DNA of 64,000 bases. Origin: Saccharopolyspora soli (GTDB taxonomy: Bacteria > Actinomycetota > Actinomycetes > Mycobacteriales > Pseudonocardiaceae). Below, one piece after another: positions 1 through 64,000 of this stretch (within the stretch, counting starts at the first letter, position 1; the number at the start of each line of letters is the position of its first letter). Location of the stretch: positions 124,001-188,000 of the forward strand of contig NZ_JALBWV010000002.1 in assembly GCF_022678645.1 (NCBI RefSeq), written 5' to 3'. The translations under genes and the position numbers were made by a program. The notes beneath the pieces were generated by a model. That model made no database searches. It was not told where the DNA came from and saw only the letters and a list, made by a program, of their open reading frames with translations.

Positions 1-274
1 ACTTCGCGCGCAGGTGCGCAACCACGGCGTTCTTCACCTGCTTCGCCGCATCCGGTTCGGGAGTCAGCAGTTGGAGGGCTACCACGCCATCCACGTCGCC
101 GACTTCGTCGTTCCGCTTGACCAGATCCGAATGTGGCACGAGCAGCTTGTCGATGACCTCGCGTGCGGTGGCGGCCGAAATCATGGTGGAGGCACCGCGT
201 CGGCCCTGAAGTTGTGGTGTGCGAGTCAGCCACGACTGGATCTGCACGACGCTGACGTCGAGATAGTCGGTCAC
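1..274 (-). CDS. Cas10/Cmr2-like CRISPR type III protein, N-terminal part (runs off the left edge)
   Basis: The first 91 codons are in the window. The GTG start at 274 overlaps the TGA of the RAMP gene upstream (GTGA), so the two are translationally coupled. The N-terminus reads VTDYLDVSVVQIQSWLTRTP and then has a Q-GRRGAS stretch at about residues 19-26. This resembles the palm-type start of Cas10/Cmr2-like proteins, where a hydrophobic strand is followed by a helix and an RRGAS-type turn. In type III systems this subunit makes cyclic oligoadenylates when target RNA is bound, which would fit the SAVED gene on the other side. The HD and GGDD motifs lie outside the window, so activity cannot be judged. 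The alternative is another RAMP-module protein of unknown class. Confidence 0.6.
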   Translation of the reverse strand, partial: MTDYLDVSVVQIQSWLTRTPQLQGRRGASTMISAATAREVIDKLLVPHSDLVKRNDEVGDVDGVVALQLLTPEPDAAKQVKNAVVAHLRAK

Positions 275-2205
275 GACCGGCGCTTCCTCTCGGGCTTGTC
301 CTTCTTGCTGGCGATCTCCATCTTGTGGTTGGACGATCTGGTCAGATGCGGCAGCGACTTGAGCAGGTACCCGCCCTGCTGACCGCTGGGTTTGCCGTCC
401 TTGCCCCGGCGTTCGGCCCCGCCTTGGCCCGAGGTGTGCTTCCAGAACTCGAAACCCTCGTCGAACTCCTCCGTGCCCTTCGCAGCCCACGGCTCGCCCG
501 GCGGGTACCAGACCTTCGAAGCGTCCACCGTGTTCGGGTCCAGGACCTCGGCGATCTGCGGCCACAGCGTGCGGGGTAGATCTCCCAGCGATGCGCGGAA
601 CTCGTCGATCAACAGCGTCAGCTGGTCGAGCGCCAACGAGGTCGAGCCGTTGCCGTAACGGGCACCGGACGACTGGATCTCGGCCGCAACCACGGTGATC
701 CGGCAACTTCCGAAACCCAACGGTCGACCGCCCCCGATGTGCTGCAACAGCCCGTCCCGCCGCAGCGCTCGCCCCGGTTGCAGCGCGGCGAGCAACCCAC
801 CGAGCTGCGCCCGGTCGATGTCGGTGAAGGTGATGTCAGCGGTGAAGCTGGTGTTGGCCGGAAACGCCTCGGCCTCGGCGGTCATTTTCTTGTCGAGCTG
901 GTGTTTGCGGGCTTTCTCGCGGCCGTTCGGTTCTGGTGTGTGCCAGTAGTACTTCCGGCCCCGCAGCTGGCGACTCCCGCGTCCTTTCTGGAGATCTGCT
1001 TCCGAACCCCACTCGCGCAGCGGCGGGTTCCCCTTGCTCGCGATCGTTCCGTCAACGCTGGTGTTGTCCAGGTAGAACTGCCCGGCGCCAGGTCGCGGTG
1101 CACCCATTGGCGGGAGCGTGACGTGCTCGGGCGTCACCGGACCGTTCGCCAGAGCGTCCCCGAATCGCACGTGTCCCTGGTAGGAACGCTGCGCTGCGGC
1201 GTCCTTCGGACCGGACAGATCTGCGGACCCGAACAGGCGGCAGCTCGCGCACAACTCGTGGTTCGACGTGCATGGCTTGAACTTGCCAGCGCGTTCTCCG
1301 GCGGAAGTTGCGCCGAAGTGCCGCCAAGCCATGGCAAGGCCCAGTTCGGTTATGCCGTACCTGTTGCGCTTCACCCACACCGGCTGGCCTTTGCGCAGGT
1401 CAGGACTGGCTCGATAGCGGTGTCCGACTTCGAAGATCTGCTCGGGACCGTTCTTGGCCTTGCGCTTGATCGTCACTGGCGCGGTGACCTCATCGCCGCG
1501 CTCTTCGCGCTGCTTGGTGCGTTGGTCATCCGTGCCCTGCACCAGCGCTTTGAAACGGTCCCAGACCTCCACTGGGATCGCGCCGGTTTCCCCGGTGAGC
1601 TTGCGGATGTGGGCGCGGTAGGTCTGCTCGTCGTCCCGCGAATCGCGGATGAAGACCACCCACTCGCCATCTTTGGCGCGCTCGACGTCGATCGGGCGGC
1701 CGTGCGAACCCCGCTCTTTCACGTTCAGCCGCGCTCCGGATATCAGCGGGTCTGCGCTGTTCAGGTCGTGCAGCAGCTCCTGGTCGAGGCGATCGCTGCG
1801 CATATCGCCGGGCGCGCAGAAGCGCACTTCTGGTGGTCGTCCATCCTGCGGCGGTACTTCGACCACGGCCAGCAGACGATCTCCGCCGGATTCCACCTGG
1901 TCCCGGTACGACGGGACGAAATCCTCGTCGAGCACGCGCAGACAACTGCCGGTCAGGGTTTCGTGCAACGCCCGGGTGGCACCCTTGAGCGACGAGCCCG
2001 GTATGAACGCGGTGCCGTCCGGGCGCCTGGGCAGAGCGGATTCGCCGAACCCACGGATGAGCAGCCGGGTTACCGCTTCGATGGTGATGGTCAGCTTCCC
2101 GGACAGCAGTTCGGGTTTGCCCAGGTGACCATGTGGCTCGCCACGTTTCGGCGGATGCGCCGGTAGCGGCACGAACGTGTAGGGGTTGACGAACGTTTCG
2201 TCCAA
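271..2205 (-). CDS. RAMP superfamily (Cas7-type) CRISPR protein, TIGR03986-like
   Basis: This 644-aa protein carries RAMP hallmarks. An IPGSSLKGATR motif sits near residue 70, where Cas7-type proteins have their first conserved loop. A CRLFG motif with a nearby CxxC (CASC) is near residues 320-330, and a glycine-rich GGGRPLGFGS loop is near 520-530. Such proteins form the crRNA-binding backbone of type III effector complexes. The length and the two RAMP-like halves suggest a fused or large single-subunit backbone. I chose the TTG start at 2205 because a perfect AGGAGG lies six bases upstream; the open frame continues to 2271 without a ribosome site. The 3' end overlaps the Cas10-like gene by four bases, forming an operon running left. 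The exact subtype is not certain. Confidence 0.8.
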   Translation of the reverse strand: MDETFVNPYTFVPLPAHPPKRGEPHGHLGKPELLSGKLTITIEAVTRLLIRGFGESALPRRPDGTAFIPGSSLKGATRALHETLTGSCLRVLDEDFVPSYRDQVESGGDRLLAVVEVPPQDGRPPEVRFCAPGDMRSDRLDQELLHDLNSADPLISGARLNVKERGSHGRPIDVERAKDGEWVVFIRDSRDDEQTYRAHIRKLTGETGAIPVEVWDRFKALVQGTDDQRTKQREERGDEVTAPVTIKRKAKNGPEQIFEVGHRYRASPDLRKGQPVWVKRNRYGITELGLAMAWRHFGATSAGERAGKFKPCTSNHELCASCRLFGSADLSGPKDAAAQRSYQGHVRFGDALANGPVTPEHVTLPPMGAPRPGAGQFYLDNTSVDGTIASKGNPPLREWGSEADLQKGRGSRQLRGRKYYWHTPEPNGREKARKHQLDKKMTAEAEAFPANTSFTADITFTDIDRAQLGGLLAALQPGRALRRDGLLQHIGGGRPLGFGSCRITVVAAEIQSSGARYGNGSTSLALDQLTLLIDEFRASLGDLPRTLWPQIAEVLDPNTVDASKVWYPPGEPWAAKGTEEFDEGFEFWKHTSGQGGAERRGKDGKPSGQQGGYLLKSLPHLTRSSNHKMEIASKKDKPERKRRS

Positions 2206-2310
2206 GTGCGGCCTCCTGGGTGACCCTGGCCCTTGAGGTTGCAAACACTGAGCGTGACCGATCGGAGGCACGGTAGGTTACACGCCGTCCCCTGATCGAC
2301 GTGGAGCGGC
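2206..2310. promoter_or_regulatory. Divergent intergenic region between the RAMP gene and the SAVED gene
   Basis: About 105 bp separate the TTG start of the RAMP gene from the ATG of the SAVED gene. The region must hold both promoters. A GTGGAG ribosome site precedes the ATG at 2311. I see no convincing operator or paired -35/-10 boxes. Confidence 0.4.
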
Positions 2311-3396
2311 ATGCGGATCTTCTCGGTTTTGACTCGCGGCAACGTCTCGAAACGCGTCCGAGTGGTCTCGCTGGTAGCGGTCATCTTCGGTGCGGTGTCC
2401 ACCGCGATGCTGTCGCTGTTCCTGGAAGACCTGCTCCCGAAGACGGACCCGAACGCGCGGGTGGTGCTGATGCGCGTTGCCGTCCTGATCGTCGCGTTGA
2501 TCGTGGTCGGCTTCGCGGTGTGGCTGCGCTACGGGGTTCGCCAGACCTCGGGGACGCTGTTCAGCGTGCAGGTCCTCGACGAGGGGATGCGGGACCGCAC
2601 GCAGGAGCAAGGCGGCAATTCCCGTGCCATCGCGGCGAAGCGGCACATGTCGATACGCGTGGTGCACAGGTGGATCGACTTCGACACCAACACCGTCGAT
2701 GGGGTCATCGACCTGCAAGAGCAGTGCCATGAGGTCGGCGCGCAGCTGCAGAACCTCGTCAGCACGACACACGATGACGGTAGGCATTCCGTCGCACCCG
2801 TCATGCTGTGGCCCATCGCGATGGCAGTTGGCGGCTACCTCCCGGCGCGCACGCACGATTTCCGGCTCGTGGAACTCCCTACCCGGACAGGTAAATCGGC
2901 CGAGGAGTTCAACCTGGAGTACGTGGCGGAGGCGGACGTTCCGACGCTGACCGCGCATGCCGAGACCGTCGAAGGTGCGCTGGGTGAGCGCATCGGGGTG
3001 CACATCGGGTTGACGAAGACAGCGCAACTCGTCCACCACCGCAGGTTCGAGCGTTTCCGCGAGTTCGGGGTCCGGACCTTGTACACCATCGGCGAATCCG
3101 AAGATGTGTTGACGGGCGAGGACGAACCGCACCTGAACGGGGCGGACCTGGAGCGGTGCGCTCGGCTGGTCGCCGGCCAGTTGGCCGGGATCAAAAGACA
3201 ACACCCGGATACCGAACTGGTCGTGATCGCTCAGATGCCGAAGACCGTCGCTTTCGCGGTGGGCTGGCAGTTGGTGCAGTACAGGTGTGCCTTCTACCGA
3301 CACACCTACCTGATGCACTTCGACCAGCCGACCGACGCGTTCATCCCCATGCGGGTTCGTCCCGCGCAGCCATCGACCGCTATTCGTTCGGAGTGA
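2311..3396 (+). CDS. Two-transmembrane SAVED-domain protein (putative cyclic-oligonucleotide-gated membrane effector)
   Basis: 361 aa. Two hydrophobic helices at about residues 18-38 and 52-72 form a membrane anchor. The rest (about 90-345) looks like a SAVED domain, with a strand-turn GVHIGLTKTAQLVHH region near 228-242 and a C-terminal TELVVIAQMPKTVAFAVGW segment near 307-325. The latter matches the family pattern of a strand, a P-K/S turn, then an A-x-A-x-G-W/R helix. SAVED domains bind cyclic oligonucleotides made by CD-NTases or Cas10 and switch on a fused effector. Here the fused part is only a 2TM segment, so pore formation or membrane disruption is the natural guess (inference). The gene diverges from the Cas10/RAMP operon, and its stop overlaps the csb2 remnant. 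No CD-NTase is seen in the window. Confidence 0.65.
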   Translation: MRIFSVLTRGNVSKRVRVVSLVAVIFGAVSTAMLSLFLEDLLPKTDPNARVVLMRVAVLIVALIVVGFAVWLRYGVRQTSGTLFSVQVLDEGMRDRTQEQGGNSRAIAAKRHMSIRVVHRWIDFDTNTVDGVIDLQEQCHEVGAQLQNLVSTTHDDGRHSVAPVMLWPIAMAVGGYLPARTHDFRLVELPTRTGKSAEEFNLEYVAEADVPTLTAHAETVEGALGERIGVHIGLTKTAQLVHHRRFERFREFGVRTLYTIGESEDVLTGEDEPHLNGADLERCARLVAGQLAGIKRQHPDTELVVIAQMPKTVAFAVGWQLVQYRCAFYRHTYLMHFDQPTDAFIPMRVRPAQPSTAIRSE

Positions 3397-4097
3397 CCAG
3401 GATGTTGGTGGAGGCGCCGACCACGATGTTGACGTTCGGCTTCCCGCCTGGTGTCCGCGTGGCGGGCCGCCAGTCCGGCGCCTTGGCAGCGTGCCTGCGG
3501 AAGGCCGTCATGAGCAGGGTGCCGAATCCGCTGCCTCCGGAGGTCAGCGGACACGGCGCGGATAACCGCCCGCACCTCGCCTACCTGCCGCTGCTCGATG
3601 CCGGGCATCCGGAGGCACGCGCCGAGGTGCTCGGTGTCGGCCTGCTGTTCCCCGCTGAGCGTTCGGATCTTGTCGACGAGGTCACCGCAGCGCTCGGGGA
3701 CTTTTTCGAACTCCACCTGGCGGGTGTTCGCCTTCCGCTGCGGCGCGGCGAAGGCAGCGGACGGCTGAACCCGCAGTGGTGGACGAGGCCGTCCAGGTGT
3801 TGGGCGACGGTGACTCCGATGGTGCTCGACAGGTTCTCGGGGACCGGCAAGGAAGAGTCGGAAATCCGACGCGCATGCGTGCACAAGGGACTGCCTGATC
3901 CGGCGGTGGTGACGGTCTCCCGCGATCCGTTGGTCTCCGGAGGCGCGCACCTGGGCCGCAGTGACCTGGCGCGCCGGGAGCGGACGCCACGGCCATTCAC
4001 CCATGCGAGGTTGGAGTTCCCAGGCCCGGTGGAGGGACCGGTCCTGCTTGGCGCCCAGCGCTATCTGGGTATGGGGCTTTGCGTTCCGGCGCAGTGA
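3393..4097 (+). pseudogene. csb2: Truncated type I-G (I-U) Csb2 (Cas5/Cas6-type) C-terminal half
   Basis: This 234-codon frame begins with a GTG inside the stop of the SAVED gene (GTGA overlap). It matches the C-terminal half of Csb2/GSU0054 proteins: a helix followed by SGHGADNRPHLAYLPLLDAG near 50-70, a VTPMVLDR segment near 140, a VSRDPLVSGGAH motif near 183-194, and the terminal R-TPRPFTHARLEFPGPVEGP run ending near LGLCVP-type residues. Full-length Csb2 is about twice as long, and the N-terminal Cas5-like half is absent because the SAVED gene occupies that place. Either it is a decayed leftover of a type I-G system or a C-terminal piece co-translated with the SAVED gene. No cas3, cas7 or cas8 of type I-G is visible here. 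Confidence 0.75.
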
Positions 4098-4256
4098 TCT
4101 GAGACCGGGCAGGACCCGCCGAGCAAGCGCTCAGCAGCTGCGCCCGCACAACAGCTGGGTTTGTTGGCCAAAACGGGGAGGGGTCCCGGATCGAGGCGGG
4201 ATACTCAGCTGGCGATTCGCTTTTCGTTGGCGGCGACCTGCAAGAGGAGGACGTTC

Positions 4257-5033
4257 GTGCTCGGTGTCGCTTATACCCCGCCCGGCCGACGCCGGGTTGG
4301 TTCTCCCGTTCCGTCAGACGGGGGCTCTCGCACGGCGTCCACCACTGCCCGGCGCGGGTGGATTTGGTGCCTGGTGGGCGTGGCTGTTTCGCTGGTGTTG
4401 ACCGGGTGTGGCTCGTCGTCGACCAGCGTGTCGGAACTGTTCCGGGAGTACATGGAGTCGACTGACGTCGAGGGGGACGTGTTCCGCGGGGCGACGAGCG
4501 AGGATCGGCTTGCCCAGTTCGCCGCCGAGGGCCCCCCGAGCCAGGTCATAGCCGAGATGTTGGCCGCCTACTCGTGCGGTGACGACCTCGAAGAAGCCAA
4601 GCGCAGTTGTGAGCTGGACGGAGCGGTCAGCAAGGCGGTGGAGGACTTCGCCGGACCCGCTGCGGAGGTCTACGAACGCGACATCCTGGTCAAGCACGGG
4701 AGCGGGCAGCTTGAGCTGATGACGTTGTGGGTGGCGCGCAAACCCGACGGCGCCAGCGAGTTGGTCGACTCCCAGGGCAACCGCTACAGCGCGGGCTTGG
4801 ACGACTTCCGCCAGCACAACGAACTGCTCGGCGCTGATGACCAGATCCTCGCACCGAGCAACATCACCGCTGTTCCGGGCGAAGGCGAGATAGTCGCGGT
4901 GTCCGGGCACATGACACCGCGGTGGGTGTGGATCGTCGGCGGGATCGGCATCGTGGTCGTCGTCGGTGGCGCCGCGTTCCTCCTCCTGCGCCTCCGCCGC
5001 GATCGCGCCTTCTCCCGATCCCTCGACGACTAG
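4257..5033 (+). CDS. Lipoprotein-like membrane protein of unknown function
   Basis: 258 aa. I placed the start at GTG 4257, behind GAGGAGG six bases upstream. A basic region precedes a hydrophobic segment (WCLVGVAVSLVLTGC, about residues 36-50) ending in a lipobox LTGC, so export and lipidation at Cys50 are likely. The body (about 55-225) is acidic and has two further cysteines (YSCGDD and KRSCELD) that could pair. A second hydrophobic helix at about 222-246 is followed by a basic LRLRRDR tail, typical of a stop-transfer anchor. The product would be an extracytoplasmic domain tethered at both ends. I do not recognise the family. It stands alone between the defence locus and a palindrome pair. 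Confidence 0.7.
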   Translation: MLGVAYTPPGRRRVGSPVPSDGGSRTASTTARRGWIWCLVGVAVSLVLTGCGSSSTSVSELFREYMESTDVEGDVFRGATSEDRLAQFAAEGPPSQVIAEMLAAYSCGDDLEEAKRSCELDGAVSKAVEDFAGPAAEVYERDILVKHGSGQLELMTLWVARKPDGASELVDSQGNRYSAGLDDFRQHNELLGADDQILAPSNITAVPGEGEIVAVSGHMTPRWVWIVGGIGIVVVVGGAAFLLLRLRRDRAFSRSLDD

Positions 5034-5370
5034 CAGGACCATGCCCGCCACCGACTGGGCGAGCCGACGCGAATCGGTCCTTGGCATCGAGGCGGTCACG
5101 CGGGGCTGGACCGGTGGCGATTTCGCGCGAAATCGCCACCTGCTCCTCACCGGAAGCGCCGATTTCGCGCGAAATCGGCGTCACCACCACCCATCCCGGT
5201 ACGCGCGATCGAGGCAGGCGCTCAGCGGCCGATCGTGCCCGTCGGGTGTCGGCGCTGGTCGGTGACGTGGCGATTGGCGTGCTCAATGGCGCCGTAGCCC
5301 AGCGAAGTCACGCATGCCGCGAGCCTGCTCGACTTCACCGCTGCGCAAGTCTGCCGGAGGGATTGGTGTG
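5034..5370. other. Intergenic region between convergent genes
   Basis: No coding frame stands out here. The region holds the two perfect palindromes at 5113-5180, described separately, and otherwise nothing recognisable. Confidence 0.6.
5113..5180. repeat. Paired perfect palindromes sharing the core GATTTCGCGCGAAATC
   Basis: A perfect 28-bp palindrome occupies 5113-5140 and a perfect 24-bp palindrome occupies 5157-5180. They share the 16-bp core, and their centres are 42 bp apart, four helical turns. They lie between convergent genes. A degenerate copy of the core is at 61061-61078, also just past a gene end. They may act as bidirectional terminators, as an extragenic palindromic repeat family, or as sites for a dimeric protein. 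Confidence 0.8.
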
Positions 5371-5856
5371 TTACAGGAGCCAGGTGACGGCTCCCAGCGC
5401 CACCGCTACGCCGAGGAGGATCAGTCCGACGACCAGTGTCCAGCGGCGAGGCCGCAGCGGTTCTTCGCCCCATGCATCCGGTCGTTGCTCGAGAGGCGAT
5501 ACGGGCCAAGGGGCTGGCTGCTGGCCTGCTGGCTGACCTCCGTAGCCGTCGGATCCCCATGCGGGACCGGCTGGAAGGTGCTCCGGAGAGGGCACCCAGT
5601 CCGCGCGGTGCGGGACTTCCAACCGCTCGGGTTCCGGTTCTGGCGGCGGTTCCGGAGGCGGCACTACCGGCGGAGCAGGTGCTGAGGGAGCAGGCGTCGG
5701 CGGAGCAGGTGCTGGAGGAGTCGGAAATGGCGGAGCGGGCGTCGGCGGAGACGCTGCGCGGCGTTGCAGCCGCAGGCCGTAGCCGGTCAGCACCAACCCG
5801 ATCAGTCCGATCAGGGCCGACAGCACCGAGCCCAGCTTGTCCGCGATCTCCAGCAC
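5371..5856 (-). CDS. Proline-rich bitopic membrane protein, unknown function
   Basis: 161 aa. A hydrophobic helix at about residues 8-28 (LGSVLSALIGLIGLVLTGYG) is followed by a long Pro/Ala-rich linker (about 35-75) and a Pro/Gly-rich stretch. A second helix lies at the extreme C-terminus (about 139-160, WTLVVGLILLGVAVALGAVT). The middle has no cysteine or catalytic signature. The GTG start has no strong ribosome site, so the true start could differ slightly. The gene converges on the lipoprotein gene across the palindrome pair and lies downstream of the LysR gene. I cannot assign a function. Confidence 0.6.
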   Translation of the reverse strand: MLEIADKLGSVLSALIGLIGLVLTGYGLRLQRRAASPPTPAPPFPTPPAPAPPTPAPSAPAPPVVPPPEPPPEPEPERLEVPHRADWVPSPEHLPAGPAWGSDGYGGQPAGQQPAPWPVSPLEQRPDAWGEEPLRPRRWTLVVGLILLGVAVALGAVTWLL

Positions 5857-5944
5857 CCGAACAGATTGCCAGAGCCGCGCCGGGAAATGCCTCCGCTCCT
5901 GTCATTCTTGACACGTCGGCCGACCGTGAGGTCAGCGCAGGTGC

Positions 5945-6871
5945 TCAGACCAGGCGGATTCCCGGCCAGTCGCCGTCGTTGGCCATCCGCGTCGTCACCG
6001 CCACGATGCCCTGCTGCATGGCCGCGACCGCGTCCCTGGACTGGTAGTACTCAACGGTGTTGCACACCGCCACGCTGCGCTCGATCACCGGGTTGCGGAT
6101 TCGCCGCACCCCGAGCGCTCGGTGGTCGTCTTGGTCCGCGACGCTCGACAGCGGCAGGATCGTGCACGCCTCGCCGCTGGCCGCGATGCGGATCATCGCC
6201 CCGAGCGAGTCCACGTCCGCGACGATCGACGGCACCAAACCCTGCGCCGCGAAGACGCGGTCGATCAGCGCCCGCAGGTCGCTGCGCCCACCCGGCACCA
6301 CCAACGGAGTGTTCCGCAGGTGCAGCAACTCGATCTCGTCCTCCTCAGCAGCAGGTGGTTTCGGTTGGCCGATGAGGTACAGGTCCTCCGAGTACAGCAG
6401 CGTTTCGGCCGGGCGGGCGGTTTCGTCGTCCCGGTACAGCACGGCCAGGTCGAGGCGGCCGAGGGTGAGCAGTTCCTGGATGTAGCCGCTCATCGACTCG
6501 AAGAGTTGGAGGTGGATGCCGGGGTGGTGCGCCTTCGTCCAGGAGAACAGCGCCGGAGCCAACCGCACCGACACGGTGGTCGGCAGGCCGACGGCGACCG
6601 GGCCGTGGATGCGGTCGCCGCTGAGCACGTCGCCCGCGATCCGGTCGAACTGCCGCACCAGTTGTTGGGCGTCGCGGTAGAGCGCGAGTCCGGCCTGGGT
6701 GGGGGCCACGCCTCGGGGTCCGCGTTCGAGCAGGCGGACCCCGAGTTCGCCCTCCAAGTGCGCGATCCGCTGGCTGAGGGCCGGTTGCGAGACGTAGAGC
6801 TGGGCGGCGGCGCGGGTCAGGCTGCCGGAGTCGACGACGGTGATGAAGTCGCGCAGGTGAGCGATGTCCAC
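5945..6871 (-). CDS. LysR-family transcriptional regulator
   Basis: 308 aa from GTG 6871, preceded by a G-rich AAGGGGGG site. The N-terminal winged helix-turn-helix is classical: LRDFITVVDSGSLTRAAAQL, then VSQPALSQRIAHLE, then LGVRLLER (residues 5-55). A periplasmic-binding-like effector domain covers about 90-295. The gene is the last of a minus-strand block with a CitE-like lyase, a CoA-transferase and a 2-hydroxycarboxylate transporter. It probably controls that block in response to an organic acid (inference). LysR regulators are more often divergent from their target operon; here it is co-directional, 52 bp beyond the lyase gene. Confidence 0.9.
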   Translation of the reverse strand: MDIAHLRDFITVVDSGSLTRAAAQLYVSQPALSQRIAHLEGELGVRLLERGPRGVAPTQAGLALYRDAQQLVRQFDRIAGDVLSGDRIHGPVAVGLPTTVSVRLAPALFSWTKAHHPGIHLQLFESMSGYIQELLTLGRLDLAVLYRDDETARPAETLLYSEDLYLIGQPKPPAAEEDEIELLHLRNTPLVVPGGRSDLRALIDRVFAAQGLVPSIVADVDSLGAMIRIAASGEACTILPLSSVADQDDHRALGVRRIRNPVIERSVAVCNTVEYYQSRDAVAAMQQGIVAVTTRMANDGDWPGIRLV

Positions 6872-6923
6872 GTCGCCCCCCTTCCCGAGCGAGAGATCCA
6901 CCACCTCCGCGAGCTGGGTCCGG

Positions 6924-7727
6924 CTACAGCGGGCCCAGGCCCGCCGCCCGCAGCAGGCGTCGGGCGCGTTCCACCACGGGCCGGTCAATCATCGCACCGT
7001 CCAACGAAACCGCAGCTCCGCCTGCCTGTTCGTCGGCTTCGACCACACGTCGCGCCCACGCGATCTCGTCGTCGCCGGGCCGCATCGCGCGCCGGACGAT
7101 CGGTAGCTGCGCGGGATGGATGCACAGCTTTCCGCCGAAGCCCCACTCCTTGGCCCGTCGCGAATCGCGGTCGATCGCCTCGGTGTCGTTGATCGACGGT
7201 GTGACACCGTCGATCGGTGCGGGCAGCCCGCACGCCGCCGACCACCGCACCAGGTCGCTGCGCGAGGCGTCCAGCGCCGCGTCGGCGGTGACTCCGAGGT
7301 CCAGCGCGAGGTCGATGCTGCCGAACATCAGCCTGGCCAGACCGGGGGCGGCGCAGATCTCGCCGAGGTTGACGAACCCGCGTGCCGATTCGATGAGACC
7401 CAGCACCGCGCAACCGGTGTCCTCGGCCGTCGCCTCGACATCCGCCGCGCTCTCGGTCTTCGGCAGGACGACCGCAGCCGGGGCGATTTCCCGGCAGAGC
7501 GCAACATCGTCGTCGAACTCCTCGGTGCTGCGGGCGTTGATGCGCACCGCGACATTCGGCCCGATCGGCCACGCAGCACGCAGGTTCTCCCGCGCCGCCG
7601 CTTTGTCAGCAGCGGGCACGGCGTCTTCCAGGTCGACGATGACGACATCCGCGCCCGCCGCAGCAGCTTTGGCGAACCGCTCCGGGCGGGATCCGGGTAC
7701 GAACAGCCAAGCGACCGCGGTCCGCAT
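6924..7727 (-). CDS. HpcH/HpaI aldolase / CitE-like CoA-ester lyase
   Basis: 267 aa; the ATG at 7727 shares one base with the upstream stop (TGATG), so translation is coupled. The TIM-barrel signatures of the citrate lyase beta-like family are present: RTAVAWLFVPGSRPERFAKA at the start, DLEDAVP near 32-38, RINARSTEEF near 59-68, LIESARG near 110, MFGSIDLALDLG near 130, and a GGKLCIHPAQ motif near 208. These place the Mg2+ and CoA-ester sites. Together with the adjacent CoA-transferase and transporter, the likely substrate is a 2-hydroxyacyl-CoA such as malyl-, citramalyl- or citryl-CoA, cleaved to acetyl-CoA and an oxoacid (inference). The substrate cannot be read from sequence. Confidence 0.88.
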   Translation of the reverse strand: MRTAVAWLFVPGSRPERFAKAAAAGADVVIVDLEDAVPAADKAAARENLRAAWPIGPNVAVRINARSTEEFDDDVALCREIAPAAVVLPKTESAADVEATAEDTGCAVLGLIESARGFVNLGEICAAPGLARLMFGSIDLALDLGVTADAALDASRSDLVRWSAACGLPAPIDGVTPSINDTEAIDRDSRRAKEWGFGGKLCIHPAQLPIVRRAMRPGDDEIAWARRVVEADEQAGGAAVSLDGAMIDRPVVERARRLLRAAGLGPL

Positions 7728-8902
7728 CACGCCACCCCGTCCCGGATCAGGTCGTCCACATCGGACTCCGAGAGACCGAGTTCGGTGAGGATCTTGCGGG
7801 TGTGCTCGCCCACGTCCGGGATCGGCTCCATCCGCGGCTGCGGGTTGACCGGCCCCGGCGGGGCCAGCGCGGGTACCGGACCGTTCGGTGTCTGCATCTC
7901 GTGCCACCGGCCACGCGCCCCGAGCTGCGGGTGTTCCCACACGTCAGCAAGGGTGTTGACGTGCGCGCAGGCGACCGGGACGGCGGTCAGCAGCGTGGTC
8001 GCCGCCTCGCCGGTCAGGGTCGCGAAGCGGTCGGCGATGATCCGCCCCAGTTCCCCGCGGTTGGCGTTGCGGTTGGCGTTCCCGGCGAAGTCGGGGTGGT
8101 CGGCGAGTTCGGGTTGACCTAGGAACCGATCGCAGAAAGCGCGCCATTCCCGCTCGTTCTGGACGGCCAGCATGATGACCTTGCCGTCGCCCGCGGTGAA
8201 CGGTCCGTACGGGTAGATGGTCGCGTGCGCCGCACCGGCTCGGGGCGGTGGCTCGGCGCCGCGATAGGAGTAGTAGAGCGGGAAGCCCATCCACTCGACG
8301 GTGGCCTCCAGCATCGAGACGTCGATGTGCGCGCCCTTGCCGGTGTTCGCGCGTTCCAGCAGCGCCGCCAGGATCGAGCTGTAGGCGTACATCCCGGCGG
8401 CGATGTCGGAGACCGAGATGCCGACCTTGGCCATCTCGTCCCCGGACCCGGTGACCGACAGCAGGCCCGCCTCGCTCTGCACCATCAGGTCGTACGCCTT
8501 CATCGACTCGTACGGGCCGCCCTGGCCGTAGCCGGAGATGTCGCACACCACCAACCCGCGATTGTCGGCCTGCAACTCCTCGGCACCGAGCCCCATGCGG
8601 GCCGCCGCGCCAGGCGCGAGGTTCTGGATGAACACGTCCGCCGTGCCGAGCAGTCGGCGCAGGGCTGCCATGCCGCGCGGGTCCTTGACGTCGAGGGTGA
8701 GCGATTCCTTGTTGCGATTCACCCAGACGAAGTGCGAGCTCAGTCCTTCGACCCGGGTGTCGTAGTGGCGCGCGAAATCACCGACGCCCGGCCGCTCGAC
8801 CTTGATCACCCTTGCGCCGAGGTCGGCGAGGTGGCGACTGGCGTAAGGCGCTGCGATGGCCTGTTCGAGCGCCACGACGGTCACGCCGCGAAGCGGTTGC
8901 AC
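7727..8902 (-). CDS. CaiB/BaiF-family CoA-transferase
   Basis: 391 aa from GTG 8902, behind AAGGAG at six bases. Family III CoA-transferase features are clear: the N-terminal LRGVTVVALEQAIAAPYASR, LGARVIKVERPG near 29-40, VNRNKESLTLDVKDPRG near 62-78, and a YDLMVQSEAGL segment near 143-153 that holds the Asp nucleophile. The enzyme moves CoA between carboxylic acids. It overlaps the CitE-like lyase by one base and probably activates the same hydroxyacid the lyase cleaves, giving a succinyl-CoA:malate- or citramalate-type route (inference). A mosaic repeat lies between this gene and the transporter upstream. Confidence 0.9.
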   Translation of the reverse strand: MQPLRGVTVVALEQAIAAPYASRHLADLGARVIKVERPGVGDFARHYDTRVEGLSSHFVWVNRNKESLTLDVKDPRGMAALRRLLGTADVFIQNLAPGAAARMGLGAEELQADNRGLVVCDISGYGQGGPYESMKAYDLMVQSEAGLLSVTGSGDEMAKVGISVSDIAAGMYAYSSILAALLERANTGKGAHIDVSMLEATVEWMGFPLYYSYRGAEPPPRAGAAHATIYPYGPFTAGDGKVIMLAVQNEREWRAFCDRFLGQPELADHPDFAGNANRNANRGELGRIIADRFATLTGEAATTLLTAVPVACAHVNTLADVWEHPQLGARGRWHEMQTPNGPVPALAPPGPVNPQPRMEPIPDVGEHTRKILTELGLSESDVDDLIRDGVA

Positions 8903-8937
8903 GTGTTTCTCCTTACCGGGTTGGAGAGTGCGCGATT

Positions 8938-9060
8938 GGTTTGCGTTGCGGTGCAGGTGGCGGAACCTCAGAGGCTTTCTCGCTGTGGGATCCCTGACAT
9001 CATGAATGCCATTCACCACAGTTGCGCAGTTGGTGGAAAGCGGCTGACGCCGCTTGCCTG
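8938..9060 (-). repeat. Mosaic 3'-end repeat, copy B
   Basis: This intergenic stretch shares blocks with the reverse complement of 36485-36692: GGTGGCGGAACCTCAGA, then a GGGATCCC-GACATCATG block, then an AGCGGCT-ACGCCG block. Its last block also matches 17095-17135. It sits just past the stop of the transporter gene and upstream of the CoA-transferase start. It has no coding potential that I can support. Confidence 0.65.
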
Positions 9061-9088
9061 ACGGACCACCCACGTCACATCCAATCCC

Positions 9089-10387
9089 TCAGTACAGGTT
9101 CGCGAAGGTGATGAGAGCGAGGGTCACCGTGACCGCACCGCCGATGCGTGTCGCGATCTGGGCGAACGGCATCAAGGCCATCCGCCGGGTGGCGCTGAGG
9201 ATCGCCACGTCACCGGTGCCGCCCAGGCCGGTGTGGGTGCCCACCACGATCGCGGTGTCGACCGGGAACATGCCGATCCAGCGGCCGACCAGGAACGCGG
9301 TGGCCATCATGCTGACCACGGTGGCGATGATGGTGATCACGGTGCCGAGGGTGAAGGCTTCGAGCAGTTGATTCCACGGCGTGGACGACACCCCGATGGC
9401 GAACAGCAGCGGGTAGGTCACGGCCGTGGACATGAAGTCGTAGACCAGGCCCGAGTGGTGCTCCAGGCTGCGCGGCAGCCACCGGGTCAGCTTCAGCGCG
9501 ATGGCGGCCACCAGCATCACGATCGGCGCGGGCCAGCCGAACAGCGCGTTGGTGGCCTCGCCCAGCAGATACAGGGCGATGGCCATGAACCCGGCGGCGG
9601 CCAACTGCCGGATGTCGAATCCGCTGCGTTCGCGGTCGGTGAGGTCGAGTTCGTCCTCGCCATCCGGCTGGATCTTGCCGAATCCGGTGGTGCGCGGGAA
9701 CCGCTGGCCGATCATGCCCAGCACGCTGGAGAACACGATCGCGCAGACGTTGGCGAGCAGCACCACCGGAAGCACCTGGGCCAGCAGCGTTTCCGCCGGG
9801 CCCGCCCCGGACTGGGAGTAGCCGAGGGTCAACGGGATGGCGCCTTCGCCGAGGCCGCCGCCCATCACTGGCACGACGATGAAGAACACCGTCCGTCGCA
9901 GGTCGCCGGTGATCGCCCAGCCGACCAGCGAGCCGACGACCAGCGCGGCGAGGGAGCCAGCCACCAGCGGCACGAAGATCTTGAGGAAACCCCTGATCAG
10001 CACGGTGCGGTTCATGCTCAGGATGGAGCCGACGATGATCCCGGCGATGAACACGTAGAGGAAGTTGGTGGACTTGTAGAACGTCGAGATGTTCTTCGCC
10101 AGGTCCGCGGGAATCCACTGCGCGGCGACCAGGAACGCGGGCAGGAAGGTCACCAGGATGACCGGCCCGCCGATCGAGCGGAACCCCGGAATGCGTCGGC
10201 CGACCTCGTAGCAGGTGTAGCTGCACACGCCCAGCAGCGCGGCCATCGTCGGGATGTCGGCCGCCAGGTCGTCCTGCCAGGCGAGCACCGCGAGCACGAC
10301 GACCAGGAGTGCGTAGAACGGCAGCGGGATGACACCGATCCGCAGGGACCAGATCGAGCGGGACTCGGTGCTCGGGGCCGATGCCAT
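9089..10387 (-). CDS. 2-hydroxycarboxylate transporter (2HCT family, CitS/MleP-like)
   Basis: 432 aa with about eleven hydrophobic helices. The ATG at 10387 follows GAGGAGG with seven-base spacing. Both reentrant-loop signatures of the 2HCT family are visible: MGGGLGEGAIPL near residue 175, and GTHTGLGGTGDVAIL near 388-402, whose GGTGDVA is near-invariant in citrate/malate carriers. These carriers take up citrate, malate, lactate or citramalate with Na+ or H+. The gene begins a minus-strand block continuing to the CoA-transferase, lyase and LysR regulator, so it probably imports the hydroxyacid they consume. The first loop reads GGGLGEG rather than the more usual GGGVGAG, a small variation. 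Confidence 0.9.
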   Translation of the reverse strand: MASAPSTESRSIWSLRIGVIPLPFYALLVVVLAVLAWQDDLAADIPTMAALLGVCSYTCYEVGRRIPGFRSIGGPVILVTFLPAFLVAAQWIPADLAKNISTFYKSTNFLYVFIAGIIVGSILSMNRTVLIRGFLKIFVPLVAGSLAALVVGSLVGWAITGDLRRTVFFIVVPVMGGGLGEGAIPLTLGYSQSGAGPAETLLAQVLPVVLLANVCAIVFSSVLGMIGQRFPRTTGFGKIQPDGEDELDLTDRERSGFDIRQLAAAGFMAIALYLLGEATNALFGWPAPIVMLVAAIALKLTRWLPRSLEHHSGLVYDFMSTAVTYPLLFAIGVSSTPWNQLLEAFTLGTVITIIATVVSMMATAFLVGRWIGMFPVDTAIVVGTHTGLGGTGDVAILSATRRMALMPFAQIATRIGGAVTVTLALITFANLY

Positions 10388-10504
10388 CTCACTACCTCCT
10401 CGTAGGGATAGCTGGCATCAAACCCCCGCATTCCACCGCGGAGTAGACGTCGATTCGCGATGCGGGTATAAGCCCGGCTTATGGCAGCCGGATACTGCTT
10501 CACA

Positions 10505-11527
10505 TCACGCGGGCACGACGTATGGGAAGTTGTTGTCCCTCAGCTGCTCGGACACCGACGGCTTCAGCCCGGAGGGCACAGCCGTGCCTGCGACGAGGGA
10601 CAGCATTGCTTCGGGTGCGTTGTCGGCCAGCGGCCGACCGTTGAAGGTGGCGAAGCCGTACGTCGCGGGCGTCCCGATCACGAAGGGCAAAACGTCGGGG
10701 AAGAGCTTCCGCGCGACGTTCTGGCCATAACCCTGCGGGTCGTCCGAGGTCCGGTTGGCCGCTACGACCCCGGCGACGCGGTCTGCGATGTCCTTGCCGA
10801 CAGCCTCGAAGTCTTCCGAGGGGTGCCTGGTGTTGGCCGGATTGGAGAAGTCCGTGTCGTCTGGCCAGAAGATCGGCCACATCATCGGGTGCCCGGCACG
10901 GTTGATCTGCCGCCAGCCGCCCGCGTCCGTGGCGAGTTTCGTCGCGCACCAGACGCCGACGCGGCGGCCGGATCGCAGCTGTGGATGCTGCTGGGACACC
11001 TCCAGCACGATTGATTCCACGGTCGTGCCAGCAAAACTGTTCTGCGCGTTCGCCGGGTGCCATGCCGACAGGTCCACTGCGCTCCCGTTCTTGACCGGTG
11101 CGTTGATCATGCCGAGGAGCGACAGGTCGATGTAGAACGGATCGGCGATGCGTCCTGCCCATACCCGGATGCCGTCCGCGCTGGCGGGCTCGCCCGTACG
11201 CCCTTCCAGCACGAGTTCGCCGGTTGCGGAGTCCTCGCGGGCCTCGTCGCCGGTGAGGGTGTGCACCTGGAGGACCTGTCTTCCGTCTGAGCCCGGTTCG
11301 CCGAAGGACACCCGGCATGTCAGGTCTTCGAAATCGGCCCCGTCGAAGTGCACCTTGAACTCGTAGCGTGCCTCCGGGTGGAAGCCCGGTCGTACCTCGG
11401 CCCCGGTGATGGTCGAGTTGACGTCCATGACGAACGCCGTGCTGCGGTTGGCCCGGAAGACGAACAGGTCGTCGATGTACAGCTGGCCGTTCTGACGTGC
11501 GAGAGGCGTATCGAGGTGGTGGGACAC
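10505..11527 (-). CDS. DUF4331 domain-containing protein
   Basis: 340 aa from GTG 11527, behind an AAAGGACAG site. The sequence starts SHHLDTPLARQNGQLYIDDL and goes on with FVFRANRSTAFVMDVN, the usual opening of DUF4331 proteins, whose members have a beta-rich fold and unknown role. No signal peptide or lipobox is visible, so the product is probably cytoplasmic, although many relatives are exported. The only sizeable conserved blocks besides the N-terminus are YGQNVARKLFPDVLPFVIG and FNGRPLADNAPEAMLSLV near the C-terminus. It is monocistronic, 117 bp downstream of the oppositely positioned transporter start. No function can be inferred from its neighbours. Confidence 0.85.
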   Translation of the reverse strand: MSHHLDTPLARQNGQLYIDDLFVFRANRSTAFVMDVNSTITGAEVRPGFHPEARYEFKVHFDGADFEDLTCRVSFGEPGSDGRQVLQVHTLTGDEAREDSATGELVLEGRTGEPASADGIRVWAGRIADPFYIDLSLLGMINAPVKNGSAVDLSAWHPANAQNSFAGTTVESIVLEVSQQHPQLRSGRRVGVWCATKLATDAGGWRQINRAGHPMMWPIFWPDDTDFSNPANTRHPSEDFEAVGKDIADRVAGVVAANRTSDDPQGYGQNVARKLFPDVLPFVIGTPATYGFATFNGRPLADNAPEAMLSLVAGTAVPSGLKPSVSEQLRDNNFPYVVPA

Positions 11528-12007
11528 GAGACTGTCCTTTCGACGATGCGGGCTGCTCAGGTTGCCTGCACTGGCGGTGACCTCGACCCGTATCCGGTCG
11601 CAGCGCGAATCCCGCGAACCAGCGCAACGCTCGGCATGGCGATGCTGGAACACGCCGGGCTTCCGGCACAGAGGAGATGGTCCTCCCCTCGTTGTCCGAA
11701 AGGACAAGGAAGTCCGCACCTGGTCTCCGGGCGCGGGGCGTTGGTTCATACGGCCGCCGGACGCCAGATAGCCGTGGACGTGAACCGACCACACTGGACG
11801 CTAACGAGCGAGAACCGACGTCCGATGATCCCAACGAGCGCGCGATCTGGGGACTCGCTGATGTCGACACCGCCACGTGGTGGGGGCTGATCAACTACCT
11901 GCTGCGACGTCGATGTCGGGACGGCCGAAGAGGTTGAAGCACATCACGCCGTCATCAATCGGCGTCCATGGATCGTGTGCGGGCTCCAAACCGAACTGAA
12001 CCGATTC
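11528..12007. other. Intergenic region, no supported gene
   Basis: The 480 bp between the DUF4331 start and the next membrane-protein gene show only short overlapping frames without ribosome sites or recognisable families. The left end must hold the DUF4331 promoter. I see no hairpin or direct repeat worth naming. Confidence 0.5.
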
Positions 12008-12769
12008 ATGGGATGGTGCGCGATCACCGGATCATCAATTGCTGCGATCACACTTGGCGCGCTGCTCCTCGTTGCCGTGTTGATCTGGCAGAACCGCCGA
12101 ATCCGCCTCCTCCGGACCAGACGGCAAGGCGCACAAGCCGAACAGGAGAACCGCGGCGCACACCTCGAAGCCCGTGACGCTGTGGCCGAGATCGTCCGAG
12201 AAGCCAACGCGCATCCTGCCCGGCCTGGTCCGCGACCGTCCCACCGACGGCACTTGCGGGTCATCAAAGGTGGACTTGTCGTCGCAGTGTTAGCCGCGTT
12301 GGCCGAGTTCGCCAGCACGTACCGCGAGCGGCTTGCCTTCTCCCTCGCCGCAGCGAGCGCGGCAACCTTGATCGTCACCGGGCTCTACGTCGTCGGCGCG
12401 ACCGATGAACGCGAGGTGACCGATCCGCGTCCGCCGCGGCCCCTTCCTGCGGACCCGAGCACGTCCTCAGTTCCGCCGAGCGTCCTAGCGATGCCGCCGC
12501 TCGCGCCCAACGAGATCCTCGTGATCGTGCCGCCAGCGCCAGCGGATACATCGCGATCTCCCCACACCGCAGGGCAGTTGACGCCCGACATCGTCACGCA
12601 GACGATCACCGCGGCAGCGACCGAGACAAGCCAGGCGGACGCGGAAACCACGACCGCACCGGCACCACCGAGCAACGATTGCGCCAACAATCCGGTCGAG
12701 CCGGTCTGCGTGATCGTGCAAGACGTCGGACGCCTTGGCCGCGGTGTTCTCGAACTACTAGGGCCGTAG
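12008..12769 (+). CDS. Membrane protein of unknown function, extracytoplasmic Thr/Pro-rich tail
   Basis: 253 aa from ATG 12008; a GTG at 11975 would add eleven residues, and neither has a clear ribosome site. A first helix (about 4-26) is followed by a highly charged cytoplasmic segment (RRQGAQAEQENRGAHLEARD). Two further hydrophobic stretches near 87-103 and 108-130 follow, then a Pro/Thr/Ala-rich region, and near the C-terminus a pair of cysteines within about ten residues. It lies beside the tRNA-Arg fragment, so it may belong to an integrated element (inference). I do not recognise the family. Confidence 0.55.
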   Translation: MGWCAITGSSIAAITLGALLLVAVLIWQNRRIRLLRTRRQGAQAEQENRGAHLEARDAVAEIVREANAHPARPGPRPSHRRHLRVIKGGLVVAVLAALAEFASTYRERLAFSLAAASAATLIVTGLYVVGATDEREVTDPRPPRPLPADPSTSSVPPSVLAMPPLAPNEILVIVPPAPADTSRSPHTAGQLTPDIVTQTITAAATETSQADAETTTAPAPPSNDCANNPVEPVCVIVQDVGRLGRGVLELLGP

Positions 12770-12851
12770 CTCGGGTAGGTCATTGCACGGGCGCGGTGCT
12801 CGGCGTGCGACGGCAGGCGGTGCGCACGAGAACATGTATCGATCATTTGGT

Positions 12852-12896
12852 GCGCCCCCAGCAGGACTCGAACCTGCGACCTTAAGGATTGGAAGT
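12852..12896 (-). repeat. Duplicated 3' half of tRNA-Arg (att-site-like)
   Basis: These 45 bases repeat the 3' portion of the intact tRNA-Arg at 13949-14022: part of the anticodon arm, the T-arm and the acceptor strand. There is one extra base in the variable region and a change near the anticodon. The 5' half is missing. A partial tRNA 3' end lying downstream of the intact copy in the same orientation is what site-specific integration leaves behind. Confidence 0.8.
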
Positions 12897-13067
12897 GCTT
12901 ACGGCTTCACCGCTGTGCTGACCTGCATAAACGCAGGTGGGTGAGCACCGGAATCGGTCGAATCCTTTGTTCCCTGCATTACCGGCGGAACTTCACTCGT
13001 TCGGCCTAGGAGGGCGCCGCATGCCTGCGTTGGACTGGCCAGGCTGATCGAACCAGCGCTCGTGAAA

Positions 13068-13113
13068 AGCAGCGCGCCCCGTCCCCGATCTTCGGGCACG
13101 GGGGCGCGCTGCT
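13068..13113 (-). terminator. Hairpin terminator after the RibD-C/DHFR-like gene
   Basis: A perfect 13-bp stem (AGCAGCGCGCCCC at 13068-13080 with its complement at 13101-13113) encloses a smaller CCCGA/TCGGG hairpin. It begins about 20 bp past the stop of the minus-strand gene. There is no clear U-tract, which is common in actinobacteria. Confidence 0.7.
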
Positions 13114-13134
13114 CGGCGGTCAGTCGCCGTGGAC

Positions 13135-13737
13135 CTACTTTTTGACCCGGTAGCGCAGGTGCGTGACGCCGGTGCCCTCGACCATCACGACGGGCCCCTC
13201 GAACTCCACCGGCGTGGCGTCGAGATCGCCGAACAGCGTCTTCCCGCCGCCCAGCACGACCGGCACCAGCTCGACACCGACCTCGTCGAGCAGACCGGCC
13301 TCCAGGCACTGCCGGGCCATCTGCCCGCCGTTGACAACGACGTTCTTTTCCCCGGCCAGCTCCTTCGCCTTTGCCACTGCCGCCTCGATGCCGTCGGTGA
13401 CGAAGACGAAGTTCTCGTCGTCCGCAGGACGGTCGTCGGGGCGCCGGTGGGTGAGCACGACCGTGGTCACGTTCATCGGGTGGCGTCCGCCCCAGGCCTT
13501 CGTCATGTCGTAGAGGTACCGGCCGACGACCAGCGCGCCGGTGTTCTGCCACTCCGGCTTGATCAGCTCCGCGCTCGCCGCGGAGATGCGGAAGGCAGGT
13601 ACGTCGGGGCTGGCCGACGGGATCTCGACGTCGCCGTTGCCGTACCACTGGAACAGCAGATCGAAGCCGCTTTCTTCGGGTCCGGCGATGTAGCCGTCGA
13701 GCGACATCGTCGTGCTGCCGGTGGTGACCTTGCCCAT
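13135..13737 (-). CDS. RibD C-terminal / dihydrofolate reductase-like family protein
   Basis: 200 aa, ATG at 13737 behind GAAGGAG at eight bases. The fold signatures of the DHFR-like reductase family are present: TGSTTMSLDGYIAGP at the N-terminus, a GRYLYDMTKAWGG segment near 73-85, TTVVLTHRR near 92-100, VNGGQMARQCLEAGLLDEV near 138-156 (the NADP-binding GG turn), and VVLGGGKTLFGDL near 163-175. Such proteins reduce pteridine- or pyrimidine-like substrates with NADPH, but most single-domain paralogs have no assigned substrate. It lies between the intact tRNA-Arg and its duplicated 3' half, so it may have arrived with an integrative element (inference). Confidence 0.85.
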   Translation of the reverse strand: MGKVTTGSTTMSLDGYIAGPEESGFDLLFQWYGNGDVEIPSASPDVPAFRISAASAELIKPEWQNTGALVVGRYLYDMTKAWGGRHPMNVTTVVLTHRRPDDRPADDENFVFVTDGIEAAVAKAKELAGEKNVVVNGGQMARQCLEAGLLDEVGVELVPVVLGGGKTLFGDLDATPVEFEGPVVMVEGTGVTHLRYRVKK

Positions 13738-13948
13738 CTCGTCGTCTCCTTCGTTGTCGACTGTGTCGTCAACGCATCGAACGGCGGGCCCTCATTTCGA
13801 CATCCGGCTTCAGGATTTTTGGGCAAGCAGGGACGAGCACCGTCGCAACGGCTCGCGGATGCAGCTGGATGGCTGAAGCCAAAGGTGGGGACAAAGCGGG
13901 GGCTGATCTTTAACCGGCCAACCCCCACTGTTGTGACCAGACATGTGG

Positions 13949-14022
13949 CGCCCCCAGCAGGACTCGAACCTGCGACCTAAGGATTAGAAGTCCTTTGCTC
14001 TATCCAGCTGAGCTATGGGGGC
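13949..14022 (-). tRNA. tRNA-Arg (TCT)
   Basis: A full cloverleaf is read on the minus strand. The acceptor GCCCCCA pairs with TGGGGGC, and the D-arm is AGCTCAGCTGGATAGAGC. The anticodon stem AAGGA/TCCTT holds a CTTCTAA loop, so the anticodon is TCT. The T-arm is normal, GCAGG-TTCGAGT-CCTGC. The discriminator is G, and CCA is encoded at 13946-13948. A second copy of its 3' half lies at 12852-12896. Confidence 0.97.
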
Positions 14023-14154
14023 CGTTCGGTCGACAGCTTGCCTGAGCTGCAGCAAGCAGGGTAGCGGTAGGCGCACCTGGGTGTGGGACTGACGCTGCAC
14101 CGTTGCCGAGCCGGTACCGAACGGCAAGCTGATCGACAACCGGGCTGGTTCCGC

Positions 14155-14748
14155 TCAGGCTGGCGGCAGCTTGTGCAGAGCTGTGGTGGTGAGCTGGAAC
14201 AGCTGGTCAGAGGTGTCGGCCGCGGACGCGCCCTGCATCGACAGCATGGTCAGCAGCGAGCGGTCCGAACGGATCGCGGTCGCCGCGGTGCAGGTCTGGT
14301 GGGTGTCGACGAGCTCGCAGTACAGCCAGGTCGAATGCCCCTCGACGTCCACGGGCACGCCGCGCGGTTGACGGCTGGCCGCGATCTCGTACGACTCGTA
14401 GAACCCAGCCGCCGCGGTGTTCTCCGGGCCGCTGGCCAAGAGGTGGGCGCAGGCACCAGTGATCGGATTGTCCGGATGCGGCGGTCCCACCGGCCCGCCG
14501 ACCACCGCGAGATCCGCCGGTGTCAACAGGCCGCACGGGTCGAAGCCATCTGGGTTCCGCGGCACCGCGATGCGTGCTGGCGCAGTGGCGGTCGAGCGCG
14601 GTTGCGCCGGATTCTCGTGGAATCCCGCTGCCGGGATCGGCTCGCCTGGCACTCGTGCGGCGCAACCGGTCACCGCGCACAACAGCAACATCGGCAGCAC
14701 GAGTACACAGCGACGGACAGCGATCACGGCGTAACCGTAGCGGGCCAC
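14155..14748 (-). CDS. DUF3558 family lipoprotein
   Basis: 197 aa. A signal peptide with basic start and hydrophobic core (CVLVLPMLLLCAVTGCAA) ends in the lipobox VTGC at about residues 26-29, so it should be a membrane-anchored exported lipoprotein. DUF3558 features follow: the DPCGLLTPADLAVVGGPVG motif at about 69-87, a GACAHLL segment near 98, and a YCELVDTH-TC segment near 143-151, giving paired cysteines. DUF3558 proteins are actinobacterial surface lipoproteins of unknown role. The GTG start at 14748 is one of several possible; a GTG seven codons in would also leave a good signal peptide. It diverges from the CopD-CtaG gene. Confidence 0.85.
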   Translation of the reverse strand: MARYGYAVIAVRRCVLVLPMLLLCAVTGCAARVPGEPIPAAGFHENPAQPRSTATAPARIAVPRNPDGFDPCGLLTPADLAVVGGPVGPPHPDNPITGACAHLLASGPENTAAAGFYESYEIAASRQPRGVPVDVEGHSTWLYCELVDTHQTCTAATAIRSDRSLLTMLSMQGASAADTSDQLFQLTTTALHKLPPA

Positions 14749-14991
14749 GCGAGCGGCAGACCATGCTCTCGCCCGTCAGCCGGTGTGTCGCCATTGCGAT
14801 CGGCCCAGCGGGTTTGCGCAATGCGGCAGAGGGCGTTGATCGGCGCCGACCCGCCGTGGCGGGCTGTCGATCTTCGTTCGCCGCCCTGAACGTGCGGTGC
14901 ACCGCCTTCCTGGAGCACGTCGTGGACGCCGAAGAGGCGCTGACGTTGCCAGGCGAGGCAGGCGTGCGATCCGGGCGGTTACGCTCGGTGC

Positions 14992-17019
14992 GTGCCATCC
15001 GAAACCACCCCTGAACCAGCATCCGAGCGGCGCAGCACGTCGAGCACGGTAGGCGTGCTGGTCGTTACCGCCGGGGTGCTGGCGGCGCTGATCGCTGCCG
15101 CCCTGACCACGCTTTCTGCCGGTGCCTCCCACGCCTTGCTCGGGCTGCCGGACCCAGGGCCGATAACGCAGTACGGACTGCCGGTCGTCCGGGTGGTGGC
15201 CGAATCCGGCGCGGTGGTGTGCATCGGCTCGCTGCTGCTGGCCGCGTTCGGGATCCCGGCGAAGCGGTCGGGGGCGTTGGCGGCGGACGGTTACGCCGCG
15301 GTGCGGACTGCGGGTTGGGGGGCTGCGGTCTGGTGCGTGGGCGCGGCGCTGATGGTGCCGTTCATCGCCGCCGACGCCACCGGACGTCCAGTCACGGACG
15401 TGCTCAGCACGGAGGTCCTTTTCGGCTTGGTGGACGCGTTGGAGGAAGCCAAGGCGTGGGCGCTGACCGCGTTGCTCGCGTTCATCGTCGCGTTGGCCTG
15501 CCGGGTGGTGCTGTCCTGGGGCTGGACGGTGGCCGCCTTCGGACTGGGGTTGCTCGGGTTGTTCCCAGTGATCGCCACCGGCCATTCCGCCAGCGGTGGC
15601 GCGCACGACATCGCGACCAACAGCCTGCTGTTCCACCTGTTCGGCGCGGTCCTCTGGGTGGGCGGTCTGATCGCGCTGCTGGCGCACGCGGCGCGGCGCG
15701 GTGACCACCTCCCTCTGGTGGCTCGGCGGTTTTCCCGGATCGCGTTGGTGTGCTGGGTGGCGATGGCGCTGTCCGGCGTGATCAATTCGCTGGTGCGGGT
15801 GGCGCCGAGCCAGCTGTTCACCTCGACCTACGGCTTGCTGCTGGTGTTCAAGATCGTCGGCCTGGTGCTGCTCGGGGTGTTCGGCTACGCCCAGCGCCGC
15901 AGCGTGGTGCACCGCCTGGACGAGGGAGCCGGTCGGGCCGCGCTGCTGCGCCTGGGTGCCGTGGAAGTGCTGATCATGTTCGCCACGATCGGCGTCGCGG
16001 TCGCCCTCGGGCGGACCCCACCACCCGCCGGGAACACCGCGGTGCCGAACCGGACCGAGCTGCTGATCGGCTACCCGCTGGACGCGCCGCCGACCTTGTT
16101 CCGGCTGTTGTTCGACTTCCGGTTCGACCTGGTTTACGGCACGCTCGCGCTGGTACTGGCCGCCTCGTACCTGTGGGGCGTGCACCGCCTGCGACAGCGC
16201 GGCGACCGCTGGCCGGTCGGGCGCACCATCGCCTGGCTGGGCGGTTGCGCCACGATCTTGGTGGCCACTTCGTCCGGGATCGGCAAGTACGCGCCCGCGG
16301 TGTTCAGCGCGCACATGGGCCAGCACATGCTGTTGTCCATGCTGGCGCCGGTTTTCCTGGTGCTGGCCGGTCCGACTTCGCTGGCGTTGCGGGTCTTCAA
16401 GCCCGCCGGGAAGAACCAGCCGCCGGGGCCGCGCGAATGGTTGCTGGCCTTCGTGCACTCGCCGGTGACCCGGTTGCTGACCAATCCGATCGTCGCATTG
16501 GCGCTGTTCGTCGGGTCCTTCTACGCGCTGTACTTCTCCGGGCTGTTCGACGTGGCGCTGAGCCAGCACTGGGCGCACCTGGCGATGAACGCGCATTTCC
16601 TGTTGGTGGGCTACGTCTTCTACTGGCCGGTGATCGGCATCGACCCGGCGCCGCGCCCGCTGCCGCCGATCGGCAAGGTCGGCCTGGTCTTCGCGTCCAT
16701 GCCGTTCCACGCGTTCTTCGGGATCGCGCTGATGATGTCGCAGAAGCCGATCGGTGAGAACTTCTACCGCGGCCTCGACCTGCCCTGGCTGACCGACCTG
16801 CTCGCCGAGCAGCAGCTCGGTGGTGGACTGGCGTGGGCGTCCGGCGAAGCGCCGCTGGTCGTGGTGATGCTAGCGCTGCTGATCCAGTGGTCGCGCGAGG
16901 ATCACCGGACGGCCCGCCGCATCGACCGGAAGGCCGATGCGGACGGCGACGCGGATCTGGCTGCCTACAACGAAATGCTCAAGCAACTCGCCGAACAGGA
17001 CACCCCTCGGCGGAGTTGA
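14992..17019 (+). CDS. Fused CopD copper-resistance / CtaG cytochrome c oxidase assembly membrane protein
   Basis: 675 aa with about sixteen hydrophobic segments. Residues about 20-330 match the CopD-like part, with TGHSASGGAHDIATNSLLFHLFGAVLWVGG near 200-230 supplying conserved histidines. Residues about 355-640 match caa3_CtaG, with the AHMGQHMLLSMLAPVFLVLAGP block near 437-458 and HAFFGIALMMSQKPIGENF near 571-589. The fusion is standard in mycobacteria and relatives and is thought to handle copper for oxidase assembly in the plasma membrane. The hydrophilic C-terminal tail is charged. A mosaic repeat follows the stop. The GTG start is in-frame and without a strong Shine-Dalgarno site. Confidence 0.92.
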   Translation: MPSETTPEPASERRSTSSTVGVLVVTAGVLAALIAAALTTLSAGASHALLGLPDPGPITQYGLPVVRVVAESGAVVCIGSLLLAAFGIPAKRSGALAADGYAAVRTAGWGAAVWCVGAALMVPFIAADATGRPVTDVLSTEVLFGLVDALEEAKAWALTALLAFIVALACRVVLSWGWTVAAFGLGLLGLFPVIATGHSASGGAHDIATNSLLFHLFGAVLWVGGLIALLAHAARRGDHLPLVARRFSRIALVCWVAMALSGVINSLVRVAPSQLFTSTYGLLLVFKIVGLVLLGVFGYAQRRSVVHRLDEGAGRAALLRLGAVEVLIMFATIGVAVALGRTPPPAGNTAVPNRTELLIGYPLDAPPTLFRLLFDFRFDLVYGTLALVLAASYLWGVHRLRQRGDRWPVGRTIAWLGGCATILVATSSGIGKYAPAVFSAHMGQHMLLSMLAPVFLVLAGPTSLALRVFKPAGKNQPPGPREWLLAFVHSPVTRLLTNPIVALALFVGSFYALYFSGLFDVALSQHWAHLAMNAHFLLVGYVFYWPVIGIDPAPRPLPPIGKVGLVFASMPFHAFFGIALMMSQKPIGENFYRGLDLPWLTDLLAEQQLGGGLAWASGEAPLVVVMLALLIQWSREDHRTARRIDRKADADGDADLAAYNEMLKQLAEQDTPRRS

Positions 17020-17044
17020 TCCGGAGTCGAGTTGGCGGGTGCGC

Positions 17045-17135
17045 GCGAGATAGCTCGGGGTTGTCCCCGCAGCACTGTTGAGAACCTGCGAGAGCGGCGG
17101 CAAGCGGCTCACGCTGTTTGCCTGACGACCACCCC
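17045..17135 (+). repeat. Mosaic 3'-end repeat, copy D
   Basis: It lies about 25 bp after the CopD-CtaG stop. It shares a GAGAACCTGCG block with the reverse complement of 36485-36692, and an AAGCGGCT-ACG-CG block followed by TTGCCTGACG with 8938-9060. Non-coding; boundaries are approximate. Confidence 0.5.
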
Positions 17136-17161
17136 TGGCACACCAATCCGCGTGCCCTCTT

Positions 17162-17195
17162 GGCCGATCGGCCGAGGCGGAATGGCCGATCGGCC
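17162..17195. promoter_or_regulatory. Two perfect GGCCGATCGGCC palindromes upstream of the SSB gene
   Basis: Identical 12-bp palindromes occupy 17162-17173 and 17184-17195, 22 bp centre to centre (two helical turns), about 110 bp before the SSB start. Tandem identical dyads in phase look like an operator for a cooperative dimeric regulator. Which regulator binds is unknown. Confidence 0.5.
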
Positions 17196-17303
17196 GGAAT
17201 CTCCACGGAAAGTAATAAATCTGTCGCGCTGCGTGACCGACTTCGGGCAATCTTGACTGCGCGCGCCGGAGGTCGGCCGCGCAGGACGAGAGGAGCGGCA
17301 GAG

Positions 17304-17714
17304 ATGTTTGAGACCCAGGTGACCGTGGTGGGCTATGTCATCACCGAACCGGTCGTGCGGGAGACGTCGAGTGGAAACCGGGTGGCCAGCTTCCGGGTGG
17401 CGGCCACCTCGCGCCGGTTCGATCGGGCAACCGGGGAATGGGTCGATGGCGACCGGTTCTACGCCACGGTGAACTGCTGGAAGCGGCTGGCCGACGGGGT
17501 CGCCACGGCGTTGGGCAAGGGCGATCCGGTGGTCGCGACCGGCCGATTGCGCACGCGCGACTACGACTCGGGCGGGCAGTGGCGCACCGTCGTCGAACTG
17601 GAGGCCAACGCCGTCGGATTGGACCTGGCGCGCGGCGCTCCACCGGAGTCACCCGGCCTGGCCGCGTTGCGCCCGGCCACCGACCGCGGGCTTGCGGCGC
17701 TGCCCGGCGGCTGA
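17304..17714 (+). CDS. Single-stranded DNA-binding protein, short paralog without acidic tail
   Basis: 136 aa, ATG at 17304 with AGGAG a few bases upstream. The OB-fold of SSB is evident: MFETQVTVVGYVITEPVVR, then ASFRVAATSRRFDR near 28-41, and WVDGDRFYATVNCWKRLADGVA near 47-68, followed by LGKGDPVVATGRL near 70-82 and a V-LEANAVGLDL strand near 98-108. The normal SSB C-terminus, an acidic D-D-I-P-F-like tip that recruits repair proteins, is absent; the protein ends in ATDRGLAALPGG. It is therefore probably an accessory SSB. It lies directly upstream of the EttA gene and may be controlled through the twin palindromes. Confidence 0.9.
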   Translation: MFETQVTVVGYVITEPVVRETSSGNRVASFRVAATSRRFDRATGEWVDGDRFYATVNCWKRLADGVATALGKGDPVVATGRLRTRDYDSGGQWRTVVELEANAVGLDLARGAPPESPGLAALRPATDRGLAALPGG

Positions 17715-17855
17715 TTGCGATCTTCCTTGCTGACCAGGCCAAATCTTGTCTTGACGGAGGTGATAGAGGCCACCGCGCGGAGAGCGGGTGGCGACGGTGC
17801 CGTGCTGGGGGACCGCGTGCACGGACCGACACGAGGCGCAACTACGATTCGTGTC

Positions 17856-19532
17856 ATGGCCGAGTTCATTTACACCATGAAGAACGTGCGCAAGTCGCAT
17901 GGTGACAAGGTCATCCTCGACAACGCGACCATCCAGTTCTACCCCGGCGCCAAGATCGGCGTCGTCGGTCCGAACGGGGCTGGCAAGTCGACCGTGCTGC
18001 GCATCATGGCAGGACTCGACCAGCCGAACAACGGTGAAGCGTTCCTCACGCCGGGCTACACAGTCGGCATCCAGCAGCAGGAGCCTCCGCTCAACGAGGA
18101 GAAGACGGTCCTCGGCAATGTCGAGGAGGGCGTCGGGGAGATCAAGCAGAAGCTCAACCGCTTCAACGAGATCGCCGAGTTGCTTGCCACCGATTACTCC
18201 GACGAGCTCATGGAGGAGATGGGCAAACTCCAGGAGGACCTCGACCACGCCGACGCGTGGGAACTGGACTCCCAGCTGGAGCAGGCGATGGACGCCCTGC
18301 GGTGTCCGCCGCCGGACGCGGAGGTCAAGACCCTCTCCGGCGGTGAGCGCCGCCGGGTCGCCCTGTGCAAGCTCCTGCTGAGCAAGCCCGACCTGTTGTT
18401 GCTGGACGAGCCGACCAACCACCTGGACGCCGAGAGCGTGCTGTGGCTGGAACAGCACCTGGCCAACTACCCGGGCGCCGTGCTCGCCGTCACCCACGAC
18501 CGGTACTTCCTGGACAACGTCGCAGGTTGGATCCTGGAGCTGGACCGCGGCCGCACCTACCCGTACGAGGGCAACTACTCGACCTATCTGGAGAAGAAGG
18601 CCGAGCGGCTGGCCGTGCAGGGCAAGCGGGACGCGAAGCTGCAGAAACGGCTCAAGGACGAGTTGGATTGGGTCCGTTCCAACGCCAAGGCCCGGCAGAC
18701 CAAGTCGCGTTCCCGACTGGCGCGCTACGAGGAGATGGCCAACGAGGCGGAGAAGACCCGCAAGCTCGACTTCGAGGAGATCCAGATCCCGCCGGGGCCG
18801 CGTCTGGGCAACGTGGTGGTCGACGTGGAGAACCTGAAGAAGGGCTTCGGCGACAACCTGCTCATCGACGGGCTGTCGTTCACCTTGCCGCGCAACGGCA
18901 TCGTGGGCGTCATCGGACCGAACGGGGTCGGTAAGACGACGTTGTTCAAGACCATCGTGGGCTTGGAGGAGCCGGACTCCGGCACGGTCAAGGTCGGCGA
19001 CACCGTCAAGCTGTCCTATGTGGACCAGAACCGGGCGAACATCGACCCGGACAAGAACGTTTGGCAGGTCGTCTCCGACGGGCTGGACTACATCCAGGTG
19101 GGCCAGGTCGAAATGCCCTCGCGCGCCTACGTGAGCGCCTTCGGGTTCAAGGGTCCGGACCAGCAGAAGCCAGCCGGGGTGCTCTCCGGCGGTGAGCGCA
19201 ACCGGTTGAACCTGGCGTTGACGCTCAAGAAGGGCGGCAACCTGATCCTGCTGGACGAGCCGACCAACGACCTCGACGTGGAAACGCTGAGCTCGCTGGA
19301 GAACGCGCTCGAACAGTTCCCCGGCTGCGCCGTGGTGATCTCCCACGACCGCTGGTTCCTGGACCGCGTCGCCACCCACATCCTCGCGTGGGAGGGCGAC
19401 GAGGAGAACTCGGCGAAGTGGTTCTGGTTCGAGGGCAACTTCGAGGGTTACGAGGAGAACAAGGTCGAGAGACTCGGTGTCGAGGCGGCCCGACCGCACC
19501 GCGTGACGCATCGAAAACTGACCCGCGGCTGA
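17856..19532 (+). CDS. ettA: Energy-dependent translational throttle protein EttA (ABC-F ATPase)
   Basis: 558 aa, ATG at 17856. Two ABC domains are complete. The first has GPNGAGKST near residues 38-46, LSGGERRRVAL near 157-167 and LLLDEPTNHLD near 178-188. The second has GPNGVGKTT near 352-360, LSGGERNRLNLAL near 443-455 and LLDEPTNDLD near 463-472. The charged linker between them (about 240-320) is rich in Arg/Lys, as expected for a P-site tRNA interaction. ABC-F proteins of this type sit in the ribosomal E site and gate elongation by ATP level. The length is the normal EttA length. It is followed after 11 bp by the TPR-like gene, probably in one transcript. Confidence 0.96.
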   Translation: MAEFIYTMKNVRKSHGDKVILDNATIQFYPGAKIGVVGPNGAGKSTVLRIMAGLDQPNNGEAFLTPGYTVGIQQQEPPLNEEKTVLGNVEEGVGEIKQKLNRFNEIAELLATDYSDELMEEMGKLQEDLDHADAWELDSQLEQAMDALRCPPPDAEVKTLSGGERRRVALCKLLLSKPDLLLLDEPTNHLDAESVLWLEQHLANYPGAVLAVTHDRYFLDNVAGWILELDRGRTYPYEGNYSTYLEKKAERLAVQGKRDAKLQKRLKDELDWVRSNAKARQTKSRSRLARYEEMANEAEKTRKLDFEEIQIPPGPRLGNVVVDVENLKKGFGDNLLIDGLSFTLPRNGIVGVIGPNGVGKTTLFKTIVGLEEPDSGTVKVGDTVKLSYVDQNRANIDPDKNVWQVVSDGLDYIQVGQVEMPSRAYVSAFGFKGPDQQKPAGVLSGGERNRLNLALTLKKGGNLILLDEPTNDLDVETLSSLENALEQFPGCAVVISHDRWFLDRVATHILAWEGDEENSAKWFWFEGNFEGYEENKVERLGVEAARPHRVTHRKLTRG

Positions 19533-19543
19533 ACGGAGGCGCC

Positions 19544-22048
19544 TTGGCGAGCGTGTCCGGTTCACCGCACACCGACTCCGCGCAGGGATTGCTCGGCCCC
19601 GCACAGCAGATGCGGTGGCGAGTACCGGAGTTGGCGTTGGTGCTCAGTGATCGCGCGGTTGCGCTCGCCAGGCGCACCGGTGACCAGGCGGCACGGCTGC
19701 GCGCCGAGGCGCTTGCCGTGTTCGCCTCGAACCGGCTGGGTCGTGGCGTCCCGGCCACCGGCCGGGCGCTTGCGGCAGTCCGGGATGCGGAGTCGGCGGG
19801 CGACGCGGAGGTCGCCGCGGAGTTGCGGGTCGAGCTGGCTTGGTGTGCGCGCAGTGCGGGCAGCAACGAGATCGCGGCCCGGATCTTGAGCCCGGTGCTG
19901 GAGCGGGAGCGGATCGAACCGGAGGTGCGGGCCCACGGGCTGCTGGCGCTGGCCGCAGCGCTGCCCGCGCACCGGCAGGACGGTGAGCGTTCCGAGGCGC
20001 TTGACGAGGCGGAGCGGCTGTACGAGGTGTGCGAGCTCGGCCCGGACACCACCAGGCTGCTCAAGGCCCGCGTTTGCGCGGCGCGCGCGGGTCATCACCG
20101 CAGGCTGGGTGAGTTCGGTGATGCCATCGTGGCGGCTGACGCCGGGCTGGCGTTGCTCCAGCAGCTCGGTGATCCGGACGCGGACAGCGGCGAGATGCAC
20201 ACCCGGTTGGTGCTGGAGCGAGTGCAGTCGTTGCTGGAGTTGGGCCGCGGCCCGGACGCCGCCGAGGCGACCGAATCCGTGCTGGCGCGGCCGGTTCGCG
20301 CTGCGGCGGCCGGACCGGTCTGCTGGTTAGGGCTGGCGCTGGCCACCCGGGTGCACTTGCCGGACGGCAACGAGTGGGCAGCGGTGCGGGTACTCAACGA
20401 CACCGCGGCGATCTCCGAGCGGCACAAGCTGGATGGCCTGCTCGCCGAAACGCTGAACGCCCTCTCCCAGGTGCATGAGCGGGGCGCGGATTTCACTGAA
20501 GCGCTTCGGACTTTGCGGGGTGCGTACGCCGCCGATCGCCGCTGGCGCGGGGCCGTGCACAACGCGCGGCTTCGGCTGCTGGCGGAGTTCCCGGCGCTCA
20601 CCGGCGAGGTCGAGGTGGCGCGGCGCTCCAGCGGGTCAGCCGAACCAGCACCGCCCGAACCAGGACCGTCGGAACCCGAGCCATCCGGACCGCAGGCGGC
20701 CGAGCCCCAGCGACCAGCCCCCGGCCCGTCGGAGCCCGAACCGTCCAAACCCCAGGTGGCGCAGTCCAGGCGTCGATCTGAGTACGAAGAGGCGCACGAT
20801 GCCGCACGTCGGCTGATGGAAACGCTCACCAGCCGGTCCGCGGAGCTGCGCGATGGGGGACAGCGCAAGAAGGCGGTTCCCGAAGCGGAGACATCGACCG
20901 CGGACCCGTTCGGTTCTGCGACTGCTGAATCCCCGGTCGAGTCTTGGCCGCGAGGTGGGCGGTCCGCTGTCGAACCCGTGGATGCGCCGGTCGGACGGGC
21001 CACCGCCATCGAGTCGGCCGATCAGGATGCTCCCACCCGAGGGGCGACCGCCAACGAGGACGCCGAGCCGAGTGCGCCGCGGGCGGACTGGTGGCCGTCG
21101 GAGTCCTGGGACCAGCCATCTCGTGCCGAGAGAACGATTCCCGAGGTGGCCGTACCGGCTGAGACCGAGTCGTCGGAGCCCCGGCGGGTCGAGCCGCGCT
21201 CCGGTGCGGATGCGCTGGCCGCGGCGGCGGAACGGCTCCGCCGGTCGACCACCTCGGCCGATCCTGACTCGGGCTCGGACGTCACGGCGATCATGCCGGT
21301 GGTCGAGACGCCGAACGCGCTCGATTCGATCTTGGCCGCCTGGTCGGGGAGCAGAGCGGAAGCAGATCGACAGCCTGCCCGAGCGGCAACCGAACAGCCG
21401 GTCGGCGAGCCGCCGGAGAGCTACCCGCCCGCGGCGGAACCGGCCCGCGACAGCAGCGAAAATGGTCCGGCCGAGGACCCGGCGGGTGGCCTGGACCAGC
21501 CGGAAGGTGGGCGCCGGTCGCGCGGCCGGTCGCTGGCCGAGATCCGAGCCAGCCTCCAGTTGGCCGCCGAGCCCCGGCGCGGGCGCCGCCGTGCCAGGCA
21601 CGCCGAGTCGGAGGAAACAGCGGCCGCAGCACCCACTCCAGCCGCAGAGGTGCTCGCCCGTCACCGGGAGGACTGGGCGACCGAACCGAACCTCCCGGTG
21701 CCCGAACCGGAGCCCGCCGCACCGGTTCCCGAAGTCCGGGAACCGGCCGTTGACCAGCCGGTTGAGCCGCCCGCCGCCGATGCGAGCCTCCCGCCCGAGA
21801 AGATCGGGCTGGCCGAACTGCTCACCGAGGCGTTGATGGCCTACGAAACCGGGCGACGCGGACAGGCCGAAGCCGAGGAGATCGCCCCGTCCGGTCGGCA
21901 CAGCGACCGGCGGGTGCCGGGAGCCACCGGCCATTCCCGCGTTTCGCGCACCAGATATTCGTCCACATCGGACGAATGGGATTCGGGCGCGGCGGCTCGG
22001 CACCGCCGCTCAGGTATCGACTCCGCAGCAGCTGATCCGCTGTTCTGA
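19544..22048 (+). CDS. Large protein with helical-repeat N-terminus and disordered Pro/Glu-rich C-terminus
   Basis: 834 aa from TTG 19544; a GGAGG lies four bases upstream, and a GTG three codons later is also possible. Residues about 15-350 are Ala/Leu/Arg-rich amphipathic helices (for example RWRVPELALVLSDRAVALAR) resembling TPR repeats. Residues about 350-790 are mostly low-complexity, with repeated Pro-Ser/Glu-Pro motifs (SEPEPSGPQ, SEPEPSKPQ) near 365-405. A short ordered helix, EKIGLAELLTEALMAYETGRR, is near 750-770. The protein is probably a scaffold. It sits 11 bp downstream of ettA, so it is co-transcribed, but a link to translation is only a guess. Confidence 0.75.
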   Translation: MASVSGSPHTDSAQGLLGPAQQMRWRVPELALVLSDRAVALARRTGDQAARLRAEALAVFASNRLGRGVPATGRALAAVRDAESAGDAEVAAELRVELAWCARSAGSNEIAARILSPVLERERIEPEVRAHGLLALAAALPAHRQDGERSEALDEAERLYEVCELGPDTTRLLKARVCAARAGHHRRLGEFGDAIVAADAGLALLQQLGDPDADSGEMHTRLVLERVQSLLELGRGPDAAEATESVLARPVRAAAAGPVCWLGLALATRVHLPDGNEWAAVRVLNDTAAISERHKLDGLLAETLNALSQVHERGADFTEALRTLRGAYAADRRWRGAVHNARLRLLAEFPALTGEVEVARRSSGSAEPAPPEPGPSEPEPSGPQAAEPQRPAPGPSEPEPSKPQVAQSRRRSEYEEAHDAARRLMETLTSRSAELRDGGQRKKAVPEAETSTADPFGSATAESPVESWPRGGRSAVEPVDAPVGRATAIESADQDAPTRGATANEDAEPSAPRADWWPSESWDQPSRAERTIPEVAVPAETESSEPRRVEPRSGADALAAAAERLRRSTTSADPDSGSDVTAIMPVVETPNALDSILAAWSGSRAEADRQPARAATEQPVGEPPESYPPAAEPARDSSENGPAEDPAGGLDQPEGGRRSRGRSLAEIRASLQLAAEPRRGRRRARHAESEETAAAAPTPAAEVLARHREDWATEPNLPVPEPEPAAPVPEVREPAVDQPVEPPAADASLPPEKIGLAELLTEALMAYETGRRGQAEAEEIAPSGRHSDRRVPGATGHSRVSRTRYSSTSDEWDSGAAARHRRSGIDSAAADPLF

Positions 22049-22554
22049 TTCCTCGCAGTCGCGGCGGAGCCGCATGCCACTAGCACCGCTGCGAGTTCTC
22101 CGGCGTCGTCGAGGATCGGAGTCCGTTCTGCGGGCGGCAGCAGCCACTTGCGGTGTGGGACTCGGCGTGCGCCACCGCGGGTTCCCAACACCTCCGGCTA
22201 TCTCGCGAGGACAGCCCCGACGTGGTGTATTGGACACACCTGATGCCGGGGAGCCCACAGCGAAATGGCCGCAGCAACTCCCGGAGGGGCACCGCCCCGG
22301 AAACCACAGCCGAAGCAGTCTCCAGCCGCCAGCGCCAACACGTTGTGCCGAGGTAGCGGCGCACGGTCTGCGGGGCGCACCGCTGGGCAAGACGCGTTCG
22401 AGGATTGGTTCTGAAACGTCAAAGAAATCGATCATTGTGCCTCTTTTCACTTGTTCGACCGCGTTACTGCCCTCCACCCGCCCCTGGAGCTGGCAGTCTT
22501 AAGGTGGAACCTGTTGGCACAAAGAGGTGCCGTCAAGCGTGGAGCTGCCTGAAG
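22049..22554. other. Intergenic region upstream of the NAD-glutamate dehydrogenase gene
   Basis: The 506 bp contain a diverged mosaic repeat (22180-22260). An AT-richer stretch at about 22425-22460 (ATCATTGTGCCTCTTTTCACTTG) may be part of the promoter. No gene is supported. Confidence 0.5.
22180..22260 (+). repeat. Mosaic 3'-end repeat, diverged copy E
   Basis: The block GAGGACAGCCCCGACGTGGTGT-TTGG-ACA-TGATG-CGGGGA closely follows 36580-36625 (GAGGACAGCCTCGACGTGGTGT and so on). It is less similar elsewhere, so it looks like an old copy. Non-coding, about 130 bp after the preceding gene. Confidence 0.5.
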
Positions 22555-25500
22555 ATGACCTCGAATCCCGGACAGTTGAAGACCGGATCACGACTGCGGA
22601 CCGATGGGGAGGACGTGGCCGGGGAGCGGACCGAGAACCCCGAACTGGCCAAGCGTCGACTGCTGGACGCGGCGGTGGAGTTCGCCCCGGAACTCGCCGA
22701 ACTGCTGCGCGCCTACTACCGGCACGTGCCAGCTGAGGAACTCGTCGACGACGAGCCCGTAGACCTGGTCGGAGCGCTGCGGTCGCACCACCTGCTGGCC
22801 GCGACGCGGGTCGCCGGGCGCCCGTTGGTGCACATCTTCAACCCGAACCGGGCCGACGACGGCTGGCAGAGCCCCGCGACGGTCGTGCAAATCGTCACCG
22901 ACGACATGCCCTACCTGGTGGATTCGGTCATCGCCGAACTGGGCCGCGACGGCGCCGAGGTGCAGCGCATCATCCACCCCATCATCGCGGTGCGCCGCGA
23001 CGTCGCGGGCGAGTTGCAGGAGGTCCTGCCGGGTGCGGATCCGGCCGATCCGCCGGTCGACGCGATGGCGGAAAGTTGGATGTTCGTCGAGGTGGACCAA
23101 GTCGTCGACGACGAGCGGCTCACCGCCCTCAAGCAAGGTCTGTCCGACGTGCTCAACGACGTGCGCGAGGTGGTCGAGGACACCGAGCGGATGCACGCCA
23201 CCGCCCGCGCGCTGGCCGACGAGCTGGAGCGCAGTCCGCTGCCGTTGCCCGGTGAGGACGTCCACGATGGAGCCGAACTGCTGCGCTGGCTGGCCGACGG
23301 GCACTTCACCTTCCTCGGCTACCGGCACTACGAGCTGGTCGACGAAAGCGCCGAGCCCGCGCTGCAGGCCGTGCTGGCCTCCGGACTGGGCGTGCTGCGC
23401 AGCGACAGCATCGCGGCGCGCAGCCTGACCGCCGGGCCGGATTCCCGGGCCAACGCGCTGTCCAAGGACCTGCTGGTGCTGACCCAGGCCAGTGCACCGT
23501 CCACAGTGCACCGTCCGGTGCACCCGTTCTACGTGGGTGTCAAGACATTCGATTCGGTCGGCCAGGTCAACGGGGAACACCGTTTCCTGGGGTTGTTCAC
23601 CACCACCGCGTTGCACGAGAACGTGCTCGACATCCCGTTCATCGAGCGCCGGGTGCGCGAGATCATCCACCGCGCCGGTTTCCCGATGGAGTCCTACTCC
23701 GGTCAGCGAATGCTGGAGGAGATCCAGAACTACCCGCGCACCGAGCTGTTCTCCACCGACCCGGACACGTTGCAGGACACCATCACCGGTGTGCTGGCGC
23801 TGGCCGAACGGCGCAAGCTCAAACCATTCCTGCGGCGCGACCCCTACGGCCGCTTCTACTCCTGCCTGGTGTACCTGCCGCGGGACCGCTACACCACCAG
23901 TTCGCGACTGGCGATGCAGGAGGTGCTGTTGGAGGAACTCGGCGGCACCGGCCTGGAATACAGCACGCGGGTCGGTGAATCGATCCTGGCGCGGGTGCAC
24001 TTCGTGGTGCACACCGACCCGGCGCACCAGGTGGAGCCCGACCTGCCGCGCATCCAGCGGCGGCTCAACGAGGCCATCCACACCTGGGATGATGAGATGA
24101 TCGAGGAGGTCGACGCCGAGCAGTCCGAGGGTGGCGCCGACGGGCACGCCGCCCGCAGCCTCTCCGAGGCGATCAGCCTGATCGGCCAGCGCTACGCGGC
24201 GAGCTTCCCGGAGGCGTACAAGGAGGACTTCAGCGCCAGCGAGGGACTGGTGGACCTCCGGCGGCTGGAGGCGCTGGCGGGTCTGCGGGACCTGAAGATG
24301 TCGTTCTACGCGCCGCGCGACGCCAGTGCTGGTCAGCGCCGCTTCAAGATCTACGTCGGCGGCCGGGTCACCCTCTCGCGGGTGCTCCCGGTGCTGCAGA
24401 GCATGGGTGTCGAGGTCGTCGACGAACGGCCCTACGAGGTCTTGATCGACGACACCGACCAGCAGTACTGGATCTACGACTTCGGGCTGCGGCTGGAAGC
24501 GGGTCTGCTGGACGCCGCCGAGGCCGACCGGCTGGACACGCTGCGGCAGCGCTTCGAGGACGCCTTCCGGGCCGCCTGGCTCGGCGACGCCGAAGTCGAC
24601 CGGTTCAACGCGCTGGTGCTGCGCGCCGGGCTGACCTGGCAGCAGGCCGCGGTGCTGCGCGCCTACGCCAAGTACCTCCGGCAGGTCGGCATCGCCTACA
24701 GCCAGGACTACATCGAGGACGCCATCCTGGCGCACCGCACCACCACGACGGCGCTGGTCAAGCTGTTCGAGACGCGTTTCGACCCGGCGTTGGCCGAGGA
24801 CGACCGCGCTTCGCGCGAGGCCGACCTCAGCGACGAGATCACCAAGCTGATCGACGAGGTCACCAGCCTCGACGCGGACCGCATCCTGCGCAACTACCTC
24901 AGCCTGATCAAGGCGACGCTGCGGACCAACTACTTCGTCGTCGACCCCGACCGGGAACGCTCCTACCTGGCGTTCAAGCTGGAGCCCAGGGAAATCCCAG
25001 GACTGCCCGAGCCGCGCCCGCAGTTCGAGATCTTCGTGTACTCGCCGTGGGTGGAGGGCGTGCACCTGCGGTTCGGCTCGGTGGCCCGCGGCGGACTGCG
25101 CTGGTCGGACCGGCGGGAGGACTTCCGCACCGAGATCCTGGGCCTGGTCAAGGCGCAGGCGGTGAAGAACGCGGTGATCGTCCCGGTCGGCGCGAAGGGC
25201 GGCTTCGTGGTGAAGCGGCCACCGACCCCCACCGGCGACCCGGCGGTGGACCGCAAGGCCAGCCTCGACGAGGGCATCACCTGCTACCGGATGTTCATCT
25301 CCGGGCTGTTGGACCTCACCGACAACCTGGTCGGCGGCGAGGTGGCCGCGCCGCGCGGCGTGGTGCGCCACGACGGCGACGACACCTACCTGGTGGTGGC
25401 CGCCGACAAGGGCACCGCGACCTTCTCCGACATCGCCAACGACGCGGCCAAGTCCTACGGCTTCTGGCTGGGCGACGCGTTCGCCTCCGGCGGTTCGGTG

Positions 25501-27525
25501 GGCTACGACCACAAGGCGATGGGTATCACCGCGAAGGGCGCGTGGGAGAGCGTCAAGCGGCACTTCCGCGAACTCGACGTGGACACCCAGACCCAGGACT
25601 TCACGGTGGTCGGCATCGGTGACATGGCCGGGGACGTCTTCGGCAACGGCATGCTGCTGTCCGAGCACATCAAGCTGGTGGCCGCGTTCAACCACATGCA
25701 CGTGTTCATCGACCCCGACCCGGACCCGGCGGTGTCCTTCGCCGAGCGCCGCAGGCTGTTCGAACTGCCGCGCTCGACCTGGGACGACTACGACCGCGGC
25801 AAGATCAGCGCGGGCGGCGGCGTGTGGTCCCGCTCGCTGAAGTCCATCCCGCTGAACCCGCAGATCCGGCAGGCGCTGGGCATCGACGAGTCGGTGCAGC
25901 ACCTCGCCCCGGCCGAGTTGGTCAAGCAGATCGTGCTGGCGCCTGCGGACCTGCTGTGGAACGGGGGTATCGGCACCTACGTCAAGGCCACCAGCGAGAC
26001 GCACGCCGAGGTGGGCGACAAGGCCAACGACGCGGTCCGGGTCAATGGTGCGGACCTGCGGGTGAAGGTCGTCGGCGAGGGCGGCAACCTGGGCCTGACT
26101 TCGCTGGGGCGCATCGAGTTCGCCCGTGCTGGCGGCAAGGTCAACACCGACGCGCTGGACAACTCCGCCGGGGTGGACTGCTCCGACCACGAGGTCAACA
26201 TCAAGATCCTGCTCGACCACCTGGTCGCCGACGGCCGGTTGACCGGTGAGCAGCGCAACGAACTGCTCGCGGACATGACCGACGAGGTCGGCGAGCTGGT
26301 GCTGGCCGACAACCACCGGCAGAACGCGGTGCTCGGCATCTCGCGGGCGCACGCGGTCCCGATGCTGTCGGTGCACGCCCGCCAGGTCAGCGCGCTGGAG
26401 AAGAGCGCTGGCCTGGATCGCGAGCTGGAGGCGCTGCCGACGCCGAAGGAGTTCCGCGATCGGGAGAAGGCCGGTGAAGGGCTCAGCTCGCCGGAATTGG
26501 CGACCCTGCTGGCGCACGTCAAGTTGTCGCTGAAGCGCGATGTGCTCGACAGCGGCCTGCCGGACACCGAGGCGTTCAGCAGTCGGCTCCCGGAGTACTT
26601 CCCGAAGCCGCTGCGGGAACGCTACGGCGACGCGATCGCCGCGCACCCGCTGCGCCGGGAGATCATCACCACCCTGCTGGTCAACGAGATGGTCGACGGC
26701 GCGGGCATCTCCTACGCCTACCGGCTGTCCGAGGAGATCAGCGCCTCGACGACCGACGCGGTGCGGGCCTTCGCCGTGGTGACCAACGTGTACGACCTGC
26801 ACGACCTGTGGCAGCAGATCGACGCGCTGGGTGGTTTGGTGCCGAGTTCGGTGGCCGATGAGCTGGTGCTGGAAAGCCGCCGCCTGCTGGACCGGGCAGC
26901 GCGCTGGATGCTGACGAACCGGCCGCAGCCGCTGGCGATCGGCGCCGAGATCAGCCGCTTCCGCCCGGTGGTCGCGGAACTCTCCGCCTCGGTCCGCGGT
27001 TTGCTGCGCGGCCGGGCGGCGGAGGGCGCCACCGAGCAGATCGACCGCTGGGTGGCCGCCGGGGTCCCGGAGGAACTGGCGGTGCGCGTCGGGGTGCTGC
27101 TGGATTCCTTCGCGCTGCTGGACATCCGGGAGGTCGCCGAACTCGCGGAACGCGACGCCGGAGTGACCGCCGAGCGCAGTCCGCGGGAGAGCGCGGAGCT
27201 GTACTACACGCTCGCGGAGCACCTCGACGTGGAGCGGATGCTGCTGGCGGTCAACGAGTTGGAGCGCGGAAACCGGTGGCACTCGCTGGCCCGGTTGGCG
27301 CTGCGGGATGATTTCTACGCGACGCTGCGCGCGATCACCATCGACGTCCTGCGGACCAGCGATCCGGAGGACGACCCGGAGGAGAAGATCGCGCATTGGG
27401 AGTCGACCAACGAGTCGCGGTTGGCTCGGGCCAACTCGTCGCTGGAGCAGATCAAGAACTCCGGCCGACTGGACCTGGCCACCCTTTCGGTGGCGGCCCG
27501 CCAGCTGCGCAGCATGGTCCGGTGA
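22555..27525 (+). CDS. NAD-specific glutamate dehydrogenase, large (180-kDa) class
   Basis: 1656 aa from ATG 22555, a typical length for the large actinobacterial and proteobacterial class. The long N-terminal regulatory part (about 1-700) contains ACT-like segments such as [21 protein letters not shown] near 118-138. The catalytic core includes [20 protein letters not shown] near 865-885 with the catalytic Lys, and [21 protein letters not shown] near 1025-1045 in the nucleotide-binding half. The enzyme deaminates glutamate to 2-oxoglutarate and ammonium in the cytoplasm; in mycobacteria the same class is controlled by GarA (established knowledge). The small thioesterase and an unknown gene follow closely. 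No break in the frame is visible. Confidence 0.95.
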   Translation: [1656 protein letters not shown]

Positions 27526-27581
27526 ACGCCGGGTGGCTCGCGGACCGCGAGCCACCCGGACAGCAGAAAGGAAGCTCGCCA

Positions 27582-28007
27582 GTGGGCGCGTTCGTAGCCG
27601 AGGTGGCTCTGCGCTGGTCCGATATGGACGCGTTCGGCCACGTCAACCACGCCAAGACGATCACGCTGCTGGAGGAGGCGCGGGCCGAGCTGCTGTTCAC
27701 CGAAGCGGAGCGGCAGGGCCTGCTCGGCATGGCCGAGGGCATGGTGGTGGCGCGTGTCGTGGTCGACTACCACAGCCCGCTGCTGTACGCGGCGGGGTCG
27801 CTGCAGGTGCGCATGTCGGTGCGCGAGCTGAAGGCGGCGTCGTTCATCATCGACTACACCGCCTACGCGCAGGAAGCGGTGGCCACCGCGGAAACCCTGA
27901 TGGTGCCCTACGACCTGCGGGCCGGGCGGCCGCGGCGGCTGAACGCCGACGAGCGTGATTTCCTCGCGGAGTGGCAACTCGAACACTCGGAGCTCGGTCG
28001 TGTCTGA
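27582..28007 (+). CDS. Acyl-CoA thioesterase (4HBT/hotdog fold)
   Basis: 141 aa from GTG 27582, behind AAAGGAAG at seven bases; an upstream GTG overlapping the GDH stop lacks such a site. The hotdog-fold thioesterase motif is clear: VALRWSDMDAFGHVNHAKTI at residues 8-27, with the Asp and His of the catalytic motif, then LLEEARAELLF as the long helix, and a VVVDYHSPLLYAAG strand near 60-73. These enzymes hydrolyse acyl-CoA in the cytoplasm; the substrate is unknown. It overlaps the next gene by eight bases, so the two are coupled, and it lies 57 bp downstream of the GDH gene. Confidence 0.88.
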   Translation: MGAFVAEVALRWSDMDAFGHVNHAKTITLLEEARAELLFTEAERQGLLGMAEGMVVARVVVDYHSPLLYAAGSLQVRMSVRELKAASFIIDYTAYAQEAVATAETLMVPYDLRAGRPRRLNADERDFLAEWQLEHSELGRV

Positions 28008-28641
28008 ATTGCGGATGCCCGATCGGGTCGAGCGCGAAGACCTCGGTGCGTTCGTCGCCCGCGCGGTGCGGCTGGACGGCCAGGCGCTGGTGCGCCTGCG
28101 CAACCGACCGGGCGCGGGTCGGATCGACGTGTGGTCGGCGACGCCGTTCGACGCGTTGTGCACGCGGTCGGTCGAAGGCGAGGTGGAACCGGCCGATGTC
28201 ACGGTTTCCGGCAACGAGCTGCTGGCAACGCTGACCGTGGCGGGTGCGGATGTGATGGACCCCGGCCCGCCGCGAGACCTGATGTGGCGGTCCGAGCTAC
28301 CGCCGGTCGAGGGCTGGCGCCGGGTGGACGACCTACCGGCGAGGCTCGTCGGCGAGGTCGCGGAACGCGGCATCGACGTGGCCAAGGACAACGTCGGTCC
28401 AAAGGGGACGCCTCCGGCATCCTTGCTGGACCAGGAGGTCTTCACGGTCAGCGGCGCCGGTTACGAGGTGAAGGTCCCGCTGCGCTGCCTGTTCGTGCTG
28501 TCGGGCATGGGCTTCCTGGTCACCGAACCGGCGGAGTCCGAAATAGTCCGAGTGAGCGCCACGGACGCGTGGCTGCGCCTCGATTCCCGCTACGGAGCGG
28601 TAGTCCGCCGCCGCCACGCCCTACTGCCCCTGCTGGTCTGA
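28000..28641 (+). CDS. Conserved actinobacterial protein of unknown function
   Basis: 213 aa from GTG 28000, overlapping the thioesterase stop. There is no signal peptide or membrane segment. Composition is ordinary for the genome and the frame has clear coding bias. Segments such as SATPFDALCTRSVEGEVE near 46-63 and SSLLD-type turns suggest a compact alpha/beta protein, but I see no catalytic motif. The C-terminus RYGAVVRRRHALLPLLV is basic. It is the last gene before the long hairpin at 28656-28708. Coupling to a thioesterase suggests it may act with it, but that is only inference. Confidence 0.7.
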   Translation: MSELRMPDRVEREDLGAFVARAVRLDGQALVRLRNRPGAGRIDVWSATPFDALCTRSVEGEVEPADVTVSGNELLATLTVAGADVMDPGPPRDLMWRSELPPVEGWRRVDDLPARLVGEVAERGIDVAKDNVGPKGTPPASLLDQEVFTVSGAGYEVKVPLRCLFVLSGMGFLVTEPAESEIVRVSATDAWLRLDSRYGAVVRRRHALLPLLV

Positions 28642-28655
28642 CCCTGTTCGAGTGA

Positions 28656-28708
28656 GAGGTGAGGGGCACCCTTTACCAAGTAAGTGGGTAAAGGGTGCCC
28701 CTCACCTC
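28656..28708. terminator. 22-bp perfect hairpin between convergent genes
   Basis: Arms at 28656-28677 and 28687-28708 are exactly complementary with a nine-base loop; the core reads GAGGTGAGGGGCACCC. It separates convergent genes, so it should terminate both. The 47623-47675 hairpin has nearly the same arms, and 43994-44050 is a variant. Confidence 0.9.
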
Positions 28709-28751
28709 ATTCCCATCACGAAGTGCGGTTCGCTCCTGTGCTTTTCCGCAC

Positions 28752-29105
28752 TCAGGACGGGCGAGCGTCTTCCGCCAGTACGAGCGCCAGCAAGCCTGGG
28801 AACCGCGCGTCGAACTCCGCCCGCCGAAGCCGGTTGAACCGGCGTGGCCCCCGGTCCACCTGCTCCAGCAGGCCCGAGGCGCGCAGCACGGCGAAGTGGT
28901 GGCTGGCGGTGGCCTTGGACACCGGCAGGTCGAACGTGCCGCAGGCACGGGTGAAGTCGGGTTCGTCCGCGAGTTCGCGCAGGATCGAGCGGCGCACCGG
29001 ATCGGCGAGTGCGTCGAGCGCGTCCTGCAACGTCACCTCGGCCGGGTCGGCGTGGACCAGGCTCCGGCCACGGCGCGCGACTGCCTCGGCCATGTCGCCC
29101 TCCAA
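28752..29105 (-). CDS. ArsR-family helix-turn-helix regulator
   Basis: 117 aa. The winged helix-turn-helix is standard: LQDALDALADPVRRSILREL at residues 26-45, then VSKATASHHFAVLRASGLLEQ near 64-84, then a basic RGPRRFNRLRR wing. No CxC metal-binding motif is present in the recognition region, so it probably does not sense metal through the usual site; a single Cys (ACGTF) is near residue 55. It diverges from the SDR gene with 72 bp between starts. Direct repeats GTGTTCGA at 29112-29119 and 29140-29147 lie in that gap and could be its operator (inference). The start may instead be the Met four codons in. Confidence 0.88.
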   Translation of the reverse strand: MEGDMAEAVARRGRSLVHADPAEVTLQDALDALADPVRRSILRELADEPDFTRACGTFDLPVSKATASHHFAVLRASGLLEQVDRGPRRFNRLRRAEFDARFPGLLALVLAEDARPS

Positions 29106-29177
29106 CTCGACGTGTTCGACAACGATCGTACACTGACGAGTGTTCGAGTTTCATCTAACACAGGTTGGAGGCCAGTC

Positions 29178-30038
29178 GTGACGGCACATAGCGGCAGCCC
29201 GACTCCGGTAGCCGTGGTCACCGGTGCCAGCCGGGGAGCGGGCAAGGGCATCGCGATCGCGCTCGGGGAATCCGGCGCGACCGTCTATGTGACGGGACGC
29301 AGCCAGCAGTCGACCGACTCGCCGCACGGCGGGACGATCGCGGAGACGGCGGCGCTCATCGACGAAGCTGGCGGCAAGGGCATTCCCGTCGCGGTGGATC
29401 ACGGCGACGACGAAGCGGTGGCCGAGTTGTTCAACCAGGTGAGACGTGATCACGGTCGACTGGACATCCTGGTCAACAACGCCGCCAAGGTGAGCCCGCC
29501 GCTGCCCGGCGGCTTCTGGGAGAAGCCACTCGAAGCGGTAGACCTGATCGATGTCGGCCTGCGCTCGCACTACGTCGCCAGCTTCCACGCGGGACCGCTG
29601 CTGATCGCGAACGGTCGTGGCCTGATCGTGAACACCGGGCACTACGGATCGGTGGCCTACTTCCACGGACCTGCCTACGGGGCGCAGAAAGCGGGCGCCG
29701 ACAAGATGGCGGCTGATATGGCGAAGGAGCTGCGGCCGCACAACGTCGCGGCCGTCTCGATCTGGATGGGTGGCCTGGACACCGAGCGCGCCCGCGCATA
29801 CCTCGCCTCCCTGCCCCCCGAATCCAGATCAACGGACAAACGCGAATCCCCGGAGTTCACGGGCCGGGTAGTAGCGGCCCTCTACGCGGCGGACGATTTC
29901 ATGCACTATTCGGGCCGAGCCATGATCGGCGCCGAACTGGGCGCAAGGCTCGGTGTCACCGACATCGACGGCAGCGCACCGCTCTCGTTGCGGTACGACC
30001 TGGGCGGACCGCCAGAACTACATCCCACCCTGCGGTGA
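29178..30038 (+). CDS. Short-chain dehydrogenase/reductase (SDR)
   Basis: 286 aa from GTG 29178, behind GGAGG at six bases. The Rossmann fold begins VAVVTGASRGAGKGIAIAL at about residues 11-29 (TGxxxGxG). The NNA motif is in LDILVNNAAK near 95-104, and the catalytic YGAQK (YxxxK) is near 174-178, preceded by an N-TGHYGSVAY strand carrying the serine. The TGR after the second strand suggests NADP preference (inference). It is divergent from the ArsR-type repressor, which probably controls it. The substrate is unknown. A 14-bp palindrome follows the stop at about 100 bp. Confidence 0.92.
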   Translation: MTAHSGSPTPVAVVTGASRGAGKGIAIALGESGATVYVTGRSQQSTDSPHGGTIAETAALIDEAGGKGIPVAVDHGDDEAVAELFNQVRRDHGRLDILVNNAAKVSPPLPGGFWEKPLEAVDLIDVGLRSHYVASFHAGPLLIANGRGLIVNTGHYGSVAYFHGPAYGAQKAGADKMAADMAKELRPHNVAAVSIWMGGLDTERARAYLASLPPESRSTDKRESPEFTGRVVAALYAADDFMHYSGRAMIGAELGARLGVTDIDGSAPLSLRYDLGGPPELHPTLR

Positions 30039-30137
30039 CGCCGAAGGCTGCCGCGAAACGACGTAGGTGGTGTCCGGGCGCGGGGAGGGGGTTGCGCGCT
30101 CGGCCACCGGTTGGACCGAAGCGGGGTCGGGGAAGCA

Positions 30138-30151
30138 CCGCACCGGTGCGG
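30138..30151 (+). terminator. Small palindrome after the SDR gene
   Basis: CCGCACCGGTGCGG at 30138-30151 is a perfect palindrome about 100 bp past the stop. It could be part of a weak terminator; it has no U-tract. The surrounding 30039-30257 shows no gene. Confidence 0.3.
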
Positions 30152-30257
30152 CTTCAGGAATGCGCGCCTGAGTCCGGCCGGTCGGCTCGCGGAGGCGATG
30201 TCGACCGGATTTCTCTTGCAGTGCTTGGTGTTCGGTCTCGATCTGGGCGATCAGGCG

Positions 30258-30392
30258 CTAAACCGGGTAGTCGCCGTCAGCGACGCCGCTGTGCCGCGCC
30301 CGCAGTAAGCGCGAGAACACCATGGCGAAGATGAGCACGTTGATCAGGACGAGTGCTGCGACCTGGAACCAGAACAAGGTGAATCCCTCCAT
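30258..30392 (-). CDS. 44-aa single-pass membrane microprotein
   Basis: A short frame starts at ATG 30392 and ends in TAG at 30258. The peptide is MEGFTLFWFQVAALVLINVL then a hydrophobic IFAMVFSRLLRARHSG continuation, so residues 5-29 form one strong membrane helix, followed by a basic and then acidic tail. It lies 39 bp downstream of the small cysteine protein on the same strand and probably shares its transcript. The amphipathic order (short outside N-terminus, positive residues after the helix) fits an inner-membrane small protein. Function unknown; the weak ribosome site lowers certainty. Confidence 0.5.
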   Translation of the reverse strand: MEGFTLFWFQVAALVLINVLIFAMVFSRLLRARHSGVADGDYPV

Positions 30393-30431
30393 CCTGCCGA
30401 TTCGGCTTGGAGTGCTTGATGAATCGAGTCG

Positions 30432-30653
30432 TCATTGGCGGGCGGCGAGGACCCGCCAACACGCCATGCAGGTGTCCTCGCGGATCCAAGCGATCTCAGG
30501 TGCGATCCGCTGCAACTCGTCGGTGTCGACCTCAACCCCGCACAGGGCGTTGGCCACCAGGCCCGGCTCGGCATTCCGCGCCGCCGAATCGAAGGCGTGC
30601 CGACCCCCGGTAACGGGCTGCCACCGCCCGATTTTCGCGCCACCAGGCAACAT
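30432..30653 (-). CDS. Small zinc-finger-like protein of XRE/DUF397 clusters
   Basis: 73 aa, ATG at 30653 behind GGAAGGAG at five bases. The layout HAFDS-x-ALCG-x(n)-CMACWRVLAAR is seen in many small actinobacterial proteins beside XRE/DUF5753 and DUF397 genes. A Cys near residue 38 with a CxxC near 62-65 and a nearby His may bind zinc. It diverges from the XRE regulator at 30833, and its ribosome site adjoins the palindrome at 30668-30688. The family has no firm function; it may take part in the regulation or secondary-metabolism roles proposed for these clusters (inference). Confidence 0.7.
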   Translation of the reverse strand: MLPGGAKIGRWQPVTGGRHAFDSAARNAEPGLVANALCGVEVDTDELQRIAPEIAWIREDTCMACWRVLAARQ

Positions 30654-30667
30654 CCCAACTCCTTCCG

Positions 30668-30688
30668 CTGATCAACTACCTTGATCAG
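30668..30688. promoter_or_regulatory. Palindromic operator candidate CTGATCAA-N5-TTGATCAG
   Basis: Perfect 8-bp arms at 30668-30675 and 30681-30688 are separated by CTACC. The dyad is next to the ribosome site of the small zinc-finger gene and about 145 bp before the XRE gene. The intervening DNA is unusually AT-rich for this genome. It is a good candidate site for the XRE protein. Confidence 0.5.
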
Positions 30689-30832
30689 AGTGGTCACTGC
30701 AACGATAAAAATGCAATGGTCATTTTGCTAAAAATCAGAATGCAACCTGTTCGAGTGACAATCTGCGGAAAGCCTTTCGGGTTAGGGCTACAAGCGGCAG
30801 GGTGTCCGGTGTTGACGTGATGGAGGTAGCTC

Positions 30833-31690
30833 ATGGCGGTCCACGGTGGACCTACGGTTCGGCGACGTCGACTGGCCGCAGAGTTGCGGAGGCTTCGCGA
30901 AGTCGCCGGTGTCAGCTGGGAGAAGGCGATCGCTGAGCTCGATTTCTCCCGGTCCAAGCTCAGCCGGATCGAGACGGCCCGTTCCGGCGTCACCGTTAAC
31001 GACGTCCGGGCGATGTGCGGTCTTTACGGCGTGTCCGGTTCCGAGCTGGACGGCTTGCTTGAGTTGGCCAAACAGGCGAAGAAGAAAGGCTGGTGGCATC
31101 CGTACACCAAGGTCATGTCGGACTGGTTCGAGGTCTACATAGGACTCGAATCGGAGGCGGCGGCCGTCCAGAATTTCGAGATCGACCTCATTCCCGGCCT
31201 GCTCCAGACCGAGGAATACGCTCGAGCAATCATCCGGTCTTGGGCGCCGGACGAGCCAGATGACGACAACGAACAGCGCACGCAGCTCCGCAAGGCCCGA
31301 CAGTCTCGGTTGATCGATGAGGCGGAGCCGCTGAAGTTCTGGGCCATCATTTCGGAGGCTGCGATCAGCCAGCAGGTGGGTGGCGCGGACGTCATGCGAA
31401 ACCAGCTGAAGCACCTGGTTTCGGCATCGAAGCTCCCGAACGTGACCGTTCAGGTCCTGCCGTTCCGAGCCGGGGCGCACGCCTCCCTGGGCACTGGGTT
31501 TTCGATGCTGTCGTTCCCGGACCTGATCGACCCGGATGTGGTCTACCTGGAGTTCCTCACCGGAAGCCTCTATTTGGAGGAAGCGGAGGAAATCGAGCGG
31601 TATACGCTGAACTTCGACCACCTGAGGGCAACCGCGTTGGATCCACGAGACTCCACGAAGCTGCTCACCAAGGTGGCTCGCGAGATGTAG
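30833..31690 (+). CDS. XRE-family transcriptional regulator with DUF5753 domain
   Basis: 285 aa, ATG at 30833 behind GGAGG. The XRE helix-turn-helix is at residues 9-65 (RRRRLAAELRRLREVAGVSW, then LDFSRSKLSRIETARSGVT). DUF5753 follows at about 95-275: WFEVYIGLESEAAAVQNFEIDLIPGLLQTEEYARAII near 97-134, then LPFRAGAHASLGTGFSMLSF near 210-229, and VVYLEFLTGSLYLE near 239-252. These proteins are numerous in actinomycetes, where they control development or antibiotic pathways together with a small DUF397 partner. The DUF397 gene follows 21 bp later, as usual. Confidence 0.94.
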   Translation: MAVHGGPTVRRRRLAAELRRLREVAGVSWEKAIAELDFSRSKLSRIETARSGVTVNDVRAMCGLYGVSGSELDGLLELAKQAKKKGWWHPYTKVMSDWFEVYIGLESEAAAVQNFEIDLIPGLLQTEEYARAIIRSWAPDEPDDDNEQRTQLRKARQSRLIDEAEPLKFWAIISEAAISQQVGGADVMRNQLKHLVSASKLPNVTVQVLPFRAGAHASLGTGFSMLSFPDLIDPDVVYLEFLTGSLYLEEAEEIERYTLNFDHLRATALDPRDSTKLLTKVAREM

Positions 31691-31711
31691 CCGCATGCTG
31701 GGAGATCAACA

Positions 31712-31903
31712 GTGTTACCCGCGCAGACTCGGTGGCGTAAGAGCAGCTACAGCAATGGCGGTGGCAACTGCGTTGAGGTTGCGGTGGGGGTGCGCACTGG
31801 GGTTCGGGATGCGAAGGATCGGGCCGGGGGTGTGCTGGTCGTGTCGGCGTCCAGGTGGGGGAGCTTCGTCAAGTCGGTGAAGTCCGGCCGTTACGTCCGT
31901 TGA
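31712..31903 (+). CDS. DUF397 domain protein
   Basis: 63 aa from GTG 31712, with GGGAG upstream. The DUF397 pattern is complete: WRKSSYSNGGGNCVEVA, then VRDAKDR, then a short strand (GVLVVSASRWGSFVKSVKSG) ending in R. It is the usual partner of XRE/DUF5753 regulators, which it probably binds as an antagonist or effector. Separation of 21 bp from the regulator's stop implies one transcript. Confidence 0.93.
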   Translation: MLPAQTRWRKSSYSNGGGNCVEVAVGVRTGVRDAKDRAGGVLVVSASRWGSFVKSVKSGRYVR

Positions 31904-32022
31904 GTCTCGCGAGTAGTAATACTGGCTTTCAGTGCTTGTCCCTCGAAGTCATTCCGCGTGCCGCTTCGGGTGTGCCGCACTGGTGTCCGCGCGACCCTTT
32001 TGAGGACAACGCCTTATCGGAA

Positions 32023-33597
32023 TTACCGCTCACCGCTGGTGTCGCCGGTTGATGCGTCACCGGTTGCGGAGCCGGTTGACGTGTTGGGTGCGTTTCGCGT
32101 CGTTGTCGCGGTGCCGTCGGTGCCGTCGCTCGACGTTGAGTTCTGTTGCTGGGATGTCGAGGTCGATCTTGGCCTGGTTGTGGCGGGAGCCTCTTGCTGC
32201 TGGTAGGTCGGCGTCGCGTTCTGCGACGGCCTGGTGATCTGCTGTGGGGTGCCGGTCTGCGGGGAGTTGGTGGTCTGTCGGGGTGTGGTGATCTGCGGGG
32301 AGTTGGTGCTCTGCTGCGGGGTGCTGATCTGCGGGGAGTTGCCGTGTCGAGGTGCGGTGCCCTGCGACGAGTTGGTGTTTTGCCGGGGTGTGGTGATCTG
32401 TGTCTGTCCGGTGTTTTGCCGGGGTGTGGTGGCCTGCGGGGAGCCATTGGACTGTTGGGTTCGGGGACTTTGTTGGGGCCTGGCGGTCTGCTCGGGGTTG
32501 CTGGCTTGTGGTGGCCCGGTCGCCTGTCGAGGTCCGCTGGTCTGTGGTCGCGTGGCGGTTTGTGACGGTGCGCTGGCCTGTTGTGGATCAGTGGCCTGGC
32601 GAGTCGTGTTGGACTGCGGTGGTCCCGTGGCCTGTCGGGGAGTGGCGGTCTGCGGGCTGGCGGTTTGCGACGGCGTGGTCACTTGCGTCGGTGTGGTCGT
32701 CCTTGGCGGCGTGGTCACCTGTGTCGGTGTGGTCGCCTGTGTCGGTGTAGTGGTTTGCGGGGGCCTGCTGGTCTGCGGCGCCGTTGTGGGCGCAGTGGTG
32801 GGGTCGTCCGCGGTTTGCGGCGGCCTGCTGGTCGCGGGTGTCGGCCTGGGCGACTGGGTTTCGTTGGGGCCGGTGGTTTGCTGGCCTTGTGCCGGATCAG
32901 CGGTCGTCGTCCGCGGCGGTGTTGCCAGCGCCGGTGCGTCGAGAGGTGCAGCGCCTGTTCCAGTGGTGTTCGGTGACCTCGACGTGGGAGGCGCGTTCGT
33001 GGTGGCTGGCGCAGGTGGCGTGGCAGGCGTGTTCGACGTGGCTGGCACACCCGACGGCGTCGTTGCGGGTGGGGCCAATGGTGTCTGGGCGATGATCGGC
33101 TCGCGGGGCGCCGCTGCTTCAGGGGAGTAGATGCGTTGTCGCGGTGCTTGGGGCTCCGGCGGCGGCTTCACGGTGTGCTCCACGAACGGCGGGATCCGGT
33201 TGAAGATGTCCGGCGGGATCAGGCCGAGGAACGGATCCGCGAACGGTGCGGTCAGGGTGTAGCTGCCCGCCGCCACCGCGGCGCCCAGCGCCGCCGTCGC
33301 GAGGGAGACGCGGAAATGCTTGCGCAGCGGAATCTTTCGGGGCTCCTGCGGCGGAACCGGTGAAACGAGCGGTTCGCTCACCAGCCAATGCCGGATCGCC
33401 GCGGTGTCTCGCGAGTGCGACGCCCAAACCCGGCCGAGCCAGCTCGTCACGTTGCACAGGTGGTCTTGCAGCGCGGCTACCGGTAGCGGGCTCGCCGACA
33501 GCGGCCCGTCGCGCCGAACCGGGTTGAGCTGTTCGGTGTTGCGGATGAGGCTGTCGAGCCGTTCCTGGAGGATCACGGGGTCGGTTGGGGCGGACAT
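32023..33597 (-). CDS. Bitopic membrane protein with long Thr/Gln/Pro repeat domain
   Basis: 524 aa. Residues about 1-90 are helical and cytoplasmic, with tryptophans in VTSWLGRVWASHS. One membrane helix lies at about 94-114 (VSLATAALGAAVAAGSYTLT). From about 150 to the end the protein is almost only Thr, Gln, Pro, Ser, Asn and Ala, in degenerate 8-10-residue units such as QITTPRQTTNSPQ and QATTPRQNTGQTQ. That part would be extracytoplasmic, extended and possibly glycosylated (inference). The ATG lies just after the stop of the upstream small gene (33601), so the two are coupled. DNA in the repeat part is low-complexity, so copy number may vary. Confidence 0.75.
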   Translation of the reverse strand: MSAPTDPVILQERLDSLIRNTEQLNPVRRDGPLSASPLPVAALQDHLCNVTSWLGRVWASHSRDTAAIRHWLVSEPLVSPVPPQEPRKIPLRKHFRVSLATAALGAAVAAGSYTLTAPFADPFLGLIPPDIFNRIPPFVEHTVKPPPEPQAPRQRIYSPEAAAPREPIIAQTPLAPPATTPSGVPATSNTPATPPAPATTNAPPTSRSPNTTGTGAAPLDAPALATPPRTTTADPAQGQQTTGPNETQSPRPTPATSRPPQTADDPTTAPTTAPQTSRPPQTTTPTQATTPTQVTTPPRTTTPTQVTTPSQTASPQTATPRQATGPPQSNTTRQATDPQQASAPSQTATRPQTSGPRQATGPPQASNPEQTARPQQSPRTQQSNGSPQATTPRQNTGQTQITTPRQNTNSSQGTAPRHGNSPQISTPQQSTNSPQITTPRQTTNSPQTGTPQQITRPSQNATPTYQQQEAPATTRPRSTSTSQQQNSTSSDGTDGTATTTRNAPNTSTGSATGDASTGDTSGER

Positions 33598-33600
33598 GGC

Positions 33601-33867
33601 TCACCCCTCGGCTTCGTCGAATCGGAGGCTGGACAGCGCCACGCCGTCGTAGCGCCACCACCGCTCGGTCGACAGGTCGAGGATCCAGGCGTCGTGGTCG
33701 CGCACGATCAGCCCGACGTTCAGGGCGCGGTGGCGGAAGGTCGCATCGTCGATGGTGCCCGCTTCCAGCTCGTCGAGCAGGGCTCGGTAGTCCGCCATCG
33801 CCTTGCCCAGGGCCGGTGGGATTTCGACCGCTTCCGCTGCGTCGTCGGGCCGATGCCGAAAATTCAT
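33601..33867 (-). CDS. Small soluble protein coupled to the Thr/Gln/Pro-repeat membrane protein
   Basis: 88 aa from ATG 33867, behind GGAGGTG at six bases; the longer frame to 33903 lacks a site. The protein is acidic, with a helical first half (ALGKAMADYRALLDELEAGT) and a second half containing DHDAWILDLSTERWWRYDG near 62-80. I do not recognise the family. Its gene ends next to the start of the repeat membrane protein, so they are probably translated together and may form a complex. Confidence 0.65.
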   Translation of the reverse strand: MNFRHRPDDAAEAVEIPPALGKAMADYRALLDELEAGTIDDATFRHRALNVGLIVRDHDAWILDLSTERWWRYDGVALSSLRFDEAEG

Positions 33868-33987
33868 GGCGACCACCTCCGGATGCGAGACGCCATTCGT
33901 CAACGCGACGCCAGCATCGCGCGGCTGTTAAGAGGCGAAAGTCCCACCACTTCGTGACGCGATCTCGGAATTCGGCGTTTTCCCAGC

Positions 33988-35280
33988 TCAACCGCGATGT
34001 GAAAGGTTGGTGGTCAGCCATCGCACGGACTCGCTGACGGTGGCCTCCAGCGGTCCGCGGCGGAAGAACTGCCGCCAGGCCACCGCGAAGGAGATCGAGA
34101 AGATCAGGAACAGCTCGGGCATGTAGGTGTTCACGAACGCAACGATCCCCTCGGGCTGGTGGCCGTCGCGCGGGAACGCTGGCATGTTCGGGAGGTCGGC
34201 GGGCAGCGCCGGACCCATGCTGGCCAGCTTGGCCAGGAAATCGGGCACGCCGCTCAGCGGCCAGCCACCGACGACGATCTGCCAGGACAGCACCAGCGCG
34301 TGGACCGCGTACAGGGTCAGTGCCATCGAACCGGCCGCGGCCAGCGGTTTCAGCGCCCGGCCGGTCCGGTCGGCCAGTTCCAGGCACACCGCCACGATCA
34401 CCAGCGCGATGCCGCCGGAGTCGAGCAGTTCGAACGTGGTTCCGCTGTGCGCGGTGGTGGCCAGCAGCCATGCCGGGTGCTCGACCGGGACGGTGCCTTC
34501 GGTGGGGCCGGGTGGCAGGCCGCCGACGGCTGCCACCAGCCAGCGCGACACCTGGCATCCGGTGACCGACAGCACCAGCCCAGTTCCGCCGAGCCAGCAC
34601 CGCACCCTGGTCGAGCGCAGATCCAGCCGACCGACGGCCATTCCGGCCAGCACCAGCGGCAGGTACGACGCAGCCGGGTAGAAGCCGAGCAGCAGCAGGT
34701 CGAATAGTCCCACGTCGGCGATCAGATGCCCCGGATCGACAGTGTTGACCGACGACACGAGCGTGCCCAGCGGAGTGCCCGAGGCGATCCAGGTCCGCAG
34801 CAGGAACGACAGTTGCGGCCCCAGCGCGGCGGCGACCACCGCGGCGATCAACAGCCCGCGCGCCCGCAGCCGGATGAACGGCACGGCCAGCAGGAAGTAC
34901 AAACCGTAGAACGGGATGATCACGGTCAGCAGGAAGCCCGTCGCATCGGTCGCCCTGGCCAGCGCGATGCCGATCACCAGCAACAGCCCCGCGCGCGCCG
35001 CGATCTGGACATGGACTTGACGCAGCGCGGCGCCCGTCGGCGGCACGCTGCGCCCGGACAACATCGCCAGCGAAACCCCGGCCAGCAGGATGAACAGCGC
35101 GGTGGACCGCCCGCTGGCGAACTGCGCGACCCGCACCTCCGGCATGCCGTGCGCGAACGGCACGCCGAAGTGGATGCAGAACATGCCGAACACCGCGAAG
35201 AACCGGGCGATGTCGATGCCGACCAGTCGGCGGTTGCGGTCCGTCCGAGGCGGGCTCAGCTCGGGCGCGCGGGCAGGCAT
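33988..35280 (-). CDS. Multi-pass acyltransferase-like membrane protein (DUF418/HGSNAT-like)
   Basis: 430 aa from ATG 35280; a TTG three codons earlier is also possible. About ten membrane helices are present. The first one carries the family motif RLVGIDIARFFAVFGMFCIHF at residues 17-37, with Asp and His in positions typical of HGSNAT/DUF1624 and related acyltransferases. A second polar helix has ALTLYAVHALVLSW near 305-318. Relatives move acyl groups across or at the membrane, but substrates vary. No neighbour suggests one. It is followed by a 120-bp gap before the coupled small gene pair. The alternative family is DUF418. Confidence 0.75.
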   Translation of the reverse strand: MPARAPELSPPRTDRNRRLVGIDIARFFAVFGMFCIHFGVPFAHGMPEVRVAQFASGRSTALFILLAGVSLAMLSGRSVPPTGAALRQVHVQIAARAGLLLVIGIALARATDATGFLLTVIIPFYGLYFLLAVPFIRLRARGLLIAAVVAAALGPQLSFLLRTWIASGTPLGTLVSSVNTVDPGHLIADVGLFDLLLLGFYPAASYLPLVLAGMAVGRLDLRSTRVRCWLGGTGLVLSVTGCQVSRWLVAAVGGLPPGPTEGTVPVEHPAWLLATTAHSGTTFELLDSGGIALVIVAVCLELADRTGRALKPLAAAGSMALTLYAVHALVLSWQIVVGGWPLSGVPDFLAKLASMGPALPADLPNMPAFPRDGHQPEGIVAFVNTYMPELFLIFSISFAVAWRQFFRRGPLEATVSESVRWLTTNLSHRG

Positions 35281-35373
35281 AGCATCCAATGGCAGTCGGC
35301 AGCGGCGTTTTGCCGAAACTTACCGAAACTAGCCAGTGCATCCGCGCAGCAGGTCACGTTGGCGAGGTCGGGC

Positions 35374-36435
35374 TCACACCAGCCACGCGGCGGTGCCCGG
35401 CGGCAACTCCCCGGACTCCAGCGGCCGGGAGGTCAGCAGCACGTCGCCGGGCGGTGTCGGCACCGGCGCCGGTGAGGTGTTCAACGCGCAGATCAGGCTG
35501 CTGCCGGTGCGCCGGAACGCGAAGCAATCCGCCGGCGCACCGAACCACTCCACGTCATCGCCGTTGAAAGCCGGATGCGTGTTGCGGGTTTCCAGCGCGT
35601 GCCGGTACAGCGACAGGGTGGACTGCTCGTCCTCCAACTGCGCCTCGACGGCGAACGCGGCCCAGTCCGCCGGAATCGACGACCAATCGGCTTCGGCGGT
35701 GGAGAAACCGAACGGCGGCCGGTCGCCTTCCCACGGCATCCGGATCCGCTGGGTGCCGGGCAACCCGAGCTCCTCGCCGTGCCGCAGGCACACCGCGCCG
35801 GGCAGTGCCAACTGCACCAGGGCCATCGCGCGGACCGGGGTCAGCGCGGCGTCGTCCCGGCTGCGCTCGGTGTCGCGGCTGGCCATCGCCCACGCCGATC
35901 GAGAGGTGGGGGCTGCGAGCACGTCGGTGATCGCCTTGCGGACCGATTCGGCTTGGAAACCGGCCACCGCCAGGTCGAGGCTGAATGACAGGTGCCAGTC
36001 GCCCACCCCGCTGCCGATGACCACGCGATCCGGGTAGCTGGCCAGCGCGGCGCCGATCGCATTGGCCGGATCGCTGCGCGGCGCCAGGTGGAAGCCGTCC
36101 ACGCCGTGCTCCAGCCAGGGCCCGAGCACCGATCTGGGGTCGTTGCGCGCCGGGTCCACGTCCAGCGCGAGCATCAACCGCATCCCGGCCTCGTGCGTCT
36201 CGGCCAGCAGTTCGGCGAACGACCCGGCCATCGGGCCCAGCCCGGCGACACCGGCCAGCACGATCGCATCGACCCCGAGCAGTTCCAGGTAGCCGAGCCG
36301 GGCGCGCAGCCCGTCGAAGTCACCGATCCCGTCGCCGTTGCCGTCCGCGAAGGAGCCGACGTCGATCTGGTAGCACACCGCATCCCACCACCACGGCCGT
36401 CCGCCGTGGCCTGCCTGCGCGTCCACCTGCCGCAT
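35374..36435 (-). CDS. Degenerate GH13 (alpha-amylase family) protein, probable non-catalytic
   Basis: 353 aa, with GGAGG eight bases before the ATG. The N-terminus is a clear GH13 opening: WWWDAVCYQIDVGSFADGNG then DGIGDFDGLRARLGYLELLGVDAI. The protein is much shorter than the roughly 530-aa alpha-glucosidases with this start. At the position of the catalytic nucleophile, where family members read GFRxD, it reads GVDGFHLAPRSDP near residues 115-127, so the Asp is missing. C-terminal (RNTHPAF, FRR-LICALN) sequences match the end of the catalytic and beta domains. I infer internal loss of the catalytic segment. It could be a scaffold or a decaying gene; the frame is intact with ordinary codon use. 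Confidence 0.75.
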   Translation of the reverse strand: MRQVDAQAGHGGRPWWWDAVCYQIDVGSFADGNGDGIGDFDGLRARLGYLELLGVDAIVLAGVAGLGPMAGSFAELLAETHEAGMRLMLALDVDPARNDPRSVLGPWLEHGVDGFHLAPRSDPANAIGAALASYPDRVVIGSGVGDWHLSFSLDLAVAGFQAESVRKAITDVLAAPTSRSAWAMASRDTERSRDDAALTPVRAMALVQLALPGAVCLRHGEELGLPGTQRIRMPWEGDRPPFGFSTAEADWSSIPADWAAFAVEAQLEDEQSTLSLYRHALETRNTHPAFNGDDVEWFGAPADCFAFRRTGSSLICALNTSPAPVPTPPGDVLLTSRPLESGELPPGTAAWLV

Positions 36436-36484
36436 CACCAGGTCCTCCGCTTGAGATTCGCGGTCGTCAGGGACGAGTGTTCAG

Positions 36485-36692
36485 AGTCCGTCTTTGTTCT
36501 TGGCGTTTGAATCGGCGTAGCCGCTTAGTCCACCTACGGCGCTTGCACCGCCGCAGGTTCTCAGGCGTCGTGTCGGGAGGACAGCCTCGACGTGGTGTTT
36601 TGGCATACATGATGTCGGGGATCCCGGACCGAGACGGCGTCTGAGGTTCCGCCACCCGCACCGCCACGCAAAACGAGTACGAAGACAGGTTC
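36485..36692 (+). repeat. Mosaic 3'-end repeat, copy A (most complete)
   Basis: This intergenic copy carries all the blocks found in the others: AATCGGCGTAGCCGCTTAG, CCGCCGCAGGTTCTCAG, GAGGACAGCCTCGACGTGGTG, GATGTCGGGGATCCCGG, GTCTGAGGTTCCGCCACC, then GCAAAACGAGTACGAAGACA and GGTTCTCAG. Its right end reaches the stop codon of the haemoglobin gene. No reading frame is supported. Confidence 0.7.
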
Positions 36693-37076
36693 TCAGAACC
36701 ACGAGTTGACCATGCTGTTGGCCGCCATCTCCAAGTACTCCCAGAGCTGGGCGCGGTGTTCCGGAGCGAGGTCGGCCTCGTCGACGGCGATCTGCATGCA
36801 GCGCAGCCACGCGTCGCGCTCGGCCGGACCGATCTTGAACGGTGCGTGCCGCATCCTCAGGCGCGGGTGGCCGCGCCGGTCGGAGTAGGTGTGCGGGCCG
36901 CCCCAGTACTGGATCAGGAACAGCCGCAGCCGCTCCTCGGCGGGACCCAGGTCCTGCTCGGGGTAGAGCGGCCGCAGCAGCTCGTCCTTGGCCACCTCCT
37001 CGTAGAACCGCGCCACGATGCGGTGGAAGGTCGCCTCGCCGCCGACTTGCTGGTAGAAGGTCTCCACGGAAGTCAC
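36693..37076 (-). CDS. glbO: Group II truncated haemoglobin (GlbO-like)
   Basis: 127 aa, the usual length. The trHbII pattern is seen: [20 protein letters not shown] at residues 6-25, [21 protein letters not shown] near 57-77 with the proximal region histidine and the typical WGGP-Y-S turn, F-x-[13 protein letters not shown] near 80-94, and [17 protein letters not shown] as the H helix. Group II globins bind O2 and act in redox or NO chemistry in the cytoplasm. The gene is bracketed by copies A and C of the mosaic repeat, and its TGA lies within the edge of copy A. Confidence 0.94.
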
Positions 37077-37159
37077 GGCTCCATCCTCTCAGGGGCAGGC
37101 GGGCTTTCGACCACGATGGCGACGAATGCCGCACACCTGCGGTCAGTGCCTGTCTTTGA

Positions 37160-37250
37160 TCTTGTTTTTGAAGCGGCGCAGCCGCGAGACGGCTTCTGAG
37201 GTTCCGCTACCCGCACCGCCATGCAAAACGAGTTCGGAGACAGGTTTTCA
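37160..37250 (+). repeat. Mosaic 3'-end repeat, copy C
   Basis: The sequence GCTTCTGAGGTTCCGCTACC, then CGCACCGCCATGCAAAACGA, then GTTCGGAGACAGGTTTTCAG closely follows the right part of copy A. The end runs into the stop codon of the MscS gene. It is a shorter copy in the same orientation as A. Confidence 0.7.
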
Positions 37251-38225
37251 GAGCTGCGCGGGGCTGTTCGGTGGTTGGGGTCGGCCGTACGGGTACGGCG
37301 GCTCGATGTCCTCGTCGTCGTAGGCGCGCTTGATCTCGGCGCGCAGCCGCCGCTGCACCGCCCACTGCTTGCTGGGCCGGACCTTCGCGGTCAGCCGCAG
37401 CGTGATGGTGTCCGCGGTGATCTGGTCGACGCCCAGCATCTCCGGCGGTTCGAGCACGTCCTTGGACAGCGGTTCCCGGGCGGTCGCGTCGGTGGCGACC
37501 TGGGTGGCCACCTCGATGGCCTTCTGCACATCGCTGTTGTGCGAGATCGGGAAGTCCACCACCGCGACCGCGAAGCCCTGGCTGGAGTTGCCCACCCGCA
37601 GGATTTCGCCGTTGCGGACGTACCAGACGGTGCCGTTGATGTCGCGCAGCGTGGTGACCCGCAGGCCCACCGCCTCGACGGTTCCGCTCGCCTCGCCGAG
37701 GTCGACCACGTCACCGACGCCGTACTGGTCCTCGACGAGCATGAACATGCCGGACAAGAAGTCCCGGACCAGGTTCTGCGCACCGAAGGCGACGGCCACG
37801 CCGAGCACCCCGGCCGACGCCAGCACCGGCGCGACCTGGATGTTGAGCACCTGCAGGATGTAGATCGCGGCCAGACCGAAGATCACGAACGAGGCCAGCG
37901 ACTTCAGCACCGAGCCGATCGTGCGCGCCCGCTGGATGCGGCGCTCGGAGAGCAGTTCCGCGGTCAGCGCGTCCGTCCGGCGTTCCCGCAGCGGCTGCAA
38001 CAGCTTCGGGGGTTTGCCGTTGCCCCGCGTCAGGCGGTTGATCGTGCGGTGCACCAGCCACCGCAGGATGAACGCGACGACCACGATGAGCACGATGTTC
38101 AGCGGTTTGGCGATGAGCAGGTCGGCGTAGGAGGCGAGCCAGCTGTTGCCGGTCCACTGGTAGATCGACTGGCACCAGCCCGCTTCCTGGGCACAACTGG
38201 GTTGGGTCAGCAGCGGCAGATTCAT
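37248..38225 (-). CDS. Small-conductance mechanosensitive channel (MscS family)
   Basis: 325 aa. Three main hydrophobic segments precede the MscS pore-lining helix VLASAGVLGVAVAFGAQNLVRDFLSGMFML at about residues 135-164, the family's most conserved stretch. The beta domain follows (YGVGDVVDLGEASGTVEAVG then VTTLRD-NGTVWYVRNGEI near 168-215), ending with the alpha/beta vestibule. The channel opens on hypo-osmotic shock and releases solutes. The C-terminus ends in PPYPYGRPQPPNSPAQL. The stop codon lies at the edge of mosaic repeat C. The neighbour upstream is a prolyl oligopeptidase on the same strand, 148 bp away, so it is likely a separate transcript. Confidence 0.93.
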   Translation of the reverse strand: MNLPLLTQPSCAQEAGWCQSIYQWTGNSWLASYADLLIAKPLNIVLIVVVAFILRWLVHRTINRLTRGNGKPPKLLQPLRERRTDALTAELLSERRIQRARTIGSVLKSLASFVIFGLAAIYILQVLNIQVAPVLASAGVLGVAVAFGAQNLVRDFLSGMFMLVEDQYGVGDVVDLGEASGTVEAVGLRVTTLRDINGTVWYVRNGEILRVGNSSQGFAVAVVDFPISHNSDVQKAIEVATQVATDATAREPLSKDVLEPPEMLGVDQITADTITLRLTAKVRPSKQWAVQRRLRAEIKRAYDDEDIEPPYPYGRPQPPNSPAQL

Positions 38226-38373
38226 GGGTCGGGGGTCTCCATGCTGTCGTTCAAGGCCCGCGGTGGGTTTGGGGCGACGTCACCGGGTCGGACAACCAGC
38301 CAGCCCGAGCATCGTGCACGCCCCGCCGCGCACGAGACTTCGAACAGCCGACCGCCGGGACCGAGTTCGGGGC

Positions 38374-40491
<2,118 letters not shown>

Positions 40492-40795
40492 CTCCGCGAC
40501 GATACGTGCCGCGCGCGGTCGTCAGGTGATCTTCGGTGATCGACTTCGGTCGCCGAACACGATTCACCCGGAATGATCATTATTGATTCACACCGGCGCG
40601 CGCTCGGGAATGACTGACCTGCGCCGCCGGGTTGGTCGTCAGGCCCGAGCGAGACGTGGTCCGAGGCCCCGCCACCGGCCCCGGCAAGGGCCGGACGAGG
40701 TGCGCGCTCTATCCTCGGCGTGGCGTGTCGAATCACACGTGCGTTCGGGCAGGGTTGTGTGTTCGACTATGCCCGACACCGGTGGAGGTGGTCGC
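40492..40795. other. Divergent intergenic region, no gene seen
   Basis: The 304 bp between the oligopeptidase and HNH starts must hold both promoters. A short AT-rich stretch at about 40573-40592 (AATGATCATTATTGATTCAC) stands out. No repeat or RNA element is recognised. Confidence 0.5.
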
Positions 40796-41431
40796 GTGCC
40801 CGACCGACAACCGACCCGACAACCGGCGCTGAAGGCAGCCAGCCTGGCGTCGCGGGCCTCGTTGTGCCCACCAGGCCGCGCCGAGGTCGATCGGCCTCCC
40901 GGTCATGCTCCGTCCTGGCGCAAGCGGCGGGTCCTGCTGCTCAACACCACGTTCGAGCCGCTGACCGCGTTGCCGCTGCGCCGGGCGATCGTGCTGATCG
41001 TTTGCGGCAAGGCTGAAGTGGTGCACGGTGACTCGGCGGGCATGGTGCTGCATTCGGCTACCAGCAGTGTCGAGGTCCCATCCGTGATCAGGTTGAGCAA
41101 CTTCGTGCGAGTGCCGTACCGGGGCCGGGTGCCGTTGACCCGAGCGGCTTTGATGCTTCGGGACAACTACCGGTGCGTGTACTGCGGCGCTCGCGCCGAA
41201 ACAATAGATCATGTCGTGCCGCGCAGCCGGGGCGGCCCGCACACGTGGGAGAACTGCGTCGCCAGCTGCACCAAGTGCAACCACCGCAAGGCGGACAAGA
41301 CGCTGAGCGAGTTGGGCTGGCGCCTACCGGTGGCACCGCACGCGCCGCGCGGGCGGCACTGGCGGTTGCTGGCGGGACTGTCCGAAACGGACCCGTTGTG
41401 GCTGCCGTACCTGGGTGAACCCGCGGCCTGA
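40796..41431 (+). CDS. HNH endonuclease family protein
   Basis: 211 aa from GTG 40796, behind GGAGGTG; the open frame upstream to 40583 has no ribosome site. After a basic, disordered start, RRVLLLNTTFEPLTALPLRR at about 50-69 and IVLIVCGKAEVV match the N-terminal part of the common actinobacterial HNH proteins. The nuclease motif is YRCVYCGARAETIDHVVPRS near 132-151 (CxxC, then DHVxP with the HNH histidine), followed by GGPHTWENCVASCTKCNHRK near 152-171 (second CxxC). Zinc is held by the four cysteines. The role is unknown; a housekeeping rather than restriction function is usual for this family. Confidence 0.88.
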   Translation: MPDRQPTRQPALKAASLASRASLCPPGRAEVDRPPGHAPSWRKRRVLLLNTTFEPLTALPLRRAIVLIVCGKAEVVHGDSAGMVLHSATSSVEVPSVIRLSNFVRVPYRGRVPLTRAALMLRDNYRCVYCGARAETIDHVVPRSRGGPHTWENCVASCTKCNHRKADKTLSELGWRLPVAPHAPRGRHWRLLAGLSETDPLWLPYLGEPAA

Positions 41432-41501
41432 AGGTTTGGTTCGGGTGCTGGAAGAACGCCGCGGGGTGCGCCGGTCGGCAGCCTCGTCGCTGCCCGGCCG
41501 A

Positions 41502-41969
41502 TCAACTGATCCGCACACCTCGCTGGCAGCTGATCCGCACACCCTGCCGAGCGCTGATGCGCACGCCGCGCTGAGCACTGATCCGCACGCCACGCTGGCT
41601 GCTGATCCGGACACCATGCTCGCGTCCGCTGATCCGGACACCGCGCTGGCCGCTGATGCGGACACCGCGGCTGATCCGCACACCCTGTCGACCACTGATC
41701 CGCACACCCTGTCGACCACTGATCCGCACACCCTGTCGACCACTGATCCGCACGCCGCGCTGGCCGCTGATCCGGACACCGCGGCTGATCCGCACGCCGC
41801 TGGAGATCCGGACGCCCTGTTCGCGTCCGCTGATCCGAACGCCGCGCTCGCTGCTGATGCGCACCCCGCGGCCCCGGCCGCTGATCCGGACTCCGTGTTC
41901 AAGCAGTGGCCGGTGAGTCGCCGGAAGAGTGAGGGCGCTGCTCTGAGTGGCGGTTTCGATGATCGACAT
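41502..41969 (-). CDS. GVRIS pentapeptide multi-repeat protein, function unknown
   Basis: 155 aa, ATG at 41969 behind GGGAGG at six bases. About 25 non-repeated N-terminal residues (MSIIETATQSSALTLPATHR, then PLLEH) are followed by 17 exact copies of GVRIS. They are separated by linkers of one, three or four residues (R, S, GRQ, GQR, SER, GREQ, GREH), and the protein ends on GVRIS. Unit lengths are 18, 24 or 27 nt, always keeping frame. Gly is GGT/GGC/GGG/GGA, Val GTG/GTC/GTT, Arg CGG/CGC, Ser AGC/AGT/TCC, so nearly all variation is synonymous on this strand and would be non-synonymous on the other. I know no family like this. Irregular spacing argues against a solenoid; a multi-core peptide precursor or a binding-motif array is possible. 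No modifying enzyme is adjacent. Confidence 0.7.
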   Translation of the reverse strand: MSIIETATQSSALTLPATHRPLLEHGVRISGRGRGVRISSERGVRISGREQGVRISSGVRISRGVRISGQRGVRISGRQGVRISGRQGVRISGRQGVRISRGVRISGQRGVRISGREHGVRISSQRGVRISAQRGVRISARQGVRISCQRGVRIS

Positions 41970-42365
41970 TGTGTGCCTCCCGCATTCAATTGCCGCTTTG
42001 AACGCACGTGATCAAATATGCAAGACCCATACAGGTGAAAAACTATGATCAGGAAGGCCCGGGAACAAGCCGCCAAGTCGCCGCGTATTGCAACCGTCTG
42101 GTTGGACTCCATTCGGTCGCAATGGTTACTCTGAACGAGTTACCTTGAGTGATATATCGCACACTTGACTAGTCACCGTACGTAGTTTCGTGGGGTTTTT
42201 GATCGGTTCCCACCAGCAGAAACCACGTCGGGGGCGCCCCGAGCCCGTCTTCGAGCCACTCGAACGTGACGTATCGGCGGGGCGCCGGATGTCGGTCACC
42301 AGTGCCGTTCGTGCGCCTGCTAGGTCCCGGCGCACGACGGAGAGGTCATCGGATACCGTACTCCC
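41970..42365. other. AT-richer divergent intergenic region
   Basis: The 396 bp upstream of the GVRIS gene are less GC-rich than their surroundings. They include ATCAAATATGCAAGACCC at about 42010-42027 and the imperfect palindrome at 42124-42144. Promoters for both the GVRIS gene and the small membrane protein at 42366 must be here. I see no open frame with a ribosome site. Confidence 0.5.
42124..42144. promoter_or_regulatory. Near-palindrome GGTTACTC-N5-GAGTTACC
   Basis: Eight-base arms with one mismatch flank TGAAC. The element is about 155 bp upstream of the GVRIS start, next to an AT-rich GAGTGATATATCGC stretch. It looks like an operator or promoter-proximal dyad; the binding protein is unknown. 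Confidence 0.35.
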
Positions 42366-42626
42366 GTGACTGTCGTGGAGACTGTGCTCGCCTTGGCGGT
42401 GATCCCAGCGGCCATTTATGGCCTGATCGTGCTCATCGCGATGTGGCCCAGGCTCACCCGCCCGCGTTATCGCGCGGGACAGGAGTGGGACTTCGCGCCG
42501 GTGTTCTGGGTGGCCAATCCAGCGGGTCTGAACACCGCCGCACCGATGGCAGATGTGGACTCGGAGGTCGCGCCAGAGGATGCGCGGCCCAGCACGGCTC
42601 GGGGAGGCGCACGTGGCAGCTGGTGA
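42366..42626 (+). CDS. Small membrane protein with C-terminal cytoplasmic tail
   Basis: 86 aa from GTG 42366. One hydrophobic helix at about residues 4-27 (VETVLALAVIPAAIYGLIVL) is followed by a basic WPRLTRPRYR segment and then GQEWDFAPVFWVANPAGL. The tail is acidic. The same W-x-PVFW-NP pattern occurs in small proteins of related genomes next to DUF5130 genes, by my recollection. Its last 14 bases overlap the DUF5130 start, so the two are coupled. Function unknown. Confidence 0.72.
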   Translation: MTVVETVLALAVIPAAIYGLIVLIAMWPRLTRPRYRAGQEWDFAPVFWVANPAGLNTAAPMADVDSEVAPEDARPSTARGGARGSW

Positions 42627-43116
42627 GATCGCTGGGCGGTCCGCCGCAGACGCGCGGGAGCTGAGCGCCGGTGAAGCGATGATGGCCACCGGACGGCTGT
42701 CCATCGCGCGGCGCGTCGAGCCGGACCGGCCCCGGTTGCCGTTCAGCCCCGGCCAACTCGCTCGGCTCGACGAGGCGCTGACGTTGACCAGCCGCAGCAC
42801 CGGGCTTGAGTTTGCGATCTACCTCGGCGACCTCGGTGAGGACACCCGCAAGCAAGCCGAGGAGCTGCACGCCAACCTCGGCCCGCGGGCCACCGAAGGC
42901 GTGCTGATCGCGGTTTCGCCCGGCCAGCGGAAGTTCGAGATCGTCACCGGTGACGAGGCGTACCGGCGGATCCCGGACCGCAGTTGCCAACTGGCCGCGA
43001 TGAGCATGGTGGCGTCCTTCAAAGAGGGCGAACTGATCGCTGGCCTGGTCGGCGCCCTGCGGATGCTCGCCGACGCGGCCGGGAACAGCTACCAGGAATC
43101 CCGCGCCCAGCACTAG
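42613..43116 (+). CDS. DUF5130 (TPM-like) domain protein
   Basis: 167 aa from GTG 42613, behind GGGAGG at five bases. The domain runs from about 40 to 155: PFSPGQLARLDEALTLTSRS, LEFAIYLGDLGEDTRKQAEELH, TEGVLIAVSPGQRKFEIVTG, then R-ILD-type RIPDRSCQLAAMSMVASFKEGELIAGL. This resembles the TPM fold of phosphatase-like or chaperone-like membrane proteins, but lacks a membrane helix; the coupled upstream protein supplies one. In actinobacteria DUF5130 has no established role. The pair may form a small membrane complex (inference). Confidence 0.8.
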   Translation: MAAGEIAGRSAADARELSAGEAMMATGRLSIARRVEPDRPRLPFSPGQLARLDEALTLTSRSTGLEFAIYLGDLGEDTRKQAEELHANLGPRATEGVLIAVSPGQRKFEIVTGDEAYRRIPDRSCQLAAMSMVASFKEGELIAGLVGALRMLADAAGNSYQESRAQH

Positions 43117-43166
43117 AGATTGTGCTTGTGGTCTTTTGCGTGGGGCGGACCGGCCACTTGGCGCGG

Positions 43167-43904
43167 TCACAGCAGGCCGAAGCTCTGGAAGTTCTGGAAC
43201 ATCTCGTAGGCCGACGACGTCGTGCCGACCGCGCCGGACTGCCTCGCCTGTTCGCCGTACTGCTGCTGGGCGCGCTGGCTGCTGAACACGATCACCGGGG
43301 TGTCCACGCCCAGATCGCGGAGTTCGCGCAGCAGCGCCAGTCCCGCGTCGGGTCGCCACCGGCCGTTCTCCTTGCGGCCCATGTCCTCCACGATCAGCCG
43401 GTACGGACGCTGCGACAGTTCCGCCAACGCCTCATCGGTGGTCGACACCATGGCGACCCGCACACCGTTGTCCCGGAGCTGCTCGGCCAAGATCGCGTGC
43501 GCTTCCGGCTTCTCCGCGACCCACAGCACCGCGGACGGCTCCGAGCCGACCGGCGCCTGCACCGGAGGCAGTTCGCCTTCGCCGTCACCGGAGATGTCGG
43601 GCACGTCGGGCAGCGCGGTTACCGGCATCGGCGGCGAGGCTTCCAGTGCTGCGGCGCCGACCCGGTCGCGGTCCTCCAACTGCCTGCTGAGCAGGCTCAG
43701 CTGCCGCTGGAGGTCCTGGATCATCTCGTTCTGCTGGTCGTTTAGCTCGTGCATGGTCAGCCGCTGGCCGCCGATCTCGAACTCCAGCTCCCGCCGCTCG
43801 GCGGTGCGCAGCACGCGCCCGATGGCGCGCCGGAACACGAAGATCGCCATCAGGGCGATCAACGGCCACAGCAGCTGGGCGATCGAAGAGATCAACTGAG
43901 GCAT
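43167..43904 (-). CDS. Membrane-anchored protein with coiled coil and receiver-like domain
   Basis: 245 aa, ATG at 43904 behind GGGAG. A membrane helix at about 8-25 (AQLLWPLIALMAIFVFRRAI) is followed by charged helices with heptad pattern (QQNEMIQDLQRQLSLLSRQL, about 55-75) and a Pro-rich linker. Residues about 125-230 have a receiver-like alternation: AVLWVAEKPEAHAILAEQL, VRVAMVSTTDEALAELSQR, RLIVEDMGR, LGVDTPVIVFSS. The Asp in VEDMG could be the phospho-acceptor analogue, but the conserved Lys near the end is absent, so it is probably a pseudo-receiver. I see no kinase nearby. Convergent with the DUF5130 gene. Confidence 0.65.
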   Translation of the reverse strand: MPQLISSIAQLLWPLIALMAIFVFRRAIGRVLRTAERRELEFEIGGQRLTMHELNDQQNEMIQDLQRQLSLLSRQLEDRDRVGAAALEASPPMPVTALPDVPDISGDGEGELPPVQAPVGSEPSAVLWVAEKPEAHAILAEQLRDNGVRVAMVSTTDEALAELSQRPYRLIVEDMGRKENGRWRPDAGLALLRELRDLGVDTPVIVFSSQRAQQQYGEQARQSGAVGTTSSAYEMFQNFQSFGLL

Positions 43905-43993
43905 CGACGCTCCCACCCTCACGCCGCACAGATCACCAGCAGCTTACGCGCCGTGCCCGACCGAGCACGAAACGTGTTTGCGGGGTGTTTCGC

Positions 43994-44050
43994 GATGAGT
44001 GAAGGGCACCTTTGACCGAGCAAGCCGGTCGAAGGTGCCCTTCACTCATC
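43994..44050. terminator. 25-bp hairpin after the PepN gene
   Basis: Arms at 43994-44018 and 44026-44050 pair with one G-T and enclose a seven-base loop. The core GAGTGAAGGGCACCTT is a variant of the hairpins at 28656 and 47623. It lies 12 bp past the PepN stop. Confidence 0.85.
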
Positions 44051-44061
44051 ACCCTTGCGGG

Positions 44062-46638
<2,577 letters not shown>

Positions 46639-46777
46639 GGATCACCTCGTTGTTGTTCGTCGGGGACTGGTCGGGCCAGGGACCGGGCGGGCACCTGGCG
46701 CAAGGCATCAAATCACGTCCGCGTGCGGGCGCGCCGCCGGGCAGGTCCGGCTTCGTCGTCGGCGTGTCGGGTCGGTG

Positions 46778-46803
46778 GGAAGACAATCGGCTCTACCGGG
46801 GTT
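46778..46803 (+). promoter_or_regulatory. SigR/SigH-type promoter: GGAAG-N18-GTT
   Basis: GGAAG at 46778-46782 and GTT at 46801-46803 are 18 bases apart, matching the GGAAT-N18/19-GTT consensus of thiol-stress sigma factors SigR (Streptomyces) and SigH (Mycobacterium). The next genes are a 24-codon frame and a mycothiol-type DsbA-like protein, a known class of SigH/SigR target, which supports the call. Confidence 0.6.
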
Positions 46804-46867
46804 GGTACCCATGACGGCGCGTGCCCGAACGCGCCTGCGATCGGACTTTTCGAACACCGGAGGCGTC

Positions 46868-46942
46868 ATGGGCGGAAACTTCGCGCGCCGCGCCCGTGCA
46901 GGCCGACCGGTCGTGGGTGTCGCGCAACTACTGGAGGCTTGA
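46868..46942 (+). CDS. 24-aa leader-type open frame coupled to the DsbA-like gene
   Basis: A GGAGG four bases before ATG 46868 starts a frame of 24 codons ([20 protein letters not shown], then LLEA) whose TGA overlaps the ATG of the DsbA-like gene (TGATG). Its start signal is as strong as any in the window. It contains several arginines and no regulatory codon run. It could be a translational leader or simply a coupling frame. Confidence 0.45.
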
Positions 46943-47556
46943 TGAGCACCGCTGCCCGACCCAGGGTCGACTTCTACTTCGACCCGGTGTGCCCGTTCGC
47001 GTGGGTGTCCTCGCGCTGGATCCTGGAGGTCGCCAAGGTCCGCGACATCGACCTGCACTTCAGGGTGATGAGCCTGGCGGTGTTGAACGAGGGCCGCGAC
47101 CTGCCCGAGCAGTACCTGGAGCTGATGGTCAAGGCGTGGGGTCCGGTGCGGGTGGCCATCGCCGCCGCCAAGCACCACGGCGAGGAGGTCCTGGAGCCGC
47201 TGTACACCGCGATGGGCACCCGGCTGCACAACCAGGGCAACAAGGACTTCGAGCAGGTGATCGCCGAGTCGCTGGACGAGGTGGGCCTGCCCGCGTCGCT
47301 GGCCGAAGCGGCGGGCAGCGCGGAGTACGACGAGGAGCTGCGGGCGAGCCACCACGCGGGCATGGACCCGGTCGGCGACGAGGTCGGCACGCCGACCATC
47401 CACGTCGACGGGGTGGCGTTCTTCGGGCCGGTGATCACCCGCATCCCGCGCGGCGAGGAGGCAGCGACGATGTTCGACGGTGCGCTGGCGCTGGCGCGCT
47501 TCCCGTACTTCTTCGAGCTCAAGCGCACCCGCACCGAGTCACCCCAGTACGACTGA
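46942..47556 (+). CDS. DsbA-like mycothiol-dependent oxidoreductase (Rv2466c-like)
   Basis: 204 aa, ATG at 46942, with TGGAGG upstream. The thioredoxin-like N-terminus is [20 protein letters not shown] at residues 8-27, giving a CPFA active site with only one cysteine. A helical insertion follows, and the cis-Pro region is [16 protein letters not shown] near 150-165. Relatives in mycobacteria (Rv2466c) use mycothiol and act as thiol-stress-induced reductases; some have CPWC, others a single Cys. A SigR/SigH-type promoter and a coupled leader frame precede it, consistent with oxidative-stress induction. Cytoplasmic; no signal peptide. Confidence 0.85.
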
Positions 47557-47622
47557 CCGGCAGTAGCCGCGAGTGCGCAACCGGGTTGGAGCCACTTCGT
47601 CCCCCACACGGTGCGGACGAAT

Positions 47623-47675
47623 GAGGTGAGGGGCACCCTTCACCAACTTACTTGGTAAAGGGTGCCCCTCACCTC
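47623..47675. terminator. 24-bp hairpin after the DsbA-like gene
   Basis: Arms at 47623-47646 and 47652-47675 with one mismatch and a five-base loop. The core GAGGTGAGGGGCACCCTT is the same as in the hairpin at 28656-28708. It lies between the DsbA-like gene and the endonuclease V gene, which are co-directional, so it serves as a terminator or boundary. Confidence 0.8.
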
Positions 47676-47747
47676 TCACCTGAACGGGGTCGTGAGTGCG
47701 TAACCGGGTTGGAATCCGGTTGTGCACTCACGACTACGATCGGCGGT

Positions 47748-48413
47748 GTGATCCGCGTGCGCGACCTGCACCCTTGGCCGTCGACCGAGGCCGAAGCCGT
47801 TGCGATCCAAGAACAACTGCGTCCACTGGTGCGCTTCGACGGGGAGCCCGCGGGGGTGCGCACGGCCGCCGGACTCGACGTCGCGTACCGGGAGGGCTCG
47901 GACCAGTTGGTCGCCGCGGTGACCGTGCTCGACGTGGCGACGCTGTCCGTTCTGGACAGTTCGGTCGTGCACGGGAAGGCGGAATTTCCTTATGTCCCAG
48001 GGCTGTTCGCGTTCCGCGAAGCTCCGTCGCTGCTGCGGGCGCTGTCGGAGTTGTCGGTCGAACCGGACGTCCTGGTCTGCGACGGGCAGGGCCTGGCGCA
48101 TCCCCGGCGCTTCGGCCTCGCCTGCCACCTCGGCGTGCTGACTGACATCCCGAGCATCGGTGTCGGCAAGACCGCGATGGGCCGCTACGAGCCGCCAGGC
48201 GAGGAGCGGGGCGCGTGGTCACCGCTGCGGTTCGACGACGAGGTCGTCGGCCGGGCCCTGCGCACGCAGGCGGGGGTGAAGCCGGTGTTCGTCTCCGTGG
48301 GCCACCACTTCACCCTCGACGGAGCCTGCAACCTGGTGCTGCGCCTGGCCCCGAAGTACCGCCTCCCGGAGACGACCCGAACGGCGGACAGCTTGGGCCG
48401 TCGATCGGTATGA
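47748..48413 (+). CDS. nfi: Endonuclease V (deoxyinosine 3'-endonuclease)
   Basis: 221 aa from GTG 47748. The RNase-H-like catalytic core is present: the GLDVAY strand near 42-47 (first Asp), VLVCDGQGLAHPRRFGLACHLG near 105-126 (second catalytic residue and substrate loop), and IPSIGVGKT near 130-138. The last acidic ligand is in the helix after HHFTLDGACNLVLRL near 185-199. The enzyme nicks DNA one base 3' to deoxyinosine and so repairs deaminated adenine. Length is normal. The downstream gene converges. Confidence 0.9.
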   Translation: MIRVRDLHPWPSTEAEAVAIQEQLRPLVRFDGEPAGVRTAAGLDVAYREGSDQLVAAVTVLDVATLSVLDSSVVHGKAEFPYVPGLFAFREAPSLLRALSELSVEPDVLVCDGQGLAHPRRFGLACHLGVLTDIPSIGVGKTAMGRYEPPGEERGAWSPLRFDDEVVGRALRTQAGVKPVFVSVGHHFTLDGACNLVLRLAPKYRLPETTRTADSLGRRSV

Positions 48414-48441
48414 ACGCCGACGTTCGCCCTCGGTGTGGTGA

Positions 48442-48816
48442 CTACTGCGGTTCACCGGTCTTTCGGGGCGCCTTGCCGGTGTAGTCTTCGATCAGATCGC
48501 CAGATTCGTCCCATCGCTGGCGTTTCAGCAGATCCCCGAGATCGTTGAATTCTTCGTACCTGGCGAGCTGCCCGGTCGGGTACCACTCACGCCATTCACC
48601 AACGGCCTGCCCGTGATCGCACTGCCCTTCCAATTGTTTGGTCCCGTCGGTGAACCACTCGAACTGCGGGCCGTGTTCGATTCCGTTTTCGTAGTTCGTC
48701 AGCTCGATCATGGTCCCATCGGGACCGAAGTCGACGATCTCGCCGGTGAAGGGCATTCCCCGGTACGAAGTGATCATGCGATCGTCCATGGAGGTTTCCG
48801 CTCTATTGACGCGCAT
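48442..48816 (-). CDS. YwqK-family immunity protein (MORN-like repeats)
   Basis: 124 aa from ATG 48816, beginning two bases before the toxin stop (TGAG-ATG arrangement). The repeats typical of YwqK proteins are seen: YRGMPFTGEIVDFGPDG, IELTNYENGIEHGPQFEWF, LEGQCDHGQAVGEWREWY and GQLARYEEFNDLGDLL. In Bacillus the adjacent ywqJ-ywqK genes are toxin and antitoxin, and here the preceding gene encodes a YwqJ-type deaminase toxin, so this should be its immunity protein. It overlaps nothing else and ends the polymorphic toxin operon. Confidence 0.85.
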   Translation of the reverse strand: MRVNRAETSMDDRMITSYRGMPFTGEIVDFGPDGTMIELTNYENGIEHGPQFEWFTDGTKQLEGQCDHGQAVGEWREWYPTGQLARYEEFNDLGDLLKRQRWDESGDLIEDYTGKAPRKTGEPQ

Positions 48817-48817
48817 C

Positions 48818-51800
48818 TCACTCACCCGGGTCCTCGCCGTCTGTTCGCAGGCCGCCATCGTTCTCAATTGAATGCTTGCTGTCAGTGTAGCGGTAGTCGT
48901 ACGGGTTGTAGGAGAAGCGTCCGGTGTAGCTGGGCACCCCGCGGAGCATGGTGTCGCAGTTCGCGCACGCCGCTGCTTCGTTGCCGATGGACATGTTGCC
49001 GCCGTTCTTGATCCAGCGCGGATCGAACCGCAACTCGTCGAGGGTGGCCCTGGTCACCGGCTCCCCGCTGCGCTCGCGCGCCCACAGCAGTTCATTGATG
49101 GCCTTCACCTCGGCATGTCTCAGGGGCTTGTCGAAGTGCGGTTTTCCGTCGAGCACGGTGTCGTTGCCATCGCGGTCCTTGACGACCGTGGTCTCGGATT
49201 CCATCACCGGGTATTGCCAACGGCCCAGGGCCTCGTGATTCTCGCGGAGAAGCGGGTGGAGGTTGTCGGTCTTCAGCAAGTCGTTCGGACGCCCGTTGAC
49301 GCCTTCGGTGATCATTCCTGTGCGGAGGTCGATAGCGACGGCCGAGCAGGGGCCTTCTTTTTTGCCGGTTCCCGGCGCGATAGATTCCGATCGCTCCTGC
49401 GAAAGGTTCTGGATGTAATCCCGAACGGGAACGAAATTACCGTCCTTGTCCTTGACGTGGGTGATGAGCTCATCGCCGTTGCGTCTGACCCGGTCCTCCG
49501 GCAAGTTCTCAACGAGCGAGCCTCGCGTCCGGTCGGAAGGACCGTTCTGCGAAAATTCCGGGGTTTCCCCTGGATCCGTTATCGGGGTGTCGGAGAAGTC
49601 GATCGGGTTGTCGGAGAATTCATCGGCAGCCGGTGGCTTGTACTGCGTCGGATCCTCATTATCCTGATCATCAGCCGTCTCATCGGATGCGTTCTGGTCG
49701 TTGTCCGACGGTTCGTCGCCCGGCTTCTCATCCGACTTCGAGTCCGTGACGTCCTGTTGGTCACTGGTCGCGGGATCGTGCTCGGGCGGCTTCGGCGAGC
49801 CTTCCTGCGTGATCTCGAACCGGCCAGGGCTGGTTTCGCGGATGGCGGGCAGCTGGTTCCCGGCCGCGTCCGCCTGGTAGACGTCCCGGCGCCGCCACAC
49901 GCCGTTGGCGTCCGGGCCGTTGTAGTAGCGGTTGCGGTAATCGGGGTCCTGGATGCGGTCCTCGATCCGTTCCTTGAAGTCCGGATGTCCCGGGGTCTCG
50001 ATGCCGAGTTCCTCGCCCCGCGGCGGATTTCCCCGAGCCTCGGCGTCGTCGGGCTGGCTTCCCGGGTCTTGGCCGTCACGGGTCGGGTGGAAGCCGTCGT
50101 TGCTGGCTGGGGTGGTGGTGCCGTCGGGGTTGTGGGTGTCCCAGCCTCCGTTCGGGGGCCAGCCCGGACGGCCGTCGGGGCCCATGTCACTGGCGAAGAC
50201 GCGGCCGTTGCCGTCGGTCCAGGCCAGGCCGCGTGGTGCGGTGACTGGGACGCCGAGTTCGTTGGACAGGTCTCGGGCGAGGCCGCTGGTGCCCGCGTCG
50301 CAGGACAGCAGGCGGATCGGTTTGCCGTCCCAGTTCGGGTCGTTGCGGAGCATGTCGGCGAATTCCTTCGCGGTGAAGGTGTGGTCGCCGATGCGGACTC
50401 GTCCGTCGGGCAGCGCGTGCACGTCCACGGTGTGGTGCACACCGTCGTCGGGCACGCGCTGCGCGAGGTCGCGCATGTTGGGGTCGGTGTGGAAGGACGA
50501 GCCGCCTGGTGTGTTGTCGCGTTGGGCTGCCGCGTCGTCGATCTGCTGCTGGCGTTCCGGAGTTCCGGGGTCCGCGTCGCCGTCGTCGTGGTGCCGCGGG
50601 TCGGAGTCCGGGGTGGCGTCGGGGCGCTGGTCGGGCCCGGAGTCCTTCGGGTGCGTCGGGTCCGAGCCGTCGGGCTGCGAGCCCGAACCGTCGCGGCGAC
50701 CGTCCGGGCCGGTGCCTTCTGGCCGTGCGCCCTGCGGTGTCGGCTGGCCGTTCGGCCGCTGATCCGCACCAGGGCGCGACGGTCCGTCGGGTCGCTGTGT
50801 GCCGTCTGGACGCGTTGTTCCGTCAGGGCGCGAACTGCTGTCCGGACGCGGTGAACTTCCATCCGGTCGCGCGGGAGGACCGTCGGGACGAGGTGGTGTT
50901 GCGTCGGGCCGTGGCATTGCGCCGTCGGGGCGCTGGTGCATCGGTCCGGGACGGGAGCCTGGCCCTTGCGGGGTCGAATCCTGCGGGCGCATCGGACCGC
51001 CGTCGGGGGTGCGCTGGTGCGGCACGCCCGGTCGGACGGGGCCGTCCGGGCCGCCGTGCGGTCGCATCGGCGTGTCGGATGGCGCTGGCCCGCGCGCTGC
51101 TGCGCTGGTCGGCCGGTCCGGTGTTCGAGGCCCGTCCGAGCGCGGAGGACCGCTCGGACGCCCGGTGTCCGGGCGTGGTCCGGCGTCGCCGCCCATCGGG
51201 CGACCCGCCGCGCCGGGGGAGCCCGAAGTACCGGTCCATCCGCCGCCAGCGCCAGGGCGGCCCGCACCGCCACCGGCAGACGGCGCTCCACCTGCGCCAG
51301 CACCAGGCGCACCGGCCATCCCACCAGCCATGCCACCGCCACCTGCGGCGGCGGGCTGGTCGGCTCGCGGTGCGTTGGACGTGGGCATCGGCCCGGCCAC
51401 GCCCGGTGCCGCGGCTGCTGCCGGAGCGTCCACATTGGATGCCGCAGCGGTGCTGGCCGGAGTGTTCGGAGAACGGTCGGCGCCACCACCGGAGCTCGGC
51501 ACCCCGCCGCCCGCACCGCCACCGTGCGGTACAGCACCGCCACCACCGGCCGCTGCGCCACCGGAGGAAGGGTCTTGCGAGCCGCCTCCGGACGGCGCGT
51601 GGCCACCGCCACCGCCGGAGGACGAGTCCGCACCGCCACCGCCGGACGATGCATGGCTGGCACCGCCGGAGGAGCCACCGGAGTCCGATGGACCGGGGTC
51701 GCCCGCGGACGAGCTGCGTGCCGATGCACCCGAGTCGGCTTGCGAACCGCCTCCGTCACCGGACGAATGCGACGAGCTGGGGGAGTCCACATGGGACGGA

Positions 51801-53344
51801 CCAGATCCCGAGCCGCCGGACGAACTCGGCGAGTCGGACGAACTCGCCGACATCGTCTCCGGTCGCGACGAACCGCCGCCACCGGAGGACGAGCCGGAAT
51901 CCCCCGCCGCCGAACGGGATTCGCCGCCCCCGGAGGACGGGCTATCCCCGGATGCGCTGTGCGACGACCCGCCGGAACCGCTGGACGAGTCACCGCCGGA
52001 GTCTCCGCTGGAGCGGGTGGAAGCACCGCTGTCCCCGCCGCTTGAGCCTCCTGAACCCGAGCCGGAGTCGCCATCGGAGCTCGAACCGGATCCGCCACCG
52101 GAGCCACTGCCCGAACCGGAGCCGGAGTCGCCAGCAGAGCCCGAACCGGATGCGGCGCCGCCGGAGCCACCGTCAGAACCGGAGCCGGAGGCCGCACCGC
52201 CCCCGTCAGCGCCGCTCGAACCGGAGCCAGAGCTCGCGCCGCCCCCGCCGGAGTCCGATCCGCCCCCACCGTCGGAACCGGAGCCGGACGCCGCGCCGCC
52301 GCCAGCCCCGTCGCCGGAGCCGCCGGCGCCACTGGTGTCGGGAACGTCGACGTCGCCCGCGCCCCCGAGTGCTTCGCCTCCGGCGCCCATTCCGGCTCCA
52401 GTAACGCCGCCGGACATCGCGCCGGTGCCGACGTCGCCCCAGTCGACCTTGCCTTCGGTGATCAGCTGCTCAGCGACACTGCCGACCGCGCCTTCGGCGG
52501 CGCCGAGGGCCCCCTCCTTCACCGCCGTCTTGCCGAGCGCCGCTGCGGCGCTCTCCGCGGCCTCACCGGCCGCGTCACCAGCGGCCTCGCCCGCCGCGCG
52601 ACCGGCCGCCCGGCCCGCCGCGCCGCCTGCGGCGTCCCCGGCGGCATCTCCGACGGCGTCCCCGGCCTGCTTGCCGAATGCTTTGCCCGCGCCTTCGAAA
52701 ACGCCACCGACCGCACCGCCGATGGCACCGCTGATGGCCGCGTCCTTGAACTTCCCGCCGTCGAAGCCGTCCCGCTCGCCCGAGGCGATCTGCACGCCCT
52801 GCACAGCGAACTCGATCGCGACCGAGGTGGCGATCTCGATGGCGACGTTCTTCACGATGGCTATCACGAGCTGCTTGAAGATCTGCAGCACGACGGTCCG
52901 CGTGACGGCTTGGGCTGCGGCGATGCCAGCCGTCGAGGCGCCGAAGGTGAACGGTCCGGCGGCGATCATCGCGGCGATCTGGATGGCCAGCGCGATCAGT
53001 GACGCGATGATCGTCAGCTTCGTGTGCTCGACGTCGAGTGCGGCGTCGTCGCAGCTCTTGGCGAGCTTTTCGCACGCTTCCTTGAGTTTCGGCAGCGCGG
53101 CCTCGCCGCCGTCGCCGATGTCCTGCCACAGCTTGGCGAAGGCGTCGGCGGTCTCGCCCTCCATCGCGCCTTTCGCCTGCTCCGCGCCGCGGTTGGCGGC
53201 GGACTTGACGTTTTCGATCCCGTCGGCGGCGGCGCGCCACGCATCGGCCATCCGGCGCATCGCGTCTTCGTCGCCTTCCGGCCAGGACTCACCGACGACG
53301 ATGGGCAATAACCACTTGACCTCGTCGGGCATTTCGATGCTCAC
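48818..53344 (-). CDS. Giant polymorphic toxin: WXG-like N-terminus, low-complexity linker, caspase-like region, YwqJ deaminase
   Basis: 1508 aa. Residues 1-110 resemble the helical WXG100-like export domain, with a Pro-Glu-Gly start and W-x-A-A-x-G pattern (AMRRMADAWRAAADGIENVK). A hydrophobic stretch is at about 110-180, followed by Ala/Gly-rich sequence. Gly/Ser repeats cover about 340-640 and Pro/Arg/Asp repeats (RPDG, PRPD) about 640-960. Near 960-1040 an ordered domain has VHHTVDVHALPDG and IRLLSCDAGTSGLARDLSN, a His and a Cys in a caspase-like arrangement. From about 1320 the YwqJ deaminase follows, with CSAVAIDL, the zinc motif RHAEV near 1410 and CANC near 1461. The toxin probably leaves through a type VII system and deaminates nucleotides or nucleic acid. 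WXG100 and YbaB-like genes precede it, and YwqK follows it. Confidence 0.85.
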   Translation of the reverse strand: MSIEMPDEVKWLLPIVVGESWPEGDEDAMRRMADAWRAAADGIENVKSAANRGAEQAKGAMEGETADAFAKLWQDIGDGGEAALPKLKEACEKLAKSCDDAALDVEHTKLTIIASLIALAIQIAAMIAAGPFTFGASTAGIAAAQAVTRTVVLQIFKQLVIAIVKNVAIEIATSVAIEFAVQGVQIASGERDGFDGGKFKDAAISGAIGGAVGGVFEGAGKAFGKQAGDAVGDAAGDAAGGAAGRAAGRAAGEAAGDAAGEAAESAAAALGKTAVKEGALGAAEGAVGSVAEQLITEGKVDWGDVGTGAMSGGVTGAGMGAGGEALGGAGDVDVPDTSGAGGSGDGAGGGAASGSGSDGGGGSDSGGGGASSGSGSSGADGGGAASGSGSDGGSGGAASGSGSAGDSGSGSGSGSGGGSGSSSDGDSGSGSGGSSGGDSGASTRSSGDSGGDSSSGSGGSSHSASGDSPSSGGGESRSAAGDSGSSSGGGGSSRPETMSASSSDSPSSSGGSGSGPSHVDSPSSSHSSGDGGGSQADSGASARSSSAGDPGPSDSGGSSGGASHASSGGGGADSSSGGGGGHAPSGGGSQDPSSGGAAAGGGGAVPHGGGAGGGVPSSGGGADRSPNTPASTAAASNVDAPAAAAAPGVAGPMPTSNAPRADQPAAAGGGGMAGGMAGAPGAGAGGAPSAGGGAGRPGAGGGWTGTSGSPGAAGRPMGGDAGPRPDTGRPSGPPRSDGPRTPDRPTSAAARGPAPSDTPMRPHGGPDGPVRPGVPHQRTPDGGPMRPQDSTPQGPGSRPGPMHQRPDGAMPRPDATPPRPDGPPARPDGSSPRPDSSSRPDGTTRPDGTQRPDGPSRPGADQRPNGQPTPQGARPEGTGPDGRRDGSGSQPDGSDPTHPKDSGPDQRPDATPDSDPRHHDDGDADPGTPERQQQIDDAAAQRDNTPGGSSFHTDPNMRDLAQRVPDDGVHHTVDVHALPDGRVRIGDHTFTAKEFADMLRNDPNWDGKPIRLLSCDAGTSGLARDLSNELGVPVTAPRGLAWTDGNGRVFASDMGPDGRPGWPPNGGWDTHNPDGTTTPASNDGFHPTRDGQDPGSQPDDAEARGNPPRGEELGIETPGHPDFKERIEDRIQDPDYRNRYYNGPDANGVWRRRDVYQADAAGNQLPAIRETSPGRFEITQEGSPKPPEHDPATSDQQDVTDSKSDEKPGDEPSDNDQNASDETADDQDNEDPTQYKPPAADEFSDNPIDFSDTPITDPGETPEFSQNGPSDRTRGSLVENLPEDRVRRNGDELITHVKDKDGNFVPVRDYIQNLSQERSESIAPGTGKKEGPCSAVAIDLRTGMITEGVNGRPNDLLKTDNLHPLLRENHEALGRWQYPVMESETTVVKDRDGNDTVLDGKPHFDKPLRHAEVKAINELLWARERSGEPVTRATLDELRFDPRWIKNGGNMSIGNEAAACANCDTMLRGVPSYTGRFSYNPYDYRYTDSKHSIENDGGLRTDGEDPGE

Positions 53345-53357
53345 GAAAAGTCAACTC

Positions 53358-53687
53358 CTACGAGGGCATGTTCGAGCCGGACTTGCCGATGTCGGCAGCG
53401 GATTTCGCATCCCCGGACTCGGTGTCGTCGGCGGTGGCCTTGAGGTTGTCATCGATGTCACCAAGCGCCTTGACGACCTTCTTGAGGCTGTCCAGCACGC
53501 TGTCCCGACCCTTGGTGTAGTCCTTGGCGAAGTTCTGCCCGGCCTCGTCGTTGCCCCAGCACTCGCCCTCGCCGTCCAAAGCGGACTTCAGGGTCTGCAT
53601 GACCTTGTCCAGGTCGTCACCGGAGTCGCCGACCTTCTTGCCACCCGAGCGGATTTCCTCGGGCTCCATCCGCATCTTGCCGCTCAT
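53358..53687 (-). CDS. WXG100-like type VII secretion partner
   Basis: 109 aa. Helical, acidic, with the CWGNDEAGQNFAKDY turn at about residues 43-57 (a W-G in place of W-x-G) and YTKGRDSVLDSLKKVVKALG after it. Small proteins of this layout form the partner for WXG-like toxin N-termini. Its ATG overlaps the YbaB-like stop by four bases, and its stop lies 13 bp from the toxin start, so all three are in one operon. A C-terminal acidic, Ser-rich tail is present. Confidence 0.85.
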   Translation of the reverse strand: MSGKMRMEPEEIRSGGKKVGDSGDDLDKVMQTLKSALDGEGECWGNDEAGQNFAKDYTKGRDSVLDSLKKVVKALGDIDDNLKATADDTESGDAKSAADIGKSGSNMPS

Positions 53688-54265
53688 CGCCTACCCCCAC
53701 GGCGGTTGGTTCCATCCCAGTCCCAGTCGTCCCACTCGTCGTCGGACGACGGGCGGTTGCGGACCTGCGGCGGGCCCTGTCGACCCGTTGGCGCGGCCGT
53801 CTCGTCGCTGCGCCGCTGCGCGCGCTCGGCGGCCGGGTCCGGGGGCTCGACCAGCGGCCCGCTCCGGAGGAGACCCTGCAGGGAGGGGATGCCCGGGATC
53901 TCGGGGACGTTGGAGGTGTCGGCCATCGGCGCGAATTCGCTCTGCAGCGTGCGCTGCGCGGTTCCGGCGGCCTCCCGGAGGACGCTGGTGATGGTCCGCG
54001 CGAGCTTGTCGGGCGTGGTGCGCTCGAACGCTTTCGACGACAGTTGCAGATCCTGCACCGTCCCGGTCGCATCCACCCGAACGGTCACCATGCCGTCGTC
54101 GGAGGCCACCTCGTAGGTCTGCTGCGCGGCCTCGGCCTGTTTCTGCTGGATTTCAGCGGTCCGCCGACGCAGATCCGAAAGCATGCTGTCGATCTGGTCG
54201 CGAAGCGCGGCGTTGCGCGAGGCAAGATCCTCACGGCCAACCCCGTAGTCATCCCGTCCGGACAT
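53684..54265 (-). CDS. YbaB/EbfC-family protein of the toxin operon
   Basis: 193 aa from ATG 54265, behind GTGGAAGG. The YbaB fold is at about 15-110: LRDQIDSMLSDLRRRTAEIQ, VASDDGMVTVRVDATGTVQD, LSSKAFERTTPDKLARTITS. After about residue 115 the sequence is Pro/Arg/Asp-rich and ends in a tail with WDDWDWDG. YbaB proteins bind DNA elsewhere, but in this toxin context they accompany WXG100 genes and may be secretion chaperones (inference). The four-base overlap with the WXG100-like gene shows translational coupling. Confidence 0.8.
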   Translation of the reverse strand: MSGRDDYGVGREDLASRNAALRDQIDSMLSDLRRRTAEIQQKQAEAAQQTYEVASDDGMVTVRVDATGTVQDLQLSSKAFERTTPDKLARTITSVLREAAGTAQRTLQSEFAPMADTSNVPEIPGIPSLQGLLRSGPLVEPPDPAAERAQRRSDETAAPTGRQGPPQVRNRPSSDDEWDDWDWDGTNRRGGRR

Positions 54266-54538
54266 GATCGCCTTCCACCCGTCGCTGCTCGTCGAACCGA
54301 TGGCGCTGCGGAGCCAGCCATCCGGGGCAACCACCCGGTGACCAGTCGCAAGCACTCTTGATGCCGCCCTTACGAGAATGACGTTCGCATTGACGCAGCG
54401 GTGCCCTGGGGTGGTGGAATTAGGCCGAATGGCCTAGCAATACAGGCTGTTTGGCTGTAGATCAGATGTGGGATCCTCGATGTTGACGCACCCATGGGTG
54501 CTCGCTGGATTTTGGGCGATCGCGGAGTGCGTGGCCCA

Positions 54539-54856
54539 TTACTCGCCGTATCTCGCGAAGTTCGCGTACTCGCCCAGTGCGTCCTCGATCCAGCCCCGGC
54601 TGACCCAGTTGCCGCCTTGGTCGACGTCGCCTTCGTATTCGATCTCGAAATAGCTCGAGTCGTGTCCTTCGATAGCGACCCGTCTGTTCTGGCTGTACAT
54701 GAATATGGACGCGCTGGCGTGCAGATGGCCTTCGATCGGCTCCATGCCGAGAATGCCCTCCCAGCACAGCCCGAACCCGTCTTGCTTTGGCGGCCTGCTT
54801 CTGATCATGCAGGAGAAGGTTTTGTCATCCGGGAAGGATCGATCGACGACCTCCAC
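54539..54856 (-). CDS. Small acidic protein, possible immunity factor
   Basis: 105 aa if the GTG at 54856 is used, four bases after the stop of the broken YbaB-like gene; an upstream GTG at 54886 would overlap it. The second half has strand-rich segments HLHASASIFMYSQNRRVAIE, SSYFEIEYEGDVDQGGNWVS and a final aromatic ALGEYANFARYGE. There are no signal peptide or membrane segments. Small acidic orphan genes inside polymorphic toxin loci are often immunity genes, but I cannot match a family. No cognate toxin other than the YwqJ one is visible, so it may be a leftover. Confidence 0.55.
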   Translation of the reverse strand: MEVVDRSFPDDKTFSCMIRSRPPKQDGFGLCWEGILGMEPIEGHLHASASIFMYSQNRRVAIEGHDSSYFEIEYEGDVDQGGNWVSRGWIEDALGEYANFARYGE

Positions 54857-54860
54857 GGGT

Positions 54861-55517
54861 TCAGACTGACTTCCGCAACGTGTCAACGCCGTGCTGCTCG
54901 ATCGGTTGCAACAGCAGCGCGAAGGGCTGGCACAGGGTTCCGCAGGCGTCGTTGTTCATCGTCACCTGCGAGGCGTCCACGGCGACGTTCAGCTGGTCCA
55001 CCAGGTCCGGGTGGCGCCGAGTGGGTCGCTGCTGCGGCGGGGGCTGCCGCCGCTGCGGCTGCTCGTGGTCGTCCTCGACGCCGAATTGCATCTCCTGCAC
55101 ACCAGAACCGCGCTGCTGTTGAGCGTCCTCGTCCTCCGGTGGCAGTGGGAAGTTCTTGCGCGCCTCGGTCAGCACGTGCTGCGCGGCGGTGTCCTCCAGA
55201 CCGACGGTGTCGGCCACCGTGCGCCGCATCAGATCCGGGATCTTCGCCCGCGCGGCCTGGACGGCACGCGTGATCTCGGCGGCCAGCTCAGCCATCGGGC
55301 GGTTTCCCGCGTTCTCGGCCAACTGGAGGTTCTGCAGGATGCCGTTGGACCCGATGGTCACTTCGACGGCGCCGTCGCGCGACGATTCGATGACCGAGAG
55401 CTGTTCGATCTCCTGTTGCATCCGGCCGAATTTCTCCGCCTTTTCGGACGCCCGTTCCTGTCACTGCCGAACCATCCGCTCAGCAGCACCGATATCCGCA
55501 CCGAAGCTCTCAGACAC
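54861..55517 (-). pseudogene. YbaB/EbfC-like gene interrupted by an in-frame TGA
   Basis: A GTG at 55517 with GGAGG upstream begins the reading SESFGADIGAAERMVRQ; the next codon is TGA at 55461-55463. Without it the frame goes on QERASEKAEKFGRMQQEIEQ and then through a normal YbaB domain (about 30-110) and a Pro/Gln-rich tail to the stop at 54861. In relatives the codon is Trp (ERMVRQW-QER), so TGG to TGA is the simplest change. A shortened protein could start at ATG 55421. Either the gene is newly broken or a read/assembly error is present. Confidence 0.8.
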
Positions 55518-55661
55518 GCGTCCCCCTCCGGCAGTTCCCCCTGTTCCGGAAAAGGATGGCGGGTTCGAACCGAATTCGGAGCCACTTCGTTGCGCAAAAC
55601 CAATGAAAGGAATAGCTCGCTGCGCTGAACGGACCAGCTGAAATTGCCGCGAAAAGGGCCT

Positions 55662-56453
55662 CTAGAGGGTTCGCGACAAGGCGGTGCGAAAAGTTTCGGT
55701 CGGGAAAGGCGATTGCCGCACGGATTGTTCCCAGGACAGCATGCCATCGCGGTGGCGGCGGCAAACAGCGGCCAGTTCGGCGAGTTCCGCTCGTTGGGCG
55801 CGGACGAAGTCCGGGGCGACTGGGCTGCCGTGACCAGCGACGACGGTGGTCGGATCGAGTGCCAGCAAGGCGTCCACCGTGGTTGGCCACTGCTGCGGGT
55901 GGGCGTCTTCGAAATCCGGGGGCGCACCTTGCTCGACGAGATCGCCCGCGAACACCACACCGGCATCGGGCACCGCGACGACCAGATCGTGATCGGTGTG
56001 CCCGAGCCCGAGGTACCGCAGCTGCGCGGTTCGGCCGCCCAGGTCGAGATCCGCCCGTTCGGACACCAGGTGGTCCGGCATAACCGGAACGGACGCGGCC
56101 AGCGCTGCCGCGGTGTCGTCGGCGCCTTCCTGGCGGTAATGCGCGACCCACCAGTCCCGCTGCTGGTCGGCGGTGCGCGCGAGGTGCGCCGGACAACGCT
56201 CGTGGGCCCAGACATCGGCGGGCAGGAACGCGTCGGTGCCGAAGCAGTGGTCGAAATGGCCGTGCGTGATCGCGACCTGCCAAGGCAGCGGGGTGACCTG
56301 GCGGACCGCTCCGGCCAGCTCCGCGCCCTGCACGTGATCACCGCGCGTGTCGATCACCAGCGCGGACTCGGCGCCGACCACGAGCCCGACCGAGAGATCC
56401 AACTCGGCATACCGCCGCACGAAGACCCCAGCTCCGACTTCCGACCAGCTCAA
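55662..56453 (-). CDS. MBL-fold metallo-hydrolase
   Basis: 263 aa from TTG 56453, overlapping the upstream stop (TTGA), so it is coupled. The metallo-beta-lactamase motif ITHGHFDHCFG (HxHxD-H) is at about residues 56-66; a further histidine is in LGLGHTDHDLVVAVP near 140-154; the Asp in VVFAGDLVEQG near 157-167 completes the dinuclear site, and VVAGHGSPVA near 198-207 carries the last His. The fold is common to hydrolases for diverse esters and thioesters; the substrate is unknown. Adjacent to a ComB-like phosphatase gene. Confidence 0.88.
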   Translation of the reverse strand: MSWSEVGAGVFVRRYAELDLSVGLVVGAESALVIDTRGDHVQGAELAGAVRQVTPLPWQVAITHGHFDHCFGTDAFLPADVWAHERCPAHLARTADQQRDWWVAHYRQEGADDTAAALAASVPVMPDHLVSERADLDLGGRTAQLRYLGLGHTDHDLVVAVPDAGVVFAGDLVEQGAPPDFEDAHPQQWPTTVDALLALDPTTVVAGHGSPVAPDFVRAQRAELAELAAVCRRHRDGMLSWEQSVRQSPFPTETFRTALSRTL

Positions 56454-57139
56454 CGAGCCTCCAGGACGCCGCCGCGCAGCACCGGCACGGTGCGGCTGCT
56501 GTTCACCTCGGCGGCCAGCGCGACATCGTGCGCGAAGCCCAGCTCCGCGAGTTCGCGCCCGGACGCGCAGTCCGCGAGCAGCCCGCCGATGTTCTCCGAC
56601 ACGGCTCGGAACGCGGCTGCCGCCAGCTCGGCTTCGGGCGAACGGCGCCCTGGCAAGGCGGAGATGATCGCGCCCGCGCCGAGGAAGTCCTCGATCGCCG
56701 GTCGCAACTCGTCGTCCCGGCGTTCCCCAGCGGCCACCACCCCGATCGGCCCTCCGGAGCGCACCGCCGCGTTTGCCACTGCTGCGGAGTTGCGGAGACA
56801 ACCGGCGAACACCGTGGCCCCTGAGCCGGACGCCTCGGCGCACAGCGTCGCGCCGTTCGGCGATGGCAGGCCCAGCAGCACGTCCGGGGTCAGCGTGCGC
56901 AACGACGACGGGCTCAAGGACCACCGGTCCCGGCTGCGCGGCTGCGCGAGCACGACGCCCTCGGGCACTGAGCTCTCCCGCCAGCGCATCGGCAGCACCC
57001 GCGCGCCGGTGGTCGTTGCGACGTCGGCAGCGGTGGTGAAGGACAGCACGTCGACGACCACCAGCACCGCGCAATGCGCCAAAGCACGCAGACCGGGCAG
57101 TCCCCAGTCGGTGTGCACATCGATGTTCACGCTGGTCAC
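56450..57139 (-). CDS. 2-phosphosulfolactate phosphatase-like protein (ComB family)
   Basis: 229 aa from GTG 57139 (a GTG at 57130 is also possible). ComB features: VVVDVLSFTTAADVATTTGA near 26-45, LPSPNGATLCAEASGSGATVFAGCLRNSAAVA near 93-124, and GVVAAGERRDDELRPAIEDFLGAGAII near 134-160, which carry the Mg2+ and substrate loops. In methanogens ComB acts in coenzyme M synthesis; in actinobacteria the role is unclear and may be in other sulfonate or phosphate-ester metabolism. Divergent from RpiB with about 57 bp between the starts. Confidence 0.85.
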   Translation of the reverse strand: MTSVNIDVHTDWGLPGLRALAHCAVLVVVDVLSFTTAADVATTTGARVLPMRWRESSVPEGVVLAQPRSRDRWSLSPSSLRTLTPDVLLGLPSPNGATLCAEASGSGATVFAGCLRNSAAVANAAVRSGGPIGVVAAGERRDDELRPAIEDFLGAGAIISALPGRRSPEAELAAAAFRAVSENIGGLLADCASGRELAELGFAHDVALAAEVNSSRTVPVLRGGVLEAR

Positions 57140-57196
57140 AGCGGGAAGCGTAACCAGGGTGTGCGGGGTCGGTGGGGGGTTTGGCAAACTGCCCGC

Positions 57197-57667
57197 GTGC
57201 GTGTCTACATCGGCTCCGACCATGCGGGCTTCGAGCTCAAGAACCACCTCGTGAAGTGGCTGACCGACCACGGGTACGAGGTGACCGACATCGGCCCGGC
57301 GGTTTACGACGCCCAGGACGACTACCCGCCGTTCTGCATCGAGACCTCCCGCCGCGTCGTCGCCGACGAGGGCAGCCTCGGGCTGGTCCTCGGCGGCTCC
57401 GGCAACGGCGAGCAGATCGCCGCGAACAAGGTCCCCGGCGCGCGCGCCGCGCTGGCCTGGAGCGTCGAGACCGCGAAGCTCGCCCGGCAGCACAACAACG
57501 CGCTGCTGGCTGGCATCGGCGCCCGGATGCATACCGCTGACGAAGCGGAGCAGATCGTCGAGGCATTCCTGACCACGGAGTTCGAGGGCGGTCGGCACCA
57601 GCGCCGGATCGACCTGCTCACCGATTACGAGAAGACCGGCCAGCCTCCGGCGCTGCCCGGCAACTGA
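57197..57667 (+). CDS. rpiB: Ribose-5-phosphate isomerase B
   Basis: 156 aa from GTG 57197, the right length. The LacA/RpiB pattern is complete: VYIGSDHAGFELKNHLVKWL near 3-22, a DDYPPFCIETS region near 43-53, and LVLGGSGNGEQIAANKVPGA near 65-84 with the ring-opening site, then the HNNA motif (KLARQHNNALLAGIG) near 95-110. The enzyme interconverts ribose and ribulose 5-phosphate in the pentose phosphate pathway. The small membrane protein and the glycosylase gene follow closely. Confidence 0.95.
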   Translation: MRVYIGSDHAGFELKNHLVKWLTDHGYEVTDIGPAVYDAQDDYPPFCIETSRRVVADEGSLGLVLGGSGNGEQIAANKVPGARAALAWSVETAKLARQHNNALLAGIGARMHTADEAEQIVEAFLTTEFEGGRHQRRIDLLTDYEKTGQPPALPGN

Positions 57668-57669
57668 CC

Positions 57670-57999
57670 ATGACACCCGCACGCCCGGCCGCGGCACTGC
57701 TGACTCCGCTGGTGGCGTTGGCGGGAACCGCGGTCGGCGTGCTGGTGCTGTACTTCGGACAGCGCGCGCTCGCGCCCGTCCTCGTTGGTGGCCCCGGCGC
57801 GGTCTGCGCCGCACCGGACTGCATTCTCGGCGTGGGTGTGTGGCTGATCGTGGGTGGCATCATCGCGCTGTGCGTTTCGCTGATCGCCGGGGCAGTGTTC
57901 CGGCACCCGGATCGACCACTCCGACGCGGCCTGTTCGTCGCGCTGTGGTGTGTGCTGGCGTACCTCGTCGAGTCGATCGTGCTGTGGATCCTCGCTTGA
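57670..57999 (+). CDS. Small three-helix membrane protein
   Basis: 109 aa, starting two bases after the rpiB stop. Three hydrophobic helices are visible: about 10-30 (LLTPLVALAGTAVGVLVLYF), 53-76 (ILGVGVWLIVGGIIALCVSL) and 86-107 (GLFVALWCVLAYLVESIVLW). Two cysteines between the first two helices (VCAAPDC) may form a disulfide outside. Family unknown. Position between rpiB and the glycosylase gene suggests one operon. Confidence 0.75.
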   Translation: MTPARPAAALLTPLVALAGTAVGVLVLYFGQRALAPVLVGGPGAVCAAPDCILGVGVWLIVGGIIALCVSLIAGAVFRHPDRPLRRGLFVALWCVLAYLVESIVLWILA

Positions 58000-58017
58000 C
58001 GCGGACGGATTGTTGAC

Positions 58018-58827
58018 ATGCCTGAAGGCCACACGCTGCACCGACTCGCCGGGTTGCACGGCGAACTCTTCGCCGGTTCGAAGGTCCGGGTGCACAGCCC
58101 GCAAGGCCGGTTCGCCACGAGCGCTTCGCTGCTGGACGGCTCGGTTTTCGAGCGGGCCGAAGCGCACGGCAAGCACCTTTTCCACCACTACGGACCGGAT
58201 CGGGTCGTGCACGTGCACCTGGGGTTGTACGGGACGTTCACCGAGTTCGAGCTCCCGCTGGCCGAACCGCGCGGCCAGGTGCGGATGCGCGTCATCGGCC
58301 GTACACATTGGACGGACTTGCGCGGACCGACCGCCTGCGAACTGCTGACCGGCGAGGAAGTCGCCGCGCTGCGCGGACGGCTGGGGCCGGATCCGCTGCG
58401 CTCGGACGCCGACCCCGAACAAGCCTGGCAGCGGATCTCGCGCTCCCGCACCAGCATCGCCGCGTTGCTGATGGACCAGAAGGTGCTAGCCGGGGTCGGC
58501 AACGTCTACCGGGCCGAAGTGCTGTTCCGGCAAGGCATCGCGCCCGGCACGCCCGGCCGGGAGCTCGGGCGGGCGCGGTGGGAATCGATCTGGGCCGACC
58601 TCGTCGCGCTGATGACCGACGGGGTGCGCGTCGGCCGCATCGACGCGGTGCGACCCGAGCACCTGCCGGAGGTCACCGGTCGTGCGCCGCGGCAGGACCG
58701 GCACGGCGGCGAGGTCTACGTCTACCGGCGTGCCGGGATGCCTTGCCTGGTGTGCACGACGCCGGTGGCCATCGCGGATCTGGCCGGTCGCAAGCTCTAC
58801 TGGTGCCCGACCTGCCAGCCGGAGTAG
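58018..58827 (+). CDS. Fpg/Nei-family DNA glycosylase (Nei-type)
   Basis: 269 aa. The processed N-terminus Pro-Glu-Gly (MPEGHTLHRLA) supplies the catalytic proline and glutamate. The helix-two-turn-helix is at about 150-185 (ALLMDQKVLAGVGNVYRAEV, where the Lys and GVGNVYRAE are hallmarks). The zinc finger is near the C-terminus: MPCLVCTTPV near 240-249 and YWCPTCQPE at the end. Fpg/Nei enzymes excise oxidised bases and nick the strand. The second residue pattern and zinc finger point to the actinobacterial Nei2/Nei1-like group. Confidence 0.92.
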   Translation: MPEGHTLHRLAGLHGELFAGSKVRVHSPQGRFATSASLLDGSVFERAEAHGKHLFHHYGPDRVVHVHLGLYGTFTEFELPLAEPRGQVRMRVIGRTHWTDLRGPTACELLTGEEVAALRGRLGPDPLRSDADPEQAWQRISRSRTSIAALLMDQKVLAGVGNVYRAEVLFRQGIAPGTPGRELGRARWESIWADLVALMTDGVRVGRIDAVRPEHLPEVTGRAPRQDRHGGEVYVYRRAGMPCLVCTTPVAIADLAGRKLYWCPTCQPE

Positions 58828-58832
58828 CGCGG

Positions 58833-58880
58833 GGTCGTGCGTGGTTGTGGTCGCTCCAGCAGCCACAACCACTCACGACC
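58833..58880. terminator. 18-bp hairpin between convergent genes
   Basis: Arms GGTCGTGCGTGGTTGTGG (58833-58850) and the complement at 58863-58880 pair with one mismatch, with a 12-base loop. It lies just after the glycosylase stop and just before the stop of the convergent gene. Confidence 0.8.
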
Positions 58881-58884
58881 GCGG

Positions 58885-59640
58885 TCAGAAGCCGCCCATG
58901 TCGAATCCGCCGCCGAGATCTCCGTCGAAGCCCGGATCGAAGTCCTGGTCGCCGCCGTTGAAGTCCTGGTCGCCGCCGTCCGCGCCCGCGCCGTCCTGGA
59001 AGCCCTCCGCGTAGGCCGCCTCCGCCGGGATCCCGGCCATACCACCGAACAGGGCGCCCATCAGCACGAACGAGCCCACGCCCCAGGCGCCCGCGACCAG
59101 CGCGGGCTTCCACCACGGTTCGCTGTACCAACCCTGCGGCACCGGCCGCCCGGCGACCGTGCCACCGGGGTAGTAGTGCGGGGTTTGCGAGCTCGGGTCC
59201 GGCGAGGCCACCTGCTGCTGACCGGCCACCTCGACCTCGCGGTACTCGGTGACCTTGCCCGCACCGCGCTGGCCGGTGAGGTCGGGCAGTTCCGGACCGG
59301 GATCCATGTCCATCGCGGTCCGCGCGGCGCGCACGTAGTACAGCCCCTCCAGGGCGGACTCCGTGGTCAGGCGGGCTTGCGCGGTCGTGGTCGCCTGTTC
59401 GAGCTGGGAGACCGCCGCGCCGTGCCGTTCCGCGGCGTCGGCGAGGGCCTGCTTGGCGGCCTCGTTGGTGCCGATCAGGTTGAGCACCTGGCCACCCAGC
59501 CGCTCCACCCAGCGCCGCGCTTCAGCTTTGGCGTCTTCGAGTTGTTTCTGCTGGTGCGCCACGGCCTTCTGGCGGGACCACCAGACCGCGGCGACGATCA
59601 CCACGAGCGCGATCACGATGATGATGAGTGCGGTGGACAC
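58885..59640 (-). CDS. Membrane-anchored protein with glycine/aspartate-rich tail
   Basis: 251 aa from GTG 59640, behind AGGAGG at five bases. One membrane helix lies at residues about 3-22 (TALIIIVIALVVIVAAVWWS). A charged helix with heptad pattern follows (QQKQLEDAKAEARRWVERLG), and a second weak hydrophobic stretch is near 188-212 (PALVAGAWGVGSFVLMGALF). The last 30 residues are almost only Gly, Asp and Phe. Proteins of this shape (DUF1542-like) are common in actinobacteria and of unknown role. Downstream genes are convergent. Confidence 0.72.
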   Translation of the reverse strand: MSTALIIIVIALVVIVAAVWWSRQKAVAHQQKQLEDAKAEARRWVERLGGQVLNLIGTNEAAKQALADAAERHGAAVSQLEQATTTAQARLTTESALEGLYYVRAARTAMDMDPGPELPDLTGQRGAGKVTEYREVEVAGQQQVASPDPSSQTPHYYPGGTVAGRPVPQGWYSEPWWKPALVAGAWGVGSFVLMGALFGGMAGIPAEAAYAEGFQDGAGADGGDQDFNGGDQDFDPGFDGDLGGGFDMGGF

Positions 59641-59708
59641 GCGTGCCTCCTGACCCAGCCGAACACCTCGATTTCGACAGTACCCGTCTGCGGTGCGGCG
59701 CAGGCGGG

Positions 59709-60923
59709 TCAGAAGCTCTCTTGGCAGTGCGGCGCGTGCTCGGTGGCGAAGGCGCGAGAGGCTTCGAGCAGCGCGCCGGGCGCGAGCTCGGCAACTCGCC
59801 CGGCGCGGGCCAACGCGGCCAGCGTGTTGCCGCCCAGGTACGCCGAGGCCAGGTCGGTCACGTCCAACCCGAGTTGACCGGGCTCGTCGGTGCGGGCGAC
59901 GGTCGCGGGGCCATCCGCGTCGGCCGTCAGCCGCCAGCGGCCCGCGTTCCACGGGCAGAACCGATCGGAAACCTCCAGCACGACGTCCACCGGCGCGGCG
60001 TACCGGCGGGCCGCCAACGCGAGATCGAGTTCGATCAGGCGTACCCACAACCCGTCGCCTATCCGCCGGTCCGCCGCGCGCGGGTCGGCGAGCATGTGCA
60101 CCACCGGCTCGTCGATCGCGGCCTTGGGCCAGCTCACCTCGGCGACCAGGTCGAAATCGAGCAGGTACCGCCACAGCGCGGCATAGGCACGCGGGGTCGA
60201 GGCGACGAGTTCCAGGACCCGAAGCTGGTAAGCGGGGCCGCGGGCGGTCCAGTTCGACTTGGGGCGGTAGATGACGTAGCCGTCGGGGTGCAGCGCGAAC
60301 CTGGTCTTGCCGAAGTCACCGCGTTCGCCGCGGTCGTCGATCATCCGGAGCTGCCAGGAGCCGTCGGACCGGGACAGCCAACCGGTCCGGTTCGCGGCCA
60401 CGGCCGGGTAGTGCCGGTGCACGAACTCCATCGCGGTTTCCTGGTCGACCTCGCGGATCCGCCGTTCATCGATATCGACAGTGGACGGAAAGGCGGCGCC
60501 GCGGGGCAGGGTCAGGTCGGCTTCGTAGCTGGCGAGGCCGTAGCCGAACCGGCCGTAGATGGCCCCTTCCGAGGCGAACAGCGCGGCGATCGGGGATCTG
60601 GCGTCGTGCAGTGCGTCGAGTTGGGCGCGCATCAGCGAAGTCAGCACACCGCGCCGCCGATGACCGGGCTTGACCCCGACGGCCGTGACGGCGGCGAGCG
60701 GGCTGTGCGTCGGGCCCGGCAGGGTGATCCCCATTTCGAGCCGCGCGGCGGTACCGATCATCTCCTCGCCGTCGAAGACCCCGATGGCCAGCGCCGGTTC
60801 GAAGACGTCGCGGTACCGCTGCATCGCGGGTTCCCGCCAGTCCTCCAGGAACGCATCCGAGAACACCGCGGAGAACGCGTCGTACTCGTCGGCCGAAAGG
60901 TTTCTCGTGATGAGGTCCGCCAT
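59709..60923 (-). CDS. Eis-like GNAT N-acetyltransferase
   Basis: 404 aa, ATG at 60923. The tripartite Eis layout is present: a GNAT domain at about 1-135 with the acetyl-CoA loop VGVKPGHRRRGVLTSLM near 82-98, a second GNAT-like half near 140-290 (SAVQEVD-type DIDERRIREVDQETAMEFVH), and a sterol-carrier-like C-terminal part. It ends in the free carboxylate of the terminal CQESF, which in Eis acts as catalytic base. Eis proteins acetylate amines of drugs and host proteins; here the substrate is unknown. Monocistronic, upstream of the 2H phosphoesterase. Confidence 0.88.
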   Translation of the reverse strand: MADLITRNLSADEYDAFSAVFSDAFLEDWREPAMQRYRDVFEPALAIGVFDGEEMIGTAARLEMGITLPGPTHSPLAAVTAVGVKPGHRRRGVLTSLMRAQLDALHDARSPIAALFASEGAIYGRFGYGLASYEADLTLPRGAAFPSTVDIDERRIREVDQETAMEFVHRHYPAVAANRTGWLSRSDGSWQLRMIDDRGERGDFGKTRFALHPDGYVIYRPKSNWTARGPAYQLRVLELVASTPRAYAALWRYLLDFDLVAEVSWPKAAIDEPVVHMLADPRAADRRIGDGLWVRLIELDLALAARRYAAPVDVVLEVSDRFCPWNAGRWRLTADADGPATVARTDEPGQLGLDVTDLASAYLGGNTLAALARAGRVAELAPGALLEASRAFATEHAPHCQESF

Positions 60924-61060
60924 ACGACGTTCCTACCGCCCGCAAGCCGGGCATGCGACCTGTTTTCGGCGTTCGTCCGCATTGGACACGCTGAGAACCG
61001 CGGGCGGTTCGGCACGGGTACCTGCCGCTTGGCTTCGGCAAGTCGGCCGGGGGGAGTTGC

Positions 61061-61078
61061 CGATTTCGCGAGAAATCG
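61061..61078. repeat. Degenerate copy of the GATTTC-N4-GAAATC palindrome
   Basis: GATTTC at 61062-61067 and GAAATC at 61072-61077, four bases apart, follow the core found at 5113-5180. It lies just after the stop of the minus-strand 2H phosphoesterase gene, so a terminator-like role is plausible. Confidence 0.55.
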
Positions 61079-61086
61079 TCAGAGGA

Positions 61087-61722
61087 TCAGGGACCGAGGG
61101 GGACTTCGGCGACGGTCTCCCACTCGGAGCACGAGTGGTCCCTGTTCAGCTTGACCAGGGACAGCGACGAGATCTTGGCCGTGGTCGGCTCCACCGGGGT
61201 CGCGCTGAGCGTGGCGATGGCGAAGATCGCCGGTCCGTCGGTGGTGGAGTGCGCGAGGCTGACGTGCTTGTCGATGTCCTCGGGTTCTGGCGGCACCGCT
61301 GTTTCGCCGAGCGACTCGGCGGTCGCTTCCCGCACCGCGGTGCGGAGTTCGAGCACCGTCGACTGCGGCTCGGCGGGCAGCGACAACGACTCCGGCAGCA
61401 CCACGGCGTGGTGGAAGGCCAGGGTGAGGGGCAGCACGGACGCCAGCCGAGCCCGCGCGGCGGTGAGCAGCGGCTCGATGCGCGATTCGTCGATCTCGTC
61501 GGTGAAACCGATCTCCTGCACCAGGATGTGCATCCATTCCAACGGGACGAGGTCGAAGCCGGGCAGGTCCCGCAACGCGTACTGGTAGTCGTTTACCAGC
61601 TTGCGCAGTCCAGGTTGGTCGGCCAGCGGCAGCAGCCACGCGTAGCCGGTGCGTCCGGCGTGCCAGCCCGTGCGCCAGCGGGCGTGGTTGCGGACCTGCT
61701 CGGCGTGCGTTATCTCGGTCAC
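61087..61722 (-). CDS. 2'-5' RNA ligase-like (2H phosphoesterase) family protein
   Basis: 211 aa. Two H-x-[ST]-like motifs define the 2H fold: WMHILVQEIG near residues 63-72 and KHVSLAHSTT near 151-160. The first has Ile/Leu in place of the usual Thr/Ser at the third position, while the second keeps HVS. Typical members cleave or join 2'-5' phosphoesters or cyclic phosphates. The N-terminal HARWRTGWHAGRTGYAWLLP resembles the RNA-ligase-like branch. The imperfect first motif lowers certainty about catalysis. Ends just before the palindrome at 61061. Confidence 0.8.
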   Translation of the reverse strand: MTEITHAEQVRNHARWRTGWHAGRTGYAWLLPLADQPGLRKLVNDYQYALRDLPGFDLVPLEWMHILVQEIGFTDEIDESRIEPLLTAARARLASVLPLTLAFHHAVVLPESLSLPAEPQSTVLELRTAVREATAESLGETAVPPEPEDIDKHVSLAHSTTDGPAIFAIATLSATPVEPTTAKISSLSLVKLNRDHSCSEWETVAEVPLGP

Positions 61723-61768
61723 CCTTCACATACTGCCCCGGCGGGTCCGGGAGTGGGGAGACCTTGAC

Positions 61769-63238
61769 CTATCTCACGGTTTCCGACGGCTCGCGTTCAC
61801 CCGGCTGTGACCCGCTGGTCGGTGCGTCGAGGCTGGCGGCCGCATCGGCGTCGCGCACCCGCATGGCCAGCAGGAAGCCCAGCCCGGCGAACACCACGGA
61901 GACCAGGAACGCCCCGTGGTAGGCGCCCAGTTGCACTTCGGCGAGCTGCCCCGGCACAGCCGGATCCACTGTGGACAAGCCGCGTTCGGTGAGCACGACC
62001 AGCACGGTCGCCACGATGGCGGTGCCCAGCGCGGTGGCGACCTGCCTGCTGACGTTGAACATCGAGCTGGCCTGCCCCATCGCGGCGCCGGAGATCCGCG
62101 CGAAAGTCGCGGTCTGCACCGGCGTCATCAGCAGCCCCATCGCCACGCCCTGCACCGCGAGCAACCCGACCAGGAACCACAGCGAGGTGTCGATGCCCTG
62201 CAGCAGCAGCCCGAACCCGATCACGATCTGCACGGCGAATCCGGCCAGGATCAGCCGCTTCGGCCCGACCCGGCCGTAAACCCGGCTGACCACCTGGGTG
62301 GTCAGCAGCATGGCGACGGCCTGCGGCATCAGCACGAGTCCGGCGTCCATCGGCGACACGCCGCGCAGGTTCTGCAGGTACAGCGGGATGAGGAATAGCA
62401 CCCCGAACATCGCCCCGACCTGGAACAGCAGCAGCACGTTGCCGATGCCGAACAACCGGTCGGTCAGCAGCCGCAGGTCCAGCATCGGAGCGCGAACGGC
62501 AAGTTCCCGCCAGATCAACCCACCGATCAGCACCGCCGCGGCGACCAGGCTCAACCACACCTGCGACGCACCCCACCCGAGCTGAGCGCCCTGGTCCAAG
62601 CCGTAGAGCAGGGTCGCCAGGCCAGCCCCGGCGAGCACGAAGCCGGGCAGGTCGAACCGACCAGGATCGCTGCGCGCCTCTTCCTTGAGGAACAGCACGG
62701 TGAACAGCAGTGCGAGCGCGCCAACTGGAACGTTGATGAAGAAGATCCAACGCCAACTCGCGTACTCGACGAGAACGCCACCGAGCACCGGACCGAGCAT
62801 GGGCGCGATGGTGACCGGAATGGACAGCACGGCCCCGGCCTTGGCCCGCTCGTTGGCCGGGAAAGCGCGGAACAGCATCGCCTGCCCAACCGGCACCAAC
62901 ATGCCGCCACCAACACCCTGCAAAACCCGAGCCCCCACCAACTGCCACATCTCGGTGGAAACCCCGCACAACACGGAGGCGAGCGTGAAAATCACCACGG
63001 CCAACTGGAAGGTCCGCTTGCTGCCGAACCGATCGGCGATCCAACCAGAAGAGGGGATGAAAACGGCAAGGCTGATCATGTACCCGGTGAGCACCCACTG
63101 CAGAGCAGCGGCGTCCACCCGGAACTCCCGCCCCAACGCGGCCAAAGCAACGTTGAGCACGGTGACATCCAAGATCTGCATGATCAAGGCCAGCACAAAA
63201 GTAATGCCAACCAACCACTTGTACTCCAGCCCCCGCAC
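61769..63238 (-). CDS. MFS drug exporter, DHA2 family (EmrB/QacA type)
   Basis: 489 aa with 14 predicted membrane helices. The family motif C, GPVLGGVLVEYASWRWIFFI, is near residues 149-168, and LQWVLTGYMISLAVFIPSSG (helix 2 region) plus DRFGSKRTF (motif A) are near 45-80. The C-terminus is a soluble acidic tail (SLDAPTSGSQPGEREPSETV). Exporters of this class use proton motive force to remove drugs or antibiotics. The GTG start is preceded by no strong Shine-Dalgarno. Downstream, the 2H phosphoesterase is on the same strand, 46 bp away. Confidence 0.93.
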   Translation of the reverse strand: MRGLEYKWLVGITFVLALIMQILDVTVLNVALAALGREFRVDAAALQWVLTGYMISLAVFIPSSGWIADRFGSKRTFQLAVVIFTLASVLCGVSTEMWQLVGARVLQGVGGGMLVPVGQAMLFRAFPANERAKAGAVLSIPVTIAPMLGPVLGGVLVEYASWRWIFFINVPVGALALLFTVLFLKEEARSDPGRFDLPGFVLAGAGLATLLYGLDQGAQLGWGASQVWLSLVAAAVLIGGLIWRELAVRAPMLDLRLLTDRLFGIGNVLLLFQVGAMFGVLFLIPLYLQNLRGVSPMDAGLVLMPQAVAMLLTTQVVSRVYGRVGPKRLILAGFAVQIVIGFGLLLQGIDTSLWFLVGLLAVQGVAMGLLMTPVQTATFARISGAAMGQASSMFNVSRQVATALGTAIVATVLVVLTERGLSTVDPAVPGQLAEVQLGAYHGAFLVSVVFAGLGFLLAMRVRDADAAASLDAPTSGSQPGEREPSETVR

Positions 63239-63329
63239 AAAACCCCCAAAAGATCAAGAACCCGAACCCCGACCCAACCCCCCAAGCCTGACCCAACGCC
63301 CCGACAAACCCAAAAACCTTTTCACCCCA

Positions 63330-63514
63330 CAACCGCGAAGCAGCACCACGCACCTAGGACAGCCGCGAAGCGGCACCACACTCCAGCACCAGCCGAAACA
63401 GCCGCGAAGCAGCACCAATCCCCAGGCCAGCCGCGAAGCGGCACAACCCACCCGAGACCACCACGACAGCCGCGAAGCGGCACAACTCCCCAGGACAGCC
63501 GCGAAGCGGCACCA
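63330..63514. repeat. Six tandem 19-bp hairpin repeats with alternating spacing
   Basis: Consensus CAGCCGCGAAGCGGCACCA; each contains the stem GCCGC-GAA-GCGGC. Starts are 63330, 63360, 63399, 63428, 63467 and 63496, so steps are 30, 39, 29, 39, 29. The alternation gives a unit of about 68 bp. Copies 1 and 3 have a substitution in the right arm. Intervals are 10-20 bp, too short and too regular for CRISPR spacers. Confidence 0.9.
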
Positions 63515-63619
63515 GAAGCTCGGAAAACGACGGTGCGGAAGAAGCTGGTGGCAACCCAGGCCGGGAACGCTCCAAAACGGAATGGAGCTGTCGAAAAGCA
63601 ACCACCGCACCGTGGGGGT

Positions 63620-63640
63620 GTGGGGGGCTCGGCCCCCCAC
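63620..63640. terminator. G/C-rich 9-bp hairpin
   Basis: GTGGGGGGC at 63620-63628 pairs with GCCCCCCAC at 63632-63640, three-base loop. It lies between the tRNA-Gly gene and the repeat array and may end the tRNA transcript, which reads leftward. Confidence 0.6.
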
Positions 63641-63697
63641 AGCAATGGCGAAGAGTAAAGGTCGGCGCCCTCCGCCGACACATGTATCCCAACTCGG

Positions 63698-63768
63698 AGC
63701 GGGCGACGGGAATCGAACCCGCGTAGCCAGTTTGGAAGACTGGGGCTCTACCATTGAGCTACGCCCGC
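63698..63768 (-). tRNA. tRNA-Gly (TCC)
   Basis: The acceptor GCGGGCG/CGCCCGC, D-arm, anticodon stem CCAGT/ACTGG with loop CTTCCAA (anticodon TCC) and T-arm CGGG-TTCGATT-CCCG form a standard cloverleaf of 71 nt on the minus strand. CCA is not encoded. Divergent from the tRNA-Pro gene. Confidence 0.97.
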
Positions 63769-63877
63769 GTGCAGTCCGCCTGCCCGTGGGCTTTGGCGAC
63801 CTTGCGTGCCACAGCTTAGCGGGTCGCGATAGGCTCTTCGCAACGCACCCGGTGTTCCGGGTGTGCCGCACGTCGGA

Positions 63878-63951
63878 CGGGGTGTGGCGCAGTTTGGTAG
63901 CGCACTCGCTTTGGGTGCGAGGGGTCGTGGGTTCAAATCCCGCCACCCCGA
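63878..63951 (+). tRNA. tRNA-Pro (TGG)
   Basis: The acceptor CGGGGTG/CACCCCG, anticodon stem CTCGC/GCGAG with loop TTTGGGT (anticodon TGG) and T-arm GTGGG-TTCAAAT-CCCGC give a normal 74-nt cloverleaf. The discriminator is A; CCA is not encoded. Confidence 0.97.
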
Positions 63952-64000
63952 CGTCGCGGCCGGTCGCTCGCCTTTGGCGGGCGGCCGGTTTTCGTTCGCG

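Follow-up and report, generated by a model that had tools for sequence, protein, structure and literature searches.

Arrays of near-identical pentapeptides at a fixed locus in Pseudonocardiaceae, uniform within a genome and different between genera

Multi-core RiPP and pheromone precursors carry a short head followed by identical cores, with spacers and a copy number that vary. The array gene described here shares all of these traits with them, but its locus has no enzyme or exporter, and one type of unit, GTRVT, is separated by spacers of a single variable residue. By analogy, the nearest described behaviour would be that of CsoS2, a disordered carboxysome scaffold that bears (V/I)(T/S)G triplets at eight-residue intervals (PMC11365436). 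The array protein resembles CsoS2 in that GVRISGxx carries ISG at eight-residue spacing, a likeness borne by GVRISGxx stretches, SVRIT being followed mostly by Ala and GTRVT by Arg or Ala, and in that both proteins are repetitive, disordered and multivalent, with low AlphaFold confidence for each (PMC11365436). The CsoS2 repeats, however, also have conserved Tyr, Cys and Lys and are accompanied by separate N- and C-terminal domains (PMC11365436), whereas no carboxysome shell or Rubisco genes were found among the neighbours of the array, and sequence homology is not among the likenesses. In mycobacteriophages, octapeptide-repeat proteins with DUF7666 (Frankie gp59 and Squirty gp51; tblastn E 1e-10 for Frankie) have a [DG]SA[RH]V.A. 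repeat that resembles the SVRIT spacing DSVRITAR, but their units are variable, their period is a regular eight residues, they end in DUF7666, and no shared head was seen. The repeats of VgrG/DUF2345, NosD and tail spikes have a similar Gly-beta-turn texture, but the window protein falls below the cut-offs of those profiles and its orthologs match inconsistently.

The window, i.e. the whole stretch of 64,000 nucleotides that was analysed, comes from the 9.35 Mb genome of Saccharopolyspora soli. It contains a minus-strand gene that starts at an ATG (41967-41969) and stops at a TGA (41502-41504), the features of which are given in Table 1. Reading of the ORF bore out the preliminary description of 17 exact GVRIS units behind a 25-residue head, with linkers of one, three or four residues; the spacers run, in order, 4, 3, 4, 1, 1, 3, 3, 3, 3, 1, 3, 4, 3, 3, 3 and 3 residues. 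The strong ribosome site that was claimed is present, and the AT-rich upstream region is real and corresponds to a promoter conserved across Pseudonocardiaceae. Elsewhere in the window there is a cluster of short, REP-like palindromes (GCCGCGAAGCGGC, 63328-63514), and a 524-aa ORF (32023-33597, minus strand) with a long, repetitive tail rich in Thr, Pro and Gln (TTPxQ-like) that gave several tandem-repeat matches.

Table 1. Coordinates of the repeat gene, its control region and its neighbours in the window, and of two phage repeat proteins used for comparison.
Feature	Position	Strand	Basis
GVRIS repeat protein gene, 155 aa	41502..41969	-	ORF; matches in all 22 genomes of the genus that were searched, the window's own among them
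25-residue head MSIIETATQSSALTLPATHRPLLEH	41895..41969	-	conservation in an alignment of 22 GVRIS orthologs
Array of 17 GVRIS units with 1-, 3- or 4-residue spacers	41505..41894	-	terminates exactly with the last GVRIS
Ribosome-binding site GGGAGG	41976..41981	-	upstream of the GVRIS gene
Conserved block TTTTTCACCTGTATGGGTCTTGC, at and after the inferred transcription start	42020..42042	-	promoter alignment
Predicted promoter -10 word TAGTTT	42040..42045	-	promoter alignment
Predicted promoter -35 word TTGTTC, within conserved TTGGCGGCTTGT	42063..42068	-	upstream-region comparison
HNH endonuclease gene, convergent neighbour and locus border (part taken as query; the listed ORF is longer)	40898..41431	+	Pfam HNH; synteny
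ctaJ (aa3-type cytochrome oxidase subunit CtaJ), divergent neighbour and other locus border	42366..42626	+	NCBIfam NF050118; synteny
Mycobacteriophage [DG]SA[RH]V.A. repeat proteins joined to DUF7666	L169:1412-2317, L171:1298-2368		

The 17 units are encoded by 11 distinct DNA versions, with Gly as GGT (9), GGC (6), GGA (1) or GGG (1), Val as GTG (10), GTC (6) or GTT (1), Arg as CGG (14) or CGC (3), Ile as ATC (17), and Ser as AGC (11), AGT (5) or TCC (1). These counts agree with the earlier observation of four Gly, three Val, two Arg and three Ser codons beneath a constant peptide, and the single TCC, against AGC or AGT elsewhere in the array, is a two-step change. When the units were compared pairwise in all frames, the GVRIS frame held 295 synonymous and 0 non-synonymous nucleotide differences, as against 203, 235, 295, 219 and 74 non-synonymous differences in the other five, the last of these beside 161 synonymous ones. 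The same bias was observed in 91 distinct proteins, the window's included, from loci chosen for spread and strength of match rather than at random, some of which may have miscalled starts. Within-array codon-pair differences were overwhelmingly synonymous in every unit type counted (synonymous to non-synonymous, 21601:321 for GTRVT and 18031:725 for GVRIS), and one 51-unit array (L111) spells GTRVT in 40 distinct DNA versions. Across 11 close pairs, in which the aligned units need not be strictly orthologous, the cores differ by 286 synonymous and 9 non-synonymous codons in 1201, and the spacers by 154 synonymous and 222 non-synonymous in 973; the heads differ by 6 synonymous and 34 non-synonymous codons. 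The pentapeptide is held nearly identical within a genome by selection, whilst the spacers are free to change, and the selection on a minus-strand protein proposed beforehand is strongly supported by the 295:0 ratio, the family-wide synonymous bias and the contrast between core and spacer.

That the array has no protein function, being a DNA repeat or minisatellite that is open by chance, would agree with the tandem repeat visible in the DNA and with the one array among the 91 in which the frame is broken. This is a GTRVT array (L096, genome G281) with six units in the ORF and seven more exact units out of frame past the stop, which may reflect a decaying gene or an assembly error; in the other 90 proteins, loss of the frame with the DNA repeat kept, the pattern that had been named as speaking against a protein, was absent. 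The DNA-repeat-only explanation is refuted by the synonymous and non-synonymous counts, in the window and family-wide, and the contrast between cores and spacers and the conservation of promoter, ribosome site and start also argue against it, such that we give it almost no credence. Nor is the GVRIS array a matter of chance, since all 22 same-genus genomes searched, the window's own included, gave a match, one of them (G016) to a three-unit remnant.

Arrays sought in other Pseudonocardiaceae were found, together with variant units at the same site. In the 91 proteins the unit is GVRIS in 38, GTRVT in 32, SVRIT in 13, GVRIH and GVRVT in two each, and GVRIE, GTRIT, GVRVN and GIRVN in one each, with GIRVT and GVRIN at two further loci. 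The core pattern is [GS][VTI]R[IV][STNHE], in 2 to about 60 copies per protein, and units hardly vary within one genome but differ from genus to genus. By the family pattern, which presupposes Arg at position 3, 1686 of 1705 recognised units have the dominant sequence of the array to which they belong; a looser rule (four of five residues, in arrays of at least five units) gave 55 single deviations, 25 of them at position 4. Spacers of one, three and four residues occur 481, 510 and 419 times, those of two and five residues 40 and 27 times, and 14 of the 91 arrays have any two-residue spacer, although these lengths are partly inherited through duplication. The gap at length two is common to GVRIS, SVRIT, GTRIT and GVRIE. 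In GTRVT, lengths one and four dominate, and two and three are equally rare (22 each), whereas GIRVN, GVRVT and GVRIH depart from the spacing rule. Certain spacers are as long as 11-27 residues. At position 6, arrays of GVRIS, SVRIT, GTRIT and GVRIE mostly have a small residue (G/A/S), the one after SVRIT being mostly Ala, and GTRVT arrays mostly have Arg or Ala. The proteins are rich in Arg and poor in Lys, 58 of the 91 having no Lys at all, and the median net charge per 100 aa varies from -1.0 in SVRIT to +16.9 in GTRVT, so that bulk charge is not the conserved property.

The distribution of the family was followed with protein searches and with a sequence-only promoter model built from 39 sequences. 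A protein search of 390 genomes of the family matched 136, many of them weakly. Twelve loci from other genera were read, and in the weakly matched ones the promoter and position were kept and the unit was different. The promoter model matched 272 of 386 family genomes, in 37 of 46 genera, a lower bound because some genomes that lack a promoter match do carry arrays. In the window's own genome its next-best match was at E 0.13, and among 394 genomes of the class it found four, namely the window's own, one of the same family (G040) and two weak ones (G634 and G763). Fourteen genomes, namely G378 and 13 that had given no promoter match at the threshold used, were re-examined by way of the HNH neighbour. 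An array or remnant is present in five (G378, GTRIT; G278, GTRVT; G025, GIRVT; G375, GVRIN; G016, GVRIS), and none was seen within about 1.5 kb in the other nine. Arrays were immediately apparent in 46 of the 50 loci L080-L129 (of which L080 and L128 are one genome); L092 has 12 GTRIT units that the promoter search word had missed, two GVRIS remain in each of L106 and L113, and L099, a second match in G227, yielded no array. A class-wide search of 364 genomes with a GTRVT member as query matched 33 genomes at E 1e-6. Of 12 of these loci that were opened only that of G040 was real, the other 11 being low-complexity proteins or wrong frames by the look of the most repetitive frames. A Kitasatospora locus (L044) was dropped as a simple GGCGTCA repeat, and no array was present at a second match in G000 (C97; L002). 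In G013, array matches lie at two contig ends (L022/L031 at the end of contig C5, and G013:C6:13-282), and the assembly probably breaks within the array.

Most of the Pseudonocardiaceae sampled carry the gene at a constant site, with the array between the HNH gene and ctaJ. Thirteen loci of about 12 kb have the order MscS-type channel, prolyl oligopeptidase, HNH, array, CtaJ, DUF5130, response-regulator-like gene and M1 peptidase, although L040, L042 and L043 yielded no response-regulator-like gene and L042 no MscS either. At ten shorter loci (L110, L114, L119, L121, L131, L132, L136-L138 and L141) MscS adjoins HNH with no oligopeptidase between them, and CtaJ was not found in the flank of L134, L142 and L143; this comparison covered the loci other than L133, L135 and L140. 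Three genomes (G219, G228 and G380) have a clean empty site, the aligned HNH and CtaJ parts being 60-127 bp apart, which indicates that the repeat gene is dispensable in whole lineages.

The comparison of upstream sequences indicates that the repeat gene has its own conserved, sigma-70-like promoter. Of the 91 upstream regions, 90 could be parsed, and in these a TTG word is followed by a TAnnnT word after 17 bp (87) or 18 bp (3), within the 15-19 bp that the script examined, and TAnnnT is followed in turn by the block TTTCACCTGTAyGG..CTTGC, from which L020 departs. An alignment of 39 promoters has 26 invariant columns; for those in TTTCACC and CTTG the invariance is partly built in, because the search word by which members were chosen contained them. 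The distance from TTTCACC to the start codon is 68-73 in 75 of 91, and other values may stem from miscalled starts. A structured leader RNA was rejected, with no Rfam match up to E 5 and two predicted pairs that show no covariation. An ORF that is present in several relatives (MESNQTVA.RGDLAACS, 42010-42112, minus strand) was once taken for a leader peptide; it covers the -35 word and is probably not translated. Further upstream (42149-42162, minus strand) there is a GTG-N8-CAC site, which we take to be CRP-like, with GTAAC direct repeats just downstream, and a GTG-N7-TCAC word is found upstream in 18 of 20 same-genus loci examined. The GTG-N8-CAC site may serve the array gene or the divergent ctaJ.

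The unit type follows the gene tree of the HNH neighbour. On a tree of 101 rows, in which arrays of fewer than three units were labelled as having none, the unit types need 17 changes, as compared with a mean of 54 when shuffled and no value as low in 200 shuffles. This clustering, together with the constant site, points to vertical inheritance of the array gene, and whole arrays have switched to another pentapeptide several times. The GVRVT array of G351 is nested among GTRVT relatives and varies very little in its DNA (GGC in 12 of 12, position-4 GTC in 12 of 12), as would be expected if one changed unit had recently been re-amplified. Arrays have shrunk to 2-4 units in several lineages (G225, G073, G016, G101, G224, G248 and G375). 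The route of switching may thus be collapse followed by re-expansion. Arrays shrunken to 2-8 GVRIS were also observed at L060, L061, L105, L106 and L113 (genera g7, g18 and g21), some of them followed by unrelated tails, as if the array were being lost.

Searches of Pfam, NCBIfam, PHROGs, PADLOC, Rfam and the PDB gave no credible family match, including no anti-phage defence profile from PADLOC for three proteins at E 0.01. Several Pfam, PHROGs and PDB matches do pass nominal E-values, but these differ from ortholog to ortholog. The window protein lies below Pfam cut-offs, DUF2345 and NosD included; of seven relatives, three exceed some cut-offs for differing families and four have no match at E 0.01. 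Weak PDB and Pfam matches to tail fibre, central spike, NosD and DUF2345, all of which we take to be beta-helical, stand beside others to a ribosomal protein, sarcoglycan and a DNA polymerase clamp, and look compositional. Plasmid and phage searches returned compositional or beta-repeat matches only (one plasmid and two phage records were opened). In a literature search whose coverage excluded most subscription papers, letter matches to GVRIS, SVRIT and GTRVT were judged incidental from the listings, and nothing else relevant was found apart from general papers on amyloid and stickers. With that limit of coverage, the earlier statement that no described family is known agrees with the profile databases and the literature, and the gene family is apparently undescribed.

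AlphaFold, given 22 aligned GVRIS orthologs, predicts no helix and 16 strands, which fall on nearly all of the units. Its confidence is very low (mean pLDDT 45.9, pTM 0.33, no residue above 70), and it establishes neither strands nor their packing. This model fits beta-prone units that have no confident fold, and does not decide between a flexible scaffold and a folded beta-solenoid with a regular Arg face for binding a polyanion or surface. The dominant periods are 6, 8 and 9 residues, and these, the predicted strands and the weak matches to tail fibre, central spike, NosD and DUF2345 are what a solenoid might produce. The three periods are, however, mixed within one array and, with the spacers of 11-27 residues, break a regular coil, the matches vary between orthologs, and a pLDDT of 46 is low for a folded protein, so that we regard a solenoid as improbable.

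We favour a cytosolic sticker-and-spacer scaffold, a tentative reading of function that falls a little short of an even chance. The protein would stay in the cytosol, and its stickers, in which beta-branched residues alternate with one Arg, would presumably associate as beta-strands, among themselves and/or against a single partner surface, to give a multivalent assembly or condensate. The conserved property is the beta-prone word and its uniformity. If stickers pair homotypically, uniformity within a genome and freedom between lineages are predicted, because stickers that must match would disfavour mixed arrays. A new sticker could then take over only in an array that is first reduced to a few units and later grows again, and such collapse and re-expansion would explain why units are uniform within genomes and different between them. 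Against a purely flexible scaffold, the rarity of two-residue spacers suggests more order than such a protein needs, and uniform stickers, taken alone, would also be the mark of a peptide product.

The main rival to the scaffold is such a product, a multi-copy precursor in which the head is a leader and the units are excised, and perhaps modified, as genus-specific pentapeptides that act as signal or antibiotic, the copy number setting the dose. Identical cores with free spacers, variable copy number and a genus-specific core have the usual look of a precursor, a head (median 28 residues in the 91 proteins) precedes the identical cores as a leader would, and a precursor, too, predicts units that match within a genome and vary freely between lineages. 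Among the neighbours in the 13 loci of about 12 kb, however, neither a modification enzyme nor an exporter was found (Pfam/NCBIfam), and no hydrophobic signal-like or membrane stretch was found in the 91 proteins, none of which has a 19-residue Kyte-Doolittle mean above 1.6. The 418 single variable-residue spacers of GTRVT arrays would make a poor processing site, there are no recognisable cut sites, and the cores have no Pro; we consider a precursor unlikely, albeit the foremost of the alternatives.

In a docking array or sponge, each unit would be a short linear motif for one pocket of one partner, which is clustered or titrated, and the unit would co-evolve with that partner. Arg between beta-branched residues resembles a beta-augmentation motif, and multivalency with possible rapid turnover would suit a titrating protein. 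A change of pocket would nevertheless oblige all units to follow, yet complete switches have been repeated; a strong preference in spacer length is unexpected, and no candidate partner was found in a search short of genome-wide, which leaves docking rather unlikely. Among the three functions put forward in the preliminary description, an array of interaction motifs fits best, whereas the lack of an enzyme or exporter among the neighbours counts against a modified multi-core peptide and the lack of a hydrophobic signal-like stretch in all 91 proteins against a secreted adhesive.

The C-terminus may bear on how long some of the scaffold proteins persist. It reads [FYL][ASTV]LA[AG] in 18 of the 91 proteins, like the ends of tmRNA tags, which are FALAA or YSLAA in 13 of 13 tested genomes, and in these members it could be a degron, with an ssrA-like end that would direct the protein to ClpXP and make it short-lived. 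This idea is not general, since Ser is the last residue of 19 of 38 GVRIS proteins, that of the window among them, and these lack an LAA-like end.

The gene family is widespread in a family of antibiotic producers and has no credible match to a library family. It may represent a new class of bacterial protein polymer, built of identical self-recognising (or peptide-signal) units whose word is uniform per lineage and is replaced as a complete set between genera, i.e. a genus-private sticker or signal code at one fixed locus, a proposal that we hold with clearly less than even confidence. Selection on a short motif has left a very clear natural record in these arrays, in which the spacers form a built-in control inside the same gene. 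The arrays also make it testable how all units of such a repeat can change in concert and what obliges them to match. If the scaffold reading is true, the arrays would belong to an as yet undescribed assembly in Pseudonocardiaceae; if the precursor reading is true, the product would be a new genus-specific peptide signal.
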